Source: Chloroflexota bacterium
GTDB lineage: Bacteria; Chloroflexota; Limnocylindria; P2-11E
NCBI GenBank assembly: GCA_005883625.1
Contig: VBDU01000076.1
Coordinates: 1-64,000 of the forward strand
Direction: 5' to 3'
DNA length: 64,000 bases
This document shows positions 1 through 64,000 of this stretch, piece after piece (position 1 is the first letter of the stretch; each line of letters starts with the position of its first letter). The translations under genes were made by a program, and so were the position numbers. The notes under the pieces were generated by a model. The model had not been told where the DNA came from. It was given only the letters and a program-made list of their open reading frames with translations, and made no database searches.

Positions 1-1
1 G

Positions 2-499
2 CAGCTCATCCGCGAGGAGGACCTCGGGCGTTTCGGCGCGCTCGGCATCGTCGCCTCGATGCAGCCGATCCACGCGACGAGCGACCGCGATCTGGCCGAC
101 CGGCACTGGGGCCCAAAGCGCACGCCGCGCGCATATCCCTGGCGGACGCTGCTCGAGCGCGGAGCCGTCCTCGCGTTCGGCTCGGACGCGCCGGTCGAGC
201 CGATCGACCCGCTGCTCGGGATCCACGCCGCGGTGACGAGGAAGCGGCCGAGCGATCGCGACGCCTGGACCCCCGGACAGCGGCTCACGCTCGACGAGGC
301 GCTCGCCGCCTACAGCGCCGGCTGCGCCTACGCCACGGCCCGCGAGCGCGAGTGGGGCACGCTCGAGCCGGGGATGCGCTGCGACGCGACCGTTGTCGAC
401 CGCGACCTCGCGACGCTCCGCGGCGACGACATCCTCGACGCGCGGATCCGGGCGACGATCACCGACGGCGTCGTCCGCTTCGCCGACGGGCTCGGTTAG
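2..499 (+). CDS. Amidohydrolase family protein (YtcJ-like), C-terminal part
   Basis: This is the last ~165 residues of a metal-dependent amidohydrolase; the start lies outside the window. The segment SMQPIHATSD carries a His of the TIM-barrel active site, FGSDAPVEPIDPL has the conserved barrel Asp (SDAP), and TLEPGMRCDATVVDRD is the usual return into the small beta-sandwich domain (normally G..G..AD..v.d). This arrangement is typical of the YtcJ / exoenzyme-regulatory amidohydrolases, whose substrates are mostly unknown. It ends 1 bp from the stop of the convergent LON-domain gene, so no terminator fits between them. Family is fairly sure; substrate unknown. Confidence 0.85.
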   Translation, partial: QLIREEDLGRFGALGIVASMQPIHATSDRDLADRHWGPKRTPRAYPWRTLLERGAVLAFGSDAPVEPIDPLLGIHAAVTRKRPSDRDAWTPGQRLTLDEALAAYSAGCAYATAREREWGTLEPGMRCDATVVDRDLATLRGDDILDARIRATITDGVVRFADGLG

Positions 500-500
500 A

Positions 501-1166
501 TCAGTTCAAGGCGCGCGCGTCGCGCTCGCCGCGGGCGCGCAGACGGACGAGCAGGTCGCGCAGCAGCTCGGTCTCGCGGCGCAGGATCCGCGTCTCTTCG
601 CCGAGGCGATCCGCCGCCGTGGCGAGCTCGAGCAGCGCCTGGCGCTCGGTCGCATCGACCGAGAGCGCGGCCGCGATGTGGTACGCGACGTCGGGCGGTG
701 CGGCGTCCTTGAGCTCGTCGCTCAGCGAGCGCTCCCCGTGGGAGCCGTCGGTGACCGCGACGACGCCGAGGAGATACGCGCCGAGCGCGTCGAGCGCCTC
801 CGCGACGCGCGCCGCCGCATCCGGTCCGTCCTGCTCGTCGAGGTAGCGGACGCGGCCCACCAGGTACGGCTCGGCGTCAGTGACGACGGACTCGATGGCG
901 AAGCGCCGCTCGCCTCGCGCGACGATGTAGGACCGGCCGTCGGCGATCGGCGAGAGCCCGACGATGCGTGCCTCGGTCCCGACCGCATGCGGCTCCGCGT
1001 GGCCGCCGACCTCCTGGCCCGAGCGGATCAGGACGACGCCGAACGGCGCCTTCCTCTCGAGGGATCGCTGGACGAGCAATCGGTAGCGCGGCTCGAAGAT
1101 GTGGAGCGGGAGCAGCGTGCCCGGGAAAAGCACCGTCCCCAGCGGGAACAGCGGGATGTCCGGCAC
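501..1166 (-). CDS. LON peptidase substrate-binding domain protein
   Basis: A 221-residue protein that is essentially one LON N-terminal (substrate-binding, PUA-like) domain: it opens PDIPLFPLGTVLFPG and LPLHIFEPRYR, the hallmark of this domain, and ends in a helical tail with charged heptads (RRETELLRDLLVRLR). No AAA+ or protease domain follows, so it is a stand-alone LON-domain protein, probably a substrate adaptor or protein-quality factor; its partner is unknown. I start it at GTG 1166 because the LON signature begins immediately there and a TACCGT box lies 7 nt upstream; an upstream extension would run into the divergent gene. It is divergent from the CoA-transferase gene with 25 bp between start codons. 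Confidence 0.85.
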   Translation of the reverse strand: MPDIPLFPLGTVLFPGTLLPLHIFEPRYRLLVQRSLERKAPFGVVLIRSGQEVGGHAEPHAVGTEARIVGLSPIADGRSYIVARGERRFAIESVVTDAEPYLVGRVRYLDEQDGPDAAARVAEALDALGAYLLGVVAVTDGSHGERSLSDELKDAAPPDVAYHIAAALSVDATERQALLELATAADRLGEETRILRRETELLRDLLVRLRARGERDARALN

Positions 1167-1173
1167 GGGCTCA

Positions 1174-1183
1174 ACGGTACTCT
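1174..1183. promoter_or_regulatory. Overlapping divergent -10 boxes (bidirectional leaderless promoter)
   Basis: On the plus strand TACTCT (1178-1183) ends 8 nt before GTG 1192; on the minus strand TACCGT (complement of 1174-1179) ends 7 nt before GTG 1166. Both boxes use the same TA step at 1178-1179. No Shine-Dalgarno sequence fits between box and start, so both transcripts would be leaderless. Inference from position and TAnnnT form only. Confidence 0.55.
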
Positions 1184-1191
1184 CACGCGAC

Positions 1192-2604
1192 GTGATCACC
1201 CTCGTGCTCCATGGCGAGCTCCGCCAGCGGACCGGTGGGCGCAAGGAGCTCGCGGTGCGGGGCGCGGGACGGACCGCCGGCGCGATCCTGGAGGACCTTG
1301 GCATACCCGGCCACGAGACGGCGGCGCTCATCGTCAACGCCGAGCAGGTCGAGGCCGATCGCGTTCTCGCGGAGGGCGACCGGCTCGAGGTGCTTCCCGC
1401 GATCAGCGGCGGGGAGGATGGCGGCGCGCTCTCGGACATCCGCGTGATCGACCTCACGCGCGCCCTCGCGGGCCCGTACTGCACGCTCATGCTCGCCGAC
1501 CACGGCGCCGACGTCGTCAAGGTCGAGCAGCCCGGCAAGGGGGACGAGACGCGCGAATGGGCGCCGCCCTCGATCGGCGGCGTCTCCGCCTACTACCTCT
1601 CGATCAACCGGAACAAGCGCAGCCTGACGCTCGATCTCAAGCATCCGGACGGCAAGCGCGTTCTCGAGCGCCTGATCGAAGGCGCGGACGTCGTGGTCGA
1701 GAACTTCAGCCCCGGCACGCTCGAGCGGCTCGGCTTCGCGCCCGACCGGGTCCGCTCGCTCAACCGGCGCGCGATCCTCTGTCGCATCTCGGGCTTCGGT
1801 CAGGACGGACCCGGTCGCGCGTGGGCCGCCTACGACCTCATCGTCCAGGGGATGGGCGGGATCATGAGCCTCACCGGCCATCGGGGGTCGCCCCCGGTCA
1901 TGGTCGGCGTCCCGCAGGCGGACATGATCGCCGGGATGTTCGCCGCGTACGCGATCCTCGCCGCGCTGCACGCTCGCGCGCGCACCGGTGAAGGCCAGGT
2001 CATCGACGCGACGATGATCGGCGGACAGGTCGCGCTGCTCTCGCGTCAAGCGGCGCGCTATTTCGCCGACGGCACGGTCCCGGGGCCCGAAGGGAACGAG
2101 CACTCCTCGATCGTCCCGTACCAGACGTTCCGTGCCGCGGACGGGTTCGTGAACATCTGCTGCGGGAACAACGCCCTGTTCGAGCGGCTCTGCCGAGCGC
2201 TCGATCTGGAGGAGCTCCTCGAGGACGAGCGGTTCGCCGACAACGGAGCGCGCGTGAAGAACCGCGCCGCGCTCGTGCCGCAGCTCGAGCGCCGCGTCGG
2301 CCAGCTCCGCAAGGACGACGTCGTCCGCCGCCTGCGCGAAGCGAACGTGCCGGTGGGCCCTATCAACGCGCTGGACGAGGTCTTCGCCGATCCCGTCGTG
2401 CGCCATCTCGGGCTCGTGGCCGAGGTCGACCACCCGGTGGCGGGCCGCGTCCGCGCGCCCGGCATCCCGGTTCGCCTGTCCAAAACCGAGCCCTCCGTAC
2501 GCCGGTACCCGCCGCTCCTCGGCGAGCACACGGACGAGATCCTCCGCGAGCTCGGCTACCTCGAGCCCGAGATCGAAAAGCTGCGCACGGACGCGGTCGT
2601 GTGA
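1192..2604 (+). CDS. ThiS/MoaD-like domain fused to family III CoA-transferase (CaiB/BaiF)
   Basis: Residues 1-74 form a small beta-grasp protein of ThiS/MoaD type ending LEVLPAISGG, the Gly-Gly tail that such sulfur carriers use for adenylation. Without any stop the frame continues through EDGGAL into a full CaiB/BaiF enzyme (about residues 80-470: SDIRVIDLTRALAGPYC, LADHGADVVKVEQP, NRNKRSLTLDLK, ENFSPGTLERLG, GQVIDATMIGG). Family III enzymes move CoA between carboxylic acids through an aspartyl-thioester; the Asp of VIDATM is a candidate, but the M-x-D position seen in formyl-CoA transferases is Gly here, so the catalytic residue needs an alignment. No ATG, GTG or TTG begins the transferase separately in this frame. 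Start GTG 1192 follows a -10 box. It overlaps the next gene by 4 nt. Confidence 0.85.
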   Translation: MITLVLHGELRQRTGGRKELAVRGAGRTAGAILEDLGIPGHETAALIVNAEQVEADRVLAEGDRLEVLPAISGGEDGGALSDIRVIDLTRALAGPYCTLMLADHGADVVKVEQPGKGDETREWAPPSIGGVSAYYLSINRNKRSLTLDLKHPDGKRVLERLIEGADVVVENFSPGTLERLGFAPDRVRSLNRRAILCRISGFGQDGPGRAWAAYDLIVQGMGGIMSLTGHRGSPPVMVGVPQADMIAGMFAAYAILAALHARARTGEGQVIDATMIGGQVALLSRQAARYFADGTVPGPEGNEHSSIVPYQTFRAADGFVNICCGNNALFERLCRALDLEELLEDERFADNGARVKNRAALVPQLERRVGQLRKDDVVRRLREANVPVGPINALDEVFADPVVRHLGLVAEVDHPVAGRVRAPGIPVRLSKTEPSVRRYPPLLGEHTDEILRELGYLEPEIEKLRTDAVV

Positions 2605-3140
2605 TCACGACGCGCTCGCTCGCGCCGCGTCGCCGGCCGCTGTGGGTCGTCGCGGCGCTCACCGTCCTCTCGCTCGGCATCTACCTGCCCATCTGGCTCG
2701 GGCTCTCCTGGGTCGAGCTCAGGCGCGAGACGAAGGACGAGACCATGCAGCCGCTGGGGCACGCGCTCAGCCTCTTCGTCCCGGGCTACGGCTACTACCA
2801 GGTGTACCGCCACTTCGCGCTCATCGACCACCTGCTCGCGAAGGTCGGCGCGCCGCGTCGCGTCGATGCTCTCTCGGCGACGATCGGTGTCGTCCTCTGG
2901 TCGTTCACCTGGCTTCACTACTCGAGCGAGCCGCTCTTCATCCTGCTCGACGCGCTCGAGCTCGCGGCGGCGACCGCGGTCGTCGCCTACGGCCAGCGCG
3001 CGCTCAACGACTACTGGCTGGCCCGGCCGGGCGACGCGGTCGAAGAGCGCGTGCTCGAGACGGACTGGTTCGCCATGGCCGTGGCCGCCGTCTACTTCGT
3101 GTCGATCCTCATCTCGTACGCGGCCGCGCTTACCAACTAA
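2601..3140 (+). CDS. Small integral membrane protein (DUF4234-like)
   Basis: A 179-residue membrane protein with hydrophobic segments at about residues 15-35, 50-65, 92-110 and 155-175, separated by basic and acidic loops. The first segment and the loop SLGIYLPIWLGLSW...ELRRETKD resemble the DUF4234 type, in which a short helix pair surrounds a conserved aromatic motif. Function unknown. GTG 2601 overlaps the stop of the CoA-transferase (GTGA), so the two are translationally coupled; this may hint at a shared pathway but nothing in the protein shows one. It ends 13 bp before the sugar kinase. Confidence 0.7.
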   Translation: MITTRSLAPRRRPLWVVAALTVLSLGIYLPIWLGLSWVELRRETKDETMQPLGHALSLFVPGYGYYQVYRHFALIDHLLAKVGAPRRVDALSATIGVVLWSFTWLHYSSEPLFILLDALELAAATAVVAYGQRALNDYWLARPGDAVEERVLETDWFAMAVAAVYFVSILISYAAALTN

Positions 3141-3153
3141 CATCCGCGTCTCC

Positions 3154-4056
3154 GTGCCGCACATCCTTGTCGTCGGCTCGCTCGCCTACGACGACGTGCA
3201 GACACCGTTCGAGCGCCGCCGCGACGTCCTCGGCGGGGCGGCCTCGTACTTCTCGCTCGCGGCCCGCCTCTACGCCCCCGTCCGGCTGGTCGGCGTGATC
3301 GGCGACGACTTCCGCGACGACGACGTGGAGCGTTTCCGCACAGCCGGCATCGACATCTCCGGAATCGAGCGCCGGTCCGGTCGGTCCTTCCGCTGGCTCG
3401 GCCGCTACGACTACGACTTCGCGACCGCGGAGACCATCAACACGGACCTGGGCGTGTTCGGCGACTGGCGGCCGCGGGTGCCCGAGGCGTTCGCGGACAG
3501 CGAGTTCGTGTTCCTCGCGAACATCGACCCCGAGATCCAGCTCGAGGTCCTTTCGCAGGTGCGCGAGCCCGTCGCCGTCGCGCTCGACACGATGAACTAC
3601 TGGATCGAGAACCGGCGCTCCGCGCTCGACGAGGTGCTGCGCAAGGTCGACGTCGTCAGCGTGAACGAAGCGGAGGTCCGGCAGCTCGCCGATACCCACA
3701 ACGTCCTGAAGGCCGCGCGGGAGATCCTCGCGCGCGGGCCGCGAGCGGTCATCGTGAAGCGGGCGGAGCACGGCGCGCAGCTGTTCATGGAGGACCGCTC
3801 GTTCTGGGCGCCGGCATATCCACTCGAAGAGGTGCGCGACCCGACCGGCGCAGGGGACGCGTTCGCCGGTGGGTTCATCGGCCACCTCGCCCGGACGGGG
3901 AAGGCCGACGACGCGACCCTACGCCGCGCGGTGCTGCACGGGACCGTCTGCGCGTCGTACGCCGTGGAGACCTTCAGCGTTGACGGCATGGAACGGGCGA
4001 CCCTGCCGGGGGTCGACGGCCGCATCCGCGTGCTCGAGGCGCTCGTCGCCCCCTGA
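3154..4056 (+). CDS. PfkB-family carbohydrate kinase
   Basis: A 300-residue ribokinase-fold kinase. It has the N-terminal substrate motif LGGAASYFSLAARL (around residues 26-40), and the C-terminal signature RDPTGAGDAFAGGFIGHLA with the catalytic Asp and anion-hole GAGD. These place it among PfkB kinases that phosphorylate sugars or nucleosides with ATP in the cytoplasm; the substrate is not readable from sequence. The GTG at 3154 is chosen because it directly precedes PHILVVGSLAYDDV, the first beta-strand; a TAACAT box ends 10 nt upstream, so it could have its own promoter although it sits 13 bp after the membrane protein gene. Confidence 0.9.
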   Translation: MPHILVVGSLAYDDVQTPFERRRDVLGGAASYFSLAARLYAPVRLVGVIGDDFRDDDVERFRTAGIDISGIERRSGRSFRWLGRYDYDFATAETINTDLGVFGDWRPRVPEAFADSEFVFLANIDPEIQLEVLSQVREPVAVALDTMNYWIENRRSALDEVLRKVDVVSVNEAEVRQLADTHNVLKAAREILARGPRAVIVKRAEHGAQLFMEDRSFWAPAYPLEEVRDPTGAGDAFAGGFIGHLARTGKADDATLRRAVLHGTVCASYAVETFSVDGMERATLPGVDGRIRVLEALVAP

Positions 4057-4090
4057 CGCGGAACCTCGGGCTGCCCCGGTTGTACAGAAG

Positions 4091-4675
4091 GTGAGATCCG
4101 ACCGCGTGGAGGGCCGACCAGCGGAGGACACAACTCTCGTGGAGCGTGCGCAGCATGGTGACGTCGACGCCTATGGCGAGCTGGTGAGGCGCTACCAGGG
4201 CATCGCCACGCGTACGGCCTACGTCATCACCGGGACGAGCGCCGACGCGGAGGACGCCGCGCAGGACGCCTTCGCGAAGGCGTACTTCGCGCTGGATCGC
4301 TTCCGCTCGGGGGCGCCGTTCCGGCCGTGGCTGCTGCGCATCGTGGCGAACGAGGCCATCAACCGCCGCAAGGCGGCGGGCCGGCGAGCGACCGTCGACC
4401 TGAGCGTCGCCGAAGGCCGCCCCTCGGGTGACACGGCCCTGTCGCCCGAGGCGGCGGCGCTCGCCGGCGAGCAGCGCGAGATGCTTCTGCGCGCGCTCCG
4501 GCAGCTCCGCGACGAGGACCGCCTCGTCATCGCCTACCGCTACTTCTTCGACCTCTCAGAGGCTGAGATGGCCGAGGCCCTGCGGGTCGCGCGGGGCACG
4601 GTGAAGTCGCGTCTCTCGCGCGCCCTCGCGCGACTGCGCACGGTGGCGGCCGGTGAGGTGCGCCTGGATGGCTAG
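4091..4675 (+). CDS. ECF-type RNA polymerase sigma factor
   Basis: A 194-residue sigma-70 family factor with only regions 2 and 4, the ECF layout. Region 2 runs from AYGELVRRYQGIATR to DAEDAAQDAFAKAYFAL and FRPWLLRIVANEAINRRK; region 4 is the HTH segment DLSEAEMAEALRVARGTVKSRL near the C-terminus. It would direct RNA polymerase to a small regulon. The following gene overlaps it and encodes a single-pass membrane protein, the usual arrangement for a sigma/anti-sigma pair. GTG 4091 is taken as start; GTG 4106 is an equally possible start five codons later. Confidence 0.93.
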   Translation: MRSDRVEGRPAEDTTLVERAQHGDVDAYGELVRRYQGIATRTAYVITGTSADAEDAAQDAFAKAYFALDRFRSGAPFRPWLLRIVANEAINRRKAAGRRATVDLSVAEGRPSGDTALSPEAAALAGEQREMLLRALRQLRDEDRLVIAYRYFFDLSEAEMAEALRVARGTVKSRLSRALARLRTVAAGEVRLDG

Positions 4676-5468
4676 CCGGATGGACGACCGCACGATCGAG
4701 CTCGCCCTCACCGATCTGGGGGGACGTTTGGCGTACCCGTCGGTCGATCTCTGGCCGGCGGTGCGCGAGCGCATCGTCGCCGGTCGCCGGCCGTGGTGGC
4801 GCTCGCTCGTCGGGGGCCTGCGCTTCCCGGCGCCCGTCATGCCGATCGTCGCGACGCTGGTCGTGATCCTCCTCGTGGTCCTCGCGGTGTCGCCGGAGGC
4901 GCGCGCCAAGGCGGCCGAGCTCCTGGGCCTTCGCGGCGTGCAGATCATCAAGGTGCCCGAGACGCCCACGCCAACACCGAGCCCGACCGGCACGCCGCTG
5001 GTCCCGGGCGGGCGCGTGACGCTCGAGGAGGCCCGCGCGCAGGCGGGCTTCACCGTGCGCGTCCCGGCCGCGCTGGGTGATCCCGATGAGGTGACGCTCG
5101 AGCCCGTCGCCGGCGGCGCACGCGTGACGCTCGTCTATCGCGATCGTCCGGACATCCCGCCGTCGTCGCAGCCCGGCATCAGCGCGCTCGTCGTCGAGCT
5201 CGGCGGGCGGCTCGATCAGAACGTGATGGGCAAGGGGATCGGACCCGGCACGACGCTCGAGCAGCTGACCGTGAACGGCGGCCTCGGGTTCTGGATCGCC
5301 GGTCAGCCGCATCAGGTCTTCTACCTGGACCAGCGCGGCCAGTTCCAGCAGGAGACGCTCCGCCTCGCGGGGAACACGCTCCTCTGGGAGCAGGATGGCG
5401 TCACGTATCGCATCGAGGCGCAGATCACGAAGGACGCCGCGCTCCGCGTCGCGGCGAGCTTCCGCTAG
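4668..5468 (+). CDS. Probable membrane anti-sigma factor
   Basis: A 266-residue single-pass protein: a ~45-residue cytoplasmic N-terminus (DDRTIELALTDLGGRL...WPAVRERIV), one transmembrane helix (about residues 52-75, rich in V/L/I), and an extracytoplasmic domain containing a Pro/Thr linker (PETPTPTPSPTGTP) and a beta-rich C-terminal part. No zinc-binding HxxxCxxC motif of the ZAS type is visible. Its start overlaps the end of the sigma-factor gene by 8 nt, so a regulatory pairing is inferred from context rather than from a motif. ATG 4668 is chosen; ATG 4680 is an alternative. Confidence 0.7.
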   Translation: MASRMDDRTIELALTDLGGRLAYPSVDLWPAVRERIVAGRRPWWRSLVGGLRFPAPVMPIVATLVVILLVVLAVSPEARAKAAELLGLRGVQIIKVPETPTPTPSPTGTPLVPGGRVTLEEARAQAGFTVRVPAALGDPDEVTLEPVAGGARVTLVYRDRPDIPPSSQPGISALVVELGGRLDQNVMGKGIGPGTTLEQLTVNGGLGFWIAGQPHQVFYLDQRGQFQQETLRLAGNTLLWEQDGVTYRIEAQITKDAALRVAASFR

Positions 5469-5487
5469 CGAAATTAGACTCGCGCGC

Positions 5488-5769
5488 GTGCCGCGCGTGA
5501 ACGTCCGCCTTCACGGCGTGTTCAGCGATTTCGCCGGCGGCGCGCGCTCGACCACGGTCGACGCGTCGACCGTCGGCACCGCCATCGACGCGCTCGCCCA
5601 ACGCTTCCCGTCGCTCCGCGAGCGCCTGCGCGATGAACACGGCAGACTGCGCGAGCACATCGGCGTGTTCGCGCGGGGCGAGGAGATACAGCACGCCGGC
5701 GGGGAATCGCAGGCGGTCGCCGATGGCGATACGGTGCACATCGTCCCGGCGATGTCGGGAGGAGGCTGA
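5488..5769 (+). CDS. ThiS/MoaD-like sulfur-carrier protein
   Basis: A 93-residue beta-grasp protein beginning VNVRLHGVFSDFAGG and ending DGDTVHIVPAMSGGG. The terminal Gly-Gly(-Gly) is the signature of the MoaD/ThiS family, activated by an E1-like adenylyltransferase and loaded with sulfur, or used as a conjugated modifier in some prokaryotes. No E1-like or sulfurtransferase gene is adjacent. The gene lies 2 bp upstream of the Asp-box protein, implying co-transcription. TAGACT ends 7 nt before GTG 5488, a leaderless-type start. GTG 5497 is an alternative start. Confidence 0.85.
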   Translation: MPRVNVRLHGVFSDFAGGARSTTVDASTVGTAIDALAQRFPSLRERLRDEHGRLREHIGVFARGEEIQHAGGESQAVADGDTVHIVPAMSGGG

Positions 5770-5771
5770 AG

Positions 5772-6842
5772 ATGGCGAAGGGCGTGGCGATCCTCGTTGG
5801 GACGCGCAAGGGCGCATACGTCTTCCGCGCGACGGGAGCGCGCAAGCGCTGGAAGCTCGAAGGTCCGTACTTCGGGGCTGAGCCCGTGTACCACGTCGCC
5901 TTCGACCCGCGTGACGGGTCCTCGCTCTACGCGGCGGTGAACTCGGCCTTCGGCGGTCCGCGCATCGAGGTGAGCCGCGATCTCGGCAAGACGTGGAAGA
6001 CGGCGCAGAACCCTGCGTTCGACGAGCCCGCGCTCACGTTCAAGCGGACGTGGCACATCGAGGCCGGCCACGCCTCGCAGCCCAAAGTCGTGTGGGCCGG
6101 CACCGAGCCGGCGGGACTCTTCCGCAGCGATGACCGCGGCATGACCTGGACACACGTCCCTTCATTGCGCGCCCATGCCACCGAGCACGAGTGGAGCCCG
6201 GGCGCGGGCGGGGAGGGACTCCATTCGATCACGCTCGACCCGACCGACCCCAAGCGGATCTCGATCGGCATCAGCGTCGCCGGCGTCTACGACTCGGCCG
6301 ACGGCGGCCGCACCTGGACGATCGCGAACCGCGGGACCCGGACGGTGATGCCGGTCCCGAAGGAGGTCCAGCACCACCGCTGCGTCCATCACCTCGTCGC
6401 GCATCCAACGGTGCCGGGCGTGCGCGCGCAGCAGAACCACGTCGGCACGTACTGGGGCGCGAACGGCGGCTGGCGCGAGATCAGCGCCGGCCTTCCCAGC
6501 GATTTCGGTTTCGCCATGGCGCTGCACCCAGGCGACGCCGAGACGGCGTTCGTGTTCCCGCTGGCGGTGCCCGAGCGACTCGCGCCCGAACCGGGAGCGG
6601 CGGTCTGGCGTACGCGGGACGCCGGGAAGAGCTGGAAGCGTCTCGCCGGCGGACTTCCGCGCGGCGCGCGGCTCGAGGTGCTGCGTGAGGGGATGTCCAC
6701 CGACCGGCTTGATCCGGCGGGCGTCTATTTCGGTAGTACGACGGGGGACCTCTGGGCGAGCGCCGACGAAGGCAAGTCCTGGTCGCTCGTCGCCGAGTAT
6801 CTTCCGCAGATCCTCTCGGTCGGTACGGCCACGCTCGCGTAG
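5772..6842 (+). CDS. Asp-box (BNR) beta-propeller protein, exo-alpha-sialidase-like
   Basis: A 356-residue protein with five Asp-box motifs of the form S-x-D-x-G-x-T/S-W: SRDLGKTW, SDDRGMTW, SADGGRTW, TRDAGKSW and SADEGKSW. These sit on beta-hairpins of a six- or seven-bladed propeller as in sialidases, VPS10-domain proteins and photosynthesis system II factors. No signal peptide is visible, so it is probably cytoplasmic, and the Arg triad and Tyr/Glu of true sialidases cannot be assigned. It is coupled to the preceding ThiS/MoaD-like gene (2-bp gap), which suggests a functional link. Enzymatic activity is unproven. Confidence 0.85.
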   Translation: MAKGVAILVGTRKGAYVFRATGARKRWKLEGPYFGAEPVYHVAFDPRDGSSLYAAVNSAFGGPRIEVSRDLGKTWKTAQNPAFDEPALTFKRTWHIEAGHASQPKVVWAGTEPAGLFRSDDRGMTWTHVPSLRAHATEHEWSPGAGGEGLHSITLDPTDPKRISIGISVAGVYDSADGGRTWTIANRGTRTVMPVPKEVQHHRCVHHLVAHPTVPGVRAQQNHVGTYWGANGGWREISAGLPSDFGFAMALHPGDAETAFVFPLAVPERLAPEPGAAVWRTRDAGKSWKRLAGGLPRGARLEVLREGMSTDRLDPAGVYFGSTTGDLWASADEGKSWSLVAEYLPQILSVGTATLA

Positions 6843-6855
6843 CGCCAGACGAAAA

Positions 6856-6884
6856 GCCGGTCTTGACAGGGCAAAAAGACCGGC
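6856..6884. promoter_or_regulatory. Inverted repeat spanning the -35 region of dctP
   Basis: GCCGGTCTT (6856-6864) pairs perfectly with AAGACCGGC (6876-6884), loop 11 nt. It has no T-run, so as a terminator for the Asp-box gene it would be non-canonical; because its left arm touches the TTGACA of the next promoter it may instead be an operator. Confidence 0.45.
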
Positions 6885-6891
6885 ATCGAAT
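6863..6891 (+). promoter_or_regulatory. Sigma-70-type promoter for the TRAP operon
   Basis: A perfect TTGACA (6863-6868) is followed after exactly 17 bp by TCGAAT (6886-6891), four of six matches to TATAAT. It lies 76 bp upstream of the dctP start, giving a leader with a good Shine-Dalgarno sequence, unlike the leaderless-type starts elsewhere in the window. Confidence 0.6.
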
Positions 6892-6966
6892 GAGCCCTGA
6901 TCCTCACCAGGGTGCGGGGGCCCGCCCCTGCGATGACCGGTGGGAGAGGACAAAGGAGGCGTGTCT

Positions 6967-8157
6967 TTGGACATACCGGCACTGAAGCGTCGCGGGTTCC
7001 TGAAGTACCTCTCGCTCTCGGGGCTCGGAGCGTTCGTGACCGCGTGCCTATCGCAGAACGCCCCGAGCGGGGGTGCCGCCACGGCGACGACCGCGGCGAG
7101 CGGCGGTGGGGTCGGCGCGCCGAGCCAGGTCGCTCGTGCCGATGCCGTCACGTGGAAGATCCAGTCCGGCTGGGCCGGCAACGACATCTTCCAGGAGCAG
7201 TTCCTCGATTGGAAGAACATGGTCGAGGAGATGTCCGGCGGGCGGATCAAGATCGACGCCCTGCCGGTCAACGCCGTCACGAACATCAACGGCGCGATCG
7301 ATGCGGTCCACTCCGGAACGCTCGACGGCGCGCACCACGTGCCCGCGTACTACTACGGCAAGGACCACGCCGTGAGCCTCATGGGCACCGGCCCGATGAT
7401 GGGGATGAGCGGCGAGATGTGGCTCGGCTGGTACTACTACGGCGGGGGCCAGGCGCTCTACGAGAAGCTGGTCCAGGGCAAGCTAAAGCTGAACGTCGTC
7501 TCGCTCTTCCACATGCCGATGAACGTCCAGCCACTGGGCTGGTTCAAGGATGAGATCAAGGCGCCGAGCGACTTCAGGGGGATGAAGTTCCGCACGGTGG
7601 GCCTCGCGACCGGGATCTACGAGGGTCTTGGCGCGAGCGTCATCTCCGTCGCCGGCTCCGAGGTCGCCTCCGCGCTCGACCGCGGCACGATCGACGCGGC
7701 CGAGTTCAACAACACGACGTCGGACACGGTGTACGGCCTGCCCGATGTGCGGAAGATCCTCATGGCACGCTCGTACCACCAGCCGAGCGAGATCCTCGAG
7801 ATCTCGCTGAACAAGACGAAGTACGACGGCATGCCGAAGGAGCTGCAGGCGATCATGAAGTACGCCGCGTTCGCCGAGTCGGCGAACGGCGAGTGGAAGA
7901 TGATGGACCGCAACTCGCAGGACTACGCCAAGCTCCTCGCGCGTGGCATCAAGATCATCAAGACGCCTCAGTCCGTCCTCGACGCGCAGCTCCGCGCCTG
8001 GGATGACGTCAACACAAAGGAGTCAAAGGACAACCCCGACTACCTCGCGATCCTGAAGTCGCAGAAGGCCTGGGCCGAGCGGATCTTCCCATGGGCCGAC
8101 GCGATCAACATCCCGACGCCCGATCCGGTGTCGTACGCTGCGAGACCCAAGGTCTAG
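6967..8157 (+). CDS. dctP: TRAP transporter solute-binding lipoprotein DctP
   Basis: A DctP-family periplasmic-type binding protein that captures an organic acid (or other carboxylate) and delivers it to the DctQM permease. The start is TTG 6967: AAAGGAGG (6952-6959) lies 7 nt before it, whereas GTG 6961 is too close. The mature N-terminus shows a Tat motif (KRRGFLKYL, residues 7-15) followed by a lipobox with Cys at residue 27 (FVTAC), so it is a Tat-exported lipoprotein. The body contains the family features DFRGMKFR with its ligand Arg and AEFNNTTSDTVYGL. Length 396 aa is normal for the family. A hairpin follows the gene. Confidence 0.93.
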   Translation: MDIPALKRRGFLKYLSLSGLGAFVTACLSQNAPSGGAATATTAASGGGVGAPSQVARADAVTWKIQSGWAGNDIFQEQFLDWKNMVEEMSGGRIKIDALPVNAVTNINGAIDAVHSGTLDGAHHVPAYYYGKDHAVSLMGTGPMMGMSGEMWLGWYYYGGGQALYEKLVQGKLKLNVVSLFHMPMNVQPLGWFKDEIKAPSDFRGMKFRTVGLATGIYEGLGASVISVAGSEVASALDRGTIDAAEFNNTTSDTVYGLPDVRKILMARSYHQPSEILEISLNKTKYDGMPKELQAIMKYAAFAESANGEWKMMDRNSQDYAKLLARGIKIIKTPQSVLDAQLRAWDDVNTKESKDNPDYLAILKSQKAWAERIFPWADAINIPTPDPVSYAARPKV

Positions 8158-8190
8158 CGAGCGCCTAGCCGATCACTCGGACGATATCCT

Positions 8191-8222
8191 GACGGGGCTC
8201 TCGGGCGACCGAGGGCCCCGTC
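8191..8222 (+). terminator. Intercistronic hairpin after dctP
   Basis: GACGGGGCTCTCGG and CCGAGGGCCCCGTC form a 14-bp stem with one G-T pair and a 4-nt loop (GCGA). There is no T-run, so it is more likely a partial terminator or mRNA-stabilising hairpin, which would keep the binding protein more abundant than the permease subunits downstream. Confidence 0.6.
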
Positions 8223-8256
8223 GGTCGTAGATGGGGCAAACGGTAGGGGGTAGCGG

Positions 8257-8850
8257 GTGCAAGCGTTCCTCTTACGGATCGATCGACTGAGCGCGTGGTC
8301 CGGGAAGGCCATCTCCTGGATCATCCTGCTGAGCACGTTCCTCATCAGCTACGACATCCTCATGCGCTATCTCTCGAAGCCCCTCGGGGACTTCATCCAC
8401 GCCATCTGGTTCACCTACAGCTACTCGTACGACATGTCGTACTACCTGTACGCGATCCTCTTCATGATCGGCGGCGCGTACACCCTCTCGCGCGCCCAGC
8501 ACGTCCGCGGCGACATGTTCTATCGCTCGTGGCCGATCAAGGTGCAGGGCGCGGTCGACCTCGCGCTGTACCTGTTCGCGTTCTGGCCCGCGATCATCGC
8601 GCTCATCTCGGTCGGCGCGCAGTGGGCCGGCTACTCCTGGTCGATCCACGAGCGCTCGTTCACCTCCGGCGCCGCCCCACCGATCTACCCGCTCAAGACG
8701 GTCATCCCGATCGCGGCGGCCCTCATGGGCGTTCAGGGCGTCGCCGAGACCCTCAGGGCGTGGATCGCGTTCCGCACGGGGGAGTGGCCGCCGCGGCTCA
8801 TGGACGTGGAGGAGACGGAGACGATCCTGGCTCGGCAGAGCGAGGTCTAG
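8257..8850 (+). CDS. dctQ: TRAP transporter small permease DctQ
   Basis: A 197-residue protein with four hydrophobic helices, the DctQ topology. It forms the membrane complex with DctM and is needed for Na+-coupled uptake of the ligand bound by DctP. The motif RAQHVRGDMFYRSWP (between helices 2 and 3) matches the conserved R.G.HV..D segment of DctQ proteins. GTG 8257 is preceded by AGGGGG at 8245-8250 with 6-nt spacing. The next gene, dctM, begins 3 nt after its stop. Confidence 0.9.
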   Translation: MQAFLLRIDRLSAWSGKAISWIILLSTFLISYDILMRYLSKPLGDFIHAIWFTYSYSYDMSYYLYAILFMIGGAYTLSRAQHVRGDMFYRSWPIKVQGAVDLALYLFAFWPAIIALISVGAQWAGYSWSIHERSFTSGAAPPIYPLKTVIPIAAALMGVQGVAETLRAWIAFRTGEWPPRLMDVEETETILARQSEV

Positions 8851-8853
8851 AAG

Positions 8854-10212
8854 ATGAGCCCGGAGGTCCTCGGTCTCATCATGATCGCGCTCATGGTCGT
8901 GTCGATCATGATCGGCTTCCCCACGGCCTTCACGCTGATGTCGCTCGGCGTCACCTTCGGCTTCCTCGGGATCGGCTTCGTCGTCTTCGACCTCGTCGTC
9001 CAGCGCGCGTTCTTCGTCATGCAGAACGACGTGCTCGTCGCGATCCCGCTCTTCCTCTTCATGGGGTACCTCATCGAGCGAGCCGGCATCCTCGACGAGC
9101 TCTTCCACGCGGTGCAGGCGATGTTCGGCTGGCTGCCGGGATCACTCGCCGTCGCGACGCTCGCGACCGGCACGATCTTCGCGACCGCTACCGGCATCGT
9201 CGGCGCCTCGGTCACGCTGCTCGGGCTCCTCGCGTTCCCCGCGATGATGCGGGCTCGCTACGAGAAGACGTTCGCGGCGGGGGCGATCACGGCGTCGGGA
9301 ACGCTCGGGATCCTCATCCCGCCGAGCGTCCTGCTGATCCTGTACGGCTTCGTCGCCGGCGTCTCCGTGCCCCGGCTCTACGCGGGCGCGTTCCTTCCCG
9401 GCTTCGCGCTGTCGGCGCTGTACTTCGGCTACATCGTTTCGCGCGCATTCTTCCGGCCGCAGGACGCACCGAAGATGCCGAAGGAGCTCCGCGAGAAGCT
9501 CACGCGGAGCGAGATGCTCGTTCTCGTCCTCCGGGGCTTCGTCCCGATCACCGCGCTCATCCTCTTCGTCATGGGCGCGATCTTCCTCGGCTTCGCGACC
9601 CCGTCGGAGGGCGCCGCCCTGGGCGCGCTCGGCGGCCTCTTGCTGGCGGCCGCGCACAAGCGGCTGAATTTCGGCATGGTGAAGGAGTCCGTCTTCCTCA
9701 CCGTGCGCGCGGCGGCGATGGTGGGCTGGCTGCTCGTCGGCTCGAGCATCTTCGCGGCGGTCTTCGCGCGTCTCGGGGGAGCGGCGGTCATCAGCACGTT
9801 CGTGACGAGCCTCAACCTGAGCCCGGAGCAATTCTTCTGGCTGGCGCAGGTCCTCATCTTCCTGCTCGGCTGGCCGCTCGAATGGACCGAGATCACGATC
9901 ATCTTCATGCCGCTCTTCCTGCCGCTGCTCGGGCAATTCCATCAGCGGTTCCCCGACAACATCGCGACCGACCCGTTCTTCTTCGGGATCATGGCCGCGC
10001 TGAACCAGCAGACGTCCTTCCTCTCGCCGCCCGTGGCGATGTCGGCCTTCTACCTCAAGGGCGTCGTCGGGAAGGCCATCACGCTGAACCAGATCTTCAA
10101 CGGGATGTACCCGTTCATGGCGATCCAGATCGTCGCGATGTTCGTGCTGTGGGTAGCGCCGTGGCTCGCCTACGGCCCGGCCAACCTGGTCTATGGGGCG
10201 AGCTTCCGTTAG
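8854..10212 (+). CDS. dctM: TRAP transporter large permease DctM
   Basis: A 452-residue protein with about 12 hydrophobic segments, the main transport subunit. Family motifs are GASVTLLGLLAFPAMM, ASGTLGILIPPSVLLILYG (the IPPS hairpin that lines the transport site) and ATPSEGAALGALGGL. With DctP and DctQ it completes a three-gene TRAP system. The protein is full length and ATG 8854 follows the dctQ stop directly. Substrate cannot be read from sequence; no catabolic gene in the neighbourhood names it. Confidence 0.93.
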   Translation: MSPEVLGLIMIALMVVSIMIGFPTAFTLMSLGVTFGFLGIGFVVFDLVVQRAFFVMQNDVLVAIPLFLFMGYLIERAGILDELFHAVQAMFGWLPGSLAVATLATGTIFATATGIVGASVTLLGLLAFPAMMRARYEKTFAAGAITASGTLGILIPPSVLLILYGFVAGVSVPRLYAGAFLPGFALSALYFGYIVSRAFFRPQDAPKMPKELREKLTRSEMLVLVLRGFVPITALILFVMGAIFLGFATPSEGAALGALGGLLLAAAHKRLNFGMVKESVFLTVRAAAMVGWLLVGSSIFAAVFARLGGAAVISTFVTSLNLSPEQFFWLAQVLIFLLGWPLEWTEITIIFMPLFLPLLGQFHQRFPDNIATDPFFFGIMAALNQQTSFLSPPVAMSAFYLKGVVGKAITLNQIFNGMYPFMAIQIVAMFVLWVAPWLAYGPANLVYGASFR

Positions 10213-10229
10213 AGGCACGGCCGCGGGCG

Positions 10230-10727
10230 CTAGATCCGGGACAAGTCCCCGAAGAGGCGCTCCATGAAGGCGCGCAGCTCCGCGCGCTGCCGTCGCGCGC
10301 CGAGGAAGAAGATGAGCCCGATGACCCCCAGGCCCCCGATCGCCACGGCGGCCTTGGCCGCGACCTCCGCGGTCTCGCCCGGCCGCAGCACGAACTCGAG
10401 CGCGAGCGCGCCGTACAGGAGGACGAAGATCGCCATGAGCACGCGCGCGCGGGTGGACAGGACGAAGCGCATCTCGATCCGCGTCCCGCCCCGCCGCCCT
10501 TTGACCTTGCCCCGCGCGTGGATCGCGTGCTGCCCTCGCTCCCAGATCTCGAACTCATTCGCGCGGACCGATCCCAGGAACTCGCTCTCGAGCTTGAAGA
10601 GCCCGAGGGCTCGCCGCTTCGGCCGGTTGATCGCGGACGCGAGGCGCGCCAGCGCGCCCTCGGGAGCGACGCTCAGATCGAAGGCCAGCGAGTCGTCTGC
10701 GCGTGGCGGCGGGGCGATCCCGAAAAT
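10230..10727 (-). CDS. Membrane protein with two C-terminal helices; start codon probably ATT
   Basis: Open reading with coding character runs from 10727 to a stop at 10230. The C-terminal 80 residues contain two hydrophobic helices (MAIFVLLYGALALEFVL and VAIGGLGVIGLIFFLGA) and end AFMERLFGDLSRI. The preceding ~85 residues are protein-like too (SEFLGSVRANEFEIWERG, KVKGRRGGTRIEM) but contain no ATG, GTG or TTG: the first canonical start, ATG 10472, would drop half of the protein. ATT 10725-10727 follows a TACGTC box by 6 nt and mirrors the layout of two other divergent pairs here. No family recognised. Confidence 0.6.
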   Translation of the reverse strand: MFGIAPPPRADDSLAFDLSVAPEGALARLASAINRPKRRALGLFKLESEFLGSVRANEFEIWERGQHAIHARGKVKGRRGGTRIEMRFVLSTRARVLMAIFVLLYGALALEFVLRPGETAEVAAKAAVAIGGLGVIGLIFFLGARRQRAELRAFMERLFGDLSRI

Positions 10728-10733
10728 CTAGCC

Positions 10734-10743
10734 GACGTAGTCT
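10734..10743. promoter_or_regulatory. Overlapping divergent -10 boxes (bidirectional leaderless promoter)
   Basis: Plus strand TAGTCT (10738-10743) lies 9 nt before TTG 10753; minus strand TACGTC (complement of 10734-10739) lies 6 nt before the proposed ATT start at 10727. The TA step 10738-10739 is shared. Start-to-start spacer is 25 bp. Confidence 0.45.
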
Positions 10744-10752
10744 CTGGGCGGA

Positions 10753-12033
10753 TTGAGCACCGAGCTCGTCGCCGGCGCGCTGTTCCTCGCGACCTACGCG
10801 CTCATCGTGACCGAGAAGATCCACCGCACGCTCGCCGCGCTCCTGGGCGCCTCGCTCATGATCCTCTTCCGCATTGTCGACCAGAACGAGGCGTTCGCGT
10901 TCGTCGACCTCAACGTCATCCTCCTGCTCGCCGGGATGATGGTCATCGCGAACATCGCCGCGAAGACCGGCGTTTTCCAGTGGATAGCCGTCGAGGCGGT
11001 CCGGCGCGCCGAGGGCCGGCCGTACGCGCTCCTCGTGCTCACCTCCATCGTGACCGCGGTCGTGAGCGCGTTCCTCGACAACGTCACGACCGTCGTGCTC
11101 CTCGCCCCGGTGACGTTCTTCATCGCGCAGCGGCTCGGCACGTCGCCCGTGGCGTTCCTCATCTCGCAGGTGATCGCGTCGAACATCGGCGGCACGGCCA
11201 CGCTCATCGGCGACCCGCCGAACATCATCATCGGCAGCCAGCTGGGGAAGGACTTCAACGATTTCCTGCTCAACACCGGCCCCGCGGCGACGGCCGCGCT
11301 CGTCGTCTATCTCGTGCTCGCACGCTGGCTCTTCCGCAGCGAGCTCCGCTCGGCCGGCCGCGTGCTCGACGCGGAAGACATCCGGCGGCTGGTCGAGGAA
11401 GAGCGGCGGATCGCCGACCCGCGGCTCCTGCGCATCTCCGCGGTCGTCATGGGACTCACGATCGTCGGTTTCCTGCTGAGCCGGCCCCTCGGGCTGCAGG
11501 GCGCGACGATCGCGCTGACCGGGGCGGTCGTCCTCATGATCGTGGCCCGCGAGGACGTGCACGAGATCCTCAAGACGGTGGAATGGCCGACGCTGTTCTT
11601 CTTCCTCGGCCTCTTCATCGTGGTCGGCGGCGTCGTGAAGACCGGGATCATCGCGGACCTCGCGCGCGGCGTGCTCGCGTTCAGCGGCGGGCGGACGGAC
11701 GTCGCGGCGCTCGCGGTCCTCTGGATGAGCGGCGTGATCTCCGCGATCGTCGACAACATCCCTTACACGGTGACGATGGTGCCGCTCGTGCAGGAGCTCG
11801 GTCGCACCGTGAACGTCGAGCCGCTCATCTGGGCGCTCTCGCTCGGCGCGAACCTCGGCGGCAACGCGACGGTCGTCGGGGCGTCCGCGAACGTCGTCGT
11901 GGCGAGCATGAGCGAGGCGCGGGGCCACCCGATCTCGTTCGTGTCGTACCTGCGCTACGGCGTTCCGGCCACGCTCGCGACGATGATCGTCAGCACCATC
12001 GACATCTGGCTGCGCTACCTCGTGTTCTCGTGA
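10753..12033 (+). CDS. ArsB/NhaD-type ion permease
   Basis: A 426-residue polytopic protein of the ion transporter superfamily (ArsB, NhaD, SLC13 relatives). It has the paired re-entrant motifs SAFLDNVTTVVLLAPVT and SAIVDNIPYTVTMVPL, each followed by IGGTATLIGDPPNII or LGGNATVVGASANVV; these two repeats form the ion and substrate site. It could export arsenite or exchange Na+/H+, or carry a carboxylate; motifs do not decide, and no arsR, arsC or arsA lies nearby. Start TTG 10753 is preceded by TAGTCT. A hairpin terminator follows at 12084. Confidence 0.88.
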   Translation: MSTELVAGALFLATYALIVTEKIHRTLAALLGASLMILFRIVDQNEAFAFVDLNVILLLAGMMVIANIAAKTGVFQWIAVEAVRRAEGRPYALLVLTSIVTAVVSAFLDNVTTVVLLAPVTFFIAQRLGTSPVAFLISQVIASNIGGTATLIGDPPNIIIGSQLGKDFNDFLLNTGPAATAALVVYLVLARWLFRSELRSAGRVLDAEDIRRLVEEERRIADPRLLRISAVVMGLTIVGFLLSRPLGLQGATIALTGAVVLMIVAREDVHEILKTVEWPTLFFFLGLFIVVGGVVKTGIIADLARGVLAFSGGRTDVAALAVLWMSGVISAIVDNIPYTVTMVPLVQELGRTVNVEPLIWALSLGANLGGNATVVGASANVVVASMSEARGHPISFVSYLRYGVPATLATMIVSTIDIWLRYLVFS

Positions 12034-12083
12034 GCGGAGCGAGTCCCCCGACCGGGTGATGCGACGCCCCGGGCGCGGGGGAG

Positions 12084-12116
12084 AAGCGGTCGCCGCGACG
12101 GTCGGAGCGACCGCTT
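12084..12116 (+). terminator. Hairpin terminator after the permease gene
   Basis: AAGCGGTCGC (12084-12093) pairs perfectly with GCGACCGCTT (12107-12116); loop 13 nt, followed by a single further T. GC-rich 10-bp stem, short T-tract. Confidence 0.6.
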
Positions 12117-12140
12117 TGCGACCGTTTCGCAAGGGAGGGA

Positions 12141-12174
12141 CGTTTAGCCTGTAAACGGATGAGCGGGCTAAACG
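12141..12174 (+). promoter_or_regulatory. Inverted repeat enclosing the -10 box and start codon of the pseudokinase gene
   Basis: CGTTTAGCC (12141-12149) is the exact inverse of GGCTAAACG (12166-12174). The 16-nt loop holds the ATG at 12159, and the left arm contains TAGCCT (12145-12150), the likely -10, 8 nt before the ATG. A GTTTA-TAAAC half-palindrome (12142-12156) lies inside. It could be an operator or, if transcribed, a hairpin presenting the start codon. Confidence 0.4.
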
Positions 12175-13586
12175 AGCGCTGCGAGCTGGGTCCTGTCCTG
12201 TGCAAGACCCGGGTGTCGGAGTTCTTCGAGGGCCGATCCCGGGCGACAGGCCAGCGGATCGTCGTCCAGATAACCCCCATGGCCGCGGACTCGCGCGAGG
12301 CGCTCGAGCGGACGCTCGAGCGGGCCGTCAAGGCGCTCACCCTGTCGAGGATGCGCGGCCTCGGCGAGCCGGTCGACTGGGACGTCGCCGAGGACGGGTA
12401 CTGGGTGGCGTTCGCATACGCCGGCGCTCCGCTTTCGTCGGCGTTCGACCGCGGGTTCCCAAAGTCGACGGTCGTCGACCTGGCGGTCGAGCTCGCGGCC
12501 GGCCTTCGCTCCCTCCGGCTCGCCGGATTCGTGCACCGTTCGTTGAACCCCGACGTCATCTTCCTGATGGCGGACGGGAAGGCGTCGCTGCTTGGCCTCG
12601 AGGGGATCCGCTCGATCGGTTCGTCCGACGTGGCGCGCAGCGGACTCGCGGCGAACGATCCGCGGTACACGCCGCCCGAGGCGGCGGACTACGAGAGCGA
12701 CGACATCCGTTCCGACGTCTACTCGCTCGGCTGCGTCCTCTACCGGCTGCTCGCGGGCGCGCCGCCGTTCGTCGGCGCCGACGACAACGAGACGCGGCAG
12801 AAGCAGCGCGTGGCGCCCGTCCCGCCGGTGCCGGGCGAGCCGTCGGGCAGCGCCTGGAACGCCGTGTTCGCGAAGCTCCTGGCGAAGCGTCCGGAAGACC
12901 GGCCACAGCCGGAGGACATCGAGACGCTCATGCGCCCGCTCCGCTACGCCGGCATGCCGCTCGGCGACCTGGTCAAGAGCGAAGCCGGGTTCCGCAAACC
13001 CGTCGAGCAGCCTTTCCCCACGAAGACCGCAGCGACGATCGCGGTCGCCGTGCTCGTCGTCGGTGGGATCGTGCTCGGCTTCACGCAGCTCGGCGGAGCT
13101 GGCAGCTCCGTCGCCGGAACGACGCCGTCAGGCACGCCCGGCGCGAGCGCGCGTCCGAGCGGCGCGGGCTCCGGAGCCCCGTCAGCGCCGGCCGCGGCTT
13201 CGCCGACCGCGTCGGCCGATCCGGCGACCCAGGCTCCTGTCGGCACGCCCGGCCCGGCGACACGGCCGCCGACGCCACGCCCGACGGTGGCGCCGACGCC
13301 TCCGCCGACTCCGCCGCCGACGCCCGCACCGCAGTCGGTGTCGCCCGCCGCGGGTTCGCCGGGGACGGTCTTCCATGTCGTGTTCACGGGTCTCTTGGGA
13401 GGCAACCCGTACTCGGCGAGCTACACGCGGGGGAACGTGACGACGCAGTACAACAACGGCGAAGTGCCCGCGAACGGTGTCCTGACGTTCGACCTCAAGA
13501 CGAACGCACAGTTCCCGCCGGACACCTACTTCTTCACGGTCCGGACCGGCGGCGCGGTCCGTTCGGTGACGTTCAGGATCACCTAG
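12159..13586 (+). CDS. Membrane-anchored Ser/Thr pseudokinase with extracellular beta domain
   Basis: Residues 10-265 have the Hanks-kinase fold, with a clear C-lobe (YTPPEA for the APE motif; RSDVYSLGCVLYRLLAGAPPF for helices F and G; RPEDRP). All three catalytic residues are missing: the VAxK Lys is Gln37 (RIVVQIT), HRD is HRS (126-128), and the DFG segment reads LGLEG (145-149). A transmembrane helix (about 291-308) leads to a Pro/Ala/Ser-rich linker (315-400) and a 75-residue beta-rich extracytoplasmic domain ending VRSVTFRIT. It should sense or scaffold rather than phosphorylate. The N-lobe lacks a visible Gly-rich loop. No kinase, phosphatase or FHA gene adjoins it. Confidence 0.85.
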   Translation: MSGLNERCELGPVLCKTRVSEFFEGRSRATGQRIVVQITPMAADSREALERTLERAVKALTLSRMRGLGEPVDWDVAEDGYWVAFAYAGAPLSSAFDRGFPKSTVVDLAVELAAGLRSLRLAGFVHRSLNPDVIFLMADGKASLLGLEGIRSIGSSDVARSGLAANDPRYTPPEAADYESDDIRSDVYSLGCVLYRLLAGAPPFVGADDNETRQKQRVAPVPPVPGEPSGSAWNAVFAKLLAKRPEDRPQPEDIETLMRPLRYAGMPLGDLVKSEAGFRKPVEQPFPTKTAATIAVAVLVVGGIVLGFTQLGGAGSSVAGTTPSGTPGASARPSGAGSGAPSAPAAASPTASADPATQAPVGTPGPATRPPTPRPTVAPTPPPTPPPTPAPQSVSPAAGSPGTVFHVVFTGLLGGNPYSASYTRGNVTTQYNNGEVPANGVLTFDLKTNAQFPPDTYFFTVRTGGAVRSVTFRIT

Positions 13587-13676
13587 CGCTCACGCGAACG
13601 TCTTCGTCCCGCGGGCTGCGCTGTCGCGTCCCGCGCGATCGACCAGCCGTCAACAACTACAATTCCGCTCGTCCCG

Positions 13677-13750
13677 CGGGGTGTGGCTCAGCTTGGTAGA
13701 GCGCTTGGTTCGGGACCAAGAGGCCGAGAGTTCAAATCTCTCCACCCCGA
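13677..13750 (+). tRNA. tRNA-Pro (anticodon CGG)
   Basis: Acceptor CGGGGTG pairs with CACCCCG (13743-13749), discriminator A. D arm GCTCAGCTTGGTAGAGC, anticodon arm CTTGG-TTCGGGA-CCAAG with anticodon CGG, T arm GAGAG-TTCAAAT-CTCTC. All stems pair; CCA is not encoded. Confidence 0.95.
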
Positions 13751-13781
13751 CACGATCGGCATCGGGCAGCGCTCGAGCCTG

Positions 13782-13854
13782 GGGGGCTGGTGGGAGTCGA
13801 ACCCACGACGCCCGCCTTAGGACGGCGGCGCTCTATCCACTGAGCTACAGCCCC
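13782..13854 (-). tRNA. tRNA-Arg (anticodon CCT)
   Basis: Read on the minus strand: acceptor GGGGCTG pairs with CAGCCCC, D arm GCTCAGTGGATAGAGC, anticodon arm CCGCC-GTCCTAA-GGCGG with anticodon CCT, T arm GTGGG-TTCGACT-CCCAC. It is convergent with tRNA-Pro, 31 bp away. Confidence 0.95.
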
Positions 13855-14124
13855 GCGAGCGGCTGCGCCGCTTGTGGGGCTGCCGTCACTGGCGAGCGAG
13901 CGTCAGCGAGCGAGCCGGCTGCGACGGACACAGCCCCCGGCGGCGAAGCCGCCGTCAAGCCTAAACGCTCCCGACAACGCTGCTTTTGACAGGCCCGGCG
14001 GTCTCGGCCGAACCTGACGAACGCGACCGTTGTCCCGGTAGGTGCCATCGCCCTCGGAGCGGCGCTCATCGAGGGAGGCTCAGCCGACCGAGCGTGTCCT
14101 CTCGCGCGTGGGACACTTTCAGTC
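13855..14124. other. Intergenic region with a GAA-loop hairpin; otherwise nothing seen
   Basis: No coding sequence is supported here. It holds GAGCGAGCGTCAGCGAGCGAG-type low-complexity DNA and, at 13938-13954, a perfect 7-bp hairpin CGGCGGC-gaa-GCCGCCG. The same stem-GAA-stem form recurs inside the inositol-monophosphatase gene (22584-22600), so this may be a fragment of a genomic repeat family. A TTGACA at 13985 lacks a matching -10. Confidence 0.4.
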
Positions 14125-14865
14125 GTGGGGGCGGTCAGCGTCGAGCAGAAACGGCGGCTCCAGCGGCAGCTCGTCCTGCTCGTGCCGGCCCTGCTCTTCG
14201 GACTCCTGGTATCGCTCCAATGGCGGACGCAATCCGAGCGCAGCGAGCTCACGGTGCGCTACAACGCACCGCTCACCGACGCGGCGAGCGCGCTCCAGAA
14301 CGAGCAGAACGGGCTCAAGGCCCAGCTCACCGACCTGCGCGCGCGTCTGGATGAGATCCAGCGCAACGCGGGCACGCAGAGCGGCACCGCGCACGAGCTC
14401 CAGACGCGGATCGAGGAGCTCAAAGCCCGCGCCGGGCTGACCGACCGCACCGGTGACGGCGTCGTCGTGCAGCTCGACGACTCGCACGCGACCGGCGTGG
14501 CAAGCAAGGACCTCGACAAGTCGATCTGCCACTCCACCGACCTGACCGACATCGTGAACACGGCCTGGCGCGGCGGCGCCGACGCGGTCGCGGTGAACGA
14601 CGAGCGGATCGTCAACTCCTCGAGCGTGTACTGCGTCGGCTCCACGATCATGGTGAACGGGACGCTGATGTCGCCGCCGTTCAGCGTCGCGGTCATCGGT
14701 CAGCAGAACGCGCTTCTTGCCGCTTATGACGACCCAACGCAGCTCAGCGACATCAAGCAGCGGCGCGACGTCCAGGGCCTCGGTTTCACGGTCCGTCGCG
14801 CGTCCGCGATCCACGTGCCGGCGTACAGCGGCGCACTCAACATCCGCTACGCCCAGCCCCGGTAG
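14125..14865 (+). CDS. DUF881 family membrane-anchored protein
   Basis: A 246-residue protein: N-terminal transmembrane helix ([17 protein letters not shown]), a coiled coil (about residues 50-105, [21 protein letters not shown] and onward), then the DUF881 core with [32 protein letters not shown] and [18 protein letters not shown]881 proteins in Gram-positive-type bacteria sit near cell-division and envelope genes; their biochemical role is not known. It is followed 2 bp later by a second DUF881 gene, so the two probably form a hetero-oligomer. GTG 14125 has no clear ribosome-binding site. Confidence 0.88.
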
Positions 14866-14867
14866 CC

Positions 14868-15521
14868 ATGCGCACGAATGCCGGCGGCATCGCCGCCGCC
14901 GTCATCGCCCTCTTCCTGGGTCTCCTCGCCGCGACCCAGTTCCGCTCGCAGGACGTGTACTCGCGCAGCCTGCAGCTCGAGACGCCGTCGTCGCTCACGA
15001 CGCTCGTCGCGAACCTCTCCGAGCGCAACAACGCCTTGCGGGAGGAGATCTTCGACTTGCGTCTCCGCGTCGAGTCCGCGCAGGATGCCGTCGCGAGCGG
15101 GAAGGGCACGCTGAGCGAAGGCGAACGACAGCTCACGCAGCTCAAGGTCTTCACGGCGCAGAGCGCGGCGAGCGGCCCCGGCATCAGCGTGAAGATCGAG
15201 GGGGCGTTCGACGAGCGCGCGCTCTCCGACCTCGTCAACGAGCTTCGCAACGCGGGCGCGGAGGCGATCTCCGTCAACGAGATGCGTGTCGGGCCGCGGA
15301 GCTACTTCACGCCTGCGCCGAGCGCCATCGCGGTGGACGGTCGATCGCTGCGCGGTCCGTGGATGATCCGCGCGATCGGCTCGCCCGAGGTCATCTACGT
15401 CGCGATGACACGGACCGGCGGGATCATCGGCCAGTTCGAGCTCATCTACGCGCGCACGCGATTCTCGGTGAGCAAGGAGAGCGCGCTCGACCTCCCTGCG
15501 CTCGCGACGACACTCCGCTAG
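14868..15521 (+). CDS. DUF881 family membrane-anchored protein (second copy)
   Basis: A 217-residue paralogue of its upstream neighbour with the same plan: N-terminal membrane helix ([17 protein letters not shown]), coiled coil ([21 protein letters not shown]), then [34 protein letters not shown] and [21 protein letters not shown], which align block by block with the first copy. Overall identity looks low, so the duplication is old. The pair and the DUF951 gene that follows (26 bp on) are a recurring neighbourhood in related genomes as far as I know the families; function unresolved. Confidence 0.88.
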
Positions 15522-15547
15522 GCCGCGCCAGCCTAGACTTCGCGGCC

Positions 15548-15778
15548 ATGACAACGACCTCGCGTGCCAAGGGTCCCCTTCCGTTCTACCTGGACGATGT
15601 CGTCGTGCTGCGGAAGCCGCATCCCTGCGGCGGCGACACCTGGCGCGTGGTGCGCCTCGGCGCCGACATCGGGCTCCGCTGCACGACGTGCGCCCGGCGA
15701 GTGCTCGTCGCGCGTCGCGATCTCGAGAAGGACTTGAAGCGGTTCGCCGAACGCGGGCCGCTCGCACCGGCCGACTGA
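15548..15778 (+). CDS. DUF951 domain protein
   Basis: A 76-residue protein with the DUF951 signature: [20 protein letters not shown], then [19 protein letters not shown], ending in a basic tail. The HPCG and CTTC cysteines look like a small metal site or nucleic-acid-binding knuckle. DUF951 proteins are found mostly next to translation or division genes in Firmicutes and Chloroflexi; function is unknown. TAGACT ends 8 nt before ATG 15548, so the gene probably has its own leaderless promoter. The MFS gene begins 7 bp after its stop. Confidence 0.88.
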
Positions 15779-15785
15779 TCCCGGC

Positions 15786-17105
15786 GTGAACGAGGCGATC
15801 CCAGCCGCTGACCGCGGCGTCCTGCGCAATCGCGCGTTCCTCGCGATCTGGTCGGCGCAGATCCTGTCGCAGGTCGCCGCGAACGCCGTGACGAGCGCGC
15901 TCATCATCCTCGTCGCAGAGATCACGCACTCGAACACGTCGTCGTCGCTCCTCATCCTCCTCGCGGTGCTCCCGGCGGTGCTCTTCGGCATCGCGGGCGG
16001 GGTGATCGTCGACCGCGCCGACAAGCGACTGGTCCTCATGATCACGAACGCGCTCCGCGCGGCCGCGATCGTGCCCTTGCTGCTCTTCGGGACCAGCCTG
16101 ACGGTCGTCTACACCGTCAGCTTCCTCGTCGCGGCGGTCACGATCTTCTTCGTCCCCGCCGAGTCGGCGATGATCCCCGGGATCGTGCGGAAGCGCGATC
16201 TCCTGGTCGCGAACTCGCTCTTCACCTTCACGTTCAACGGGGCGTTCCTCGTCGGCTTCATCATCCTCGCCCCGGTCGTCGTGAGCCTCTACGGCTACGA
16301 GATCCTCTGGACGGTGATCGCAATGATGTTCGCGATCGCCTCGCTCCTGTGCTCCACACTTCCGCCCTCGCCGCCCCCGACCGACAAGCTGTCGCCACGG
16401 GTCGCCGAGATGGCGGTCGCGCAGACGCGGCAGGGGATGGCGGAGGCGTTCCGCTATCTGCGCTCCACACCACTGGTGACTTGGGCGCTCGTGTACATCG
16501 CCCTCACGTACACGCTGGTAGCCGTCGCGGGCGCGCTCGCGCCGGGCTTCGTCCGCGAGGGGCTCAAGGTCGGCGAGCGCAACGTCGTGATCCTGGTGGC
16601 GCCGGCGGGGATCGGCGTGATCTTCGGCCTCGCGCTCCTCAACATCATCGGCCCGCGGATCGGCCGCTCGCGGACGATCGGCGCGGGGTTGATCGTGACG
16701 CTCACCGCGCTCCTCGGGCTGGCCGCCGCCCGGCCGTTCGCGGAGATCTCCCAGCGGCTCAGCGAGCGTGTCGGCGCGGCGGGCCTCGGCGAGGCCTTCC
16801 CCTTCTTCGTCGCGACCGTCGCGGGCACGGCGTTCGTCTTCGGCATCGCGTACTCGTTCGTCACGGTACCCTCGATGACGCTCCTGCAGGAAGAGCTGCG
16901 CGACGACATCCGCGGGCGCGTGTTCGGCGTCCTGAACATGCTCATCTCGGTCTTCAGCCTCCTGCCGCTCGTGCTCGTGGGACCGATCGCCGACGTGTGG
17001 GGCGTCGCCCCGGTGTTCGTCGTCGCCGCAGTGATCGTCGGCGGTGTCTGGGTCGGCGGACGGTCGACTCGCGGAGCGCGCCCGACTAAACTTGTGACCG
17101 AGTGA
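15786..17105 (+). CDS. MFS transporter
   Basis: A 439-residue major facilitator with 12 hydrophobic helices. The family motif between helices 2 and 3 reads GGVIVDRADKRLVL (G...DR..RR type), and the N-terminus NRAFLAIWSAQILSQVAANA is typical of drug/efflux-type members of the MFS_3 group. It probably exports a small hydrophobic compound; substrate unknown. It overlaps the ABC exporter gene by 4 nt, so three transport genes in a row (MFS, ABC, ABC) are co-translated and may deal with the same class of molecule. Confidence 0.88.
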   Translation: MNEAIPAADRGVLRNRAFLAIWSAQILSQVAANAVTSALIILVAEITHSNTSSSLLILLAVLPAVLFGIAGGVIVDRADKRLVLMITNALRAAAIVPLLLFGTSLTVVYTVSFLVAAVTIFFVPAESAMIPGIVRKRDLLVANSLFTFTFNGAFLVGFIILAPVVVSLYGYEILWTVIAMMFAIASLLCSTLPPSPPPTDKLSPRVAEMAVAQTRQGMAEAFRYLRSTPLVTWALVYIALTYTLVAVAGALAPGFVREGLKVGERNVVILVAPAGIGVIFGLALLNIIGPRIGRSRTIGAGLIVTLTALLGLAAARPFAEISQRLSERVGAAGLGEAFPFFVATVAGTAFVFGIAYSFVTVPSMTLLQEELRDDIRGRVFGVLNMLISVFSLLPLVLVGPIADVWGVAPVFVVAAVIVGGVWVGGRSTRGARPTKLVTE

Positions 17106-18940
17106 GCTCCGCTCGCGCCACCTTCTTCCATTACGTCGGCCAAAGCACCGTTCGGCTCGTCATCGGGCTCGTCCTCATCGCCGTCGCGGCGTTCGTGGCC
17201 GTCATCCCGCCACGGATCATCGGGGCGATCGTCGATGACCTGAACCGCGGGGCGGAGCTCGGCGCCATCGTTCAGCTCGCGCTCCTCATGATCGCTCTCG
17301 CAGCCGTAGAGAACGTCGTGCGCGGATTCGGCCGCTTCAACATCATCGATTCGTCGCGCCGCCTCGAGTACCGGATGCGCAACGATCTCTTCGCCCATCT
17401 CGAGCGGATGCACCTCGCGTACTTCCAGCACCAGCGCATCGGCGACCTCATGGCGCGCCTGACGAACGACCTCAACGCGGTCCGCCAGATGACCGGCTTC
17501 GGGATCCTCATGGGGAGCTCGACGAGCCTGGTCGTCATCTTCACGGTCATCTCGATGCTCGGCGTCAGCGTGAAGCTCACGCTCATCTCGCTCGTGCTCA
17601 TGCCGATCGCCACGATCAGCTTCGCCGTCATCGGGCGGCGTGTGAACCAGCGGTTCGAGCAGCTGCAGGCGCGGTTCGGCGATCTCTCGACGAAGGCTCA
17701 GGAGAACTTCTCCGGCATCCGCGTCGTGAAGGCGTTCTCGCAGGAGGAGGCCGAGATCGGATCGTTCGCGACGGTGAACCGCCAGTACCTCGACGGGGCC
17801 GTCGATCTCGCGAAGGTGAACGGGCTCATCTGGCCGGCGATGGCCTTCGTCCTCGGGGTCGCGGTGCTCTCCGTCCTCTACGTCGGCGGCCAGGACGCGA
17901 TCGCGGGCCGCCTCACGATCGGGCAGCTCATCCAGTTCGTCGCGTACCTGAACCTGCTGTCGTGGCCGATGATCGCGCTCGGCGAGGTCACGAACATGTT
18001 CCAGCAGGGCTGGGCCTCGCTCCGGCGGCTGCAGGAGATCTTCGACGCGACGCCGGCCGTCGACGATCCGATCGACGCCGTCACCACGCCGATACGGGGC
18101 GACGTGGAGCTGCGCAACGTGTACTTCGCCTATGGCCAGTCGATCGTCCTGCGGGACGTGTCCTTTCATGTCCCGGCTGGCGGCTCGCTCGCGATCGTCG
18201 GGCACACCGGCGCGGGGAAGAGCAGCCTCGTCAATCTCATCCCGCGGCTCTTCGACGTGCAGCAAGGCGAGGTGCTCATCGACGGCGTGAACGTCATGCG
18301 CTACCCGCTGCAACAGCTCCGGCGCGCGGTCGGCTACGTGCCGCAGGAGACGTACCTCTTCTCCGTGCCGCTGGCGGACAACGTCGGCTTCGGCGCGGAG
18401 GAGCCGCTCACCGCCGCGCAGCTCGACTGGGCCGGGGACGTCTCGCAGCTGAACAAGGACGTCGAGGACTTCCCGGCGCGGTTCGACACGATGATCGGCG
18501 AGCGCGGGGTGACCCTCTCGGGTGGACAGAAGCAGCGCACCGCGATCGCGCGTGCCGTGGCGAAGGACCCACGAGTCCTCATCCTCGACGACGCGCTGTC
18601 CGCGGTCGATACGTACACCGAGGCGGAGATCCTCCGCCGGCTGCGCGGCGTCATGAACGAGCGGACGAGCATCGTCGTCGCGCACCGCATCTCGACGGTG
18701 AAGGACGCGGACGAGATCTTGGTGCTCGACGACGGGCGCATCGCTGAGCGCGGGACGCACCGCGAGCTCCTCGAGCGGAACGGCCTCTACGCGCAGATGT
18801 ACCGGCGGCAGCTCCTCGAGGAGGAGCTCGAGGTCGACGAGGAGCAGGAGGAGCACAGCAAGCGGGTGCGCGCGCAGGATCGCGACGAGCCGTTCGCGGC
18901 GGGGCCGCGCATGGAGCGCCTCGGCGGGGACGGCCCCTAG
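17102..18940 (+). CDS. ABC exporter, permease-ATPase subunit with degenerate catalytic site
   Basis: A 612-residue half-transporter: six membrane helices (residues 1-320, with EKTER-type segment SGIRVVKAFSQEE) and a nucleotide-binding domain with Walker A GHTGAGKSS, signature LSGGQKQRTAIARAV and Walker B VLILDDALSAVD. The residue after the Walker B Asp is Asp instead of the catalytic Glu, the hallmark of the non-catalytic half in heterodimeric exporters such as TM287/288. The next gene supplies the complementary half. Start GTG 17102 overlaps the MFS stop; TAAACT ends 9 nt before it, so an internal promoter is possible. It ends with a 40-residue acidic tail. Confidence 0.92.
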   Translation: MSSARATFFHYVGQSTVRLVIGLVLIAVAAFVAVIPPRIIGAIVDDLNRGAELGAIVQLALLMIALAAVENVVRGFGRFNIIDSSRRLEYRMRNDLFAHLERMHLAYFQHQRIGDLMARLTNDLNAVRQMTGFGILMGSSTSLVVIFTVISMLGVSVKLTLISLVLMPIATISFAVIGRRVNQRFEQLQARFGDLSTKAQENFSGIRVVKAFSQEEAEIGSFATVNRQYLDGAVDLAKVNGLIWPAMAFVLGVAVLSVLYVGGQDAIAGRLTIGQLIQFVAYLNLLSWPMIALGEVTNMFQQGWASLRRLQEIFDATPAVDDPIDAVTTPIRGDVELRNVYFAYGQSIVLRDVSFHVPAGGSLAIVGHTGAGKSSLVNLIPRLFDVQQGEVLIDGVNVMRYPLQQLRRAVGYVPQETYLFSVPLADNVGFGAEEPLTAAQLDWAGDVSQLNKDVEDFPARFDTMIGERGVTLSGGQKQRTAIARAVAKDPRVLILDDALSAVDTYTEAEILRRLRGVMNERTSIVVAHRISTVKDADEILVLDDGRIAERGTHRELLERNGLYAQMYRRQLLEEELEVDEEQEEHSKRVRAQDRDEPFAAGPRMERLGGDGP

Positions 18941-20784
18941 TGGCGCATGGCGGCGGCGGAGGGCACGGCGCCACCGGGTTCTTCCAGGAGGACGAGATCC
19001 TCGGGAAGGCCTACGACGCGCGCCTGACGCGGCGCCTGGTCGGCTACCTCGGACCCTACAAGGCGCTGACGATCCTCTCCCTGGTGCTGCTGCTGCTCCT
19101 TTCGATCGCGCAGATCGCCCCGCCGGTCATCGCCAAGTTCATCATCGACGCGGCCATCGCGCCGGCCGCCGCGGGCACGCTCCCGGCGGACGAGGCCCTC
19201 GCGCGCCTCGGGCTCTTCGGCGCGATCTACCTCTTCGTGCTCGTCGCCGCGGCTCTCCTCCGCTACGGGCAGAGCGTGCTCACCGCGTGGATCGGCCAGA
19301 AGGCGATGTACGACCTCCGGCTCGCCCTTTTCCGGCACCTGCAGTACCTGCCGCTCCGCTTCTTCGACCGGAATCCGGTCGGCAGGCTCATGACGCGGAT
19401 CACGAACGACATCGACGCGCTCACGGACATGGTGCAGCGCGGGGTCGTCGCGATCTTCGGCGACATCTTCATGCTCGTCGGGATCTCGATCGCGCTTCTG
19501 GTCCTCGACTGGCGGCTCGCGCTCGTGACGTTCTGCTCGCTGCCGATCCTCGTCATCCTCACGGCCTACTTCCGCGGGATCATGCGGGAGTCTTTCCGTG
19601 CGATCCGCATCCGCCTCGCGCGCGTCAACGCCTACCTCAACGAGCACCTCTCGGGGATGTCGATCATCCAGCTCTTCAACCGAGAGCGCCGGACGCTCGA
19701 GCTCTTCGACGATCTCAACACCGACCTGCTCCGGGCGAACCAGGGGATGGTCCGCGCGATGAGCATGTTCCAGCCCCTCATCAACTTCACGCGCGCGGGC
19801 ACCGCGGCGGCGCTGTTCATCGCCGGCTCGTACTGGATCCTCGGCGGCGCGATGACGATCGGGACGCTGCTCGCCTTCTGGCAGCTCCTCGAGCAGTTCT
19901 TCCGCCCGATCCTCGATCTGTCGGAGAAGTACAACATCATGCAGGCGGCCATGGCGTCGTCGGAGCGCGTGTTCCGGCTGCTCGACACGCCCGCGACGAT
20001 CGTCGACCCGCCGCACCCGCGGGAGCTCGCGCACGTCCGCGGCCAGGTGCGCTTCGACAACGTGAGCTTCGCGTACAACGAGGGCGACTGGGTGCTCCGC
20101 GACGTGGACTTCACGATCGCCGCGGGCGAGAGCGTGGCGATCGTCGGCGCCACCGGGGCGGGGAAGACCTCGATCATCAGCCTCATCTCGCGTTTCTACG
20201 ACGTGCAGAGGGGGCGCATCCTCCTCGACGGCGTTGACATCCGTGAGCTGCGGCAGCGCGACGTGCGCCGGCACGTCGGCGTCGTGCTCCAGGACCCGTT
20301 CATCTTCGCGGGCACGATCGCGTCGAACATCCGGCTGAACAACACGGCAATCGGCGACGAGCAGGTCCGCGCCGCCGCCCGCTTCGTGAATGCGGACAAG
20401 TTCATCGAGCGGCTTCCCGAGGGCTACGAAACGATGGTCACCGAGCGCGGATCCACGCTGTCCGTCGGCCAGAAGCAGCTCCTCGCCTTTGGCCGGGCCA
20501 TCGCCTTCAACCCCGAGATCCTGCTCGTGCTCGACGAGGCCACGAGCTCGGTCGACACGGAGACCGAGCATTTGATCCAGGACGCGCTCGCGAAGCTGAT
20601 GCTCGGGAGGACCTCGATCATCATCGCCCACCGCCTCTCGACGATCCAGAACGTCGACCGCATCGTCGTGCTCCACAAAGGTCGAGTCGTGGAGATAGGG
20701 ACGCACCGCGACCTCCTCGCGCAGCGCGGTGTGTATCACCGGCTCTACGAGCTGCAGTACCGCGCGCATGAGACCCCTGTCTAG
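18940..20784 (+). CDS. ABC exporter, catalytic permease-ATPase subunit
   Basis: A 614-residue half-transporter with six membrane helices and an NBD with Walker A GATGAGKTS, signature LSVGQKQLLAFGRA (LSGGQ with Val at position 3) and Walker B ILLVLDEATSSVD carrying the catalytic Glu. Together with the upstream half (Asp in that place, canonical LSGGQ) this gives one consensus and one degenerate ATP site, as in TM287/288 and BmrCD multidrug exporters. Start GTG 18940 overlaps the previous TAG by one base. Substrate unknown, probably a lipid or drug. Confidence 0.93.
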   Translation: MAHGGGGGHGATGFFQEDEILGKAYDARLTRRLVGYLGPYKALTILSLVLLLLLSIAQIAPPVIAKFIIDAAIAPAAAGTLPADEALARLGLFGAIYLFVLVAAALLRYGQSVLTAWIGQKAMYDLRLALFRHLQYLPLRFFDRNPVGRLMTRITNDIDALTDMVQRGVVAIFGDIFMLVGISIALLVLDWRLALVTFCSLPILVILTAYFRGIMRESFRAIRIRLARVNAYLNEHLSGMSIIQLFNRERRTLELFDDLNTDLLRANQGMVRAMSMFQPLINFTRAGTAAALFIAGSYWILGGAMTIGTLLAFWQLLEQFFRPILDLSEKYNIMQAAMASSERVFRLLDTPATIVDPPHPRELAHVRGQVRFDNVSFAYNEGDWVLRDVDFTIAAGESVAIVGATGAGKTSIISLISRFYDVQRGRILLDGVDIRELRQRDVRRHVGVVLQDPFIFAGTIASNIRLNNTAIGDEQVRAAARFVNADKFIERLPEGYETMVTERGSTLSVGQKQLLAFGRAIAFNPEILLVLDEATSSVDTETEHLIQDALAKLMLGRTSIIIAHRLSTIQNVDRIVVLHKGRVVEIGTHRDLLAQRGVYHRLYELQYRAHETPV

Positions 20785-22315
20785 ATCGCTCCGCGCTCTC
20801 CTCCTGGCCGTCGCGGTCGCGTGCACGCCGTCGGCGGTCGCGCCGAGCGCGCAGGCGGCCAGGAGCGCGCTCCCGGCGGATCGCATCCAGCTCCTCCATA
20901 CCGACGACATCCACGGCCATCTCGAGGCGGAGACCGTGCGCAGCGGCGCGACGAGCTTCCAGCAGGCCGGGATGGCGGCGCTCGCGGGCCAGGTCTCGGC
21001 GTACCGCGGGCGCGCCCCGGAGCGCACGCTGCTTCTGGACTCCGGCGACGCCTGGCAGGGGACGTTCATCTCGAACGCGAACAAGGGCGAGGCCGTCACG
21101 AAAGCGATGAGCCTCATGCGGTACGACGGGATGGCGGTCGGGAACCACGACTTCGACTGGGGCCAGGACGTGCTCGCGCAGCGCGCGAAGGAGGCGACCT
21201 TCCCATTCCTCGGAGCGAACGTGGTCGACGCGAGCGGGAAGATCCCGGCGTACCTGGCCCCCTACGTCGTGCGCGACGTGGGCGTCGCCAAGGTCGGCAT
21301 CCTCGGGCTCACCTTTCCCGGCGCGGCGGGGATCATCAAGGCCACCTCGATCGCCGGCCTGCGCTTCCTCCCGGCGGCGGAGACCGTGAAGCGATATCTG
21401 CCCGAGCTGCGAGGCTCCGCCGACGTGATCGTCGTCGCGGCCCACATGGGCGCGGCTGATTCCGCGCAGCTCGCGCAGGACGTACCGGACGCGATCGATG
21501 TCATCGTCGCCGGCCACGACCATCAGCCGCTCCGCACCGCGCGAGCGGTCGGCAAGACGACGATCGTCGATGCCGGCGCGTACACGGAGAACCTCGGCCA
21601 CCTCGAGCTCACGCTCGATCCGGCGACGCACCACGTCACCGCCGCGCAGCGCACCGACGAGCTCGTCGCGATCGCGGCGGGCCAGACGAAGCCCGACCCC
21701 GACGTCGCCAGGCTCGTCGAAGAGCGTCGCGCCGACGGGGAGAAGTACACCGCGCGGATCGTGGGAAGGACCGTCGCGGCCCTCGACAACCCGCGGGAGG
21801 AGTGCGGTCTGGGTAACCTCGTCACCGACGCGTTCGTGGACTACGGGCGCGCGCAGGGCTGGAAGACCGACGTCGCCTTCTACAACATGGCGGGCGTGAG
21901 AGCGCCGCTGCCCGCCGGCGAGATCTCGTACGGGAAGCTCTATCAAGTGCTGCCGTTCACGAACACGATCGTGAGCGTGGACCTGTCCGGCGCCGTGTTG
22001 CGCGAGGTCCTCGAGGCGGCGTCGGGGAGCGCGGGCCGCCTCCACATCGGTGGCGGCGCCTGGGCCTACCGCTTCGCGAATCCCGCGGGCCAGCGCGTGC
22101 TCTCCGCGACCGTGGGCGGCCAGCCGCTCGATACGGCTCGCGTGTACCACGTCGCGACGATCGATTACCTCCTCCTCGGCGGGGACGGCCACAGCGAGTT
22201 CGCGAAGGGCACGAACGTGATCTACGGAGACATCGAGGTCGATGTCGTCGCCGCGTACCTGACCGCGCACTCGCCCGTCGATCCGAGGGTCGAGGGCCGG
22301 ATCCAGCAGCGATAG
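20768..22315 (+). CDS. 5'-nucleotidase / UshA-type metallophosphoesterase
   Basis: A secreted 515-residue enzyme that hydrolyses nucleotides or related phosphoesters outside the membrane. After a signal peptide (about residues 1-43, ending PSAQAARSA) come the metallophosphatase motifs IQLLHTDDIHGHL, DSGDAWQGT, GNHDFDWG, AAHMGAADS and AGHDHQPL, then the C-terminal 5'-nucleotidase domain (EECGLGNLVTDAFVDYG; YGKLYQVLPFTNTIVSV), which binds the nucleotide base. The usual HTND reads HTDD, an Asn-to-Asp change. ATG 20768 lies inside the end of the ABC gene (17-nt overlap), so it is coupled. Confidence 0.92.
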   Translation: MRPLSRSLRALLLAVAVACTPSAVAPSAQAARSALPADRIQLLHTDDIHGHLEAETVRSGATSFQQAGMAALAGQVSAYRGRAPERTLLLDSGDAWQGTFISNANKGEAVTKAMSLMRYDGMAVGNHDFDWGQDVLAQRAKEATFPFLGANVVDASGKIPAYLAPYVVRDVGVAKVGILGLTFPGAAGIIKATSIAGLRFLPAAETVKRYLPELRGSADVIVVAAHMGAADSAQLAQDVPDAIDVIVAGHDHQPLRTARAVGKTTIVDAGAYTENLGHLELTLDPATHHVTAAQRTDELVAIAAGQTKPDPDVARLVEERRADGEKYTARIVGRTVAALDNPREECGLGNLVTDAFVDYGRAQGWKTDVAFYNMAGVRAPLPAGEISYGKLYQVLPFTNTIVSVDLSGAVLREVLEAASGSAGRLHIGGGAWAYRFANPAGQRVLSATVGGQPLDTARVYHVATIDYLLLGGDGHSEFAKGTNVIYGDIEVDVVAAYLTAHSPVDPRVEGRIQQR

Positions 22316-23286
22316 ACGACGCGCTCGCGTACGCGCTCACGGTCGCGGCCCATGCCGCCCTCACCGGGGCGAAGGTGCTGCGCGGACAGCGTTCGCGGGC
22401 GGCGGGGCTGTCGACGAAGTCGAGCCCGACCGACATCGTGCTCGACGCCGATCGCGCGTCGGAGGCCGCGGTCGTCGAGATCCTCCGCCGCGAGTTCCCG
22501 AACGATGAGATCGTGGCCGAAGAGGGCGGCGCCGGCGGGCCGCGCGGGGCCCGCGAACCGGGCGGGGCCGCGAACGGTCGACTCGCCGGCGAAGCCGGCG
22601 TGAAAAGGGGGGAGGGAGGGGCAGGGGTAGGGGCCCCTGCGGAGCGAAGCGACTCCCCTGCGAGAGGCAAAACGAAGAAATGGTTCGTCGATCCGTTGGA
22701 CGGGACGGTGAACTACTTCTACGGCATCCCGCACAGCGCGGTGACCGTCGCGTTGGAGGACGAGCACGGTCCCGCGTGCGGCGCGATCGCCGACATATGG
22801 CGAGACGAAATCTTCATCGGCGCGCGCGGCGAGGGCGCGTGGCTGGCGAGGCCGTCGCGCCTCGATGAGTGGCTCGATCCCCAGGCGCACGCGATCCTCA
22901 CCGATTCGCTCACCCGTCTCGCCGTCCGCGATCAGCGCGAGCTCGCGGGCGCGCTCGTTGCCACGGGTTTCGGCTACGTCGCGAAGCAGCGGGACGTGCA
23001 GGCGCGCATCGTCGCCGGCGTCCTCGGCCAGGTCCGCGACCTGCGCCGCCTCGGCTCGGCCTCGCTCGACCTCGCGTATGTCGCGGCCGGCCGCGTGGAT
23101 GCATATTTCGAATCGGTGGACAAGCCCTGGGACTGGGTCGCCGGCGCGATCTTCGTGCGTGAGGCGGGCGGCCGCGTGACCGAGCTCACGCCGAACGACC
23201 CGGCGCATCCGCGGATCGTCGCGAGCGCCCCCGCGATCCACGACGCGCTCCTGGAGCTCCTCGCCCGGGCGGTGAAGGCCGCCTGA
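22312..23286 (+). CDS. Inositol-monophosphatase-family phosphatase with an in-frame insertion; start probably ATA
   Basis: Sequence of the FIG/IMPase family: metal site EEGG (first Glu motif), [11 protein letters not shown] (DPxDGT) and [17 protein letters not shown] (WDxAAG). The N-terminal helix [18 protein letters not shown] lies upstream of the first canonical start (GTG 22375), so the gene must begin near 22312, where ATA overlaps the previous TAG as ATAG, mimicking the ATGA/GTGA overlaps elsewhere here. Between EEGG and WFVDPLDGT about 50 residues of low complexity (Gly/Arg/Ala) are inserted, encoded by hairpin-forming repeat DNA. Likely substrates are inositol phosphates, 3'-phosphoadenosine phosphate or histidinol phosphate. 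Confidence 0.8.
22531..22680. repeat. Hairpin-rich repeat DNA inserted in frame in the phosphatase gene
   Basis: About 150 bp that separate two family motifs normally ~10 residues apart. It contains a perfect hairpin CGCCGGC-gaa-GCCGGCG (22584-22600), a run of AGGGGGGAGGGAGGGG type, the palindrome AGGGGCCCCT and GGAGCGAAGCGACTCC. Composition (G/A runs) differs from the flanking coding sequence. Length is a multiple of three, so the frame is kept. Confidence 0.55.
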
Positions 23287-23338
23287 GGCCTCTCAAGGGA
23301 CCGTGCAGAAGGCCCGGAACTCCTTAGACTTGACCTCG

Positions 23339-23920
<582 letters not shown>

Positions 23921-23923
23921 CCG

Positions 23924-25105
23924 CTGAGCACCGAGACCGGCCTCCGTCGCACGCCCGTCGACCCGTCCACGATCCCGCTTCCCGTCTATGAGGGTGAAGA
24001 GGGGCAGATCGAGGAGCTCATCCTCAACATGGGCCCGCAGCATCCCTCGACGCACGGCGTCCTGCGTCTCGTCCTCAAGCTTGCCGGGGAGAAGATCATC
24101 GAGTGCATCCCGGTGATGGGGTATCTCCACCGCGGCATCGAGAAGATCTTCGAGTGGCGGACCTACCACCAGGGGATCCGCTACGCGGACCAGGCCGACT
24201 ACGTCTCGAACATGCTGAACGAGCACGCGTACGCGGGCGCGATGGAGGCGATCGCCGGGATCGACGTCCCGCGCCGAGCCGAGTTCATCCGTGTGATCGT
24301 CGACGAGATGAGCCGCTGCGCATCGCACCTGGTGTGGCTCGGCACGTACGGTCTCGACGTCGGCGCCACGACCCCGGTGCTCTGGTGCTTCCGGGACCGC
24401 GAGGAGATCCTCGACATGCTCGAGGAGCTCTGCGGCTCGCGGATGAACTTCAACTACTACCGGCCAGGCGGCGTGCTCTACGACCTGCCGCCGGGCTGGC
24501 TCGGGAAGCTGTCGCGGTTCCTCGACCGGTACGAGAAGGACATCACCGAGGACTACGTGACGATCCTCGACCAGAACGAGATCTTCCTCGAGCGGACCGT
24601 GGGCGTCGGCACGATCCCCGCGGACGTGGCCAAGCAGTACGGCGTCACCGGCCCGATGCTCCGCGCGTCCGGCGTGAACTGGGATCTGCGGAGGGACCGG
24701 CCCTACTCGATCTACCCCGAGCTGCGCTCGCTCGCGCCGGTGATCTACGCCGAGGGCGACGCGTACGCGCGCTACCGCGTGCGGCTGGGCGAGATGCGCC
24801 TGGCGATCGCGCTCATCCGCGAGTGCATCGACAAGCTGCCCGGCGGTCCGGTGCGCGCGCGGCTCGGCCACGTGTGGAAATGCCCGAAGGGCGAGGCCTA
24901 CTACACGGTCGAGGGCGCGAAGGGCGAGGTCGGGATCTACATGATCAGCGACGGCCGCAGCCCGAACCCGTTCCGCGCGAAGATGCGCGGGCCGTCTTTC
25001 GTGAACCTGCAGATCCTTCCCTGGCTGCTCCAGGGACGGCTCGTCGCCGACGCCGTCGCGATCCTCGGCTCCATCGACATCGTCCTCGGGGATGTCGACC
25101 GATGA
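23924..25105 (+). CDS. nuoD: NADH-quinone oxidoreductase subunit D (NuoD); start probably CTG
   Basis: NuoD forms the quinone pocket with NuoB. Quinone-site motifs are intact: GPQHPSTHGVLR (the His) and DYVSNMLNEHAY (the Tyr region); the end GSIDIVLGDVDR is the normal C-terminus. The first canonical start, ATG 24029, lies inside the conserved LNMGPQHPSTHG strand and would remove it. The frame is open to CTG 23924, three nt after the nuoB stop, giving an N-terminus STETGLRRTPVDPST. I infer CTG initiation by coupling with nuoB. The hydrogenase-type Cys pairs are absent, so this is a quinone-type subunit. Confidence 0.9.
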   Translation: MSTETGLRRTPVDPSTIPLPVYEGEEGQIEELILNMGPQHPSTHGVLRLVLKLAGEKIIECIPVMGYLHRGIEKIFEWRTYHQGIRYADQADYVSNMLNEHAYAGAMEAIAGIDVPRRAEFIRVIVDEMSRCASHLVWLGTYGLDVGATTPVLWCFRDREEILDMLEELCGSRMNFNYYRPGGVLYDLPPGWLGKLSRFLDRYEKDITEDYVTILDQNEIFLERTVGVGTIPADVAKQYGVTGPMLRASGVNWDLRRDRPYSIYPELRSLAPVIYAEGDAYARYRVRLGEMRLAIALIRECIDKLPGGPVRARLGHVWKCPKGEAYYTVEGAKGEVGIYMISDGRSPNPFRAKMRGPSFVNLQILPWLLQGRLVADAVAILGSIDIVLGDVDR

Positions 25106-25139
25106 GCTGGCGAGGACGCGACAGCGCGAAGGGCGCAGC

Positions 25140-25859
25140 ATGAGAGGGATCCTGGCGGGACTCGCGCGGACGCTCGAGCACATGCTGCGACCCCGGCCGG
25201 TCACGCGAAAGTACCCGTACGAGAAGCGCGAGCTCCCCGAGCGCAGCCGCGGCCTCATCGCGCTCTTGCTCGAGCCCGAGACGAGCATCTTCAAGTGCGA
25301 GTCCTGCCTCATGTGCGAGAAGGCCTGCCCGCCTCGCGCGATCTCGATTTCGTACCGCTTCAAGAACGGCTTCCGCAAGCGGCCGTCCCTCGCGCCGCGC
25401 GCGTCCTATTACCGCATCCGCATGGTGCAGACCGCCCCGTACGGCGCGCGCCGTCCGATGTCGACCGCGGTCACGACGATCCCGGCGGAGGAAGAGACCC
25501 GGCTCGACCTCTCGCCCGTCCGCCGGATCATCGCCGACACGCCGGAGGGCGCCGACCGTGTCACGCGCGTGCTCTACGCGACGAACGAGGCCTACGGCTA
25601 CCTGCCGTGGTCTGCCGCGGAGCTCATCGCCGCGGAGCTTGGCAAGACGATGACCGACCTGTACACGACGGCGTCGCTCCTCGCGAACTTCCGCGGGGCG
25701 CCCGAGGGCCAGGGGACCGCGGTGCCGCGCGGCGGCCGGAAGTTCACCGGCAACCTCGGGATCGCCGGCGCATGGCCCGAACGGACGCCCGCACCGTCGC
25801 ACGACCGGCTTCACGAGGACGAGGTCCATCACGTGGTCGCGCCGACGTATGCCGGTTGA
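25140..25859 (+). CDS. Truncated NuoI ferredoxin fused to a cluster-less NuoE-like domain
   Basis: Residues 1-95 match the front half of NuoI: GILAGLARTLEHM, VTRKYPYEKRELPERSRG and one [4Fe-4S] motif FKCESCLMCEKACPP (Cys 53, 56, 59, 63). The second NuoI cluster motif is absent; after SYYRIRM the sequence passes into PMSTAVTTIPAEEE and a NuoE-like helical domain (VTRVLYATNEAYGYLP, LIAAELGKTMTDLYTTASLLANFR). The four Cys that bind NuoE's [2Fe-2S] are all missing and the end is short. ATG 25140 has GAAGGG 6 nt upstream; ATG 25092 is an alternative. The fused protein lacks two of the three clusters of its parents. It overlaps nuoF by 4 nt. Confidence 0.8.
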   Translation: MRGILAGLARTLEHMLRPRPVTRKYPYEKRELPERSRGLIALLLEPETSIFKCESCLMCEKACPPRAISISYRFKNGFRKRPSLAPRASYYRIRMVQTAPYGARRPMSTAVTTIPAEEETRLDLSPVRRIIADTPEGADRVTRVLYATNEAYGYLPWSAAELIAAELGKTMTDLYTTASLLANFRGAPEGQGTAVPRGGRKFTGNLGIAGAWPERTPAPSHDRLHEDEVHHVVAPTYAG

Positions 25860-27103
25860 TCGAGGGCCGGGGGACGGCGACGGGCGACCCGTTGCCCGCT
25901 AGCGCCGCGACGCGCCTCCTCGCGGCGAGCGCCGCCGAGGGCGGGGACGTGCGGTCGATCGCTCCCGACGAGCTCATCGCCCGGGTCGAGCGGAGCGGTC
26001 TGCGTGGTCGCGGCGGCGCGGGTTATCCCCTCGCGAAGAAGCTCGCCGCGGTCCGGGCGGCCGTCCCAGCATCGGGACGGGAGCCGCTCGTCGTGGTGAA
26101 CGCGTATGACGCCGATCCGGACAGTCCGTTGTCGCAGACGCTCATCGAGCGCACGCTGCTGCTCGTCGCCAAAGGCGCGATGATCGCCGCCGTCGCCGTC
26201 GGCGCACGCGAAGCCATCATCTACATGCATCCCCGGGCCGAGGCGGCCCGTCGCGCGCTCGAAAAAGAGCTCGGGATGATCGAAGGCTCGCTCGGCGGCG
26301 TGCTGATCTCGATCGCTGTCGGTCCCGGAGGCTTCATGGGCGGCGAGGAGAGCGCGCTCATGAACCTGCTCGAATCGAAGCGCGCGATGGCGCGCCAGCG
26401 TCCGCCGTACCCCGCGGAGAACGGCGTGCAGGCGCGGCCGACGCTCATCGCGAGCGCGGAGACCGTCGCTTGGCTACCGCAGATCGTCGCGCGCGGCGCG
26501 CGCGCGGACGCGAAGCTCGTGTCGGTGACGGGAGCGGTCGCGCGGCCGGGTGTCTACGAGGTCCCGCTCGGGACGACGCTGGGCGGGATCGTCGACGAGG
26601 CCGGCGGCGCGACCGGAGAGCTCAAGGGGCTTCACGTCGGCGGGCCGACGGGCGGCATCCTCGCCGCGGTGCGTGCCGACGTGAAACTGGATTTCGACAC
26701 GCTCAAGGCCGCGGGGACGCACATGGGCTCCGCCCAGGTGCGCGCGATCCCGGCCGGCGTGTGCATCGTGAACGAGGCGGCGCGGCTCTTCGCCTACCTC
26801 GCGAAGGAGAACTGCGCGATCTGCGTGCCTTGCCGCGTCGGGACGAAGCGCGTCCAGGGGATCCTCGAGAGCGCGTACTCCGGGCTGGGCCGGGAGAGCG
26901 ATCTCGCCTGGCTCGACGAGCTGGGGACGCACATGGAGCGCTTCTCGCTGTGCGGCTTCGGCATCACCGCACCCTCGATCCTCCGCACGACGATGCGCGA
27001 GTTCGCCGACGAGTACCGCGCGCACATCGTCGAGCGGCGCTGCCCCACGAACACCTGTTCGCCCGTCCGCTCGCGGCGCTACGAGACCATGACGCAGCCG
27101 TGA
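25856..27103 (+). CDS. nuoF: NuoF-like NADH-binding subunit (divergent)
   Basis: A 415-residue NuoF homologue. Kept features: GLRGRGGAGYPLAKK (FMN loop), GGEESALMNLLESKR, and the [4Fe-4S] N3 ligands NCAICVPCR plus FSLCGFG near the C-terminus. Altered features: the NADESEPG loop that contacts NADH/FMN reads NAYDADPDS, and NNVET reads ASAET. It should still bind FMN and one cluster, but the nucleotide specificity or even the use of NADH is uncertain. TTG 25856 overlaps the previous stop (TTGA). A 199-bp spacer with inverted repeats separates it from the next gene. Confidence 0.85.
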   Translation: MIEGRGTATGDPLPASAATRLLAASAAEGGDVRSIAPDELIARVERSGLRGRGGAGYPLAKKLAAVRAAVPASGREPLVVVNAYDADPDSPLSQTLIERTLLLVAKGAMIAAVAVGAREAIIYMHPRAEAARRALEKELGMIEGSLGGVLISIAVGPGGFMGGEESALMNLLESKRAMARQRPPYPAENGVQARPTLIASAETVAWLPQIVARGARADAKLVSVTGAVARPGVYEVPLGTTLGGIVDEAGGATGELKGLHVGGPTGGILAAVRADVKLDFDTLKAAGTHMGSAQVRAIPAGVCIVNEAARLFAYLAKENCAICVPCRVGTKRVQGILESAYSGLGRESDLAWLDELGTHMERFSLCGFGITAPSILRTTMREFADEYRAHIVERRCPTNTCSPVRSRRYETMTQP

Positions 27104-27302
27104 GCGCACCGGCGTGCGCCATCGGCGGGTCGAGGCTCGGGGTGCTCGCGTGCTCGCGGGTCCCTTCTCCCCGGCCTGTCGGATGGCTGGGAGCCCCTGA
27201 CGGCCGGCTCGCTGGGGGAGAGTCCCGCTCCGCCGCGAGCACCCACTCGCCTTCCCCGCCGTGGCGCGCTGCTCCGGCGTCGCTGGATAAAGTGGACATG
27301 GC
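27104..27302. repeat. Intergenic inverted-repeat element and promoter before the flavoprotein gene
   Basis: GGGTGCTCGCG (27140-27150) is the inverse of CGCGAGCACCC (27234-27244), and inside them GCGGG...CTTCTCCCC faces GGGGGAGAGTCCCGC, giving a long imperfect hairpin of about 105 bp. No protein fits. At the right end TAAAGT (27288-27293) precedes ATG 27303 by 9 nt, a likely -10. The G/C-run style resembles the insertion in the phosphatase gene. Confidence 0.5.
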
Positions 27303-29711
27303 ATGAGCATTCTCGAGCGATACACGCAGCCCGCGGAGCAGCAGATCCCGACGGTCTCGCATCAGGGCGAGATCCCGTCGGGGCAGCCCACGTGCACGAT
27401 CCGGATCGACGGCCAGGAGGTCACCGCGATCCCGGGCGAGGCCATCCTCCGCGCCGCGCAGCGCGCCGGCTTCACCGTGCCCACGCTCTGCGACGACGAG
27501 AAGCTCGCGCCCGCCGCGGCGTGCCGCATGTGCCTCGTCGAGATCGAGGGCTACGACCGGCCGATGCCGTCGTGCCATCTGCCCGTGCAGGCGGGCATGG
27601 TCATCACGCAGGCCTCGGACTCGCTCTTCAAGCTGCGTCGGCAGAACCTCGAGTACATCCTCAGTGACCACAACGCGTACTGCATGCCGCCGTGCCAGAT
27701 CAGCTGCCCGACGCACATCGACATCCCGGGGTACCTCGAGCTCATGGCGAAGGGCCAGCACGTGGAGGCGGCTCGTCTCGTGAAGGAGGTCCTGCCGTTC
27801 CCGTACATGCTCGGCCTCGTCTGCCCGAAGCCCTGCCAGGAGGTCTGCCGGCGCGGGCTCGTCGAGGAAGAGATCGCGATCTGCCAGTGCCACGGCTACA
27901 CGGGCGAGCTCGTCATGGAGATGGACAAGGCCCCGACGCCGTTCCCGCAGGAGCCCGCGACCGGGAAGCGCATCGCCGTGGTCGGCGCGGGCCCGGCCGG
28001 GATGACCTGCGCCTACTACGCGGCGCTCAAGGGTCACGCCGTGACCGTGTTCGACATGATGCAGAAGCAGGGCGGGATCTGCCGCTATGGGATCCCCGAG
28101 TACCGCCTGCCGAAGGTGAAGCTCGACAAGGAGCTCAACTCGGTCTGGCAGCTGCGCGACACGGAGTTCAAGGGCGGGATGATGCTCGGCCGCGACTTTT
28201 CGATCGAGGACCTCTTCACGCAGGGTTACGACGCCGTGTTCCTCGGCATCGGCGCATGGCGGTCGAACGAGCTGCGCATCCCCGGCGAGGACCTGCCGGG
28301 CGTCATCGAGGCGATCAGCTACCTGCGGCAGAACGCCGAAGGCGACCCGGTGCCCGTCGGCGCCGGCATGCGCGTGGTCGTGGTCGGCGGCGGCTTCACC
28401 ACGTTCGACTGCGCGCGCACGTCACGCCGCCTCGGCGCGAACGTGACCGTCGTTTACCGACGCTCGCGCAAGGAGATGGGCGCGCATTACAGCGAGGTCG
28501 ACGACGCCGAGCACGAGGGCATCAAGCTCGAGTTCTACGCGTCGCCCGTCCGGATCGTCGACAAGGACGGACGCGTTGGCGGAATCGAGTTCCAGCGCAT
28601 GGCGCTCGGCGAGCCGGACGCCTCCGGCCGCCGCCGTCCGGTGCCGATCGAGGGCTCGAACTTCACGATCGACTGCGACGTAGTCATTCCCGCGATCGGC
28701 CAGCTGCCGGTCCTCGACTTCTTCGACCGCGAACAGGCCGTCCGCAAGACCAAGCGCGAGACGATCATCACCAACGGCGCGCTCATGACCGACCGGCCTG
28801 GCGTCTTCGCCGGCGGCGACGCGCAGATGGGGACGCGCACCGTCATCGAGTGCGTCGCGCAGGGCAAGCTCGCGGCGAAGGCGATCGACCGGTACCTCGC
28901 AGGCCACGACATGGCGAAGGTCGCCCAAGAGATCGCCGAAGAGGAGAAGGTCCCGGAGCTCATCGACATCGTCCCGTACAAGCCCGAGGAGCCGCAGGTC
29001 CGCATGCCGATGCTCCCGTTCACCGAGCGAGTGCAGAGCTTCCAGGTCATCGAGAACGGCTACGACAAGGCCGGCGCCGAGAAGGAGGCCGCGCGCTGCC
29101 TCCAGTGCGTGTGCCCCGACGTCGGGCGCTGCCATCTCCAGCGGCTCTCGCTCGAGCACGGACTGACCGACAACCGCTTCCACCGCGCGGAGCCCGTCGA
29201 CTACCACGACTACGAGTACGACTTCAGCCACGACTTCATCCTTCGCGACCTCAACAAGTGCATCAACTGCACCCAGTGCGTCCGTATCTGCCGCGACGTC
29301 ATCGGCGCGAACTGCTACGGACTCATGGGTGGCGGCTACGACTCGATCGTCACGACGCCGTGGAACGTGTCGCTCAGCTATACCGACTGCGTCTCGTGCG
29401 GGGCCTGCGCGGAGACCTGCCCGACGGGCGCGCTCATGATGCGCGAGCGCGACCTGCAGACGTACGAGCTCGACGTCGTGCGCTGCATCTACTGCGGTGA
29501 CTGCGTCGAGGTGTGCCCGCACGGCGCGCTCGGCGAGACGCCGAACTTCGAGCTCTCGACCTACCAGCGGTTCGGCACGACCGTGCTCGCGAAGGAAGAG
29601 CTCGCGGTCGCGCGGAGCTGGAAGCCATCGGAGCGGATCCCGCTCGACGGCCACGAGGACATGCGCCCACCGGAGATCCGCCCGCCCGGCCCGCCGCGCT
29701 GGGGCGCGTAA
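27303..29711 (+). CDS. NuoG-type ferredoxin + GltD-type flavoprotein + polyferredoxin fusion
   Basis: An 802-residue electron-transfer protein. Residues 30-100: plant-type [2Fe-2S] domain as at the start of NuoG (Cys 63, 74, 77, 91). Residues ~115-190: GltD-type N-terminal cluster region (CMPPCQISCPTHIDIPGYL, VCPKPCQEVC). Residues ~215-560: two Rossmann folds, FAD site VVGAGPAGMTCAYY and NAD(P)H site VVVGGGFTTFDCARTSR, ending AGGDAQMGTRTVIECVAQG. Residues ~640-760: three cluster motifs KCINCTQCVRIC, DCVSCGACAETCP and RCIYCGDCVEVCP. It probably replaces NuoG and brings a second flavin/NAD(P)H site to the NuoBD module. Related fusions occur in NADH:ferredoxin:NADP-type and formate dehydrogenase systems. 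Confidence 0.88.
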   Translation: MSILERYTQPAEQQIPTVSHQGEIPSGQPTCTIRIDGQEVTAIPGEAILRAAQRAGFTVPTLCDDEKLAPAAACRMCLVEIEGYDRPMPSCHLPVQAGMVITQASDSLFKLRRQNLEYILSDHNAYCMPPCQISCPTHIDIPGYLELMAKGQHVEAARLVKEVLPFPYMLGLVCPKPCQEVCRRGLVEEEIAICQCHGYTGELVMEMDKAPTPFPQEPATGKRIAVVGAGPAGMTCAYYAALKGHAVTVFDMMQKQGGICRYGIPEYRLPKVKLDKELNSVWQLRDTEFKGGMMLGRDFSIEDLFTQGYDAVFLGIGAWRSNELRIPGEDLPGVIEAISYLRQNAEGDPVPVGAGMRVVVVGGGFTTFDCARTSRRLGANVTVVYRRSRKEMGAHYSEVDDAEHEGIKLEFYASPVRIVDKDGRVGGIEFQRMALGEPDASGRRRPVPIEGSNFTIDCDVVIPAIGQLPVLDFFDREQAVRKTKRETIITNGALMTDRPGVFAGGDAQMGTRTVIECVAQGKLAAKAIDRYLAGHDMAKVAQEIAEEEKVPELIDIVPYKPEEPQVRMPMLPFTERVQSFQVIENGYDKAGAEKEAARCLQCVCPDVGRCHLQRLSLEHGLTDNRFHRAEPVDYHDYEYDFSHDFILRDLNKCINCTQCVRICRDVIGANCYGLMGGGYDSIVTTPWNVSLSYTDCVSCGACAETCPTGALMMRERDLQTYELDVVRCIYCGDCVEVCPHGALGETPNFELSTYQRFGTTVLAKEELAVARSWKPSERIPLDGHEDMRPPEIRPPGPPRWGA

Positions 29712-29787
29712 GGGTCACGCGTCCGACCCCCCGCCCCTCACGATCCGCGTTCGCGCAGACGCCAAGAAGAGTAGGGGAGAGAAGCAA

Positions 29788-29811
29788 CTCCCCGTGGATA
29801 GACACGGGGAG
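29788..29811. terminator. Bidirectional hairpin between convergent genes
   Basis: CTCCCCGTG (29788-29796) pairs perfectly with CACGGGGAG (29803-29811), loop 6 nt; GCA and TGC extend the stem past one mismatch. It sits between the flavoprotein gene and the convergent collagen-like gene and can serve both. No T-run. Confidence 0.55.
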
Positions 29812-29829
29812 CTGCTCACGAAGGCTCAC

Positions 29830-30525
29830 CTAGGAGACGAAAGCGCAGATCGCCTGGAATGTGATGAGTACGGGGCCCATGCCGGTGTTCTTCACAGCAA
29901 CGGTCCAGAAGGTGTCGCTGACCGCGAAGGATCTTGTGATAACCGTAACCGTCGCGTCGCTTGTGTCGACGCCTCCGGAGAGGACCTTCTTGCCTATCGG
30001 GCAAGCTACCCCGCCTGAGACTGTGGAGCCGGCTGGAAGCGTAAAGGGCATTCCGCTGTTGACGATCTCGTAGCCCGACACGCCAGCCGGACCCTGTTGG
30101 CCGGTTGGACCTTCGGCGCCGGTCGGGCCTTGCGCGCCTGTCGGACCAGCCGGACCCTGTGGGCCTGTCGGACCTGCTGGCCCCTGTGGACCCTGAGGAC
30201 CTGCTGGACCTGGAACGCCAGCGCCGCCGGTCGGGCCTGTCGGACCCTGTGGCCCAGCCGGCCCTGCTGGACCAGCCGGACCCGCGGGACCCGTCGGGCC
30301 CGCTGTTCCGGGCCCATTCCACTCGACCGCCACGTCTCCGGCCTTGCACGACTCAGGCGAGGTCGGGCTGACGGTCACGTTGTAGAGGTTGCCGAGCTTA
30401 TTGAGGCATGCGGAGAACGTGCCGGTGGTGGCGCCGTATGCGACGAGCGCCGCGCCGAGCCCGACCGCAAGGGCGACGACCATCGCGAGAGCGATGAGTC
30501 TCCTGGAATTGCGAAACGGAGCCAA
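29830..30525 (-). CDS. Secreted collagen-like protein
   Basis: A 231-residue protein: N-terminal hydrophobic signal or anchor ([20 protein letters not shown]), a ~45-residue globular part with two Cys, about 26 uninterrupted Gly-X-Y triplets (GPT, GPA, GPQ repeats, residues ~72-150) and a ~75-residue C-terminal beta domain ([17 protein letters not shown] ... FQAICAFVS). Such proteins trimerise into collagen triple helices on the cell surface; the C-terminal domain is the probable trimerisation or adhesion head. The start is TTG 30525 because AGGAGGAG lies 5 nt upstream. A TTGACA (complement of 30691-30696) lies far upstream without a convincing -10. Confidence 0.88.
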
Positions 30526-30759
30526 TGCTTCTCCTCCTTTTGTGTTTCGGTGCGGAGCAACAACTTCCGACGGCGCGGAGGCGATTCGCTTGGCCGACCC
30601 CGCGCCGAAATTTCATCCCTCCCTTCGCGCGCGTCACGCGAGCAGAAATGCCCCTGCGCGGCGCGCAGTCTCCGGTCGTTGTTCCATCGTTGTCAAACGC
30701 CGGCGACGCCTCTTGAGGCGGTGTAGGACCACCAGTCGCTTACGGACGGCCGGTCGGGA

Positions 30760-33035
30760 TCACACCAGGCTGATGTCGACCGATTGGGACTGCGTCAGGC
30801 TCGCGTTCACGATGTCCGTGGCGCTCACCGTCTGGCTGGGTGGGGTCCATAGCGTGACCGAGAACTGGTGCGTCCCGCCATCCGCGGCGGCGAAGGTGTA
30901 GTCGGCGGGCAGGACGACCGCGGGCACCGGGTCGCTCGTCGCGAAGTGCACGGTCCCGCGGTAGCCCGTCGCCACGTTGCCGTACGGGTCCTTGAGCGTG
31001 ACGGCCACGGTTGTCGGTACCGGTGATCGTCTGCGAGCCGGCCTTGATGAGCGTCGCGGAGAAAGTGCCCTGGCCGTTCGTGAGCGTCGAGTCGGCCGGG
31101 ATTACGACCCCCGCCGAGGTGTCGGTGCTCGTGAAGTGGACCGTGCCCGCGTACGCGGTGTCGGTGTTCCCATAGGCGTCCTGGGCGCTGACGCCAAAGG
31201 AGAAGCTCGCGCCGGCCGTGGGCGTGGCCGAGCTCGAGAGGGTGACCTTCGTCGCGCTCGCCGCGCGGACCGTGAGGGTGAGGCCGCCCGTGATGGTCGC
31301 GGTGACGGTGTCGGTCGCGGTGACCGTCTGCGAGCCGGCCTTGATGAGCGTCGCGGAGAACGTGCCCTGGCCGTTACCGAGCGTGGTGTCGGCCGGGAGC
31401 AGGACCCCGAGGGAGGTGTCGCTGCTGGTGAAGTGCACGGTGCCGGCGTACGTCGTGTCGGTCGCGCCGGACTGGTCCTGAGCCGTCACGGTGAACGAGA
31501 ACGCCGCTCCCGCGGTCGGCGTCGCGGCGCTCGACACGACGAGCCTGGTCGCGCTCGGGGGCTCCCGCCGTCATGAGGGTGGCCGAGAAGGTCCCCTGGC
31601 CATTGGTGAGCGTCGAGTCAGCGGGGAGGACGACGCCCGCCGCGGCGTCACTGCTCGTGAAGTGCACCCTGCCTCCATACGCGGGGTCGGTCTTGCCCGA
31701 CCGGTCCTGGGCGGTCACCGTGAAGGAGAAGCTCGTGCCGGCGGTCGGCGTCGACGTGGAGCTCGTCAGCTGCAGCGTCGGCGGCGACGGCGCCGCGTAC
31801 ACGCTCGCCAGCATCGTGTCGGCCCAGAGCCTGCGCATGCCGAAGTAGCCCTGGTCGCTCGGGTGCACGCAGTCGGCGGAGATCTGGCTTTGGTTGGCTT
31901 GGAAGTACGCCCAGAGATCAGGACCGCGAATGATCTGCGGGTACGCCGCGTACAGCGCGTCGATCTTCTGATTGAGCACCGGCACGTTCGCGAGGATGTT
32001 GCTCGTGCAGCCCCACGGGATCCTGGGGACGATGGGGATCTTCCCGGCGGCGAGCACCGCTTGGATCATGACGACGTAGTTGTCGTAGAAGGCCGCCGGG
32101 CTCACGTTCCAGCCGGCGTCGTTCGTGCCGTACGCCACGCCGGCGTAGCGGCCGGGGAAGAGCGCGAGCCAGCCGCTCAGGCTCTTCGCTCCGTCGGCGC
32201 TCAGGGTCCCGCCGATGGAACCCGCCTCATAGGCCGGGAAGTTGCTCGGATTCGCCGCGTTGATGAGCTGGGCCCAGGTCCCCGTTCCGCCGGCGTTCGA
32301 CAGCGACTGGTGGGCCATCGCGCCTTCGGTGATCGAGTCGCCGTAGAAGATCCAGTCGTCTTGAAGACCGCCGCGCGCGTCATGGACGTCCATGTTCAGG
32401 AAGACGCCCTTCCAGCCCGGCGACCCATCGGAGGCGGTGACGCGCATGCGAAGCCAGCCGTAGCCGGTCAGGTCCACGAGATGCTGCCGCGAGTGGAGGA
32501 CGTTCCCGCTCACGGTGGCGAGGGTGACCCACCCGGAGCTCGGGAGCGCTCCGCCCGGAGCCGCGTTCCCTTGGAGCGTGTATGACGATGGGATCGCGTA
32601 GCCGACCCACTTGCAGCACGGATGAACGCCGACGTAGGTGTGGTCGTACTGCATCGTCTGCGGGTCGTTGTACCAAAGGACGAGGACCTGGCCGCGGTTA
32701 GCCGCGGGAACCGCGGACAGGTCGTAGGCGAGATAGATCGGCGCGTTACTGGACGGCGTCACGCACGCCCCCCACTGCGTGTCGTAGTCGGCGTCGTCCG
32801 CGAAGCTCGCCGGCAGGGCCCCACCGCAGGTGTCGTTGGTGTACGCGGGGGCGTTGCGACTGATGACCGGCAGGGGGCTCAGGGCGCTCGGCTGGCTCCC
32901 CGGGACCATCGCGCGCTCGTCGACCGAGGCGTGCGCCGAGGCCGTGCCAAAGCTCACGGGCGCGCAGAGGCCGACCACCGCTGCCGCGATGATCCGCACC
33001 CACACCCACGGGCTCGAACGTCGAGCCGCCACCAA
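30760..33035 (-). pseudogene. SGNH/GDSL hydrolase with Ig-like modules, broken by two internal deletions
   Basis: The N-terminal ~440 residues are intact: signal peptide (IIAAAVVGLCAPVSFGTASAHA) and an SGNH esterase with IFYGDSITEG (Ser), GTNDAGW (Asn) and DCVHPSDQGYFG (Asp/His). Tandem Ig-like modules follow, but the frame changes near 31565 (after SATLMTAGA, into SATRLVVSSAATPTAG) and again near 31012 (after TITGTDN, into VAVTLKDPYGNVATG). At each point the middle of a module is missing compared with the two sister genes, so both are deletions, not single-base errors. Either real decay or assembly collapse of repeats. The C-terminal module matches the sisters' shared terminal module. Confidence 0.8.
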
Positions 33036-33056
33036 GCTGATTTGACGACCTGCCCG

Positions 33057-33158
33057 TTGAGGCGGCGTGCGGGGGCGCCGGGAGGTTTTCGAGCGATGGC
33101 GTACGGGGCGGGTCGAGCGGGATCCGCTCTTAACGGCGGGTCAACGCTCGCTCAATCG
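33057..33158. promoter_or_regulatory. TTGAGGCG / triple-TCAA element, copy A
   Basis: TTGAGGCG at 33057, then boxes TTAA 33130, TCAA 33141 and TCAA 33152, exactly 11 bp apart; motif-to-box distance 73. It lies just upstream of the SGNH gene start (33035, minus). A GAGCGG-gat-CCGCTC hairpin lies inside. Confidence 0.6.
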
Positions 33159-33225
33159 GCCGCTTCCCGATCTCGCTCCGGACGTGCGAGAGAGCCCGAG
33201 CGGCGCGATGGTCAGCTCGCGGGCG

Positions 33226-35373
33226 TCACATCAGGCCGATGTTGACCCACTTGAACTGGGTCAGGCTCGCGTTCACCGTGTCCGTCGCGCTGACGGTCTG
33301 GCTCGGGGGCGTCCAGAGCCTGACCTGGAAGCCGCGCACGCCCCCGTCGGCGGCGGTGAACGTGTAATCGGCCGGCAGGGCGACCGTCGGCAGCGGGTCG
33401 CTCGTCGCGAAGTGGACGGTGCCGCGATAGCCGGTCGCGACGTTGCCGTACTGGTCCTTGAGCGTGACGGTCACGTTGAAGGCCTGCCCGGCCTTCGCGC
33501 CGCCCGGAGCGTCGAGCACCAGGCTCGCCGCGTTTGCCGCGCGGACCGTCAGGCCGAGCGTGCCGGTGATCGTCGCCGTCACCTTGTCGGTCCCGGTGAT
33601 CGTCTGCGAGCCGGCCCTGATGAGCGTCGCGGAGAAGGCGCCCTGGCCGTTCAGGAGCGTCGAGTCGGCCGGGAGGACGACCCCCGCCGAGCTGTCGCTG
33701 CTCGTGAAGTGCACCGTGCCCGCGTAGGCCGTGTCCGTGTTGCCGAACTGGTCCTGCGCCGACACCGTGAAGGAGAAGCTGCTCCCGGCGGTCGGCGTGG
33801 CCGTGCTGGCCAGGGCGAGCCCGCTCGCCGGCGCCGCGCGGACGGTCAGGCCGAGCGTGCCGATGATCGTCGCTGTCGCCGTGTCCGTGGCGGTGATCGT
33901 CTGCGGGCCGGCCCTGATGAGCGTCGCGGAGAAGCTGCCTTGACCGCTCGCGAGCGTCGAATTCGCTGGCAGGACGACCCCTGCGGAGCTGTCGGTGCCA
34001 GCGAAGTGCGCGGTGCCCGCGAACGCGAGGTCGGTGTTCCCGAACTGGTCCTGGGCCGTGACGGTGAAGCTGAAGCTCGTTCCCGCGACGGGCGTGGCGC
34101 TGCTCGCAAGGACGAACCGGCTCGCCGGCGCCGCGGTCACGGAGACGGTCACGGTCGTGGAAAGCGCGTTGGCGCGGTCGGCGGCGGTGATCGTCTGCGC
34201 GCCGGCCTTGACGAGCGTCGCCGAGAACGTGCCCTGACCGCTGGTCAGCGCCGCGTCCGGAGGCAGCACGACGCCGCTCGAGGTGTCAGTGCTCGTGAAG
34301 TGCACCGTCCCCGTGTACCAGGTCGCGGTCGTGCCGTCGGCGTTCTTCGCGGTCACGCCGACCAGGAAGGCGTCCCCGGCGCGCGCGGCGGAGGGCACCG
34401 ACACGTCGAGCCCGGCCGGCGTCGGCGGCGCTCCGCCACCGTAGACGCAGGGCGCGCCCGCCGGCTGCTGGTAGGCGCGCATGTGCCCGTCATAGCCGTC
34501 CCTGAGCCAGAACACGGGCACGCCGTAGCTCAGGTTGTCGCACTCGAGATCCTGCGCACTGGTGCCGATGTACGGGTTGTAGGCGTACGACGCGACCTTG
34601 CCGCCCGTCTTGGTGTACTCGAAGTAGTGGCTGCATCCGGCCGCCGTGACGAAGAGATGGCTTCCGCCGACCGTCACGCCGCTGCTCTGGCTGTACCCGC
34701 ATTCCGGGACCATGTCGTTCGGCGCGACGTTGACATCGATGAACGGTGTCGCCGCGACCAGCGCGGCGGTGCCCTGGGCGTCGGCGTAGGTGTGGAAATG
34801 GTAGATGCGCGTGCCGGCGTCGCGGCTGAACCAGATCGTGTCGTCCGACCGGTCGTAGGCGACCTTCGTCTCGTTGGGAAAGTCGCCTGCCGGCACGTAG
34901 CCAGGTAGGTCGTTCGCCGTGTCGATCGTGAACGCCAGCCCCGCGGCACCCGACTTCCTGAGCAGGTAGATCGACAGACCGTCGCCGCTCACCGCCCAAA
35001 AGGCGTCGCGGCCCGCGTCGTACGACAGGGTCATGATCCCCGTACTGGCGCCCGTGATGGGTACGTCGACGTGGCCGGACGCGGTGTACGGTCCGCCCGC
35101 CGGCGGCACGTCGACGCGGTGGAGGACGGAGCCGCCGTAGTCGACGTGATAGAGGAAGTGCCCGTCGAACGCGACGCTCGGTGACGTGGCGTTGGGGTAC
35201 TCGGCGACGATCAGGTCGGCGACGAGGTCCCCGGGCGCTGCGGCCGCGGACCGTGCGCCCTGCCACGCGGTCGCGAGCGTAAGCAAGGCCGACAGGAGAA
35301 GGAACGCGACGATCCGCAGACCAAGGCACTTCGCCGGCGAATGCGGCATGCGGCTCGTCGTCACGCGATACAT
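33226..35373 (-). CDS. Secreted surface protein with beta-propeller-like N-domain and Ig-like modules
   Basis: About 715 residues: signal peptide (LGLRIVAFLLLSALLTLATA, cut near SAAAAPGD), a ~290-residue domain with repeated SYDAGRDAFWAVSGDG / AYDRSDDTIWFSRDAG style strands that looks like a beta-propeller, then four Ig-like modules (~95 residues each; motif TYAGTVHFTSSD.S.GVVLP) and a terminal module ending VNASLTQFKWVNIGLM. The terminal module is nearly the same in the gene at 42495. Probably an adhesin or matrix protein. The start is uncertain: ATG 35373 is preferred, ATG 35349 and GTG 35424 are possible. Element D lies 16-117 bp upstream. Confidence 0.75.
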   Translation of the reverse strand: MYRVTTSRMPHSPAKCLGLRIVAFLLLSALLTLATAWQGARSAAAAPGDLVADLIVAEYPNATSPSVAFDGHFLYHVDYGGSVLHRVDVPPAGGPYTASGHVDVPITGASTGIMTLSYDAGRDAFWAVSGDGLSIYLLRKSGAAGLAFTIDTANDLPGYVPAGDFPNETKVAYDRSDDTIWFSRDAGTRIYHFHTYADAQGTAALVAATPFIDVNVAPNDMVPECGYSQSSGVTVGGSHLFVTAAGCSHYFEYTKTGGKVASYAYNPYIGTSAQDLECDNLSYGVPVFWLRDGYDGHMRAYQQPAGAPCVYGGGAPPTPAGLDVSVPSAARAGDAFLVGVTAKNADGTTATWYTGTVHFTSTDTSSGVVLPPDAALTSGQGTFSATLVKAGAQTITAADRANALSTTVTVSVTAAPASRFVLASSATPVAGTSFSFTVTAQDQFGNTDLAFAGTAHFAGTDSSAGVVLPANSTLASGQGSFSATLIRAGPQTITATDTATATIIGTLGLTVRAAPASGLALASTATPTAGSSFSFTVSAQDQFGNTDTAYAGTVHFTSSDSSAGVVLPADSTLLNGQGAFSATLIRAGSQTITGTDKVTATITGTLGLTVRAANAASLVLDAPGGAKAGQAFNVTVTLKDQYGNVATGYRGTVHFATSDPLPTVALPADYTFTAADGGVRGFQVRLWTPPSQTVSATDTVNASLTQFKWVNIGLM

Positions 35374-35388
35374 GCCACCGCGGGGGCA

Positions 35389-35490
35389 TTGAGGCGTCGT
35401 GCAGGACGGGATGACTTCCTCCACGCCGCGCGCCTGGACGCCTCGTGGAGGGCATCCGGCTTCAAGCCGAGGTCAACGAGGACTCAATCA
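35389..35490. promoter_or_regulatory. TTGAGGCG / triple-TCAA element, copy D
   Basis: TTGAGGCG at 35389; boxes TCAA at 35462, 35473 and 35484 (11-bp period, all perfect); motif-to-box distance 73. ATGAC lies 22 bp after the first motif. An 8-bp inverted repeat CCTCCACG / CGTGGAGG (35418-35425, 35444-35451) lies inside. It sits between the divergent surface-protein and MidA-type genes. Confidence 0.6.
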
Positions 35491-35528
35491 AAAGGAGCGC
35501 GTCGTCACCATACGGTTACGCTCGGGTC

Positions 35529-36632
35529 GTGGGCAGCGTCGCCGAACGGATCGTCGGACGCATCCGCGCGTCCGGTCCGATGACGTTCGCGGACTACATG
35601 GAGGCGGCGCTCTTCGATCCGGAGGACGGGTACTACACGCGCCACGCGTCGCTCGGCTTCGACGGCGACTACTTCACGTCGGCCGATCTGGGTCCAGCCT
35701 TCGGACGCGCGCTCGCCCGCGCGGTCGCGGATCTCTGGGCGCTCGCCGACCGCCCGGTGCCGTGGGATCTCGTCGAGGCCGGGGCGGGTCGCGGGATCGT
35801 CATGCGCGACCTCCTCGCGGCGCTCGAGCGCGAGCGTCCGGACGCCGCGCGCTCGGCCCGGCCGGCGATCGTGGAGGTCTCATCGCGTTTGCGCGTGCAA
35901 CAGTCGCTCGCCCTGGAGGGCCGCGACCTCCGCTGGGCATCCGTCGCGCATACGCTCGCGCCGATCCAGGGCGTCGTGTTCGCGAACGAGGTGCTGGATG
36001 CGTTCCCGGTCCACGTGCTCGTGCGCGCGGCGGACGGCGTCCGCGAGGTCTACGTCGGCGAGCGCGACGGCGCTCTCGTCGAGGTCCTGCGGCCCGCGTC
36101 CGCGGACCTGCGGCTCCGATCGCCGGACGCCCTGCCGGTCGGTGGCCGCTGGGAGGTCAGCCCCGCCGCGGAAGGCTGGGTCGCGAGCCTCGCGCCCGCG
36201 CTCGTGTCGGGGTACCTCGTGCTCATTGACTATGGTGGCGACGAGACCGATCTCCTGAGCCGTGAGGGCGGGGGCACGGTCCGCGGCTTCGCGCGACACC
36301 GGCTCGTCCCGGATCCGCTCGCGGAACCAGGTCGCCTCGATCTCACCGCAACGGTGAATTTCACCGCGATCCGTCGCGCGGCCGAAGGAGCGGGCTTCCG
36401 TTTCGCCGGGAGCGCCACCCAGCGCGAGGTGCTCCTCGCGCTCGGGATCCGCGAAGGCACTCCCCGCCCGGCGACGCCGATCGAGCAGCTCCGGGCGGCG
36501 ACCCGGCGGTCGGCGATCGACCTGCTCCTAGACCCGAGTGGCCTCGGCGCCTTCCGTGTGGTCTGCTTCGCCAAGGACGCCCCCGCGGAGGGACTTCGCA
36601 TGTTCTCGGGCGCGGTCGCGGCGCGCGTCTAA
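35529..36632 (+). CDS. SAM-dependent methyltransferase, MidA/NDUFAF7 family
   Basis: A 367-residue protein of the family whose eukaryotic member (NDUFAF7/MidA) methylates an Arg of the NuoD-equivalent subunit during complex I assembly. Motifs: MTFADYMEAALFDPEDGYYTR, the SAM loop WDLVEAGAGRGIVMRDLLAAL, ANEVLDAFPVHVL, LVLIDYGGDETDLL and GTVRGFARHRL. GTG 35529 is chosen because SVAERIVGRIRASGPMTF is the normal beginning; TACGCT ends 6 nt upstream. A complex I target is attractive because nuoD lies 11 kb away, but this is inference. It overlaps the convergent GNAT gene by 4 nt. Confidence 0.87.
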   Translation: MGSVAERIVGRIRASGPMTFADYMEAALFDPEDGYYTRHASLGFDGDYFTSADLGPAFGRALARAVADLWALADRPVPWDLVEAGAGRGIVMRDLLAALERERPDAARSARPAIVEVSSRLRVQQSLALEGRDLRWASVAHTLAPIQGVVFANEVLDAFPVHVLVRAADGVREVYVGERDGALVEVLRPASADLRLRSPDALPVGGRWEVSPAAEGWVASLAPALVSGYLVLIDYGGDETDLLSREGGGTVRGFARHRLVPDPLAEPGRLDLTATVNFTAIRRAAEGAGFRFAGSATQREVLLALGIREGTPRPATPIEQLRAATRRSAIDLLLDPSGLGAFRVVCFAKDAPAEGLRMFSGAVAARV

Positions 36633-37093
36633 GGCCGCAGCTTCTTCTCCATCGTGAAGAGCGGCGTGCCGTGGAGGTCCCGCGGCGGCTCGTGGGTCGG
36701 CCGGAAGCCTGCCGCTTCGTACAAGCGGATCGCGTCCGCAAGGAAGGGCGTCGTGCTGAGATACAGGCGCCGAGCGCGATGCTCGGCGGCGAACGCTTCG
36801 ACCGCGACGAGGAGCGCTCGGCCAAGCCCGCGGCCGCGGGCCGTGGGGGCGATCGCCATCCTCCTGACATACAGGCCGTCCTCACGGATGACCGCGGACA
36901 CCGTGCCGACGATCTCGTTCTCGCGGATCGCGACCCACATGGGCCCTTCGGCGAGCCGCTCGCGGACGGTCTCGGCGATAGGGGTCGTCGCGGCGTAGGC
37001 CGCGGGCGTGTACCGCGGCTCGTACTCGCGGAACGCCTCCCCGAGCACGCGCGCGACGGCCTGCGCATCACCTGGTTCCGCCCGGCGGATCAC
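36629..37093 (-). CDS. GNAT family N-acetyltransferase
   Basis: A 154-residue single-domain GNAT: IRRAEPGDAQAVARVL (strand 1/helix 1), MWVAIRENEIVGTVSAV, the acetyl-CoA loop IAPTARGRGLGRALL (Q/RxxGxG/A), and AIRLYEAAGFRPT near the end. It would acetylate an amine of a small molecule or protein; substrate unknown. Start GTG 37093 lies 9 nt after TAGCAT on the minus strand; this -10 overlaps that of the divergent AhpD-like gene, start-to-start spacer 26 bp. Confidence 0.9.
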   Translation of the reverse strand: MIRRAEPGDAQAVARVLGEAFREYEPRYTPAAYAATTPIAETVRERLAEGPMWVAIRENEIVGTVSAVIREDGLYVRRMAIAPTARGRGLGRALLVAVEAFAAEHRARRLYLSTTPFLADAIRLYEAAGFRPTHEPPRDLHGTPLFTMEKKLRP

Positions 37094-37102
37094 GCGCTCG
37101 CG

Positions 37103-37112
37103 ATGCTAGCCT
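37103..37112. promoter_or_regulatory. Overlapping divergent -10 boxes (bidirectional leaderless promoter)
   Basis: Plus TAGCCT (37107-37112) ends 7 nt before GTG 37120; minus TAGCAT (complement of 37103-37108) ends 9 nt before GTG 37093. The TA at 37107-37108 is shared. No ribosome-binding site fits on either side. Confidence 0.55.
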
Positions 37113-37119
37113 CGGGTTG

Positions 37120-37701
37120 GTGGCGCGGATCAGCTATGCGAACGTCGATGCGTCCGCCGATCCGGAGCTCCGCGAGTACATGGAGCAGGCGCGGCGGTTC
37201 GGTACGCCGCGGCCGGAGACGCAGGCGATCCGCTCCCACGTCCCTGCGGTCGCGAAGGCCTTCTCGCGCGCGTGGGAGAGGATCTTCCGGAACGGCCTCG
37301 TCGAGCACGCGCTGAAGGAGCTCTGCCGCGTGTACGTGTCGAAGACCATCGAGTGCAGCTACTGAGGGAGCCAGCGGTCTCTCCGGGCGGGAGAGCAAGG
37401 ACTCACCGAGGACGACTACAAGGAGCTTCTGAACTTCGAGCGGTCCGCCCGGTTCAGCGACCGACAGAAGGCCGCGCTGCTCTACACGAGCATGCTCGTC
37501 TGGGATCCTGAGGGCGCGGACCGGCGCGTGTGGTCGCGGCTTCGCGAGCACTTCAGCGACGAACAGATCGTGGAGCTGGGCTCCTTCGTCGCGCTCACCT
37601 ACGGTCAGCAGCGGGTGATCAAGACCTGGGCCGTGGGGCACGCCGAGCTGCCCGCGCATCCGACCGCCGGCCTCGCCGCCGACGCGGACGGCCCGGGATG
37701 A
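37120..37701 (+). CDS. AhpD-like (carboxymuconolactone decarboxylase family) protein, candidate selenoprotein
   Basis: A 193-residue reading frame with one in-frame TGA (37363-37365). The frame is protein-like on both sides: before it LVEHALKELCRVYVSKTIECSY, after it GSQRSLRAGEQGLTEDDYKELLNFERSA and on to YGQQRVIKTWAVGHAELP. The TGA falls exactly where the AhpD/CMD family has the second Cys of the redox CxxC, giving Cys79-Ser-Tyr-Sec82. A 6-bp hairpin with a GGGCG loop lies 14 nt downstream (see SECIS entry). AhpD-like proteins reduce peroxiredoxins or other disulfides. GTG 37120 is 7 nt after TAGCCT; TTG 37117 is the alternative. A stop or sequencing error cannot be excluded. ATGA overlap couples the paralogue that follows. 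Confidence 0.75.
37379..37395 (+). promoter_or_regulatory. Candidate bacterial SECIS hairpin
   Basis: CTCTCC (37379-37384) pairs with GGAGAG (37390-37395) around the loop GGGCG. The stem begins 14 nt and the loop 20 nt after the TGA at 37363-37365, inside the 16-37-nt window described for bacterial SECIS apical loops, and the loop opens with G as required by SelB. The stem is short; folding was done by eye. Confidence 0.45.
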
Positions 37702-38093
37702 GCCGCGGAGCTGCGCCCGTCCGACAGCTTCCGGGCACCGCGGACGAGATCCGCGCCCGCGTCCCCGCGGTGCTCGAGGCGTACGAGTTCACCCGCGACA
37801 ACGTCCTCCGACGCGGCGTCGTGGACCAGGACCTGAAGGAGCTCTGCTTCCGATTCCTTGCGGGTGACCCGGCGACGAGGGACGTCGCGGTTCGCACCGA
37901 GCGCGAGCGCGCGGCCCTCGAGTGGGCCGAGGCGATCGCCTACGACTCCGACCGCGCCGGGGACGCGCTCTGGTCCCGGCTGCATTTGCTGTTCAGCGAG
38001 TCCGAGCTGGTCGACCTTGGCTGCGCGATCGGGTTCGAGCTCGGTTACCAGCACTGGCGCAGGACGATCGGGCTCGCGCCCCGCGACGACTGA
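37698..38093 (+). CDS. AhpD/CMD-like paralogue without the CxxC motif
   Basis: A 131-residue helical protein resembling its upstream neighbour: NVLRRGVVDQDLKELCFRFLAGD corresponds to RNGLVEHALKELCRVYVSK, and SRLHLLFSESELVDLGCAIGFELGYQHWRR to SRLREHFSDEQIVELGSFVALTYGQQRVIK. The segment with Cys-x-x-Cys (or Cys-x-x-Sec) is replaced by DPATRDVAV, so it has no redox pair. It overlaps the previous gene by ATGA and may form a hetero-oligomer with it, as CMD proteins are oligomeric. Function otherwise unknown. Confidence 0.75.
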   Translation: MSRGAAPVRQLPGTADEIRARVPAVLEAYEFTRDNVLRRGVVDQDLKELCFRFLAGDPATRDVAVRTERERAALEWAEAIAYDSDRAGDALWSRLHLLFSESELVDLGCAIGFELGYQHWRRTIGLAPRDD

Positions 38094-38122
38094 CGGGTGC
38101 GAGCGGTATCCTTGGACTCCGC

Positions 38123-38196
38123 GGGCTCTTAGCTCAGCTGGTTAGAGCGCAGCGTTGACATCGCTGAGGTCGGGTGTTCGAGCCACCCAGAGCCCA
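38123..38196 (+). tRNA. tRNA-Val (anticodon GAC)
   Basis: Acceptor GGGCTCT pairs with AGAGCCC (38189-38195), discriminator A. D arm GCTCAGCTGGTTAGAGC; anticodon arm CAGCG-TTGACAT-CGCTG, anticodon GAC; T arm GGGTG-TTCGAGC-CACCC. All stems pair. Confidence 0.96.
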
Positions 38197-38230
38197 CCGG
38201 TCGGCCTCCGGTCTGTCGCGACTCCCAGGC

Positions 38231-38937
38231 TCAGTCGGACGAGGCGGTCGCCTCGCTCGTTGCGAGCATGACCGTCGCCGGCGCGAGACGAGCGGCCGGC
38301 AGCGACGGCCTCGCGATAGGAAGCGGCGTGGACTCGGGCGCCGGCGCTCGTGCGGCGGGGGCGGCCGAGGCCGGGACGCTGGAGGCATCGGGGCGCAGCA
38401 CGTATCCGACGGCGGGCACCGACGTGATCTTTCCCGGCCCTGAGCCGTCGATCTCGAGCTTGCGCCGGATGTGGCTGATGTGCGAACGCAGTGCGTTCGC
38501 ATCTCCACCCTCGCTTCCCCACACGTATGTGTAGAGGCGACTCGCGGGCACCACGTGACCGGCGTTCGTCGCGAGCAGGTAGAGGATGCGGAACTCCGTC
38601 GGTGTGAGCCGGACCGACTGTCCGCGCCAGCTCACCTCGTACGTCTCCGGATCGAGGTTCAGTCCCTCGACCTGGACGCGGGGCTCGGCCTCCTCTCGAT
38701 GTCTCTTGCCGGCGCGCCGGAGGATGGCGCGGATCCGCACGGAAAGCTCGCGGAACTCGAAGGGCTTCGGCAGGAAGTCATCGGTCCCCAGATTGAAGCA
38801 GCGAAGTCGGTTTTCCAGCGGCGCAGCGCTTGCGCGCCGTCGCGCGCCTCAATGACGATGTAGCGCTCCCGGCGGAGGACGTACGCGGTCAGATCGAGGA
38901 TGTCGGCATCGTCCTCGACGAGCAGGATCTTGCTCAT
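38231..38937 (-). pseudogene. OmpR-family response regulator with a deleted phosphoacceptor region
   Basis: The start is normal (ATG 38937, AGGAG 7 nt upstream): SKILLVEDDADILDLTAYVLRRE...DGAQALRRWKTD is the front of a receiver domain. The frame then jumps to RCFNLGTDDFLPKPFEFREL, the end of a receiver, followed by an intact winged helix (LTPTEFRILYLLATNAGHVV; HISHIRRKLEIDG; VGYVLRP) and a 45-residue Pro/Ala tail. About 55 receiver residues including the phosphoacceptor Asp are missing and the join is out of frame. The DNA-binding part could only be made from an internal start (GTG 38740). Either a decayed gene or an assembly gap. Confidence 0.8.
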
Positions 38938-38996
38938 TCAGTCACTCCTGGGATCCGAAATGGTGGAGACGCTCCTGACACGAGCATGTATAAAAC

Positions 38997-39017
38997 GCCA
39001 ACGATATGTGCGTTGGC
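38997..39017. promoter_or_regulatory. Inverted repeat between the two response-regulator genes
   Basis: GCCAACG (38997-39003) and CGTTGGC (39011-39017) flank a 7-nt AT-rich loop in the most AT-rich stretch nearby (TGTATAAAACGCC). It may be an operator or a terminator for the upstream regulator gene. Confidence 0.4.
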
Positions 39018-39098
39018 CTTAAATGTTAGGGAACAGACCCATTACAGAGGCTGGCGACGAAGGGACAAACGCGTTACACCGACCGCAGGCTCGTCCGC

Positions 39099-39839
39099 TT
39101 AGGACGCGCGAAGCTTCAATCCGACGCCGGGCACCGTATGAATGAAGTGGCGGCGGCCCCCATCATCGCCGAGCTTTCGGCGCAGCCGGTGCACGGTGAC
39201 CCGCACGCTGTCGCGCGCGGGCGCGTCGTTGTATCCCCACACGTGCTTCGCCAACCGAGCGGTCGGCACGACGGCGCCCCGGTGTCGCATGAGGTAGTGG
39301 AGGAGCCGGAACTCGGTGCCGGTCAGGCGGCGCGGTTCGCCATCGATGTGGAGGATGCGCTCCGCCACGTCCAGCCGCAGCGGACCGACCTCGAGGACCT
39401 CGGGAAGCTGGGGATCGCCGGCGAGGTCGGAGCGGCGCACATGCGCGCGCAGGCGCGCGACGAACTCCCGGTGGCCAAACGGCTTGACGACGTAGTCATC
39501 CGCGCCGATATCGAAGGCCCGGACCTTGTCCTCTTCTTTGCTCAGTCCGGTGAGGACGACGATCGGCAGCGTCGCGCTGCGCTGCCTGAGCTGACCGACG
39601 AGCTCGAAGCCGTCCCACGGATCGAGATTGAGATCGATGATCGCGACCGCCGGGCGCTCCTTCTCGAAGACCTCGAGCGCGCCCGCGGGATCGTATGCGA
39701 CGAGACTCGCGAGGCCGGCCTGCTCGATCAGGAATGCGAGCAGATCGACGAGATCGCGATCGTCATCAACGACAAGAATCTCGGGGCGGTCCCCGTTGAC
39801 GCTCGTACCCACCACCTCTCGCGCGCGGTGGCAGAGCAT
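39099..39839 (-). CDS. OmpR/PhoB-family response regulator
   Basis: About 246 residues. Receiver: EILVVDDDRDLVDLL (acidic pocket), AVAIIDLNLDPWDGF (phosphoacceptor Asp), PIVVLTGLSKEEDKVRAFD (Thr) and GADDYVVKPFGHREF (Lys). Winged helix: EPRRLTGTEFRLLHYLMRH, VPTARLAKHVWGYND, VRVTVHRLRRKLGDDG and HTVPGVGLKLRAS. It should bind direct repeats as a dimer when phosphorylated. No histidine kinase adjoins it. It is the only intact OmpR-type regulator in the window and so the natural candidate for the 11-bp-phased TCAA boxes. The start is uncertain: ATG 39839 or a GTG at 39815/39812. Confidence 0.9.
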   Translation of the reverse strand: MLCHRAREVVGTSVNGDRPEILVVDDDRDLVDLLAFLIEQAGLASLVAYDPAGALEVFEKERPAVAIIDLNLDPWDGFELVGQLRQRSATLPIVVLTGLSKEEDKVRAFDIGADDYVVKPFGHREFVARLRAHVRRSDLAGDPQLPEVLEVGPLRLDVAERILHIDGEPRRLTGTEFRLLHYLMRHRGAVVPTARLAKHVWGYNDAPARDSVRVTVHRLRRKLGDDGGRRHFIHTVPGVGLKLRAS

Positions 39840-39892
39840 ACAGGTGAAACGGGGAGAAGAACATGGCTTTACAGGCGGGCGGGCAACCAGGC

Positions 39893-40567
39893 TCAATCAG
39901 GCGGCAGTATCAGGTCCCATCGGCTGTAGACGGCGAAGGGCGTCCCCATCAGGTGGAACGTCGGCCGATCGAGCGACGGCGCAAGGCGGTTAAGGAACGC
40001 GTAGACCGCCGGGTCGCTGGTGTAGGCATCCCAGACGACGGTCCCGTACTCCGAGAGCATCCCGAACGCGGCGTCCGTGCTCGTCCGCAGCCGGGCCTGC
40101 GGGCGCGCCGTGCGGATGTAGACGAGATCGATCTTTCCGCTGTAGGGGGTGAAATCGAACGTAGCCGGCTCACCCTGCAGCGCGGTCACGCGCTGGTCGT
40201 CTTCGGTCCGGGCAGGTCCGGCCGTCCCGGGCGCGAGCGTGTAAATCCGCGCCGCGGGCAGGTTGTGCGCCAGCAGGTCCGCTGTCTGCGACCTGTCGGG
40301 GCCGAGCTCGAAGACGGTGTCGCAATCGAGGATCGCGGCGATCGTCGCGAGGACGAGCGCAGAGCGCCGGCGCACCGGACCGTCGACCTGTACGAGGTCT
40401 ATCCCTCTGATGCGCGATAGCTCGATGGGCCGGACCGTCGCGCCGCCGAAGCTCTTGAGGTCGACCCAGAGGTCATCGAGGAGCGCGCGACGGATCTGGC
40501 CCGGATCGGCGATCGAATGACGGATGACGCCCCCGATCACGGCGGAAAGGATCCGCCAGTCGCTCAT
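39893..40567 (-). CDS. Class I methyltransferase-like protein
   Basis: A 224-residue protein with a Rossmann-type core: DCDTVFELGPDRSQTADLLAHN fits the SAM-binding strand-loop (E-x-G-x) of class I methyltransferases, followed by ARIYTLAPG, FDFTPYSGKIDLVYI and TVVWDAYT. Such proteins in polysaccharide loci often resemble the O-methyltransferase group acting on glycans or glycan carriers. The canonical GxGxG is incomplete (ELGPDRS), so activity is not certain. ATG 40567 overlaps the stop of the epimerase gene upstream on the same strand (ATGA). Confidence 0.65.
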   Translation of the reverse strand: MSDWRILSAVIGGVIRHSIADPGQIRRALLDDLWVDLKSFGGATVRPIELSRIRGIDLVQVDGPVRRRSALVLATIAAILDCDTVFELGPDRSQTADLLAHNLPAARIYTLAPGTAGPARTEDDQRVTALQGEPATFDFTPYSGKIDLVYIRTARPQARLRTSTDAAFGMLSEYGTVVWDAYTSDPAVYAFLNRLAPSLDRPTFHLMGTPFAVYSRWDLILPPD

Positions 40568-41526
40568 GCACCGACGGCGAACGCCGGCTGCGCAACGCCG
40601 GCCAGGGCCGCTCTGAACCACCCGATCTCCTCGGTGATCCCCTCGGCCAGCGCTCGCCGCGCGACGAATCCCAGCTGTGACCGCGCGGCTTCCGTGTCGC
40701 AGATGATGCGGATCGGGCCGGCGGGATCCACGCGCGCCGCACGGTGGACCATTTCGGGGCTCGAGCCGGTCAGCTCGAGCACGAGACGCGCGACGTCGAT
40801 CGTCCGCGTTCCGATCCCGGTACCGACGTTGAAGACGCCTTCGGCTCCGCAGCGCAGCGCGGCGACGGTGGCCTCGACGATGTCGGCGACGTGGATGTAG
40901 TCATGCTCGTCGAGCCCGTCCCCGTTGACCACCGGCGGCTGGCCGGTGAGCGCGGCGCGAATGAAATTGGGGATCGCTCGCGGGACCGTCTCTCCGGGAC
41001 CGTATCCGGTCGCATACCTGAGGATGCAGCTCCGCCAGCCCCACGTCGCGGCGACGAAGCGGAGCGCGTCCTCGCACGCGAGCTTGGCGACCCCGTACGC
41101 GGTCGCGGGGCGGGCAGCGTCGGACTCGTGGAGCGGCACGCCCGCGGGTGCGCCATAGACCGAGACGGAGCTCGCGAAGATCACGTGTCGCGGCGCGCCC
41201 TGCGCTGCATGGAGGAGCCGGACGAGCGGCGCGACGTTCCGGCGAAGCTCGTCCGCCAGGCGCTCGGCGGGTGAGGACGAAGCCGGCATGACGTAGCCGA
41301 GGAGGACCAGCGCGTCGGCATCCTCGAGCGCGGGCCGGAGTCCCTGCCACATGAACGCCCCGTCGCAGCGGACGAACCGCACGTCGCCCGCGTCGATGAG
41401 GGACGCCGTGTAGCGAGATTTGCCGGCGTGCGGACCGACCATCGTGACATCCATCCCCGCGCCGACGAGACGAGCGAGGAGGTGCGAGCCGATGAATCCG
41501 CCGCCGCCGGTCAGGACGACGCGCAT
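40564..41526 (-). CDS. NAD-dependent epimerase/dehydratase (extended SDR)
   Basis: A 320-residue extended short-chain dehydrogenase for nucleotide sugars: [18 protein letters not shown] (GxxGxxG), SSVSVYG (catalytic Ser), [12 protein letters not shown] (YxxxK), [11 protein letters not shown] and [11 protein letters not shown]. It probably epimerises or dehydrates a UDP- or GDP-sugar for the polysaccharide made by this locus. It lies 13 bp after the priming sugar transferase in the same direction. Confidence 0.9.
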
Positions 41527-41539
41527 CGAGACGAGGCCC

Positions 41540-42289
41540 CTACGCCGCCCCCGTGCGGCTGAGCACCGCCGGTACGGTCCGGACGAGGATGCGAAGGTCC
41601 CCGAGCAGCGAAGCGGTCTGGACGTACCTGACGTCGAGCCGGTACATGTCGAGGAGGCTCAGCGTGCTGCGACCGCTCACCTGCCAGAGGCCGGTGATGC
41701 CCGGCTTCACCACGAGCCGCGGGCCGACCCAGTCGGGATATTGGGCGACGGCATACGGGACGTCCGGGCGAGGGCCGACGAGGCTCATCTCGCCTCGCAG
41801 CACGTTCCACAGCTGCGGGAGCTCGTCGAGGCTCGTGCGCCGCAGGAACGCGCCGACACGCGTGATCCGCGGGTCGTCGGGCACCTTGTAGACCGCGCAG
41901 CGCGCCTCCTCACGCAGCAGGCTGCCGATGAACGCCGCGTGCGCCTCCGGATCCGCGTCGGCGCGCATCGACCGGAACTTCGCCACACAGAAAGGGCGGC
42001 CGAAGCGGCCGATCCGCTCCGCGCAGTAGAAGACCGGCCCGCGGCTCTCGAGCACGATGGCGAGGCCGACCAGGGCGAAGACCGGGAGGAGCGCGACGAG
42101 CAGGACCGCCGCGCAGACGAGGTCGAGCGTCCGCTTCGCGAGGGCGTACAGCGGTTCGTCGCAGGCACTGGCGATCCGGCCGAGCGCCGCGGCATCGTCA
42201 GGCCGCAGGACGAACGCGGGGGCCCGCGCGGCGCCCGCGTCGGCGGCGATCGCGGAGGAGAGCGCCATCGTCTCTGCGGCCACGGGCAC
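41540..42289 (-). CDS. Undecaprenyl-phosphate sugar-1-phosphate transferase (priming enzyme)
   Basis: A 249-residue polyprenol-phosphate sugar transferase, the step that starts a repeat unit on the lipid carrier. One membrane-inserted helix ([21 protein letters not shown]) is followed by the catalytic core [69 protein letters not shown] and [18 protein letters not shown]. It has only the C-terminal half of WbaP/WcaJ, the minimal form also seen in PglC. GTG 42289 or ATG 42268 may be the start. Element B lies 18-121 bp upstream. Confidence 0.92.
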
Positions 42290-42306
42290 ATGTCACACCA
42301 GGCCTG

Positions 42307-42410
42307 TTGAGGCGCGGTGCGGGGATGCCATGACGTGCGAGCCGGCTCGGCGTTCAGCATCCGGCCAGTCGCCGCAAGCCTTCAATGGACCGTCAACCCC
42401 CGCTCAATCG
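42307..42410. promoter_or_regulatory. TTGAGGCG / triple-TCAA element, copy B
   Basis: TTGAGGCG at 42307; boxes TCAA at 42382, 42393 and 42404 (11-bp period, all perfect); motif-to-box distance 75; ATGAC 23 bp after the first motif. The palindrome CGAGCCGGCTCG lies inside (42338-42349). It is upstream of the priming transferase gene (minus strand). Confidence 0.6.
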
Positions 42411-42494
42411 CTCGGCGCACGCCGCCGCGAGACACGTGAGCGCGCGGGGTCGGGGAGATCGACGCGGCGTCGGGCGGGTGTCAGCTCGCCAGGG

Positions 42495-45400
42495 TCACAG
42501 CAGGCTGACGTTCACCCACTTGAACTGCGTGAGGCTCGCGTTCACCGTGTCGGTCGCGCTGACGGTCTGGCTCGGGATCGTCCAGAGGGTGACCCCTTGG
42601 GTGAAGGTGTGCGTGCCGGCGTCGGCGGCGGTGAAGGTGTAGTCGCCCGGCAGGACCGCCGTCGGCAGCGGGTCGCTGGTCGCGAAGTGGACGGTGCCGC
42701 GGTAGCCGGTGGCGACGTTGCCGTACTGGTCCTTGAGCGTGACGCTGACGGTAAAGGCCTGGCCGGACTTCGCGCCGGCCGGCGCGTCGAGCGTGAGGCT
42801 CGCCGCGGCGCCCGCGCGGACGGTCACGCTGAGCGTGCCGGTGATCGTCGCGGTGACGGTGTCGCGGCCGGTGATCGTCTGCGCGCCCGACTTGATGAGC
42901 GTCGCCGCAAGCGTGGCCTGCCCGTTCGAGAGCATGGTGTCGGCCGGTAGGACGACGCCAGTCGCGGTATCGCTGCTCGTGAAGTGCACCGTCCCGGCGT
43001 AGGCCAGGTCGGTGTTGCCGAACTGGTCCTGTGCCGTGACGCTGAAGCCGAAGCTCGTGCCGGCGACGGGACTGGCGCTGCTCGCGAGGACGAGCTTGGT
43101 CGCGCTTGCCGCGCTGACCGCGACTGTCACGGTCGTGGAGAGCGCGTTGTTGCTGTCGGCGGCGGTGATCGTCTGGGCGCCGGCCTTGGCGAGCGTCGCC
43201 GAGAAGGTGCCCTGGCCGTTCGTGAGCGGCGAGTCCGCCGGCAGCACCACGCCCGTCGAGGTATCGCTGCTGGTGAAGTGCACCGTGCCGTTGTAGCCCG
43301 TCGCCGTCGTGCCGTCGGAGTTCTTGGCGGTGACGGCGACCGAGAAGGCCGTGCCCGCTTTGGCGGTCGCGGGGACCACGACGTCCAGGCTCGCCGCGGT
43401 GCCGCGGACGTTCAGCGCGAGCGTCCCCGTGATCGCCGCCGTGACCGTATCGGTGGCCACGATCGTCTGCGACCCGGCCTTCGTGAGCGTCGCCGAGAAG
43501 CTGCCCTGGCCGTTCGTCAGGGTCGAGTTCGGCGGCAGCACGGCCGACGTGTCGCTGCTCGTGAAGTGCACCGTCCCGGTGTACGTCGGGTCGGTGTTCC
43601 CGTACGGATCCTGGGCGGCCGCGGTGAAGGTGAAGCTCGTCCCGACTGTCGGGTTGCCGCCGGTCGCCAGAGCGAACCGGCTGGCCGGCGCCGCGCTCAC
43701 CGTGATTGGCACGGTGGTCGTCTTCGCGGCGGCCGCGTCGGAGACGGTGATCGTCTGCGACCCCGCGGTCGCGAGCGTCACGGAGAACGAGCCCTGGCCC
43801 TTCGTCAGCTTGGAGTCGGGGGGCAGCTTGGCCGCCGTCGCCGCGTCGCTGCTGCTGAAGTGCACGGTCCCGCCGTACTGGGCGATCGGGTTCCCGAGGG
43901 AGTCGGCGGCGGTGACGTCGATCGTGAACGGTTGACCGGCGACCGCGGTGGTCGGGACCGTCATGAAGAGGTTGTCTAGCGGTGCGCCGTTGATGAAGGC
44001 GTTGAGCAGATTCACCGACGTCTGCTGGATACGTACGTCGTTGCGCTGATGCCAGAAGCCGTCGAGCCCCCAGCTCCACGAGATGGTGCCCGACGACCAG
44101 ACCCACGCGCCGCTCGGTGCGAGGTAGATCGAGGAATTCGAGACCTGCGGAACGCCGGCGTAGTCCGTGAACGGCGAGCTCGAGAGGAGCGTGAAGCTCG
44201 TCGAGTTGGGGCCCGGGTAGCTCGACTGGAAGCTGTCCATCTCGTAGCCGACGATGCCCGGGACGCTGTCGCCGTCCTTGAAGCCCGTACCGGCGTAGAT
44301 CCAGTGGGAGCTGTTCGCCACGACGAAATTGGCGTTCCCGCCGTTCACCATCGAGACGACCTGGACGCCACGCATCGTCTGCTCCGGCCGGTTCACCGGG
44401 GGCAGGCGCCACTTGGTCGTCGTCGTCGGCCCCTGCACCGGGTCGAGCACGGCGTCCTTGTAGCAGACGACGACGCGGTTCGCGACGCCGTCGGCCGACG
44501 GCTCGAACCGCACCTGCACCTCGGACGCATCGGCCGCGAAGAAGGCGAGGCTGACGCCCGCGTCGCGCGCCGACTCGAAGCCGTTGCGCATCTCCATCGA
44601 CCAGTACTCGTCGTGGCCGACGGAGAGCACCGCTTTGTGGTTCTTCAGCGCGTCGGGATTTGCGTGGGTGTCGACGTCCGTCTGGTACGTGACGTCATAG
44701 CCCATGCGCTCGATCCAGCGGATGAACTCGATCTCGTCGACCTGGTCGAAACCGAAGTCCTTGTACGGGCGATCGAACGAGACCTTCACCGCGCGCGTCT
44801 GCCCCGAGACCGTGTTCGCGCCGTAGCTGTTAAACGTGTAGAGGCTCTTCCCGGTGGCTCCGTCGTTCGGATAGTTGTTGTACGCCTGGTCCGTGTTGAT
44901 CCCCTGCTGGTAGAGGAACGGCGCGGGACGATCGTCACGCACCACGAAGATCGTGTTGTTCCGGTAGCCGGCCGCGTTCGTGAGGAGACCGAGGTACATG
45001 CCGCTGACCCAATCGCTGGGGATGGTGAGGCTGTAGCTGCCCGTCCAGCCGCAGGCGATCATCCCGGTCGTCGCGTCCGGCGTGCAGGGCGGCTGCGAGA
45101 TCCCCGTCAGCGCGACGGTGAGACGCAGGCGGCCACCCGCGCCCCCGTACCAGCCCATGCGGTAGATGTCGAGCGTGAAAGCCTGCGCCGGATTGGTCGT
45201 GGCGTAGAGGGTGATCGTGTCGCCGGCCTTCGCGCTCACCGCCGACCAGTAGCCCTTCATCTGATTCGCCGTGTCGCCGCCGACCGGCGACCCGAGCAGC
45301 CAGCCCATCGATCCGGGGTTCTGGTTCTCGACGGTGATCGGATTCGCGGCGGCGGCGGGGGTCGCCGGGCCCACCGGGAGGCGAGCGGCGGAGGGCGCCG

Positions 45401-45527
45401 CGGGCGAGGGCTCTGCGGCGAGCGCGGCGGGCGCGTGTGCCAGCACCGCGCCGGCTGCGAGCGAAGGGACGAGGAGCGCCGTGAAGAGAATCACGACGCT
45501 GCGCGACCGAACGATGCCCGCGGCCAT
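42495..45527 (-). CDS. Large secreted protein: DMF-ase-beta-like domain plus Ig-like modules
   Basis: A 1010-residue protein: signal peptide (VVILFTALLVPSLAAGAVLA), a ~470-residue domain resembling the beta subunit of N,N-dimethylformamidase (EFIRWIERMGYDVTYQTDVD, LSVGHDEYWSMEMRNGFESARDAGVSLAFF), then five or six Ig-like modules of two types (VHFTSSDTSTGVVLP; KNSDGTTATGYNGTVHF) and the terminal module ending VNASLTQFKWVNVSLL. The DMF-ase-like domain occurs in many secreted proteins with unknown substrate. Start ATG 45527 immediately precedes the signal peptide. It shares modules with the genes at 30760 and 33226. Probably an exported adhesive or matrix-modifying protein. Confidence 0.82.
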   Translation of the reverse strand: MAAGIVRSRSVVILFTALLVPSLAAGAVLAHAPAALAAEPSPAAPSAARLPVGPATPAAAANPITVENQNPGSMGWLLGSPVGGDTANQMKGYWSAVSAKAGDTITLYATTNPAQAFTLDIYRMGWYGGAGGRLRLTVALTGISQPPCTPDATTGMIACGWTGSYSLTIPSDWVSGMYLGLLTNAAGYRNNTIFVVRDDRPAPFLYQQGINTDQAYNNYPNDGATGKSLYTFNSYGANTVSGQTRAVKVSFDRPYKDFGFDQVDEIEFIRWIERMGYDVTYQTDVDTHANPDALKNHKAVLSVGHDEYWSMEMRNGFESARDAGVSLAFFAADASEVQVRFEPSADGVANRVVVCYKDAVLDPVQGPTTTTKWRLPPVNRPEQTMRGVQVVSMVNGGNANFVVANSSHWIYAGTGFKDGDSVPGIVGYEMDSFQSSYPGPNSTSFTLLSSSPFTDYAGVPQVSNSSIYLAPSGAWVWSSGTISWSWGLDGFWHQRNDVRIQQTSVNLLNAFINGAPLDNLFMTVPTTAVAGQPFTIDVTAADSLGNPIAQYGGTVHFSSSDAATAAKLPPDSKLTKGQGSFSVTLATAGSQTITVSDAAAAKTTTVPITVSAAPASRFALATGGNPTVGTSFTFTAAAQDPYGNTDPTYTGTVHFTSSDTSAVLPPNSTLTNGQGSFSATLTKAGSQTIVATDTVTAAITGTLALNVRGTAASLDVVVPATAKAGTAFSVAVTAKNSDGTTATGYNGTVHFTSSDTSTGVVLPADSPLTNGQGTFSATLAKAGAQTITAADSNNALSTTVTVAVSAASATKLVLASSASPVAGTSFGFSVTAQDQFGNTDLAYAGTVHFTSSDTATGVVLPADTMLSNGQATLAATLIKSGAQTITGRDTVTATITGTLSVTVRAGAAASLTLDAPAGAKSGQAFTVSVTLKDQYGNVATGYRGTVHFATSDPLPTAVLPGDYTFTAADAGTHTFTQGVTLWTIPSQTVSATDTVNASLTQFKWVNVSLL

Positions 45528-45552
45528 CGGGGCGGATGGAAGCGCCCCGGGA

Positions 45553-45670
45553 TTGAGACGCGCTGCGTGGCTCTCATGAAAGCGAGCGGCCACGAGACGG
45601 TCCGGCTGCGCGTCTGGCCGGTGCGGTTCAACGCGGCGCCAACATCCCTTCAATGACCCCGACCTAGCCT
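45553..45670. promoter_or_regulatory. TTGAGACG / triple-TCAA element, copy E, with -10 box
   Basis: TTGAGACG at 45553; boxes TCAA 45628, CCAA 45639 and TCAA 45650 (11-bp period); motif-to-box distance 75. TAGCCT (45665-45670) starts exactly 15 bp after the last box begins and ends 8 nt before GTG 45679, so the boxes take the place of a -35. It lies between the divergent DMF-ase-like and Gfo/Idh/MocA genes. Confidence 0.65.
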
Positions 45671-45678
45671 CGCCGGCG

Positions 45679-46845
45679 GTGCACCTCGACGCGGGGGCTC
45701 GGCGTGGCTTGATGTCTCGGCGATCCCACGGGCACGACAGCGCGGATCCCGCACCGCTCGCCCTTGCCGTCATCGGCTGCGGCGCCGTGGTCGAGGGCCT
45801 CTACCTCGCTCCGCTGCGAACCCTCGAGTCCCGTGGGATCGCTCGCGTCGCGGCCCTCGTCGATCCGGATCCCGCCCGGACCGCCGCGCTCGCGCGGCAC
45901 TTCCCTTCCGCGCGCACGTTCGCGAGACCCGCCGAGGCGCTCGCCCAGACGCCGGATCTGACGATCGTCGCCTCGCCGCCTGGCTTTCACATGGAGCACA
46001 GCGTCGCGGCCCTCGCGGCCGGCAGCCACGTCCTGTGCGAGAAGCCGATGGCCATCCGGCTCGACGACGCCGAGCGCATGGTGACGGCCGCCCGCGTCGC
46101 GGGGCGCGTCCTCGCGGTCGGCATGACCCGGCGGCTGTACCCGAGCCTGGTGGAAGCGCGCGCGCTCCTCGCCCGAGGGGCTCTCGGCGAAGGCCTCCGC
46201 TTCGTCTACCGCCAGGGCCAGGTCTACGGCTGGCCCGTCAGCAGCGATTCGGCGTTCCGTCGCGCGACCGCCGGCGGTGGCGTCCTCGTCGACCTCGGCT
46301 CGCACGTGCTGGATTTCCTGGGGGCGCTGTTCGGCCGGGCGATCGTGGCCGGCTACGCCGACGACGGCCAGACGGACGGCGTCGAGGCGAACTGCCGGAT
46401 CGAGGTCGCGTACCCGCGGGCCGCCGGCGTCGTGCAGCTGTCGTGGAACCAGCCTCTGGTGACCGGCCTCCACATCCTTGGCTCGGCCGGAGAGCTGCGC
46501 CTGGACCCGACGCGGATCGACGGGCTGTGGTGGCGCCCCCACGGCGGCGCCTGGGAGCACGTGCTGAGCGCGGCGACCTGGCCGTCCGACCTGCGACCGC
46601 ATCCGCGTGAGGGGACGCCGCGAAGCCATCACGACTGCATCTACTACCAGCTCGTGCGGGTGTTGCGAGCGATGGTGCACGGTGAGCCCGTCCCCGTCGG
46701 AGGCGACGACGCGCTCGACGTCGTGCGGACGATCGACGAGTGCTATCGCCGCGCGACGCCGCTTCCGCTCCCGTGGCTGGCGCCTGGGGAACAGGCGCAG
46801 AGCGACGCGCGGCACTGGAAGGGGCGGCGATGGCTGGCGGCGTAG
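45679..46845 (+). CDS. Gfo/Idh/MocA-family oxidoreductase
   Basis: A 388-residue NAD(P)-dependent sugar oxidoreductase: Rossmann ALAVIGCGAVVEGLYLAP, LVASPPGFHMEHSVAAL-type strand, the catalytic motif GSHVLCEKPMAI (E-K-P) and, in the C-terminal domain, GGGVLVDLGSHVLDFLGAL (D...H). In polysaccharide loci these enzymes oxidise a nucleotide sugar at C3 or reduce a keto-sugar. GTG 45679 is chosen because TAGCCT lies 8 nt upstream; ATG 45712 is the alternative. The epimerase gene overlaps its end by 16 nt. Confidence 0.9.
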   Translation: MHLDAGARRGLMSRRSHGHDSADPAPLALAVIGCGAVVEGLYLAPLRTLESRGIARVAALVDPDPARTAALARHFPSARTFARPAEALAQTPDLTIVASPPGFHMEHSVAALAAGSHVLCEKPMAIRLDDAERMVTAARVAGRVLAVGMTRRLYPSLVEARALLARGALGEGLRFVYRQGQVYGWPVSSDSAFRRATAGGGVLVDLGSHVLDFLGALFGRAIVAGYADDGQTDGVEANCRIEVAYPRAAGVVQLSWNQPLVTGLHILGSAGELRLDPTRIDGLWWRPHGGAWEHVLSAATWPSDLRPHPREGTPRSHHDCIYYQLVRVLRAMVHGEPVPVGGDDALDVVRTIDECYRRATPLPLPWLAPGEQAQSDARHWKGRRWLAA

Positions 46846-47984
46846 CGATCCTGGGCGCCGGCGGCTTCGTCGGCGCCCGATTCGTCGAGCTGGCGGTCCT
46901 CGACGGGCGGAGCGACGAGGTCATCCCTATCGTCCGCGCCGCGAAGAGCGTCGCGCGGACCGCGCACCTCGGCCTGACCTATCGATTCGGCGACGCCTCG
47001 CGGCCCGATTCCCTGGCTCGCGCACTGGAGGGCTGCGAGGCCGTGGTGGACCTCACGAAAGGGAACCCGGCGGACATGCCGCGGATCGCCGAGAGCGTCC
47101 ACGCCGCAGCCCTCGCCGCGCGCGTACGCGTGCTCGTGCACCTGAGCTCGGCCACGGTGTACGGGCAGCTCGAGCGCCCCGACCTCGCCGATGACGCACT
47201 CCCCAGGCTCGACCATTGGATGCGGTACGCGCGCGAGAAGGGACGCGCCGAGAACTTCTTGCGCGAGCGGATGGGCGACGGGCGCCTGACGACCGTCGTC
47301 CTGCGGCCCGGCCTGATCTGGGGACCCGGCTCGCCCTACGTCCTCGGGTCGGGCAGCGACCTCGTCCGCGGAGCCGCGTACCTGGTCGGCGATGGCGGCG
47401 GCATCTGCAACCTGATGTACGTGGACAACCTCGTGCGGAGCATCGCGGCGGTCGTCGGCCATCCCGCCCCGGCCTCAGGGTTCTACAACGTCGCGGACGA
47501 CGAGACGACCACCTGGCGCGAGTTCTACGGCGGCCTGGCCGCCGGTCTCGGCGTCGACCCGGCGACGATCCACCTCGTGCCCGGCGGCCGGTATCGCGCG
47601 GGACTCCGCGATCTGCGGCGCGATGTCCAGGAGCTGGCGGCCTACGCGTGGCTGAAGGGCCGGCTATCCGTCGAGGCACGGGCGGAGGTGAAGCGTCGTC
47701 TCGCGCGCGCCCTCGGTCGAGACCTGCCCGATCCGCCCGACAGGCGTGGGCGTCCGGTCGTGACCCGCGAGATGCACGACCTGCAGACGACGAGGCACCG
47801 GCTGCCGACAGCGAAGTTCAGGGCGACCTTCGGTCACCAGAACACGACCTCGTTCGTCGCGGGGATGGCTTCGTCTCTGGCCTGGCTGCGCTTCATCGGG
47901 GTCGACGCTCGGGAGGAGGCCGTGCCGGCGCCGGTCGCGAGGCCGACCGACGTGCCGCCGACTCCCGCCGGCGCGACGATCTAG
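46830..47984 (+). CDS. NAD-dependent epimerase/dehydratase (extended SDR)
   Basis: A 384-residue extended SDR: VAILGAGGFVGARFVELA (GxxGxxG), LVHLSSATVYGQLE (Ser), MRYAREKGRAENFL (YxxxK) and LRPGLIWGPGSPYVLG. The C-terminal ~90 residues (YAWLKGRLSVEARAEVKRR onward) are an unusual basic extension. ATG 46830 follows GGAAGGGG with 5-nt spacing and lies inside the end of the oxidoreductase gene. It likely works on the same nucleotide sugar as that enzyme. Confidence 0.88.
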   Translation: MAGGVAILGAGGFVGARFVELAVLDGRSDEVIPIVRAAKSVARTAHLGLTYRFGDASRPDSLARALEGCEAVVDLTKGNPADMPRIAESVHAAALAARVRVLVHLSSATVYGQLERPDLADDALPRLDHWMRYAREKGRAENFLRERMGDGRLTTVVLRPGLIWGPGSPYVLGSGSDLVRGAAYLVGDGGGICNLMYVDNLVRSIAAVVGHPAPASGFYNVADDETTTWREFYGGLAAGLGVDPATIHLVPGGRYRAGLRDLRRDVQELAAYAWLKGRLSVEARAEVKRRLARALGRDLPDPPDRRGRPVVTREMHDLQTTRHRLPTAKFRATFGHQNTTSFVAGMASSLAWLRFIGVDAREEAVPAPVARPTDVPPTPAGATI

Positions 47985-47992
47985 GCGCGCTT

Positions 47993-49534
47993 GTGGACCC
48001 GCTCGTCAGCATCCTCCGCAACGGGTCGTTGCTCGGGGGCGCCCAGATCGTCTCGAGCCTCGTCGCGATGGTCCTCATGGTGGTGGTATCCCGGACCCTC
48101 GGGGACGTCGAGTTCGGGCGTCTCTACCTGGCGCTGACGCTCAGCGCGATCGTCGGGGTGGTCGTCGATGTCGGCCTGAGTCAGGTGGTCACGCGCGTGG
48201 TCGCACGAGAGCCGGCGCTCGCCCGGCCGTATCTCCGGCGGGCCGCGATCGTCGTCGCGATCCTCGGCGCGCTCCTGTACGTCCTCCTGCTGGGCGTCGC
48301 GCAGGCGCTCGGGTACACGGCCGAGGTGCGCTTCCTCGTCGCGATCCTCGGCCTGCTCATGGTGGCTGAGGGATTCGCGCAGCTGCTCGCCGCGGTCTAT
48401 CAGGCCCACGAACGGATGCTCGTGCCGGCGCTCGCGCGTGTGATCGGGAACGTGGCCATGGTCGCGCTCGTCGTTCCGCTGCTTTCACGGGGCTACGGCG
48501 CGGCGATGGTCGCCGCGGTGATGGTGCTGGCGTCGTGCCTCCGCCTCGCTCTGACCGGCGTCACCCTCGGACGCCTGACCGGCTTCCGGCAGCGGCCGCC
48601 GTCCCCGCCGTCGTGGCGCGACCTCCTGCGTGCGGGGCTGCCGTTCCTCGCCGCGCAAGGACTCGGGATATTCGTGATCCGCATCGACGTCGTGATCCTC
48701 GGGCAGATGGCCGACGAGGCGACGGTCGGGTGGTATGGCGCGGCGTCGCGTGTCGTGGAGGCGTTCAACTTCATTCCGCTCGTCCTGACGACCGCGACGT
48801 TCCCGGTGGCCTCGCGGCTGTGGGTGACGTCCGCGGCCGAGTTCCAGGCAACGGTACGCAAGACGCTGCACCTGCTCCTCGTCATCACGGTGCCCGTCGC
48901 GGTCACGCTCTTTGCGCTGGCCGACGAGATCGTCGGCTTTCTCTTCACGCTGGCGTCGTACGCGCCTGCCGTGCCGATCCTGCGCGTCCAGGCCGTCTCG
49001 CTGGGGCTCGTGTACGTCGACTATCTGCTGGTCTGCATCCTCATGGCGATCGGACGCGAGCGTCGCTGGATCGCGTTCGTCGCCGCGTCGTGCCTGCTCA
49101 ATCCCGCGATCAACTGGCTGCTGATCCCCGCGGCCGCGGCGTCACTCGGCAATGGCGCGATCGGGGCGGCGGTGGGCAAGCTCGTCACCGAGGTGCTCTT
49201 CCTCGTCTGCACGTTGCGCGCGCTACCGTCGGGGATCTTCGGTGCCGAGTCGCGCCGGGTCGCCGCTCGGGCGGTTGCGCTCGGCGTCCTCCTCGGCGCT
49301 TTCCTTTTCGGGAGCCGGACGCTCGGCGCGCCCTGGATGCTCGCCGCCGTGCTCGGCGGCGGCGGCTATCTCGCGGCTGTGCTGCGGACCGGCCTCCTGC
49401 CTCCGGATGTGACGGGGTGGATCGCGGGTTCGCTCCTTCGCCGCGACCGCACGGGCGCCGCGCCGGGAGGCCCGACGGAGCTCCAGCCCGCGCTGGCCGG
49501 AGCCGAGGGGCCGCGGAGCGCGGACGCCGCCTGA
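47993..49534 (+). CDS. Polysaccharide flippase (Wzx-like, MOP superfamily)
   Basis: A 513-residue polytopic protein with about 13-14 helices. The N-terminus SILRNGSLLGGAQIVSSLVAMVLMVVVSRTLGDVEFGRL is typical of oligosaccharide flippases (R-x-x-G-x-x-x-G and the LG..E.G motif). It moves the undecaprenyl-linked repeat unit across the membrane for the Wzy polymerase encoded at 56335. GTG 47993 begins 9 nt after the previous stop. A strong hairpin follows at 49565. Confidence 0.88.
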   Translation: MDPLVSILRNGSLLGGAQIVSSLVAMVLMVVVSRTLGDVEFGRLYLALTLSAIVGVVVDVGLSQVVTRVVAREPALARPYLRRAAIVVAILGALLYVLLLGVAQALGYTAEVRFLVAILGLLMVAEGFAQLLAAVYQAHERMLVPALARVIGNVAMVALVVPLLSRGYGAAMVAAVMVLASCLRLALTGVTLGRLTGFRQRPPSPPSWRDLLRAGLPFLAAQGLGIFVIRIDVVILGQMADEATVGWYGAASRVVEAFNFIPLVLTTATFPVASRLWVTSAAEFQATVRKTLHLLLVITVPVAVTLFALADEIVGFLFTLASYAPAVPILRVQAVSLGLVYVDYLLVCILMAIGRERRWIAFVAASCLLNPAINWLLIPAAAASLGNGAIGAAVGKLVTEVLFLVCTLRALPSGIFGAESRRVAARAVALGVLLGAFLFGSRTLGAPWMLAAVLGGGGYLAAVLRTGLLPPDVTGWIAGSLLRRDRTGAAPGGPTELQPALAGAEGPRSADAA

Positions 49535-49564
49535 GACGAGCCGAGCCCCCGCGCGACACGAAGC

Positions 49565-49602
49565 GAGATCGCGCAGCGCGGGTACGTACGCTGCGCGATC
49601 TC
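49565..49602 (+). terminator. Strong hairpin after the flippase gene
   Basis: GAGATCGCGCAGCG (49565-49578) pairs perfectly with CGCTGCGCGATCTC (49589-49602), a 14-bp stem with a 10-nt loop. No T-run follows; stability alone makes it the best terminator in the window. The rest of the 49535-49829 gap holds element C and no coding sequence. Confidence 0.7.
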
Positions 49603-49696
49603 ATGTGTGCGCCGTCGAGGGGCGGGCGGGTCGCGCTGCGTCGGGCGTGAGCCCGGCCGCCGCCCCGAAGGTCAAGGCGATCCTGACGCGCTCTGA

Positions 49697-49800
49697 TTGA
49701 AGGGCGCTGTGCCGACGCAATGACCGCCGCGCGCCGCTCGTCCGGAAGACGCGGGTCCTCGTTCTCATCCGTCAATTCCGCGTCAACGACCGCTCAATCG
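49697..49800. promoter_or_regulatory. TTGA / triple-TCAA element, copy C
   Basis: TTGAAGGG at 49697; boxes TCAA at 49772, 49783 and 49794 (11-bp period, all perfect); motif-to-box distance 75; ATGAC 23 bp after the first motif. A possible -10 TGAATT (49810-49815) lies 16 bp after the last box begins, before ATG 49830. Confidence 0.6.
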
Positions 49801-49829
49801 ATCGGCCTGTGAATTGCGCGAGACCCCAG

Positions 49830-51329
49830 ATGCCGAGAGCGATCACGTTCGCCGCCGTTTCCATCGTCCTCGCCGCGGCCGTGGTGGCGGGTCTGGTAGC
49901 CGCGGCACCTCCCGGGCGGGACCCGGATGTCGTCGTGACCGTCGAGGCGTCCGGCTCGAGCGGCACCATCGACACCCGGCTCGGCACGCAGTTCGTGTGG
50001 CCGGGTCAGCTCGCGGGCTCGGCGGCGCGTGAGCGATTCGACGCCCTCGCCCCGCCGGTCGTGCGGATCAACGCGACGACGGTCGGGGCCGAGAAGGTCC
50101 TCCCGGCGGGTGTGACGAGAGGGGACTGGCGCTTCGGCAACCTCGAGTCGATCGTCCACGACATCCGGCGCGCCGGAGGCGAGGTCGTGCTCGCGGTCGC
50201 GTACGCGCCGGAGTGGATGTGGGACTGCGCGGCCGGTGGGATCCGCGACCGGACGTTCGCCGAGTTCGGCGACTACATGGCGCGGCTCGTCGGCTACTTC
50301 AACGCCGGATCCTTCGTCGCCGAGGATGGGCGAGTCATCACAAATCCCGCCGGCACCAGCGAGCGCATCCCCTACTGGGAGCTCTGGAACGAACCGGAGC
50401 AGCTCGAGGGCTGCCCACCGTCCGGCAACCGCCTGAGCGTGGATCAGTACGTCGCGATGTGGAACGGTGCCGCCCCGAAGATGCGGCAAGCCGATCCCAC
50501 GATCAAGCTCATCGGGCCCGCGACGGCACACGCCACGACGGGCGAGGCGCACGATTACCTGCCCGCGCTCATGGCAGGGGCCGTCCAGAAGCCCGACATC
50601 GTCAGCTTCCACGGCTATGGCGGCTGGCTCAATACGCAGACCGATCGCTTCCTCTTCGGCGGCGACGACGGCGGATTCGGTCTCGACGGCATCGAGCGCG
50701 GCCTCGCCCAGGTGAAGAAGTGGGCGCCTGGCATCCCGGTCTGGATCACCGAGCTCAACGTCAACTCCGCGTACGATCGGCGGCCCGAGGCACGGCGCGC
50801 CTGGGATGCGTTCGGCGCCGCCTGGGGGGCGAGCGCGTTCCGGCGGCTGGCGCTCGGCGGCGCCGCGGTCCTCTGCCAGTACCAGTTCACGCACCCCGAG
50901 CTCGGCCAGTTCTCGCTCCTGGACGCGCAGACCGCCGAGCCGCTCCTGCCGTACTGGCGCGATTACTACCTGGCGCGCTACTTCCCTCCCGGGAGCACGG
51001 TGCTCTCGTCGAGCTCGAGCCTAAGCGGGATCGAAGCCCTCGCGGTCCGTCCGCCCGGCTCGCCGAGCGTGCACGTGCTGGTCGTGGATCGGCAGCTGGA
51101 CAGCGCGACCGCGGTGGCGGGAAGCGGCGTGCCGGCCACCGTACGGGTGACGGTGAAGGGCCTCGCCGGCCTGAGCGCGGTGACGCAGCGTTCGCTCGAC
51201 GAACGCACTCCGCTCGACACGGGCCCGGCGCTCCTGCGGCTCCCGGCCGAAAGCTCCGCCACCGTGAGCTTCTCGGGCTACGGCGTCGCGTTGCTCGAGT
51301 TCGTCGCTCGCGGGGCAGGGAGCAGCTGA
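49830..51329 (+). CDS. Secreted glycoside hydrolase (GH39-like, TIM barrel)
   Basis: A 499-residue exported enzyme: N-terminal hydrophobic helix (ITFAAVSIVLAAAVVAGLVAAA), a TIM barrel with acid/base motif IPYWELWNEPEQ and nucleophile motif IPVWITELNVNSA, and a C-terminal beta domain. The two Glu motifs and VSFHGYGG are as in clan GH-A, closest in appearance to GH39-type enzymes of Pel/Psl-like exopolysaccharide loci (PslG). It probably trims or releases the polysaccharide. GTG 49809 is an alternative start. Its last 52 bp overlap the convergent wecB. Confidence 0.82.
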   Translation: MPRAITFAAVSIVLAAAVVAGLVAAAPPGRDPDVVVTVEASGSSGTIDTRLGTQFVWPGQLAGSAARERFDALAPPVVRINATTVGAEKVLPAGVTRGDWRFGNLESIVHDIRRAGGEVVLAVAYAPEWMWDCAAGGIRDRTFAEFGDYMARLVGYFNAGSFVAEDGRVITNPAGTSERIPYWELWNEPEQLEGCPPSGNRLSVDQYVAMWNGAAPKMRQADPTIKLIGPATAHATTGEAHDYLPALMAGAVQKPDIVSFHGYGGWLNTQTDRFLFGGDDGGFGLDGIERGLAQVKKWAPGIPVWITELNVNSAYDRRPEARRAWDAFGAAWGASAFRRLALGGAAVLCQYQFTHPELGQFSLLDAQTAEPLLPYWRDYYLARYFPPGSTVLSSSSSLSGIEALAVRPPGSPSVHVLVVDRQLDSATAVAGSGVPATVRVTVKGLAGLSAVTQRSLDERTPLDTGPALLRLPAESSATVSFSGYGVALLEFVARGAGSS

Positions 51330-52459
51330 GCTCGGGGAAGTCCGACGGCCGCCGCCGGCCCAACGCGCAGGAGCAGCTGCACGATCCGCCCGCTCGCGTG
51401 GCCGTCGCCGAATGGATTCGCGATACGGGCCATTCGCTCGTACGCGCCTTCGTCCTCGAGGAGACGGCGCGCCTCGGCGACGATGCGCGCGGCGTCGGTG
51501 CCGACGATGCGCGCGCAGCCCGCTTCGACGGCCTCCGGGCGTTCGGTCGCGTCGCGCAGCACGAGGACAGGCTTGCCCAGGCTGGGGGCCTCCTCCTGGA
51601 TGCCACCCGAGTCGGTGAGGATGAGCGTGCACCGGCGCATCAGCTGGATCAGCGAGACGTAATCGAGCGGCGGGATGAGGCTGATCCGCGGGTGGCCGCC
51701 GAGGAGCTGGTGGACCGGATCGCGAACATTCGGGTTGAGGTGCACCGGGTAGACGATGTGGACGTCGTCGCGCGCGTCCACGATCTGGCGGAGCGCGTGG
51801 CAGATCGAGATGAAGCCCGCGCCGAAGCTCTCGCGGCGGTGCGCGGTGACGAGCACGATCCGGCGATGGAACGGTATCCGGGCAAGCGGACCTCCGGCCA
51901 CGTCGTAGTCGCCGGCGACGACGTGGTGGAGCGCGTCGATCACCGTGTTGCCGGTCACGTGGATCCGCGCGGGGTCGACGGCCTCGCGCAGGAGGTTCTG
52001 TCGCGCGCGCTCCGTCGGCGCGAGGTAGAGGTCTCCGAGGAGGTCGACGATGCGGCGGTTCGCCTCTTCCGGGAACGGCCGGCGCATGTCGCCCGTGCGG
52101 AGCCCGGCTTCGACGTGGGCGATCCGCGCCCTACGGTAGAACGCGGCCAGGCTGGCGGCGAACGCGGTCGTCGTATCACCCTGAACGACGACCCAGTCCG
52201 GGCGCTCGGCCTCGATGACCGCGGTGGCGCCGGTCAGCACGGCGGCGGTCAGCGCCGAGAGGGTCTGGTTCGGTCGCATGAGCGAGAGGTCGTGGTCGGG
52301 CACGACGTCGAAGAGATCCAGGATCGGCTGGAGCATCTCGCGGTGCTGACCGGTGACGCACACGCGGACGTCGAGCTCATCCCGGACCCGGAGCTCACGG
52401 ATGACCGGGCAGAGCTTGATCGCTTCGGGGCGCGTGCCGAGGACGACGAGGACGCGCAC
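51278..52459 (-). CDS. wecB: UDP-N-acetylglucosamine 2-epimerase (non-hydrolysing)
   Basis: A full-length (393 residues) WecB/MnaA enzyme that converts UDP-GlcNAc to UDP-ManNAc. Motifs: VLVVLGTRPEAIKLCPVI, WVVVQGDTTTAFAASLAAFY, ARIAHVEAGLRTGDM, FPEEANRRIVDLL, VTAHRRESFG and LTDSGGIQEEAPSLGKPVLVLRDATERPEAVEAG-type ligands (Glu and His conserved). It supplies ManNAc or its uronic acid for the repeat unit. Convergent with the glycoside hydrolase (52-nt overlap); downstream of the glycosyltransferase gene by 2 bp. Confidence 0.95.
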   Translation of the reverse strand: MRVLVVLGTRPEAIKLCPVIRELRVRDELDVRVCVTGQHREMLQPILDLFDVVPDHDLSLMRPNQTLSALTAAVLTGATAVIEAERPDWVVVQGDTTTAFAASLAAFYRRARIAHVEAGLRTGDMRRPFPEEANRRIVDLLGDLYLAPTERARQNLLREAVDPARIHVTGNTVIDALHHVVAGDYDVAGGPLARIPFHRRIVLVTAHRRESFGAGFISICHALRQIVDARDDVHIVYPVHLNPNVRDPVHQLLGGHPRISLIPPLDYVSLIQLMRRCTLILTDSGGIQEEAPSLGKPVLVLRDATERPEAVEAGCARIVGTDAARIVAEARRLLEDEGAYERMARIANPFGDGHASGRIVQLLLRVGPAAAVGLPRAQLLPAPRATNSSNATP

Positions 52460-52461
52460 GC

Positions 52462-53661
52462 TCAGACCGGGCTTGAGGGGACGGGGCGCTCGTCGAGCAC
52501 CTCCCCGCGCCGCACCTGCGCGGACGCGGCTCGGGTGGACGCCCGCTCCGAGAGGAGCGCCTCGCAGCTCTCCTCGAATCGCGCGGCGAGGACGTCCCAG
52601 TCGAACGAAGCGAGGTCGGGCATTGGCGGGTGCTCCGAGAAGGCGCGCACGATGCCGGCGGCGAACGCCGCCGGCTCGGGCGGCTCGAGGAACACATTCG
52701 GCCAGCCGAACCGGCGCAGCTCTTCGAGATCGGTGGCGACGACGGGCTTACCGGCCGCCGAGTACTCGAGCACCTTGATCGGGCAGGCGGCGTCGAAGTA
52801 CGGGTTCGCATCGCCGGGATAGAGACCGACGTCGGTCGCCATGAAGTAATCCGCGACCGCGGCGTTCGGCACCGGGCCGGTCGCGACGAGCGGGACCCCG
52901 AGCTGGCGACAGCGCGCCGCGAAGGGGCTCAGTCCCTCACGCGGCAGCCAGCCGGCGGCCCCGACGGCGAGGAACACGATGTCGGGCATCTCGCGGCGCG
53001 CCCGAGCGATCGCGTCGACGAAGAAAAGGGTCGGGCTGCAGGTGAGGCCGATGAGGCTCACGACGCGCTTGCCGGTCAGCCCGAGCGCCCGGCGGACGGC
53101 CTCCGCTTTCCCGGATGCCAGGCGCCCGCGGTCGACTCCGTTCGGGAGGTACGCCGCGCGCACGCCGCGGGCTCTCACGCGTTCCACGAGGACGGTCGAG
53201 GTGCAGAGGACGAGGTCGCTGTTGGCGAGATACGCGTCCTCGACCCCGGGATAGAGGCACAGGTCGAGGTAATCGAAGACGCGCGGCACGGCGACGTCGA
53301 ACGGGGGCAGGCCGACGGCCTTGTGGCTCAGCCCGTACACGAAGAGGTCGATCCGCTCGTCCGCGAGGATCCGGCGGACGTGGCGCCGGAACAGCCACTC
53401 ATTGGGCGGGAAGCCGCGTGAATAATCGCGGGTGATCCGCCCGACCGGGTTCGGCAGGCGCGGCGCACGATGGATCGTCAGCGCTCCGTCGTGGCCGGTG
53501 CGCGAGCCGAGCGTACGGAGCAGCGCGCCGAGCTCCCCGATGGCCTCCCACGTGAGGACGTGGATCTCGTGACCGCGCGCCAGCAGCCGTTTGACGAGGT
53601 GCCACTCGCGCTGGCCCTCCATCCGCGCCCATGGCAGATGGGGGAGCCACAGGATCTTCAC
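52462..53661 (-). CDS. Glycosyltransferase family 4
   Basis: A 399-residue GT-B retaining transferase: donor-proximal start MKILWLPHLPWARMEGQREW, mid-linker YLPNGVDRGRL and C-terminal donor site with AVADYFMATDVGLYPGD and CPIKVLEYSAAGKPVVAT (the E-x7-E region reads P...KVLEY). It adds a sugar to the lipid-linked repeat unit at the cytoplasmic face. It overlaps the acetyltransferase gene by 4 nt and precedes wecB by 2 bp, so the three form one minus-strand operon. Confidence 0.88.
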   Translation of the reverse strand: MKILWLPHLPWARMEGQREWHLVKRLLARGHEIHVLTWEAIGELGALLRTLGSRTGHDGALTIHRAPRLPNPVGRITRDYSRGFPPNEWLFRRHVRRILADERIDLFVYGLSHKAVGLPPFDVAVPRVFDYLDLCLYPGVEDAYLANSDLVLCTSTVLVERVRARGVRAAYLPNGVDRGRLASGKAEAVRRALGLTGKRVVSLIGLTCSPTLFFVDAIARARREMPDIVFLAVGAAGWLPREGLSPFAARCRQLGVPLVATGPVPNAAVADYFMATDVGLYPGDANPYFDAACPIKVLEYSAAGKPVVATDLEELRRFGWPNVFLEPPEPAAFAAGIVRAFSEHPPMPDLASFDWDVLAARFEESCEALLSERASTRAASAQVRRGEVLDERPVPSSPV

Positions 53662-54290
53662 TCGCCGCGCGACGATCCCCGGTCAGGACTCCGCAGGTAT
53701 TCGCCGCGCTGGAGGTCGAGCGGGCAGGTGACCTCGGTGATCGACTTCAGGACCCGGGCCGGGTTCCCCACGACGACGAGCTCCGAGGCCACGTTGTGCG
53801 TGACCACGCTTCCGGCGCCGACGACCGAACGCTCGCCGATGGTCACGAAGGGGAGGATCGTCACGTTCGTCCCGATCTGGGCCCCGCGCTCGATCGTCGG
53901 CCCGCGCTGGCAGAGCCTGGTCTTACTGCCCGGATGCGGGTCATCCACCATGCAGACCCCAGGCGCGATGGTCACGCCGTCCTCGATGGTGGAGCCCCGC
54001 GCGATGTAGCAGTTCGCGTGGATCTGCACGCCGTCGCCGATCGTGCAGTCCGCGCCGACGATCGTGTTGTCCCGGATGCGACAGTCGCTCCCGACGACGG
54101 TGTCGGTGCCGATCACGACGTTGCGACCCGTCTCCAACCGGTCCCCGACCCGTACGCCGTCGTGCACGGCGGAGCCGGCGCGGATGAGCGCATCGTTTCC
54201 GATCTCGAGCCCTTTCCACCGCCGCGAGGGCTCGGCCTCGCTCCCCAGCCGGACATCGTCCTCGATCACGCTTCCGGCGCCCACACGCAC
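53658..54290 (-). CDS. Left-handed beta-helix acyltransferase
   Basis: A 210-residue hexapeptide-repeat protein: repeated (L/I/V)-G-x4 turns such as IVGADCTIGDGVQIHANC, IEDGVTIAPGVCMVDD and GPTIERGAQIGTNVTILPFVTIGERSVVGAGSVVT, ending VVGNPARVLK. This is the WbbJ/LacA-type O- or N-acetyltransferase fold using acetyl-CoA, likely decorating a nucleotide sugar or glycan. GTG 54290 is taken as start without a strong ribosome-binding site; it leads the minus-strand operon acetyltransferase-GT4-wecB. Confidence 0.88.
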   Translation of the reverse strand: MRVGAGSVIEDDVRLGSEAEPSRRWKGLEIGNDALIRAGSAVHDGVRVGDRLETGRNVVIGTDTVVGSDCRIRDNTIVGADCTIGDGVQIHANCYIARGSTIEDGVTIAPGVCMVDDPHPGSKTRLCQRGPTIERGAQIGTNVTILPFVTIGERSVVGAGSVVTHNVASELVVVGNPARVLKSITEVTCPLDLQRGEYLRSPDRGSSRGE

Positions 54291-54471
54291 TCCGGGCAGG
54301 AACCGGCGAGGGTCCTTCGGCGGTGTCCGTTGCCCCGTCGCGTTTACCTCGCGACCTCCGTCCGTTTCGTGTCACTGCATAAGACGCGAAAAACGCGTTG
54401 AGACCGCCTGCGGGAGCTTGTTGAGGCCCGTGGCACGAACGCCAGGACCCTGGCGATGCGGAAGCGATTCG

Positions 54472-54514
54472 TCAAGAACGAATCCACACAATCGCAATCG
54501 GACGGCCCTACCTT
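54472..54514 (+). promoter_or_regulatory. Triple-box promoter G for the wzz-like gene
   Basis: Boxes TCAA 54472, TCCA 54483 and GCAA 54494 at 11-bp period; TACCTT (54509-54514) starts 15 bp after the last box begins and ends 9 nt before ATG 54524. The boxes are degenerate, but spacing to the -10 equals that in copies E and F. Confidence 0.5.
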
Positions 54515-54523
54515 CGGCGGCCG

Positions 54524-55555
54524 ATGGGCCCGTACCTGAAGACTGCGCGTCGCTATCGCTGGCTGCTCGGCGCGATGCTGGCCCTCGTGTGGGGCGCCGG
54601 GCTGGTCGCCGCGTACAGCGAATACACCACGACCTTCGAGTCGGAGGCGATCATCTGGGTCCAGCGCGCTCCGCCGCAGCTCGCGGGCAATCCCGAGGAT
54701 CCCAACGTCACGGTCGTCCAGACGGCCGCGTCGCAGCAGGCGTCGCTGTTCAACCAGCTCTTCCTGGCGGACAGCTTCCTGCGCGACGTCGTCGCGCGCA
54801 CGTCGCTCAACGGCACCCTCGGGAACGCGGTCCAGGAGAGAAAGGCGCTCGACGACATCCGCAAGCGCCTCCGCGTGCAGACCCTCGGGACGAACCTCCT
54901 GAGCCTCTCGTTCACCGGGCGCGATGCGTCCATCGCGCGCGAGATGGTCGACGCCGCGCTCGCCGTGCGGGGCCAGCGGGTGGCGCAGGCGCGCGTGACG
55001 GCCACGTCGCAGATCAGCGGGCTCTACCAGAAGCAGCTCGCGCTCGGCCAAGCGCAGGCCCTGGACCTGCAGCGACAGGTCGAGGAGTTCGACCAGAACC
55101 ACGACGGCCCGCTCAGCGATCTCGAGCAACGCCGCCGCGATCAGCTGCGGTTGGCCCTCGACTACGTCCAGATCCGCCTGGGCGATCTGAGAGGTCGCAT
55201 CGACCAGGCGGTGCTGGCCCCGGCGCTGGTCGACGTGAGCGGGAGCGAGTTCCAGATCCTCGACGAGGCGCGCGAGGAGACGGTCCCCCGTGGTGGGGTG
55301 AAGCCGGCGGCGCTGCTGGTGACGATCGCGCTGGCCGCCGGTGCGGTCCTGGCGGCGCTGCTCGTTCTCGTCGGCACGCTCCTCGCCGATCGACTCGCCG
55401 GCCCGGCCACGGTCGGCCGGCTGGCCCCGGCGCGGCTCTTCGCCACGGTCCCGCGCGTCGGCACCGACGGTCGCGGCAAGCGCGATCTGCGGGCGGAGCT
55501 CGCCCTGATCGCCTTCGAGGACGCGGGCGCCGGATCCCGCGCCGCGGGGCGATGA
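54524..55555 (+). CDS. Polysaccharide co-polymerase (Wzz/chain-length determinant)
   Basis: A 343-residue PCP-type protein with N-terminal (YRWLLGAMLALVWGAGLVAAY) and C-terminal (ALLVTIALAAGAVLAALLVLVGTLL) membrane helices enclosing a ~200-residue extracytoplasmic helical domain (coiled coil around QRQVEEFDQNHDGPLSDLEQRR). It controls chain length with the Wzy polymerase. The conserved Pro-rich motif before TM2 is weak. The next gene overlaps by ATGA and is BY-kinase-like, the usual Gram-positive-style Wzz/Wze pair. Confidence 0.85.
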   Translation: MGPYLKTARRYRWLLGAMLALVWGAGLVAAYSEYTTTFESEAIIWVQRAPPQLAGNPEDPNVTVVQTAASQQASLFNQLFLADSFLRDVVARTSLNGTLGNAVQERKALDDIRKRLRVQTLGTNLLSLSFTGRDASIAREMVDAALAVRGQRVAQARVTATSQISGLYQKQLALGQAQALDLQRQVEEFDQNHDGPLSDLEQRRRDQLRLALDYVQIRLGDLRGRIDQAVLAPALVDVSGSEFQILDEAREETVPRGGVKPAALLVTIALAAGAVLAALLVLVGTLLADRLAGPATVGRLAPARLFATVPRVGTDGRGKRDLRAELALIAFEDAGAGSRAAGR

Positions 55556-56178
55556 CGGGAGCGGCTCAGCTCACGCGCGTCTTCGAGGGCCTCGCCAGCC
55601 GGATCGACGCGAGCGGCTTCCGCAGCGTCGGTTTCACGAGCGCCCTCTCCGGGGAAGGCACGACCACGACCGCGCTCGGGACGGCGCTCTCGCTCGCGGC
55701 CCTCCGCGACGAGACGGTCCTTCTGGTCGACGCGAACTGGCTGCAGCCCTCGCTGACCGCCGACGCCGGCGCGGAGAAAGCCGGGGGCCTCGCGGACCAC
55801 CTCGCGACGCGGGGCGAGCTCGCGGGGCTCCTGCGGTGGGCATCGCGACCACGCCTCGCGTTCCTTCCGGTCGGAGATCGCGCCGTCGCGCGGCCGAGCC
55901 TGCGCGCGCTCTCGTCGTTCCTCGCCGGCAAGGTCGCCTCGCATGGCACGGTGGTCGTCGACCTTCCTCCGATCCTCGCGGGCGAGGCGTTCGTCCTGCC
56001 GTGGGCCGGGCTCCTGGACCAGCTGTTCGTCGTGCTACGCGAAGGGGCGACCCCGCTCCCGGTCGTGCGTCAGGCGCTCGCGCGCCTCGGGCCGAGCGCG
56101 ACGCCACAGATCGTGCTGAATCGCGCCGCCGTCGCGGCGGCGGACCTCGCGCCCGCGCTCCATCCGGTCCGCGTGTGA
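55552..56178 (+). CDS. BY-kinase-like ATPase (CpsD/Wze type) with degenerate P-loop
   Basis: A 208-residue MinD-fold protein in the place of the tyrosine autokinase partner of Wzz. Walker A' VLLVDANWLQPSL and Walker B GTVVVDLPPIL are present, but the P-loop reads SGEGTTTTALG: the invariant Lys of GEGKTT is Thr37. The C-terminal Tyr cluster is also absent. It may bind the Wzz cytoplasmic tail without phosphorylating, i.e. a pseudo-BY-kinase. Overlaps on both sides (ATGA at the start, GTGTGA at the end) show tight coupling. Confidence 0.8.
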   Translation: MTGAAQLTRVFEGLASRIDASGFRSVGFTSALSGEGTTTTALGTALSLAALRDETVLLVDANWLQPSLTADAGAEKAGGLADHLATRGELAGLLRWASRPRLAFLPVGDRAVARPSLRALSSFLAGKVASHGTVVVDLPPILAGEAFVLPWAGLLDQLFVVLREGATPLPVVRQALARLGPSATPQIVLNRAAVAAADLAPALHPVRV

Positions 56179-56324
56179 CGTACACGGCGCTCGTCGTTGG
56201 CTTCCTGATCTCGTGCGTCGCGCTCGGCGCCTGGGGCGGCGAGCGCGTCACGCGTCCCGGCGTCGCGGTGGCGCTGGCCGCGGCGATGGCCGCGGCCCAG
56301 CTGACGGTCCTGCTCTCGCGATGA
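56175..56324 (+). CDS. Small two-helix membrane protein
   Basis: A 49-residue protein that is almost only two hydrophobic helices (YTALVVGFLISCVALGAW and GVAVALAAAMAAAQLTVLL) joined by GGERVTRP. GTG 56175 overlaps the stop of the ATPase gene, and the polymerase gene starts 10 bp after it, so it belongs to the wzz-wzy operon. It could be a small accessory subunit of the polymerase. No family recognised. Confidence 0.6.
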   Translation: MTYTALVVGFLISCVALGAWGGERVTRPGVAVALAAAMAAAQLTVLLSR

Positions 56325-56334
56325 GCGTCTCGCG

Positions 56335-57852
56335 GTGAGCGCCGCTCTCGGCAGCGAGCGGATCTGGCGCACGAGCGACTGGTACGTCGTACGCGCGCGC
56401 CGCGATGCGGTCCTGCTGGGCGGGGCCGCGCTGGCGATCGCGAGCGCGTACGCGGCGGCGATCGTGCTCACCGGTGGCGATCCCCGGCTCCTCGTGCCGC
56501 CGGCCGCGATCCTCATGGTGCTCGCGGTGTGCGTCCATCCCGTGGTCGGCCTCTACCTCGTGTTCGGCGCCGCCCTGCTCTTCGAGCAGTTCCCCATACC
56601 CGGTCTGACGCCGCTGACGTCGCAAGCGCCCATCTACCAGAACCTCTCGCAGTTCACGCCGATCCCGCTCCGGCTCAGCCTCCTCGACCTCCTGATCCTG
56701 CTGACCTACGCGAGCTGGTTCGCGCGGCGGCTCGCCGGCGAACGGCTGGGTGCGCGCATGGGACCGTTCGGCTGGCCGGTGCTGCTCTACCTGTCGGTCT
56801 TCGCGGTCGGGATGGTGATCGGCGCGGCGCGCGGCGGGGCCTGGGATCCCGTCGTCGCCCTGAACGAGATCCGCGAGCCGGCTCACGTGTGCCTCATGTA
56901 CTTCCTCGCGGCGAATCTCGTGCGGGACCGCACGCAGCTCACCGCAGTCCTCGCCGTCTTCATGGCGCTCGTCGGCGTCAAAGCACTCCAGGGCGTGGGG
57001 AACTACGGCGAATCGCTCAAGCTCGCGTACGATCTCGACGCCGTCACGAGCCACGAGGACGTGGTCTTCTTCGACGTCGCGATCGGCCTCGCGGTGGTCG
57101 CGGCGCTGCTCGGCATCCGCACGAAGCTCGCGTACGCGCTCTTCGCGCTGCAGCCGGTCATTCTCGGAGCGGAGCTCTTCACCGAACGCCGCGTCGCCTT
57201 CATCGCGCTCGGCACGATCGCCTTCGCGATCACGCTTCTCGCGCTCGCGGGTACGCCGCGCCGGGGTCTCGTGTTCGCGACCGTCGGCGCGCTCCTGCTC
57301 GGCGCCTACATCGTCGTGTTCGGCCAGGACACCGGTGCGCTCGGTCAGCCGATCCGCGCGCTCCGCAGCGTCATCGACCCATCGGAGGTCGGCGCGCGGG
57401 ATCAGCTCTCCGGCGCCTGGCGCGAGATCGAGAACCGGAACATCGAGTACACGATGCACCAGCTCCCGCTTACCGGTGTGGGTCTCGGCCAGCAGTACAT
57501 CTTCCGCGAGGAGCCGCCGCCGCTCTGGGGCTTCACGTACTGGCGCTACGAGACGCACAACGCCGTCCTCTGGCTATGGCTGAAAGCGGGACCGCTCGGC
57601 GGTTTCGCGCTTTGGTTCCTCGTGGCGCGGGTGCTCGTGCTTGGCTCCCGGTGGCACGTCCGGCTCGCCGACCCATGGCTCCGCTGGGCGGCAGCCCTGC
57701 CGGTGCTCCTCGTGCTCACGCAGTTCGTCTTCTCGTCGGTCGAGCTCGGACTCACGTACAGCCGGACGATGATCACGCTGGGCACGGTGCTCGGGCTCGG
57801 CGCGGTCATCGGCGATCTCGGCTCGTTGAGGCCGGTTAGCAGGGAACGTTGA
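56335..57852 (+). CDS. O-antigen ligase/polymerase family membrane protein (Wzy-like)
   Basis: A 505-residue polytopic protein with about 12 helices and one large extracytoplasmic loop (residues ~340-400: ENRNIEYTMHQLPLTGVGLGQQYIF ... RYETHNAVLWLWLKAG). The motif LTGVGLGQ followed by THN-x-x-L is the O-antigen ligase (Wzy_C) signature, with the His as catalytic candidate. It polymerises lipid-linked repeat units or ligates the chain. GTG 56335 starts the frame. It ends 50 bp before promoter F. Confidence 0.87.
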   Translation: MSAALGSERIWRTSDWYVVRARRDAVLLGGAALAIASAYAAAIVLTGGDPRLLVPPAAILMVLAVCVHPVVGLYLVFGAALLFEQFPIPGLTPLTSQAPIYQNLSQFTPIPLRLSLLDLLILLTYASWFARRLAGERLGARMGPFGWPVLLYLSVFAVGMVIGAARGGAWDPVVALNEIREPAHVCLMYFLAANLVRDRTQLTAVLAVFMALVGVKALQGVGNYGESLKLAYDLDAVTSHEDVVFFDVAIGLAVVAALLGIRTKLAYALFALQPVILGAELFTERRVAFIALGTIAFAITLLALAGTPRRGLVFATVGALLLGAYIVVFGQDTGALGQPIRALRSVIDPSEVGARDQLSGAWREIENRNIEYTMHQLPLTGVGLGQQYIFREEPPPLWGFTYWRYETHNAVLWLWLKAGPLGGFALWFLVARVLVLGSRWHVRLADPWLRWAAALPVLLVLTQFVFSSVELGLTYSRTMITLGTVLGLGAVIGDLGSLRPVSRER

Positions 57853-57901
57853 GATACCGGCGGGCCGGCACGGCATGGCAGCGCTCCCGCTGGGTCGGCG
57901 G

Positions 57902-57944
57902 TCAAGACGCCGTCACTCTCGTCTTAATTCCGCGTCTCTAGGTT
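57902..57944 (+). promoter_or_regulatory. Triple-box promoter F for the glycosyltransferase operon
   Basis: Boxes TCAA 57902, TCAC 57913 and TTAA 57924 (11-bp period); TAGGTT (57939-57944) starts 15 bp after the last box begins and ends 8 nt before ATG 57953. Confidence 0.5.
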
Positions 57945-57952
57945 GCCGCCCG

Positions 57953-59179
57953 ATGGCCCATATGTGCGTGATCCGCCAGAGCGGCATCCCGCTCGACGCG
58001 CGCGGCACGCGTGAGATCGAGGCGCTCGTCGCCGCGGGGCACGACGTCGACGTCATCTGCCTCAGAGTGCCCGGCCAGCCGCTCCGGGAGCGTGACGGTC
58101 GACTCACGATCTACCGCGTTCCGCTGGAGCGCAAGCGCGGCGGCGTCCTGCGCTACCTCTTCGAGTACGCGGCCTTCTTCGCCGCCGCGGCGGTGCTCGT
58201 CACGGCGCTGCACCTCCGCCACCGGTACGCCGTCGTGCAGGTGAACTCGCTGCCCGACAGTCTCGTTTTCGCCGCCGCCGTGCCGCGGCTCCTCGGGGCG
58301 GGGATCGTCCTCGACCTGTACGAATGCATGCCCGAGTTCTTCGCGATGAAGTTCAAGCTCCCCCCGCGACACGCGTTCGTACGGCTGCTGATGCTCCTCG
58401 AGCAGGCCAGCATCCGGTTCGCCGACGCGGTCATCACCTCCACCGACCTCATGCGCGAACGGTTCGTCGAGCGCGGCGCGCCGCGCGAGAAGATCGCGAT
58501 CAGCGTCAACGGCTCCGACGAGCGGCGCTTCGATCCCCGCCGCTACCCCGGAGCGCCGCGGCGGCCCGACCGCTTCGTGCTCATCTGCCACGGGTCGATC
58601 GAGGAGCACTACGGGCTCGACACGGTGCTCCAGGCCATCGCGCTGCTCAAGGACGAGATGCCGGGCCTGCGCCTTGTCGTCTTCGGGGACGGGACGCAGC
58701 GCACGCCGCTCCAGGCGCTCGCGCACGAGCTGTCGGTCGCCGACCGCGTCTCCTTCAGCCAGGGCTGGGCGCCGATCGAGGCGCTGCTGCGCGCGATCGC
58801 GGACGCGGACGCCGGCGTCCTCGCGATCAAGCGCAACGACTTCCGTGACCTCACCCACTGCAGTCGCATGTTCGACCTCATCGTGATGCGGAGGCCGATC
58901 ATCATGTCGCGCACCCGCGCGGTCGAGGCGTCCTTCGGCGAGGGTTGCTTTCAGATGTTCGAGTCCGGCGACGCGCACGACCTGGCGCGGGCGATCCGCG
59001 AGCTCGCGGCCGATCCCGCGCTCGCCGAGCGCCTCGTCGCACGGGCTGCCCTGGAGAACGAGCCCTACCGCTGGTCACGCCAGGAGCCGCGGTACGTCGC
59101 CGTCGTCGAGGGCGCCGCGCGCGGCGGGAGGGTCGCCGCCATGCTGCCGGTGGCCGCCGAGGGGAGCGAAGACGCATGA
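57953..59179 (+). CDS. Glycosyltransferase family 4
   Basis: A 408-residue GT-B transferase. The N-domain starts MAHMCVIRQSGIPLDARGTREIEAL and has a hydrophobic segment (LRYLFEYAAFFAAAAVLVTAL) likely dipping into the membrane. The C-domain shows RFVLICHGSIEEHYGLD, LRLVVFGDG and a donor region CSRMFDLIVMRRPIIMS in which the usual E-x7-E first Glu is not obvious. It heads a seven-gene operon linked by 4-nt overlaps to the end of the window. It adds a sugar to the repeat unit. Confidence 0.86.
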   Translation: MAHMCVIRQSGIPLDARGTREIEALVAAGHDVDVICLRVPGQPLRERDGRLTIYRVPLERKRGGVLRYLFEYAAFFAAAAVLVTALHLRHRYAVVQVNSLPDSLVFAAAVPRLLGAGIVLDLYECMPEFFAMKFKLPPRHAFVRLLMLLEQASIRFADAVITSTDLMRERFVERGAPREKIAISVNGSDERRFDPRRYPGAPRRPDRFVLICHGSIEEHYGLDTVLQAIALLKDEMPGLRLVVFGDGTQRTPLQALAHELSVADRVSFSQGWAPIEALLRAIADADAGVLAIKRNDFRDLTHCSRMFDLIVMRRPIIMSRTRAVEASFGEGCFQMFESGDAHDLARAIRELAADPALAERLVARAALENEPYRWSRQEPRYVAVVEGAARGGRVAAMLPVAAEGSEDA

Positions 59180-60486
59180 GCCTCGCGATGAGCCTGCGCT
59201 CTCGCGGACCCGCGGGCTCCGCCGCGCGGACCGCGGCGGTGCTCTCGCGCTTCGGCGTCACCGCCGCGGGGATGGCCGGGCGGCTCGATCGCTACATGCG
59301 GCTGCTGTCGGATCTCGGGGTCCGGCCGACCTGGCCCACCACCGCGTGCGTGCTCGCCCGCCATCCCGCTCTGCTCCGCGGCTATGCCGACCGCGGGGCG
59401 GAGCTCGCGCTGCACGGACTCGTGCACGGCGACCACGCGGTCCTGGACCGCCGCCGGCAGCGCGAGACGATCGCGAAGGCCGCCGAGATCTTCTCGCGCG
59501 CGGGAATCGCCGCGGTCGGTTTCCGCGGCCCGTATCTGCGGTACAACGATGCGACCCTCGACGTCCTCAAGGAGCTGGGCTTTCGCTGGCACAGCAGCCA
59601 GGCCGTCGCATTCCCGATGCTCGCGAGCGACCCTGCGCAGGCACGCGTCGCGAGCTACGGCCTCGCGCTGCGGCTGTACTCGGCGCACGACGCCGCCAGC
59701 GTCGCGGCGCGACCGCGCCTGCGCGACGGCCTCGTCGACATCCCGGTCGCGATACCCGACGACGAGACCATGGTCGAGCGGCTGCGCCTGGAAGGGGCCG
59801 ACGCGGGCGCGCAATGGGTCCACATCCTGGACCGCACGCACGAGCGCGGCGACCTCTTCACGATCCAGCTCCATCCGGAGCGCATCCGCGAGCTCGACGG
59901 AGCGCTCCGCGAGACGCTCACCGCGGCGCGCCGGCGCGAGCCGGCGGTGTTCGTGGCGCGCCTCGACGAGATCGCGGAGTGGTGGCGCCGGCGAAGCCGC
60001 TTCTCCGTGCAGGTGCTGCGCGCCGGGGACGGCCGCTACCGGGTGCGGCTCGACGCGGACGACGACGTGACGCTCCTCGTCCGCGGGTGCAACGTCGAGG
60101 CGGCGCCCTGGTATGGGAACGACGCCGTCGCGCACGGCCGTGACCTCGAGGTGCGCTCCGCGCGCGTCCCGGTGATGGGCGTCTCGCGGCGCTCGCCGGC
60201 CGCCGTCGGCGCGCTGCTCGCGGAGGAGGGCGTGCCCGTCGAGGTCTCCGACGCGCGCGACGCGTACGGCGGCTACGTCGACGTGGGCGCGGAGTGGAGG
60301 GAATCCGAGGTCCTCGACGCGATCGATCGCGCGCCGGGCCCGCTCGTGCGCATCTGGCGCTGGCCCCGCGGCATGCGGAGCGCGCTCGCGGTGACCGGAG
60401 ACATCGATGCGCTGACCCTGCGGGACTTCCTCCTGCGCTCCTGGGAGACCCGCGCCTCGGCGCAGGCGGGACGGCATCGGTCATGA
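59176..60486 (+). CDS. Polysaccharide deacetylase-like protein, possibly permuted
   Basis: A 436-residue protein. Residues 30-230 resemble a NodB barrel: VRPTWPTTACVLARHP, AELALHGLVHGDH (the metal H...H motif), VGFRGPYLRYNDATLDVL and WVHILDRTHERGDLFTIQLHPERI (the late His). The opening Asp-Asp motif expected near residue 25 is missing, but a D-x-D segment ALAVTGDIDALTLRDF, which looks like that motif, occurs at residues ~404-419 near the C-terminus. It may be a circularly permuted NodB enzyme that removes N-acetyl groups from the polysaccharide. It overlaps both neighbours by 4 nt. Confidence 0.78.
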   Translation: MSLAMSLRSRGPAGSAARTAAVLSRFGVTAAGMAGRLDRYMRLLSDLGVRPTWPTTACVLARHPALLRGYADRGAELALHGLVHGDHAVLDRRRQRETIAKAAEIFSRAGIAAVGFRGPYLRYNDATLDVLKELGFRWHSSQAVAFPMLASDPAQARVASYGLALRLYSAHDAASVAARPRLRDGLVDIPVAIPDDETMVERLRLEGADAGAQWVHILDRTHERGDLFTIQLHPERIRELDGALRETLTAARRREPAVFVARLDEIAEWWRRRSRFSVQVLRAGDGRYRVRLDADDDVTLLVRGCNVEAAPWYGNDAVAHGRDLEVRSARVPVMGVSRRSPAAVGALLAEEGVPVEVSDARDAYGGYVDVGAEWRESEVLDAIDRAPGPLVRIWRWPRGMRSALAVTGDIDALTLRDFLLRSWETRASAQAGRHRS

Positions 60487-61697
60487 GCACGAAGGCGGAC
60501 GTCGTCGTCATCGGGGCGGGCCCCTACGGGCTGGCGGCAGCGGCCCAACTGCGGCGCGCGGGCCGCGAGGTTCACGTGCTCGGCGAGCCGATGTCCTTCT
60601 GGGAGCGGCACATGCCTCGGGGCATGCTCCTGCGCAGCCCGTGGGGCGGCTCGAGCATCGGCGACATGCGGGCGGGGCCGACGCTCGACGACTTCGAGCG
60701 GACGCGCCCCGCCGGGATCGCGCGCCCGATCCCGCTGGCCGAGTTCGTCGCGTACGGGCGGTGGTTCCGAGAGCGGACCGTGCCGCAGGTCGACGCTCGC
60801 CACGTCGAGACCGTCGATCCGGCGCCCTCGGGCTACCGCCTCCGGCTCGTGGACGGCGAGACGATGGAGTGCGTCAGGCTCGTCGTGGCCGCCGGCATCG
60901 CGGCGTTCGCGTCGCGGCCGCGCGAGTTCGACGGCCTGCCCGCCGAGCTCGCGAGCCACTCGAGCGAACACACCGATCTCGCGCGGTTCGCGGGCCGTCA
61001 CGTCGTCGTGGTGGGCGGCGGCCAGAGTGCCCTCGAGTCCGCGGCGCTCCTGAAGGAGCACGGGGCCGACGTCGAGGTGATCATGCGCGCGCCCCGGCTG
61101 CGCTGGGTGGGCCGCGCGACCCGCGCCGGGTGGCTCGGCCACCTGCTCTTCCACCGGACGGACGTCGGCCCGGCGGGGCTGAGCCAGCTCGTCGCCCGGC
61201 CGGCCCTTCTGCGGCGCCTGCCCCGCGCGCTGATGGACCGCGCGCACCGGCGATCGCTCGTGGCCGGCGCGGCGCTCTGGCTTCGTCCGCGCGTGCGGGA
61301 CCTGCCGGTCTCCGCCGGGCGCCGCGTCGTCGAGGCCACCCGCGCCAACGGACATCTTCGCCTGCGGCTCGACGACGGCGCGACGCGTGACGTCGATCAC
61401 GTCCTACTCGCGACCGGCTATCGCGTCGACGTCGCCCGTTACTCGTTCCTCTCGCCGGCGACGCTCGCGGCGGTCCGTCGCATAGACGGATACCCGGTGC
61501 TCGACGGCGGCATGCAGTCGACCGCTCCGGGCTTGCATTTCCTGGGCGCGCCGGCGGCCTACTCGTTCGGGCCGCTCGTCCGCTTCGTGGCCGGGACCGA
61601 ATTCGCGGCACGCGCGCTCGCGCGGTCCATCGCCGAGCGGCCCCGCGCGACCGCAGAGCCGGCGCTCGAGGTCGGCCGCGCCGAACGGGCGGGATGA
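60483..61697 (+). CDS. FAD/NAD(P)-binding oxidoreductase
   Basis: A 404-residue flavoprotein of the flavin-monooxygenase / N-hydroxylase type: FAD site VVVIGAGPYGLAAAAQL, NAD(P)H site VVVVGGGQSALESAALL and LLATGYRVDV (the ATG motif). The segment MPRGMLLRSPWGGSSIGD resembles lysine/ornithine N-monooxygenase-like and nucleotide-sugar oxidising proteins in glycan loci. Its reaction here is unknown; it might oxidise an amino sugar or amino acid later attached by the ATP-grasp enzyme downstream. ATG 60483 overlaps the deacetylase stop. Confidence 0.85.
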   Translation: MSTKADVVVIGAGPYGLAAAAQLRRAGREVHVLGEPMSFWERHMPRGMLLRSPWGGSSIGDMRAGPTLDDFERTRPAGIARPIPLAEFVAYGRWFRERTVPQVDARHVETVDPAPSGYRLRLVDGETMECVRLVVAAGIAAFASRPREFDGLPAELASHSSEHTDLARFAGRHVVVVGGGQSALESAALLKEHGADVEVIMRAPRLRWVGRATRAGWLGHLLFHRTDVGPAGLSQLVARPALLRRLPRALMDRAHRRSLVAGAALWLRPRVRDLPVSAGRRVVEATRANGHLRLRLDDGATRDVDHVLLATGYRVDVARYSFLSPATLAAVRRIDGYPVLDGGMQSTAPGLHFLGAPAAYSFGPLVRFVAGTEFAARALARSIAERPRATAEPALEVGRAERAG

Positions 61698-61707
61698 GGG
61701 CCGGCCC

Positions 61708-62940
61708 GTGAGCCGAGCCCGTGGCGCCCTCGTCATCGGCGGCGACTACAAGAGCCTGGGCATCGTTCGGAGCCTGGGACGGCGCGGCGTGCGGGTCCGC
61801 GTGCTACGTGACGATCACCTGCTCGCGAGCGCGTCTCGCTACGCCGAGCGCAGCTATCGCTGGCGGGGCGCCCAGGAGCAGGAGCGCGTCGGCTACCTTC
61901 TCGATCTCGCGCGGACGGACGACCTTGACGGCTGGGCGCTCTTCCCCGGCGACGAAGAGCCCGCCGCGATGATCGCGCGCAACCGGGACGCGCTCGTCGC
62001 GCGTTATCGGCTCAGCGTGCTCGCGCCGTGGGAGACGCTGCGCTGGGCCCACGACAAGCGCCTCACGTACCGCCTCGCCGGCGAGCTCGGCATCGACCAT
62101 CCGCGCACCTGGTATCCGCGCGGCCGCGAAGACGTCCTCGCCTTCGACGGGCTCTTTCCCGCGATCCTCAAGCCCGCATACCGCCCAGAGCTCAATCGGT
62201 TCACCCTCGCGAAGGCCTGGCTCGCCGAGGATGCTCGCGCGCTCGCCGACCGCTACGACGAGGCGTGCGCGAACATCGATCCGAGCCTCGTCATGATCCA
62301 GGAGCGGATCCCCGGCGGCGGCGAATGCCAGTTCTCGTTCGCGGCCCTCTGCCGCGACGGCCGGCCCCTCGCCTCGGTCGTCGCGCGCCGCACGCGTCAG
62401 TGGCCGAGGGACTTCGGGCGGGCGAGCACGTACGTCGAGACGATCGACGCTCCCGAGGTCGAGGAGGTCGCGAGAGCGGTGCTCGCGGCGCTCCGCTTCG
62501 CCGGGCTCGTCGAGGTGGAGTTCAAGCGGGACCCGCGCGACGGGCGCCTCAAGCTCCTCGACATCAATCCGCGCGCCTGGGGGTGGCACACGCTCGGCGC
62601 GCGTGCGGGCGTCGACTTCGCGTACCTGCTGTGGCGGATGCTGAACGGCGAGGACGTCCCCGAGCTGCGCGGACGGCCGGGCGTGCGCTGGGTTCGTGCG
62701 CTCACCGACGTGCCCCAAGCGATCGCGGAGATCCGCGCCGGACGCCTCTCGTTGCCGCGCTACCTCTCGTCGCTCGGCGGTCCCATCGAGTTCGCGGTCC
62801 TCGCCCCGGACGATCCGCTGCCGGCGCTCGTCGAGCTGCCCGCTACCGCGTACCTCGCGTGGAAGCGTCGCGCAAGCACGCGCGGGACGGGGCCGGTCAG
62901 GATCGGGGCGGCGCGGCCGAGCGACGGCGGCGCGACGTGA
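61708..62940 (+). CDS. ATP-grasp ligase-like protein
   Basis: A 410-residue ATP-grasp protein: GALVIGGDYKSLGIVRSLG (pre-ATP-grasp Rossmann), ERIPGGGECQFSFAALC, and the C-terminal metal site VEVEFKRDPRDGRLKLLDINPRAWGWHTLG (E..FK / D-x-N-P-R). Such proteins in exopolysaccharide loci form amide bonds between a carboxylate and an amine, for example amino-acid decoration of sugars. It has the ~110-residue tail seen in D-aspartate ligase-like members. GTG 61708 begins 10 bp after the flavoprotein stop; the FemAB-like gene overlaps its end. Confidence 0.85.
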   Translation: MSRARGALVIGGDYKSLGIVRSLGRRGVRVRVLRDDHLLASASRYAERSYRWRGAQEQERVGYLLDLARTDDLDGWALFPGDEEPAAMIARNRDALVARYRLSVLAPWETLRWAHDKRLTYRLAGELGIDHPRTWYPRGREDVLAFDGLFPAILKPAYRPELNRFTLAKAWLAEDARALADRYDEACANIDPSLVMIQERIPGGGECQFSFAALCRDGRPLASVVARRTRQWPRDFGRASTYVETIDAPEVEEVARAVLAALRFAGLVEVEFKRDPRDGRLKLLDINPRAWGWHTLGARAGVDFAYLLWRMLNGEDVPELRGRPGVRWVRALTDVPQAIAEIRAGRLSLPRYLSSLGGPIEFAVLAPDDPLPALVELPATAYLAWKRRASTRGTGPVRIGAARPSDGGAT

Positions 62941-63950
62941 CCGTCCTGGCCATCGACGATCCGCGCTGGTCCGACTTCGTCGGCGCACAGTCCGACGCGA
63001 CGATCTTCCACCACCCGGTGTGGGCGAAGCTCCTCGCGGACAGCTACGGCTACCGGGCGATGGCCGTGGCGCTGAGCGACGGCGGCGCGCTCGTGGCCGG
63101 GCTGCCGGTCGTGGACGTGAGCCTGCCGCTTGGTCGCCGTCGGTGGGTCTCGCTCCCGTTCACCGATCATTGCCCACCGCTCGCCGGCGTCCGCGGCGCC
63201 GAGCTCGCGGGCGCCCTTTCCGAGGTCGCGCGGGCCTCGAGGCTCGACCGGCTCGAGATCCGGGCGCCGCTCGGCGAGGAGCACGGCATCCAGAGCCACG
63301 CGCCCTTCGTCCTGCACCAGGTTGCGGTGACCGGCGACGTCGCCGCGACGTGGAAGGGCCTTCGCCGCAACCATCGCCGTAGCGTCGCCGATGCCGAGGA
63401 GGCCGGCGTGCGGGTGGTCCGCGGCGAGTCGGCGGCCGACGTCGAGACCTTCTACCGGCTGCACCTCCAGACGCGGCGGCGCCTGGGCGTGCCGGTCCAG
63501 CCCCGGCGCTTCTTCGCGCTGCTGCTCGAGCGCGTCATCCGGACCGGACTCGGCTTCGTGCTCACCGCGCATCGCGACAACGTCCCCGTCGCCGGCGCCC
63601 TCTTCTGCGCGTGGAACGGGACGGTGATGTGCAAGTACAGCGCGCGGGCCGACGGCTTCACGAAGATCGACGCGATCCATCTCCTGTTCTGGTCCGCGAT
63701 CCGCTGGGCCTGCGAGAACGGCTACCACACGTTCGATCTCGGCCGATCCGAGGTCCAGCAAACACAGCTGCGCAGCTTCAAGGACGGCTGGGGTGCGCGG
63801 GAGACGCCGCTCGCGTACTCGTGGATCGCGAGCGCGCCGGTGAAGCTCGGAGGGAACCGCTCGCACGAGCTGCTCGGTGTGCTCATCCGCAACTCCGCGC
63901 CGTGGCTCTGCCGCGCGACAGGCGAGCTCCTCTACCGGTACGCGACGTGA
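62937..63950 (+). CDS. FemAB-like GNAT-fold transferase (FemABX/PEP-CTERM type)
   Basis: A 337-residue protein with two GNAT halves: FHHPVWAKLLADSYGYRAMAV at the N-terminus, FTDHCPPLAG, then LRRNHRRSVADAEEAGVRV, FYRLHLQTRRRLGVPVQP, VAGALFCAWNGTVMCKYSA and YHTFDLGRSEVQQTQLRSFKDGWG. These match the acyltransferase family related to lipid II:glycine transferases, often in exopolysaccharide loci. It may transfer an aminoacyl group to the glycan, a plausible partner of the ATP-grasp enzyme. It overlaps both neighbours by 4 nt (GTGA). Confidence 0.86.
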   Translation: MTVLAIDDPRWSDFVGAQSDATIFHHPVWAKLLADSYGYRAMAVALSDGGALVAGLPVVDVSLPLGRRRWVSLPFTDHCPPLAGVRGAELAGALSEVARASRLDRLEIRAPLGEEHGIQSHAPFVLHQVAVTGDVAATWKGLRRNHRRSVADAEEAGVRVVRGESAADVETFYRLHLQTRRRLGVPVQPRRFFALLLERVIRTGLGFVLTAHRDNVPVAGALFCAWNGTVMCKYSARADGFTKIDAIHLLFWSAIRWACENGYHTFDLGRSEVQQTQLRSFKDGWGARETPLAYSWIASAPVKLGGNRSHELLGVLIRNSAPWLCRATGELLYRYAT

Positions 63951-64000
63951 TCGAGATCCTCTTCCTGGCCGCCGATCTCGTGTGGCCGCCGAGCGGCGGC
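63947..64000 (+). CDS. Glycosyltransferase, N-terminal start only
   Basis: GTG 63947 overlaps the previous TGA, and the 18 residues present, IEILFLAADLVWPPSGG, look like the first strand and glycine loop of a GT-B (family 4) transferase. The gene continues beyond the window, so the assignment rests on a very short segment and on context. Confidence 0.5.
   Translation, partial: MIEILFLAADLVWPPSGG

Follow-up and report, generated by a model that had tools for sequence, protein, structure and literature searches.

An apparently divided NuoI and a GltD-type flavin domain in a candidate complex I variant of Chloroflexota

In complex I as it is usually understood, NADH is the electron donor, FMN in NuoF is the point of entry and a fixed chain of clusters follows. 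The 64,000-nucleotide stretch of Chloroflexota DNA analyzed here (the window) contains a nuo gene cluster in which one gene, IE, joins the N-terminal half of NuoI to the helical half of NuoE and carries a single cluster motif. A preliminary description of IE concluded that NuoI had lost one of its two [4Fe-4S] clusters and that electron transfer must be rerouted. The locus therefore raises two questions: where is the remainder of NuoI, and where would electrons enter such a complex? The features that bear on both are collected in Table 1, where GX denotes the gene that follows nuoF.

Table 1. Positions in the window of the nuo genes and of the domains and motifs discussed in the text
Feature	Position	Strand	Remarks
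NuoB (carries N2)	23303..23920	+	205 aa; NCBIfam NuoB subfamily, 245.7 bits (cut-off 116)
NuoD	24029..25105	+	PF00346, 5e-86; frame open further upstream, start may be earlier
IE, NuoI N-terminal half + NuoE helical half	25140..25859	+	239 aa, frame open
NuoI N-terminal half of IE, residues 1-105	25140..25454	+	Chloroflexota NuoI model 9-101 of 167, 44.3 bits
Sole cluster motif of IE, CESCLMCEKAC (NuoI motif 1)	25296..25328	+	four Cys invariant, 52/52 rows
NuoE helical domain of IE, residues 128-191	25497..25709	+	PF01257 positions 2-65
NuoF, degenerate NADH/FMN loop	25856..27103	+	TIGR01959, 229.5 bits (cut-off 558.65); TTG start inferred
NuoF loop NAYDADPDS, replaces N-x-D-E-x-[ED]-P-G	26099..26125	+	motif comparison
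GX, NuoG N-terminus + GltD/NfnB FAD/NAD(P)H domain + NuoG-type dicluster + NuoI C-terminal half	27303..29711	+	802 aa
GX [2Fe-2S] domain (N1b-like)	27393..27614	+	PF13510, 1.2e-18
GX GltD/NfnB-like FAD + NAD(P)H domain	27687..28925	+	residues 129-541 aligned to solved NfnB-type/GltD chains
GX YRRSRKEM	28455-28478	+	inside GltD/NfnB-like domain
GX dicluster, M1 CINCTQCVRIC (29259-29291) + M2 CVSCGACAETC (29388-29420)	29259..29420	+	Fer4_Nqo3 match
NuoI C-terminal half on GX	29445..29627	+	NuoI model 89-148 of 167, 43.0 bits; TIGR01971 69-111 of 121
GX M3 CIYCGDCVEVC, then NuoI tail	29484-29516	+	third ferredoxin motif

The IE gene and its conservation

Family models bear out the view of IE as a NuoI/NuoE fusion. 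Its first ~100 residues match positions 1-66 of the 121 in TIGR01971, the curated NuoI model (E 1.7e-10, below the curated cut-off), and in the same chain the NuoE helical domain matches PF01257, a NuoE family model of 145 positions, with E 4e-4. The thioredoxin half of NuoE is wholly missing and none of the four NuoE cluster cysteines is present in the window protein, so that the NuoE [2Fe-2S] site is gone, as had been proposed; the four cysteines are also lacking in 31 of 52 aligned rows. The C-terminal ~50 residues form a lineage-specific tail. There is no stop within the 239 residues, and the terminal TGA (25857-25859) overlaps the TTG at 25856 that opens the NuoF frame.

Among the 61 genomes nearest to the window, 52 encode a match to IE (E<=0.001), with identities of 69-91% for the main matches, which belong to the window's order, and of 27-33% in other families of the class. 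The four motif cysteines are not the only invariant positions of the NuoI half across the 52 aligned rows. Five pairwise comparisons give pN/pS ratios of 0.23-0.44 for the gene as a whole, and in each of them the NuoI half has the lowest value. Because it is conserved in relatives, with invariant cysteines and such pN/pS values, IE is a maintained gene, which agrees with the earlier judgment that the fusion is not simple decay. No relative that was read has a full NuoI and a separate NuoE at this locus.

Structure prediction is informative for one part of the protein. In single-chain AlphaFold2 models the NuoE part of IE reaches a pLDDT of about 70-96, and the NuoI half stays below 50. The best Foldseek matches of the IE model are NuoE-family chains, none of them at E<=0.001, and they support the NuoE part only. 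Residues 550-802 of GX, modeled in the same way, also fall below 50, and this region includes the known M1/M2 dicluster. The low pLDDT therefore argues neither for nor against a split of NuoI, and the proposal that the NuoI half cannot fold alone was dropped.

NuoI sequence on IE and GX

The idea that NuoI had lost one [4Fe-4S] cluster is contradicted by GX, encoded in the same gene cluster, which carries at its C-terminus the second NuoI motif and the NuoI-specific tail. The N-terminus of GX is NuoG-like, with a [2Fe-2S] domain and a His-Cys region. In the GltD/NfnB-like domain the FAD-site glycines are kept, and the YRR of the motif in Table 1 and K390 are invariant in 42 of 42 rows; together with the likeness to StnC, the YRR motif suggests that GX probably prefers NADPH. 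M1 and M2 are the usual pair of NuoG, HydA and StnC, and the same pair is found in StnC chains. The third motif, M3, follows M2 at a spacing of 21 residues, and GX stops at residue 802, after the NuoI half.

We built a NuoI model for Chloroflexota from 31 of the phylum's NuoI proteins, picked for having two motifs. IE and GX cover complementary parts of it and, together, most of TIGR01971, which places the split immediately ahead of NuoI motif 2. Neither protein passes as NuoI, the TIGR01971 scores of IE (40.5 bits) and GX (67.5 bits) both falling below the cut-off of 113.05, and the M1/M2 region of GX scores only 4.9 bits against the Chloroflexota model. When aligned to E. coli NuoI, the end of GX extends some 30 residues beyond the last cysteine. 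Both halves contain a short stretch ahead of the motif, YYRIRMVQ in IE and TYELDVVR in GX. IE has one four-cysteine motif (52/52 rows), GX has three (42/42) and canonical NuoI has two (31/31, in a set itself selected by that pattern). NuoI is thus not encoded here as a single chain with two [4Fe-4S] motifs; one motif is on IE and the other on GX. In canonical NuoI, the ligands of each of the clusters N6a and N6b are three cysteines of one motif and the last cysteine of the other. At the level of sequence, the division of NuoI across two chains is well supported, and the assembly of N6a and N6b in trans from IE and GX would be its counterpart in the protein.

The two halves occur together. In a profile search IE was found in 37 of 151 genomes of the phylum, cleanly separated from the remainder: in the weakest case, G084, where IE is in two pieces, these score 164.9 and 126.6 bits, against 77.8 bits for the next-best match outside the 37 genomes. 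Near-full GX (796 bits or more) is present in 36 of the 151, all of them with IE; in the 37th IE genome, G040, the contig ends after IE and GX is not covered. Neither gene is present in the other 114. Because related genomes are not independent, such counts are not probabilities. By group, IE is found in 18 of the 19 genomes of the window's class and in 19 of the 132 outside it, and NuoI above the TIGR01971 cut-off has a distribution of 0/19 versus 100/132. The class member that lacks both IE and GX, G041, is 91% complete and matches NuoH only weakly; complex I may have been lost from this genome.

We also scanned genome contigs with one query. In the best 80 of 156 confirmed loci, the GX end lies on the expected strand in 55, all 53 GX ends that reach the cysteines have three motifs, and a pattern search detected no two-motif NuoI. 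The StnC-type protein of another member of the phylum, G175, has M1 and M2 only, and that genome has no full-length IE. Copy number varies at a few loci. G092 has a second IE copy (L214), with no GX within the 16 kb read there, and two tandem, very similar GX genes are found at L199 (6303-11326) and at L210, one of the copies in L199 being broken into two frames.

Gene context and electron entry

In relatives of the same class the genes form a single operon of 13, A-B-C-D-H-IE-F-GX-J-K-L-M-N; some of them are identified there by their position, and individual loci may show fewer than 13. The nuo set of the window's order is in two places, with B, D, IE, F and GX at the window locus. In the window genome, contig C123 carries A, C, H, K, L and N, and further frames there are taken as J and M from their position. 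The N2 cysteines are visible by eye in the NuoB translation. NuoD aligns over its full length, with one gap, with solved NuoD/NdhH chains, and by eye it keeps the residues at what we take to be the Q-site positions. A membrane arm, NuoB with N2 and NuoD with the quinone site are thus all encoded in the window genome. It has one NuoD, one NuoH (on C123), one NuoF and no NuoI above cut-off among eight TIGR01971 matches (best E 4.2e-12), so that the window locus represents the only complex I of this 92.5% complete draft. Downstream, the nuo cluster adjoins a minus-strand gene for a collagen-like repeat protein (29830-30525), and large repeated-domain proteins, probably surface proteins, are encoded on the same strand at 31374-35424. 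A close relative, G019, a family member outside the 151-genome sample, has an extra canonical nuo operon (L050), in which NuoI is full-length and the NADH loop of NuoF is normal.

Outside the class the context is different. Canonical NuoI coexists with IE and GX in 18 of 19 genomes, and by gene calls eight loci (L193, L194, L196-L200 and L202) contain NuoB-IE-NuoF-GX without NuoD nearby. At L201, IE, NuoF and GX are called and NuoB is not, and G111 (L195) has A-B-C-D-H-IE-F-GX. Since canonical NuoI coexists with it and most of these loci have no NuoD nearby, the module may be a separate enzyme in these genomes. In a GX tree with a midpoint root and long branches, the window's order groups with the outside genomes, apart from the other families of the class; transfer and unequal rates are both possible explanations.

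The NuoF of the window does not conform to the NADH/FMN loop consensus of NADH-oxidizing complex I. The loop Asp is missing in 149 of 152 NuoF matches, drawn from 151 loci of which some overlap, and none of the three matches that keep it is linked to IE. The loop Glu is kept in 34 of the 152, several NuoF proteins of families f3-f5 being among them. In Aquifex NuoF, according to the available text of PMC6560083, the loop Glu E95 and the next acidic residue, E97, touch NADH via water. The NuoF N3 motif is also altered in the class's other families, where T, A or S stands in place of its second Cys (76 of 146 matches); at L041, L044 and other f3-f5 loci, the motif reads CGKTIPCR or CGKAVPCR. No second NuoF with a normal NADH loop was detected in the window genome, which has one PF01512 match in total. 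The window contig does encode a type II NADH dehydrogenase-like protein (L221), whose best solved matches are non-electrogenic NADH dehydrogenases and which receives no NADH dehydrogenase name from NCBIfam, and PntB is present in 53 of the 61 relatives and in 27 of 27 of the better genomes. NADH would therefore have another route to the quinone pool, and NADPH could be linked to the proton gradient, an arrangement that would suit an NADPH-fed complex I without proving one.

The sequences point to a split NuoI with complementary coverage of the NuoI model, co-occurring halves, a changed NuoF loop, a GltD domain and, elsewhere in the genome, a membrane arm, and we think it likely that these genes encode a complex I variant in which NuoI is rebuilt from two chains and electrons enter at the GX flavin. 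IE and GX would meet at the usual NuoI position and jointly supply the eight cysteines for N6a and N6b, which would make the chain to N2 in NuoB and the quinone in NuoD complete. The rerouting envisaged in the preliminary description would then need to be recast: if the two halves assemble, no detour around a missing N6 cluster is required, the motif being on GX, but electron input has more likely been rerouted, given the degenerate NuoF loop and the GX flavin. The entry point would move from NuoF to the GX site for FAD and NAD(P)H, the latter probably being NADPH, and electrons would pass from the GX FAD through the GX [4Fe-4S] clusters and the split NuoI to N2. NuoF and NuoE would no longer oxidize NADH and would be kept as structural remnants. 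More tentatively, it is possible that this is a pumping complex I fed by NADPH through a GltD/NfnB-type FAD, with its N6 clusters assembled across two chains, and that the cassette outside the class is an exchangeable second input arm that docks on the cell's ordinary complex I.

Several other explanations have to be weighed against this variant. One is that NuoI lost a cluster outright and that the remaining one bridges the chain alone. IE by itself does have one motif, but in every complete case the other motif and the NuoI tail are on GX, and a single CxxCxxCxxxC motif normally serves two neighboring clusters, with three ligands for one and a fourth for the other, so that a lone motif would be a poor one-cluster site; we consider this explanation highly improbable. 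It is unlikely, to a lesser degree, that each half motif holds its own [4Fe-4S] cluster, or that M2 and M3 of GX form a pair in cis, like an ordinary ferredoxin, with IE paired to something else, either of which would give a different cluster order. M2 and M3 lie close enough to each other to form a cis ferredoxin, and the single-chain models, with low pLDDT in both halves, do not decide the matter. However, since M1 and M2 already form the dicluster in StnC-type homologs, a pair formed by M2 and M3 would leave both M1 and IE without a partner, and NuoI-like sequence continues past the last cysteine of M3.

The gene context bears on a further possibility, that NuoB, IE, NuoF and GX constitute a separate NAD(P)H oxidoreductase rather than the arm of a complex I. 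The NuoD-lacking cassettes and the coexisting canonical NuoI outside the class would suit such an enzyme, but the genes lie within the 13-gene operon in the class relatives and a single NuoD, a single NuoF and no NuoI above cut-off are encoded in the window genome, which makes this explanation rather improbable. Assembly artefact or gene decay, for which draft contigs and the poorly conserved NuoE tail might be cited, has a negligible probability: the frame is intact in many genomes, and conservation across independent assemblies, the invariant cysteines and the selection indicated by pN/pS refute it.

If the complex I variant with a divided NuoI is real, most of a bacterial class from soils and lakes has apparently swapped its NADH entry and cut a core ferredoxin subunit while retaining the complex. 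The NADH module of a pumping enzyme would be exchangeable for an NAD(P)H module of the NfnB/StnC type, and a two-cluster ferredoxin could be assembled from two chains. The annotation "NADH dehydrogenase" would be misleading for such genomes, and the evolution of the complex I input module would become testable through a natural experiment.

Comparison with known systems

In a limited literature search, including the available text of PMC10482914, PMC8357420, PMC6560083 and PMC5736913, we came across neither a split NuoI nor a complex I with a GltD fusion. Against the canonical 14-subunit complex I (NuoA-N), the set described here has matches to NuoA, B, D, H, K, L and N, further frames occupy the positions of NuoC, J and M, and NuoB and NuoD align well. 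They differ in that NuoI is in two pieces, NuoE lacks its thioredoxin half and the NADH/FMN loop of NuoF is changed. In comparison with canonical NuoG, GX lacks the molybdopterin-like part and has a GltD domain inserted.

GX resembles StnC of the Stn transhydrogenase (8oh5_C, 9bov_A): the [2Fe-2S] domain, the GltD/NfnB FAD-NADPH domain and the M1 and M2 dicluster occur in GX in identical order, and residues 33-733 align to StnC-type chains with E 1.8e-165 (9bov_A) and 4e-158. The domain order of GX is thus that of the NuoG and GltD fusion that characterizes StnC, with FAD and NADPH binding predicted. According to the available text of PMC10482914, StnC itself binds FAD and NADPH and has in C1-C2 a cluster branch that is a remnant without function; the side of GX that matches this branch would serve as the exit to NuoI and N2. 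StnC-type chains have M1 and M2 without M3, whereas GX lacks the FdhF-like C-terminal domain of StnC, ends in the NuoI half and is linked to NuoB and NuoD. The FMN/NAD site and StnA [2Fe-2S] site of StnAB, the bifurcating partner of StnC, have no counterpart here, the NuoF loop being changed and the window IE lacking the NuoE cysteines. A StnB-like protein encoded beside a StnC-type gene (L203) keeps the loop Asp, unlike the NuoF partner of GX.

The likeness to NfnAB, through the GltD-like FAD/NADPH fold of NfnB/NfnL (5jca_L, 4.8e-81), covers only one domain of GX, and no bifurcation partner was seen here. Complex I-like enzymes of 11 subunits exist without NuoEFG, as stated in the available text of PMC11238625. 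They resemble the present variant in that input is not via NuoEF, and they differ from it in that remnants of NuoE, NuoF and NuoG remain here and a new flavin domain has been built in.

Follow-up and report, generated by a model that had tools for sequence, protein, structure and literature searches.

A predicted CMD/AhpD-like selenoprotein of soil Chloroflexota and its coupled paralogue lacking the CxxU segment

A forward-strand gene at positions 37120-37701 of the window, the 64,000-nucleotide stretch of Chloroflexota DNA analysed here, very probably encodes a CMD redox protein into which selenocysteine (Sec) is inserted at UGA 37363-37365. Sec insertion is well supported, since the TGA is conserved among orthologues, the hairpin behind it covaries across genomes and loses its pairing in genes with Cys at this site, and the host carries the Sec machinery. 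CxxU selenoproteins of the AhpD/CMD kind are already known, while the subfamily described here and the gene paired with it seem not to have been described before.

The frame opens with GTG, ends with a TGA stop at 37699-37701 and, under the reading TGA = Sec, is open for 193 amino acids (194 codons including the final stop), the only internal TGA falling at residue 82. The Cys79 codon of the C-S-Y-U motif (TGC, 37354-37356), predicted to supply the resolving residue, is invariant in 24/24 aligned homologues. When the window gene was compared with 13 orthologues, differences at codon positions 1, 2 and 3 numbered 79, 38 and 277 upstream of the TGA and 86, 117 and 316 downstream of it. The third-position excess on both sides argues that the frame is more than chance, as does the recurrence in orthologues of TGA at the same codon with both halves otherwise open. 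Judging from these substitution patterns, both halves of the gene, including the one behind the UGA, are under purifying selection.

Outside the window, 24 further orthologous loci with TGA at the Sec codon were found, in the same genus, family and phylum and in two Actinomycetota MAGs, and ten more distant ones have TGC. Within the set formed by the host's own genome and 150 relatives, all 15 loci that cover the codon have TGA, the relatives sharing 75-85% identity with the window; at a sixteenth locus, in genome G006, the contig ends before the codon. Two orthologues of the same class (47-49% identity) have TGC. A scan of GTDB genomes added the two Actinomycetota MAGs with TGA (72% identity) and nine TGC loci with identities of 41-55%, from Blastococcus, Acidimicrobiia, Streptosporangiaceae, beta-proteobacterial bins and others, one of which probably duplicates the genome of a class relative, and a 400-genome sample of the phylum yielded eight more TGA orthologues in three other families. 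Every orthologue of at least 72% identity that covers the site has TGA at exactly this codon and is otherwise open on both sides. The nearest named orthologues come from soil Chloroflexota MAGs. A scan of viral contigs gave no relatives, and a plasmid scan gave only matches below 60% identity. Two contigs with Cys orthologues (L078 and L079, 41-44% identity) belong to MAGs titled Bordetella parapertussis, names that are perhaps those of mislabelled environmental bins. In an Acidimicrobiia MAG (L072), another CMD protein, whose C-T-Y-C motif is intact, is encoded on the opposite strand some 2.8-3.2 kb downstream from the Cys orthologue.

The predicted SECIS element occupies 37379-37395 on the forward strand, with a 5' arm at 37379-37384 (CTCTCC), a loop at 37385-37389 (GGGCG) and a 3' arm at 37390-37395 (GGAGAG). 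The stem begins 13 nt and the loop 19 nt past the UGA. With its 6 bp stem, its 5-nt loop opening with GG, the 19 nt spacing and an MFE of -10.0 kcal/mol, the hairpin agrees with the published bSECIS constraints, for which the bacterial SECIS model outlined in PMC13188914 was used. In the window sequence alone, single-sequence RNA folding gives a stability that is not unusual against shuffles (z = 0.2), and shuffles of its synonymous codons fold equally well. Selection on the hairpin is visible only by comparison across genomes. In a set of 26 Sec sequences, 21 of them distinct, the stem is paired in 93.7% of its cells and five of the six pairs show two-sided compensatory changes, with variants such as CTGCCC/GGGCAG, CGGTCC/GGATCG (loop GGTCT), CTGTTC/GAACAG and CTGCCT/AGGCAG. 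The covariation score of the stem is 0.467 against a shuffle mean of 0.178, none of 500 shuffles reaching the former, and sliding the arms lowers it to 0.006-0.190. The corresponding columns of ten Cys homologues are paired in 14.8% of cells. Six of the 17 closest sequences (L033, L062, L067-L070) pair imperfectly in the 6-bp register and best two nucleotides over; this shifted register, which pairs in 17/17 of the closest sequences, was set aside, as the wider family shares the register 37379-37384/37390-37395. On this comparative evidence the hairpin is a SECIS element.

The host genome (3.19 Mb in 129 contigs, 92.5% complete, with the window on contig C62) contains the four components of the Sec trait, tRNA-Sec, SelA, SelB and SelD, of which SelA and SelB are seen in part, at contig ends. 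The tRNA-Sec scores 75.2 bits and is called tRNA-SeC(tca) by ARAGORN, with a UCA anticodon. The selA match (284.9 bits, above cut-off) covers the N-terminal half and runs into the end of C17, and the SelB C-terminal winged-helix domains (PF09106/PF09107) lie at the end of C30, the rest of selB being cut by the contig end. That both genes break off at contig ends suggests that a selA-selB operon was split by the assembly. Two other selB candidates were rejected: the best selB profile match, at C62:100869, has an ORF sequence resembling translation initiation factor IF-2, and the candidate on C66 resembles EF-Tu, the SelB part being the one on C30. The selD gene (C125:486-1412, minus strand; 347 bits) has its own in-frame TGA within STCAGUGAKL, and a 66-nt stretch around that TGA gives a more stable fold than its shuffles (z -2.5). 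The selenoprotein gene was found in 24 Chloroflexota genomes, 16 in the window's family and eight in three other families; selA or tRNA-Sec is present in every one and both are present in most, the absences falling in incomplete assemblies. The two same-class genomes with TGC also carry the Sec trait, and the machinery therefore does not dictate residue 82.

Of the checks put forward in the sequence-only reading, all that were run gave results in its favour. Its 194-codon frame with one in-frame TGA is exactly as described; the placement of that TGA at the second position of the redox CxxC (C79-S-Y-U82) agrees with a Pfam match that spans it and with Cys in distant orthologues; residue 82, where it expected Cys or Sec, is encoded by TGA in close homologues and is Cys in more distant ones; the CTCTCC/GGAGAG stem with its G-rich loop covaries in the register it gave, and not in Cys homologues; the Sec trait it anticipated was found in the genome as tRNA-Sec, selA, selD and the C-terminal part of SelB; and readthrough with selenocysteine gains support from the conserved TGA, the SECIS covariation and the Sec machinery.

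The Pfam match in question, which covers residues 42-122 of the read-through protein, is to the CMD domain (PF02627; 31.2 bits, cut-off 23). Every NCBIfam subfamily that the selenoprotein matches gives a score below its cut-off: the YciW-related (seleno)protein family NF053654 55.9 bits (cut-off 310), the 'peroxidase-related' family TIGR01926 41.8 bits (cut-off 81.8) and the AhpD core domain TIGR00778 11.5 bits (cut-off 27.8). An AlphaFold model (mean pLDDT 78.6) retrieved the AhpD/CMD fold from the PDB, with Bmp8 debrominase, P. aeruginosa AhpD and other AhpD/CMD proteins as best matches. The relatives found in the PDB by sequence are AhpD-like proteins with Cys at the residue aligned to the TGA. 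By these profile scores, which correct the sequence-only reading on this point, the selenoprotein is a member of the CMD superfamily that is only distantly related to AhpD proper and stands nearest to NF053654 and TIGR01926.

Directly downstream, at 37698-38093 on the forward strand, lies a diverged CMD paralogue of 131 amino acids without the CxxU segment (hereafter the partner), whose ATG overlaps the upstream stop by 4 nt (ATGA); the sequence-only reading had overlooked it. Aligned to the selenoprotein family, it gives an hhalign probability of 99.7% and lacks 27 columns around CxxU. Its AlphaFold model (mean pLDDT 88) keeps a helical CMD-like core, and its PDB matches, weak by E-value (best 0.016), are at the top all AhpD/CMD proteins. 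In 15/15 fetched relatives, the two Actinomycetota among them, the partner follows directly, by stop-start overlap or abutment. The 16 family genomes that carry the selenoprotein gene, counting G006, all have the partner as well; beyond ordinary CMD matches it is absent from the other 135 relatives. Deeper Sec orthologues (L086-L093) and the Cys orthologues have no partner within the stretches examined. The selenoprotein genes with a partner form one clade (100/100), and the association therefore counts as a single evolutionary origin. A link of the partner to Sec as such is ruled out by the Sec orthologues of other Chloroflexota families, which lack it within the stretches examined; this makes the partner an innovation of one clade. 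Its start on the post-UGA stop fits translation of the read-through frame.

Several other explanations of the TGA were weighed. A mechanical ORF call ends at this codon (82 codons from TTG 37117), as expected if the TGA were a real stop, the product being cut short at 81 residues or the gene being a pseudogene whose second half is a relic. We consider this very unlikely, given that all close orthologues, from several genera and two phyla, retain the TGA, with purifying selection on both sides, that the hairpin covaries and that distant orthologues have Cys at the same codon. TGA is also one base away from TGC, yet a sequencing or assembly error, by which TGC or TGT was misread, is extremely improbable when the same TGA recurs in many MAGs from separate submissions and two phyla. 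An open frame is by itself silent on which residue is inserted, and the TGA might be read, generally or in this context, as Trp or another residue; a tRNA-Sec with UCA anticodon together with selA and selD in the genome, Cys rather than Trp at residue 82 of homologues, and the use of TGA as terminator by the selenoprotein gene and its orthologues leave this reading a negligible probability.

Less one-sided is the question of whether, with Sec insertion accepted, the partner is a protein in its own right rather than a subunit of the selenoenzyme. The lack of a partner beside the deeper Sec orthologues and the Cys orthologues speaks for such independence, and we regard it as a real possibility, albeit the less probable one. 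It is opposed by the co-occurrence in all 16 family genomes and the absence from the 135 relatives without the selenoprotein, by the stop-start overlap or abutment throughout the fetched relatives, and by the shared fold.

In the mechanism that we favor, the SECIS hairpin would recruit SelB with Sec-tRNA(Sec), whereupon the ribosome would read UGA 37363-37365 as selenocysteine. The predicted product is an all-helical thiol oxidoreductase of the CMD/AhpD fold with the redox pair Cys79-Ser-Tyr-Sec82, in which, following the general chemistry of AhpD-type CxxC proteins, Sec82 would most likely act as redox-active nucleophile or donor, with Cys79 as the resolving thiol. The selenoprotein and its partner are presumably co-translated across the stop-start overlap, and they somewhat more probably form a hetero-oligomer than not, where the partner could be a structural or substrate-site subunit, perhaps a non-catalytic one that completes the oligomer or the substrate site. 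By analogy with the fold matches, Bmp8 debrominase and AhpD proteins, the chemistry may concern peroxide, disulfide or dehalogenation. We put forward, tentatively and with less than even confidence, an obligate asymmetric CMD complex of a Sec-bearing catalytic subunit and a subunit without the redox segment, possibly serving a special substrate, as in reductive dehalogenation, rather than a generic peroxidase partner; Bmp8, the best fold match, provides the example for such chemistry.

The host genome has a second CMD gene (L055, C34:57938-58066, minus strand) with TGA at the second Cys (N-D-C-T-F-U-V-L-A-H-A), which by its sequence probably encodes another selenoprotein. Further CMD paralogues of the relatives (L040; L043, L046 and L050; L096 and L097) have TGA at the same motif position, as C-P-F-U, C-R-Y-U and C-A-Y-U, and several CMD selenoprotein subfamilies would therefore exist in one phylum.

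These results would add a well-supported selenoprotein subfamily and indicate that several redox genes of little-studied soil Chloroflexota employ Sec and would be truncated by automatic annotation. A paralogue that lacks exactly the Sec-bearing segment provides a natural test case for the way in which a selenoenzyme may turn into an asymmetric complex, and the occurrence of SECIS-bearing Sec orthologues and SECIS-less Cys orthologues makes Cys/Sec exchange traceable inside one family.

Among known systems, the CMD-domain families TIGR04029 and TIGR04030 (Avi_7170/Avi_7169) are suggested to be neighbouring genes by their locus-tag names alone; the selenoprotein scores far under their cut-offs and the partner gives no match. 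NF053654 (GroundWater_YciW), the nearest curated family, aligns to selenoprotein residues 2-160 including the Sec site, and the CMD selenoprotein candidate L040 of the relatives (C-P-F-U) is closer to it, at 122 bits, than the window protein. The top fold matches of the predicted model, the tetrabromopyrrole debrominase Bmp8 (PDB 6ohi, 6ohj) and P. aeruginosa AhpD (7xw1), are Cys proteins of about 20-26% identity that may act on other substrates than the window protein. AhpD-like and CMD-like CxxU selenoproteins are known from the Sargasso Sea and GOS surveys (PMC1088965, PMC2398784), with listings in PMC13188914 and PMC9312934. No mention of a coupled CMD paralogue that lacks the active-site segment was found in those parts of the selenoprotein survey literature that a non-exhaustive search covered. 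The AhpD-like (COG2128/TIGR01926) and CMD-like (PF02627) survey proteins share with the window protein the CMD/AhpD fold, Sec in place of the second Cys of the CxxC and a bacterial SECIS directly downstream. The window protein differs from them in its TIGR01926 score of only 41.8 bits, in the motif C-x-Y-U-G-x-Q-R-S of a Chloroflexota/Actinomycetota subfamily and in the coupled CxxC-less paralogue of its gene.
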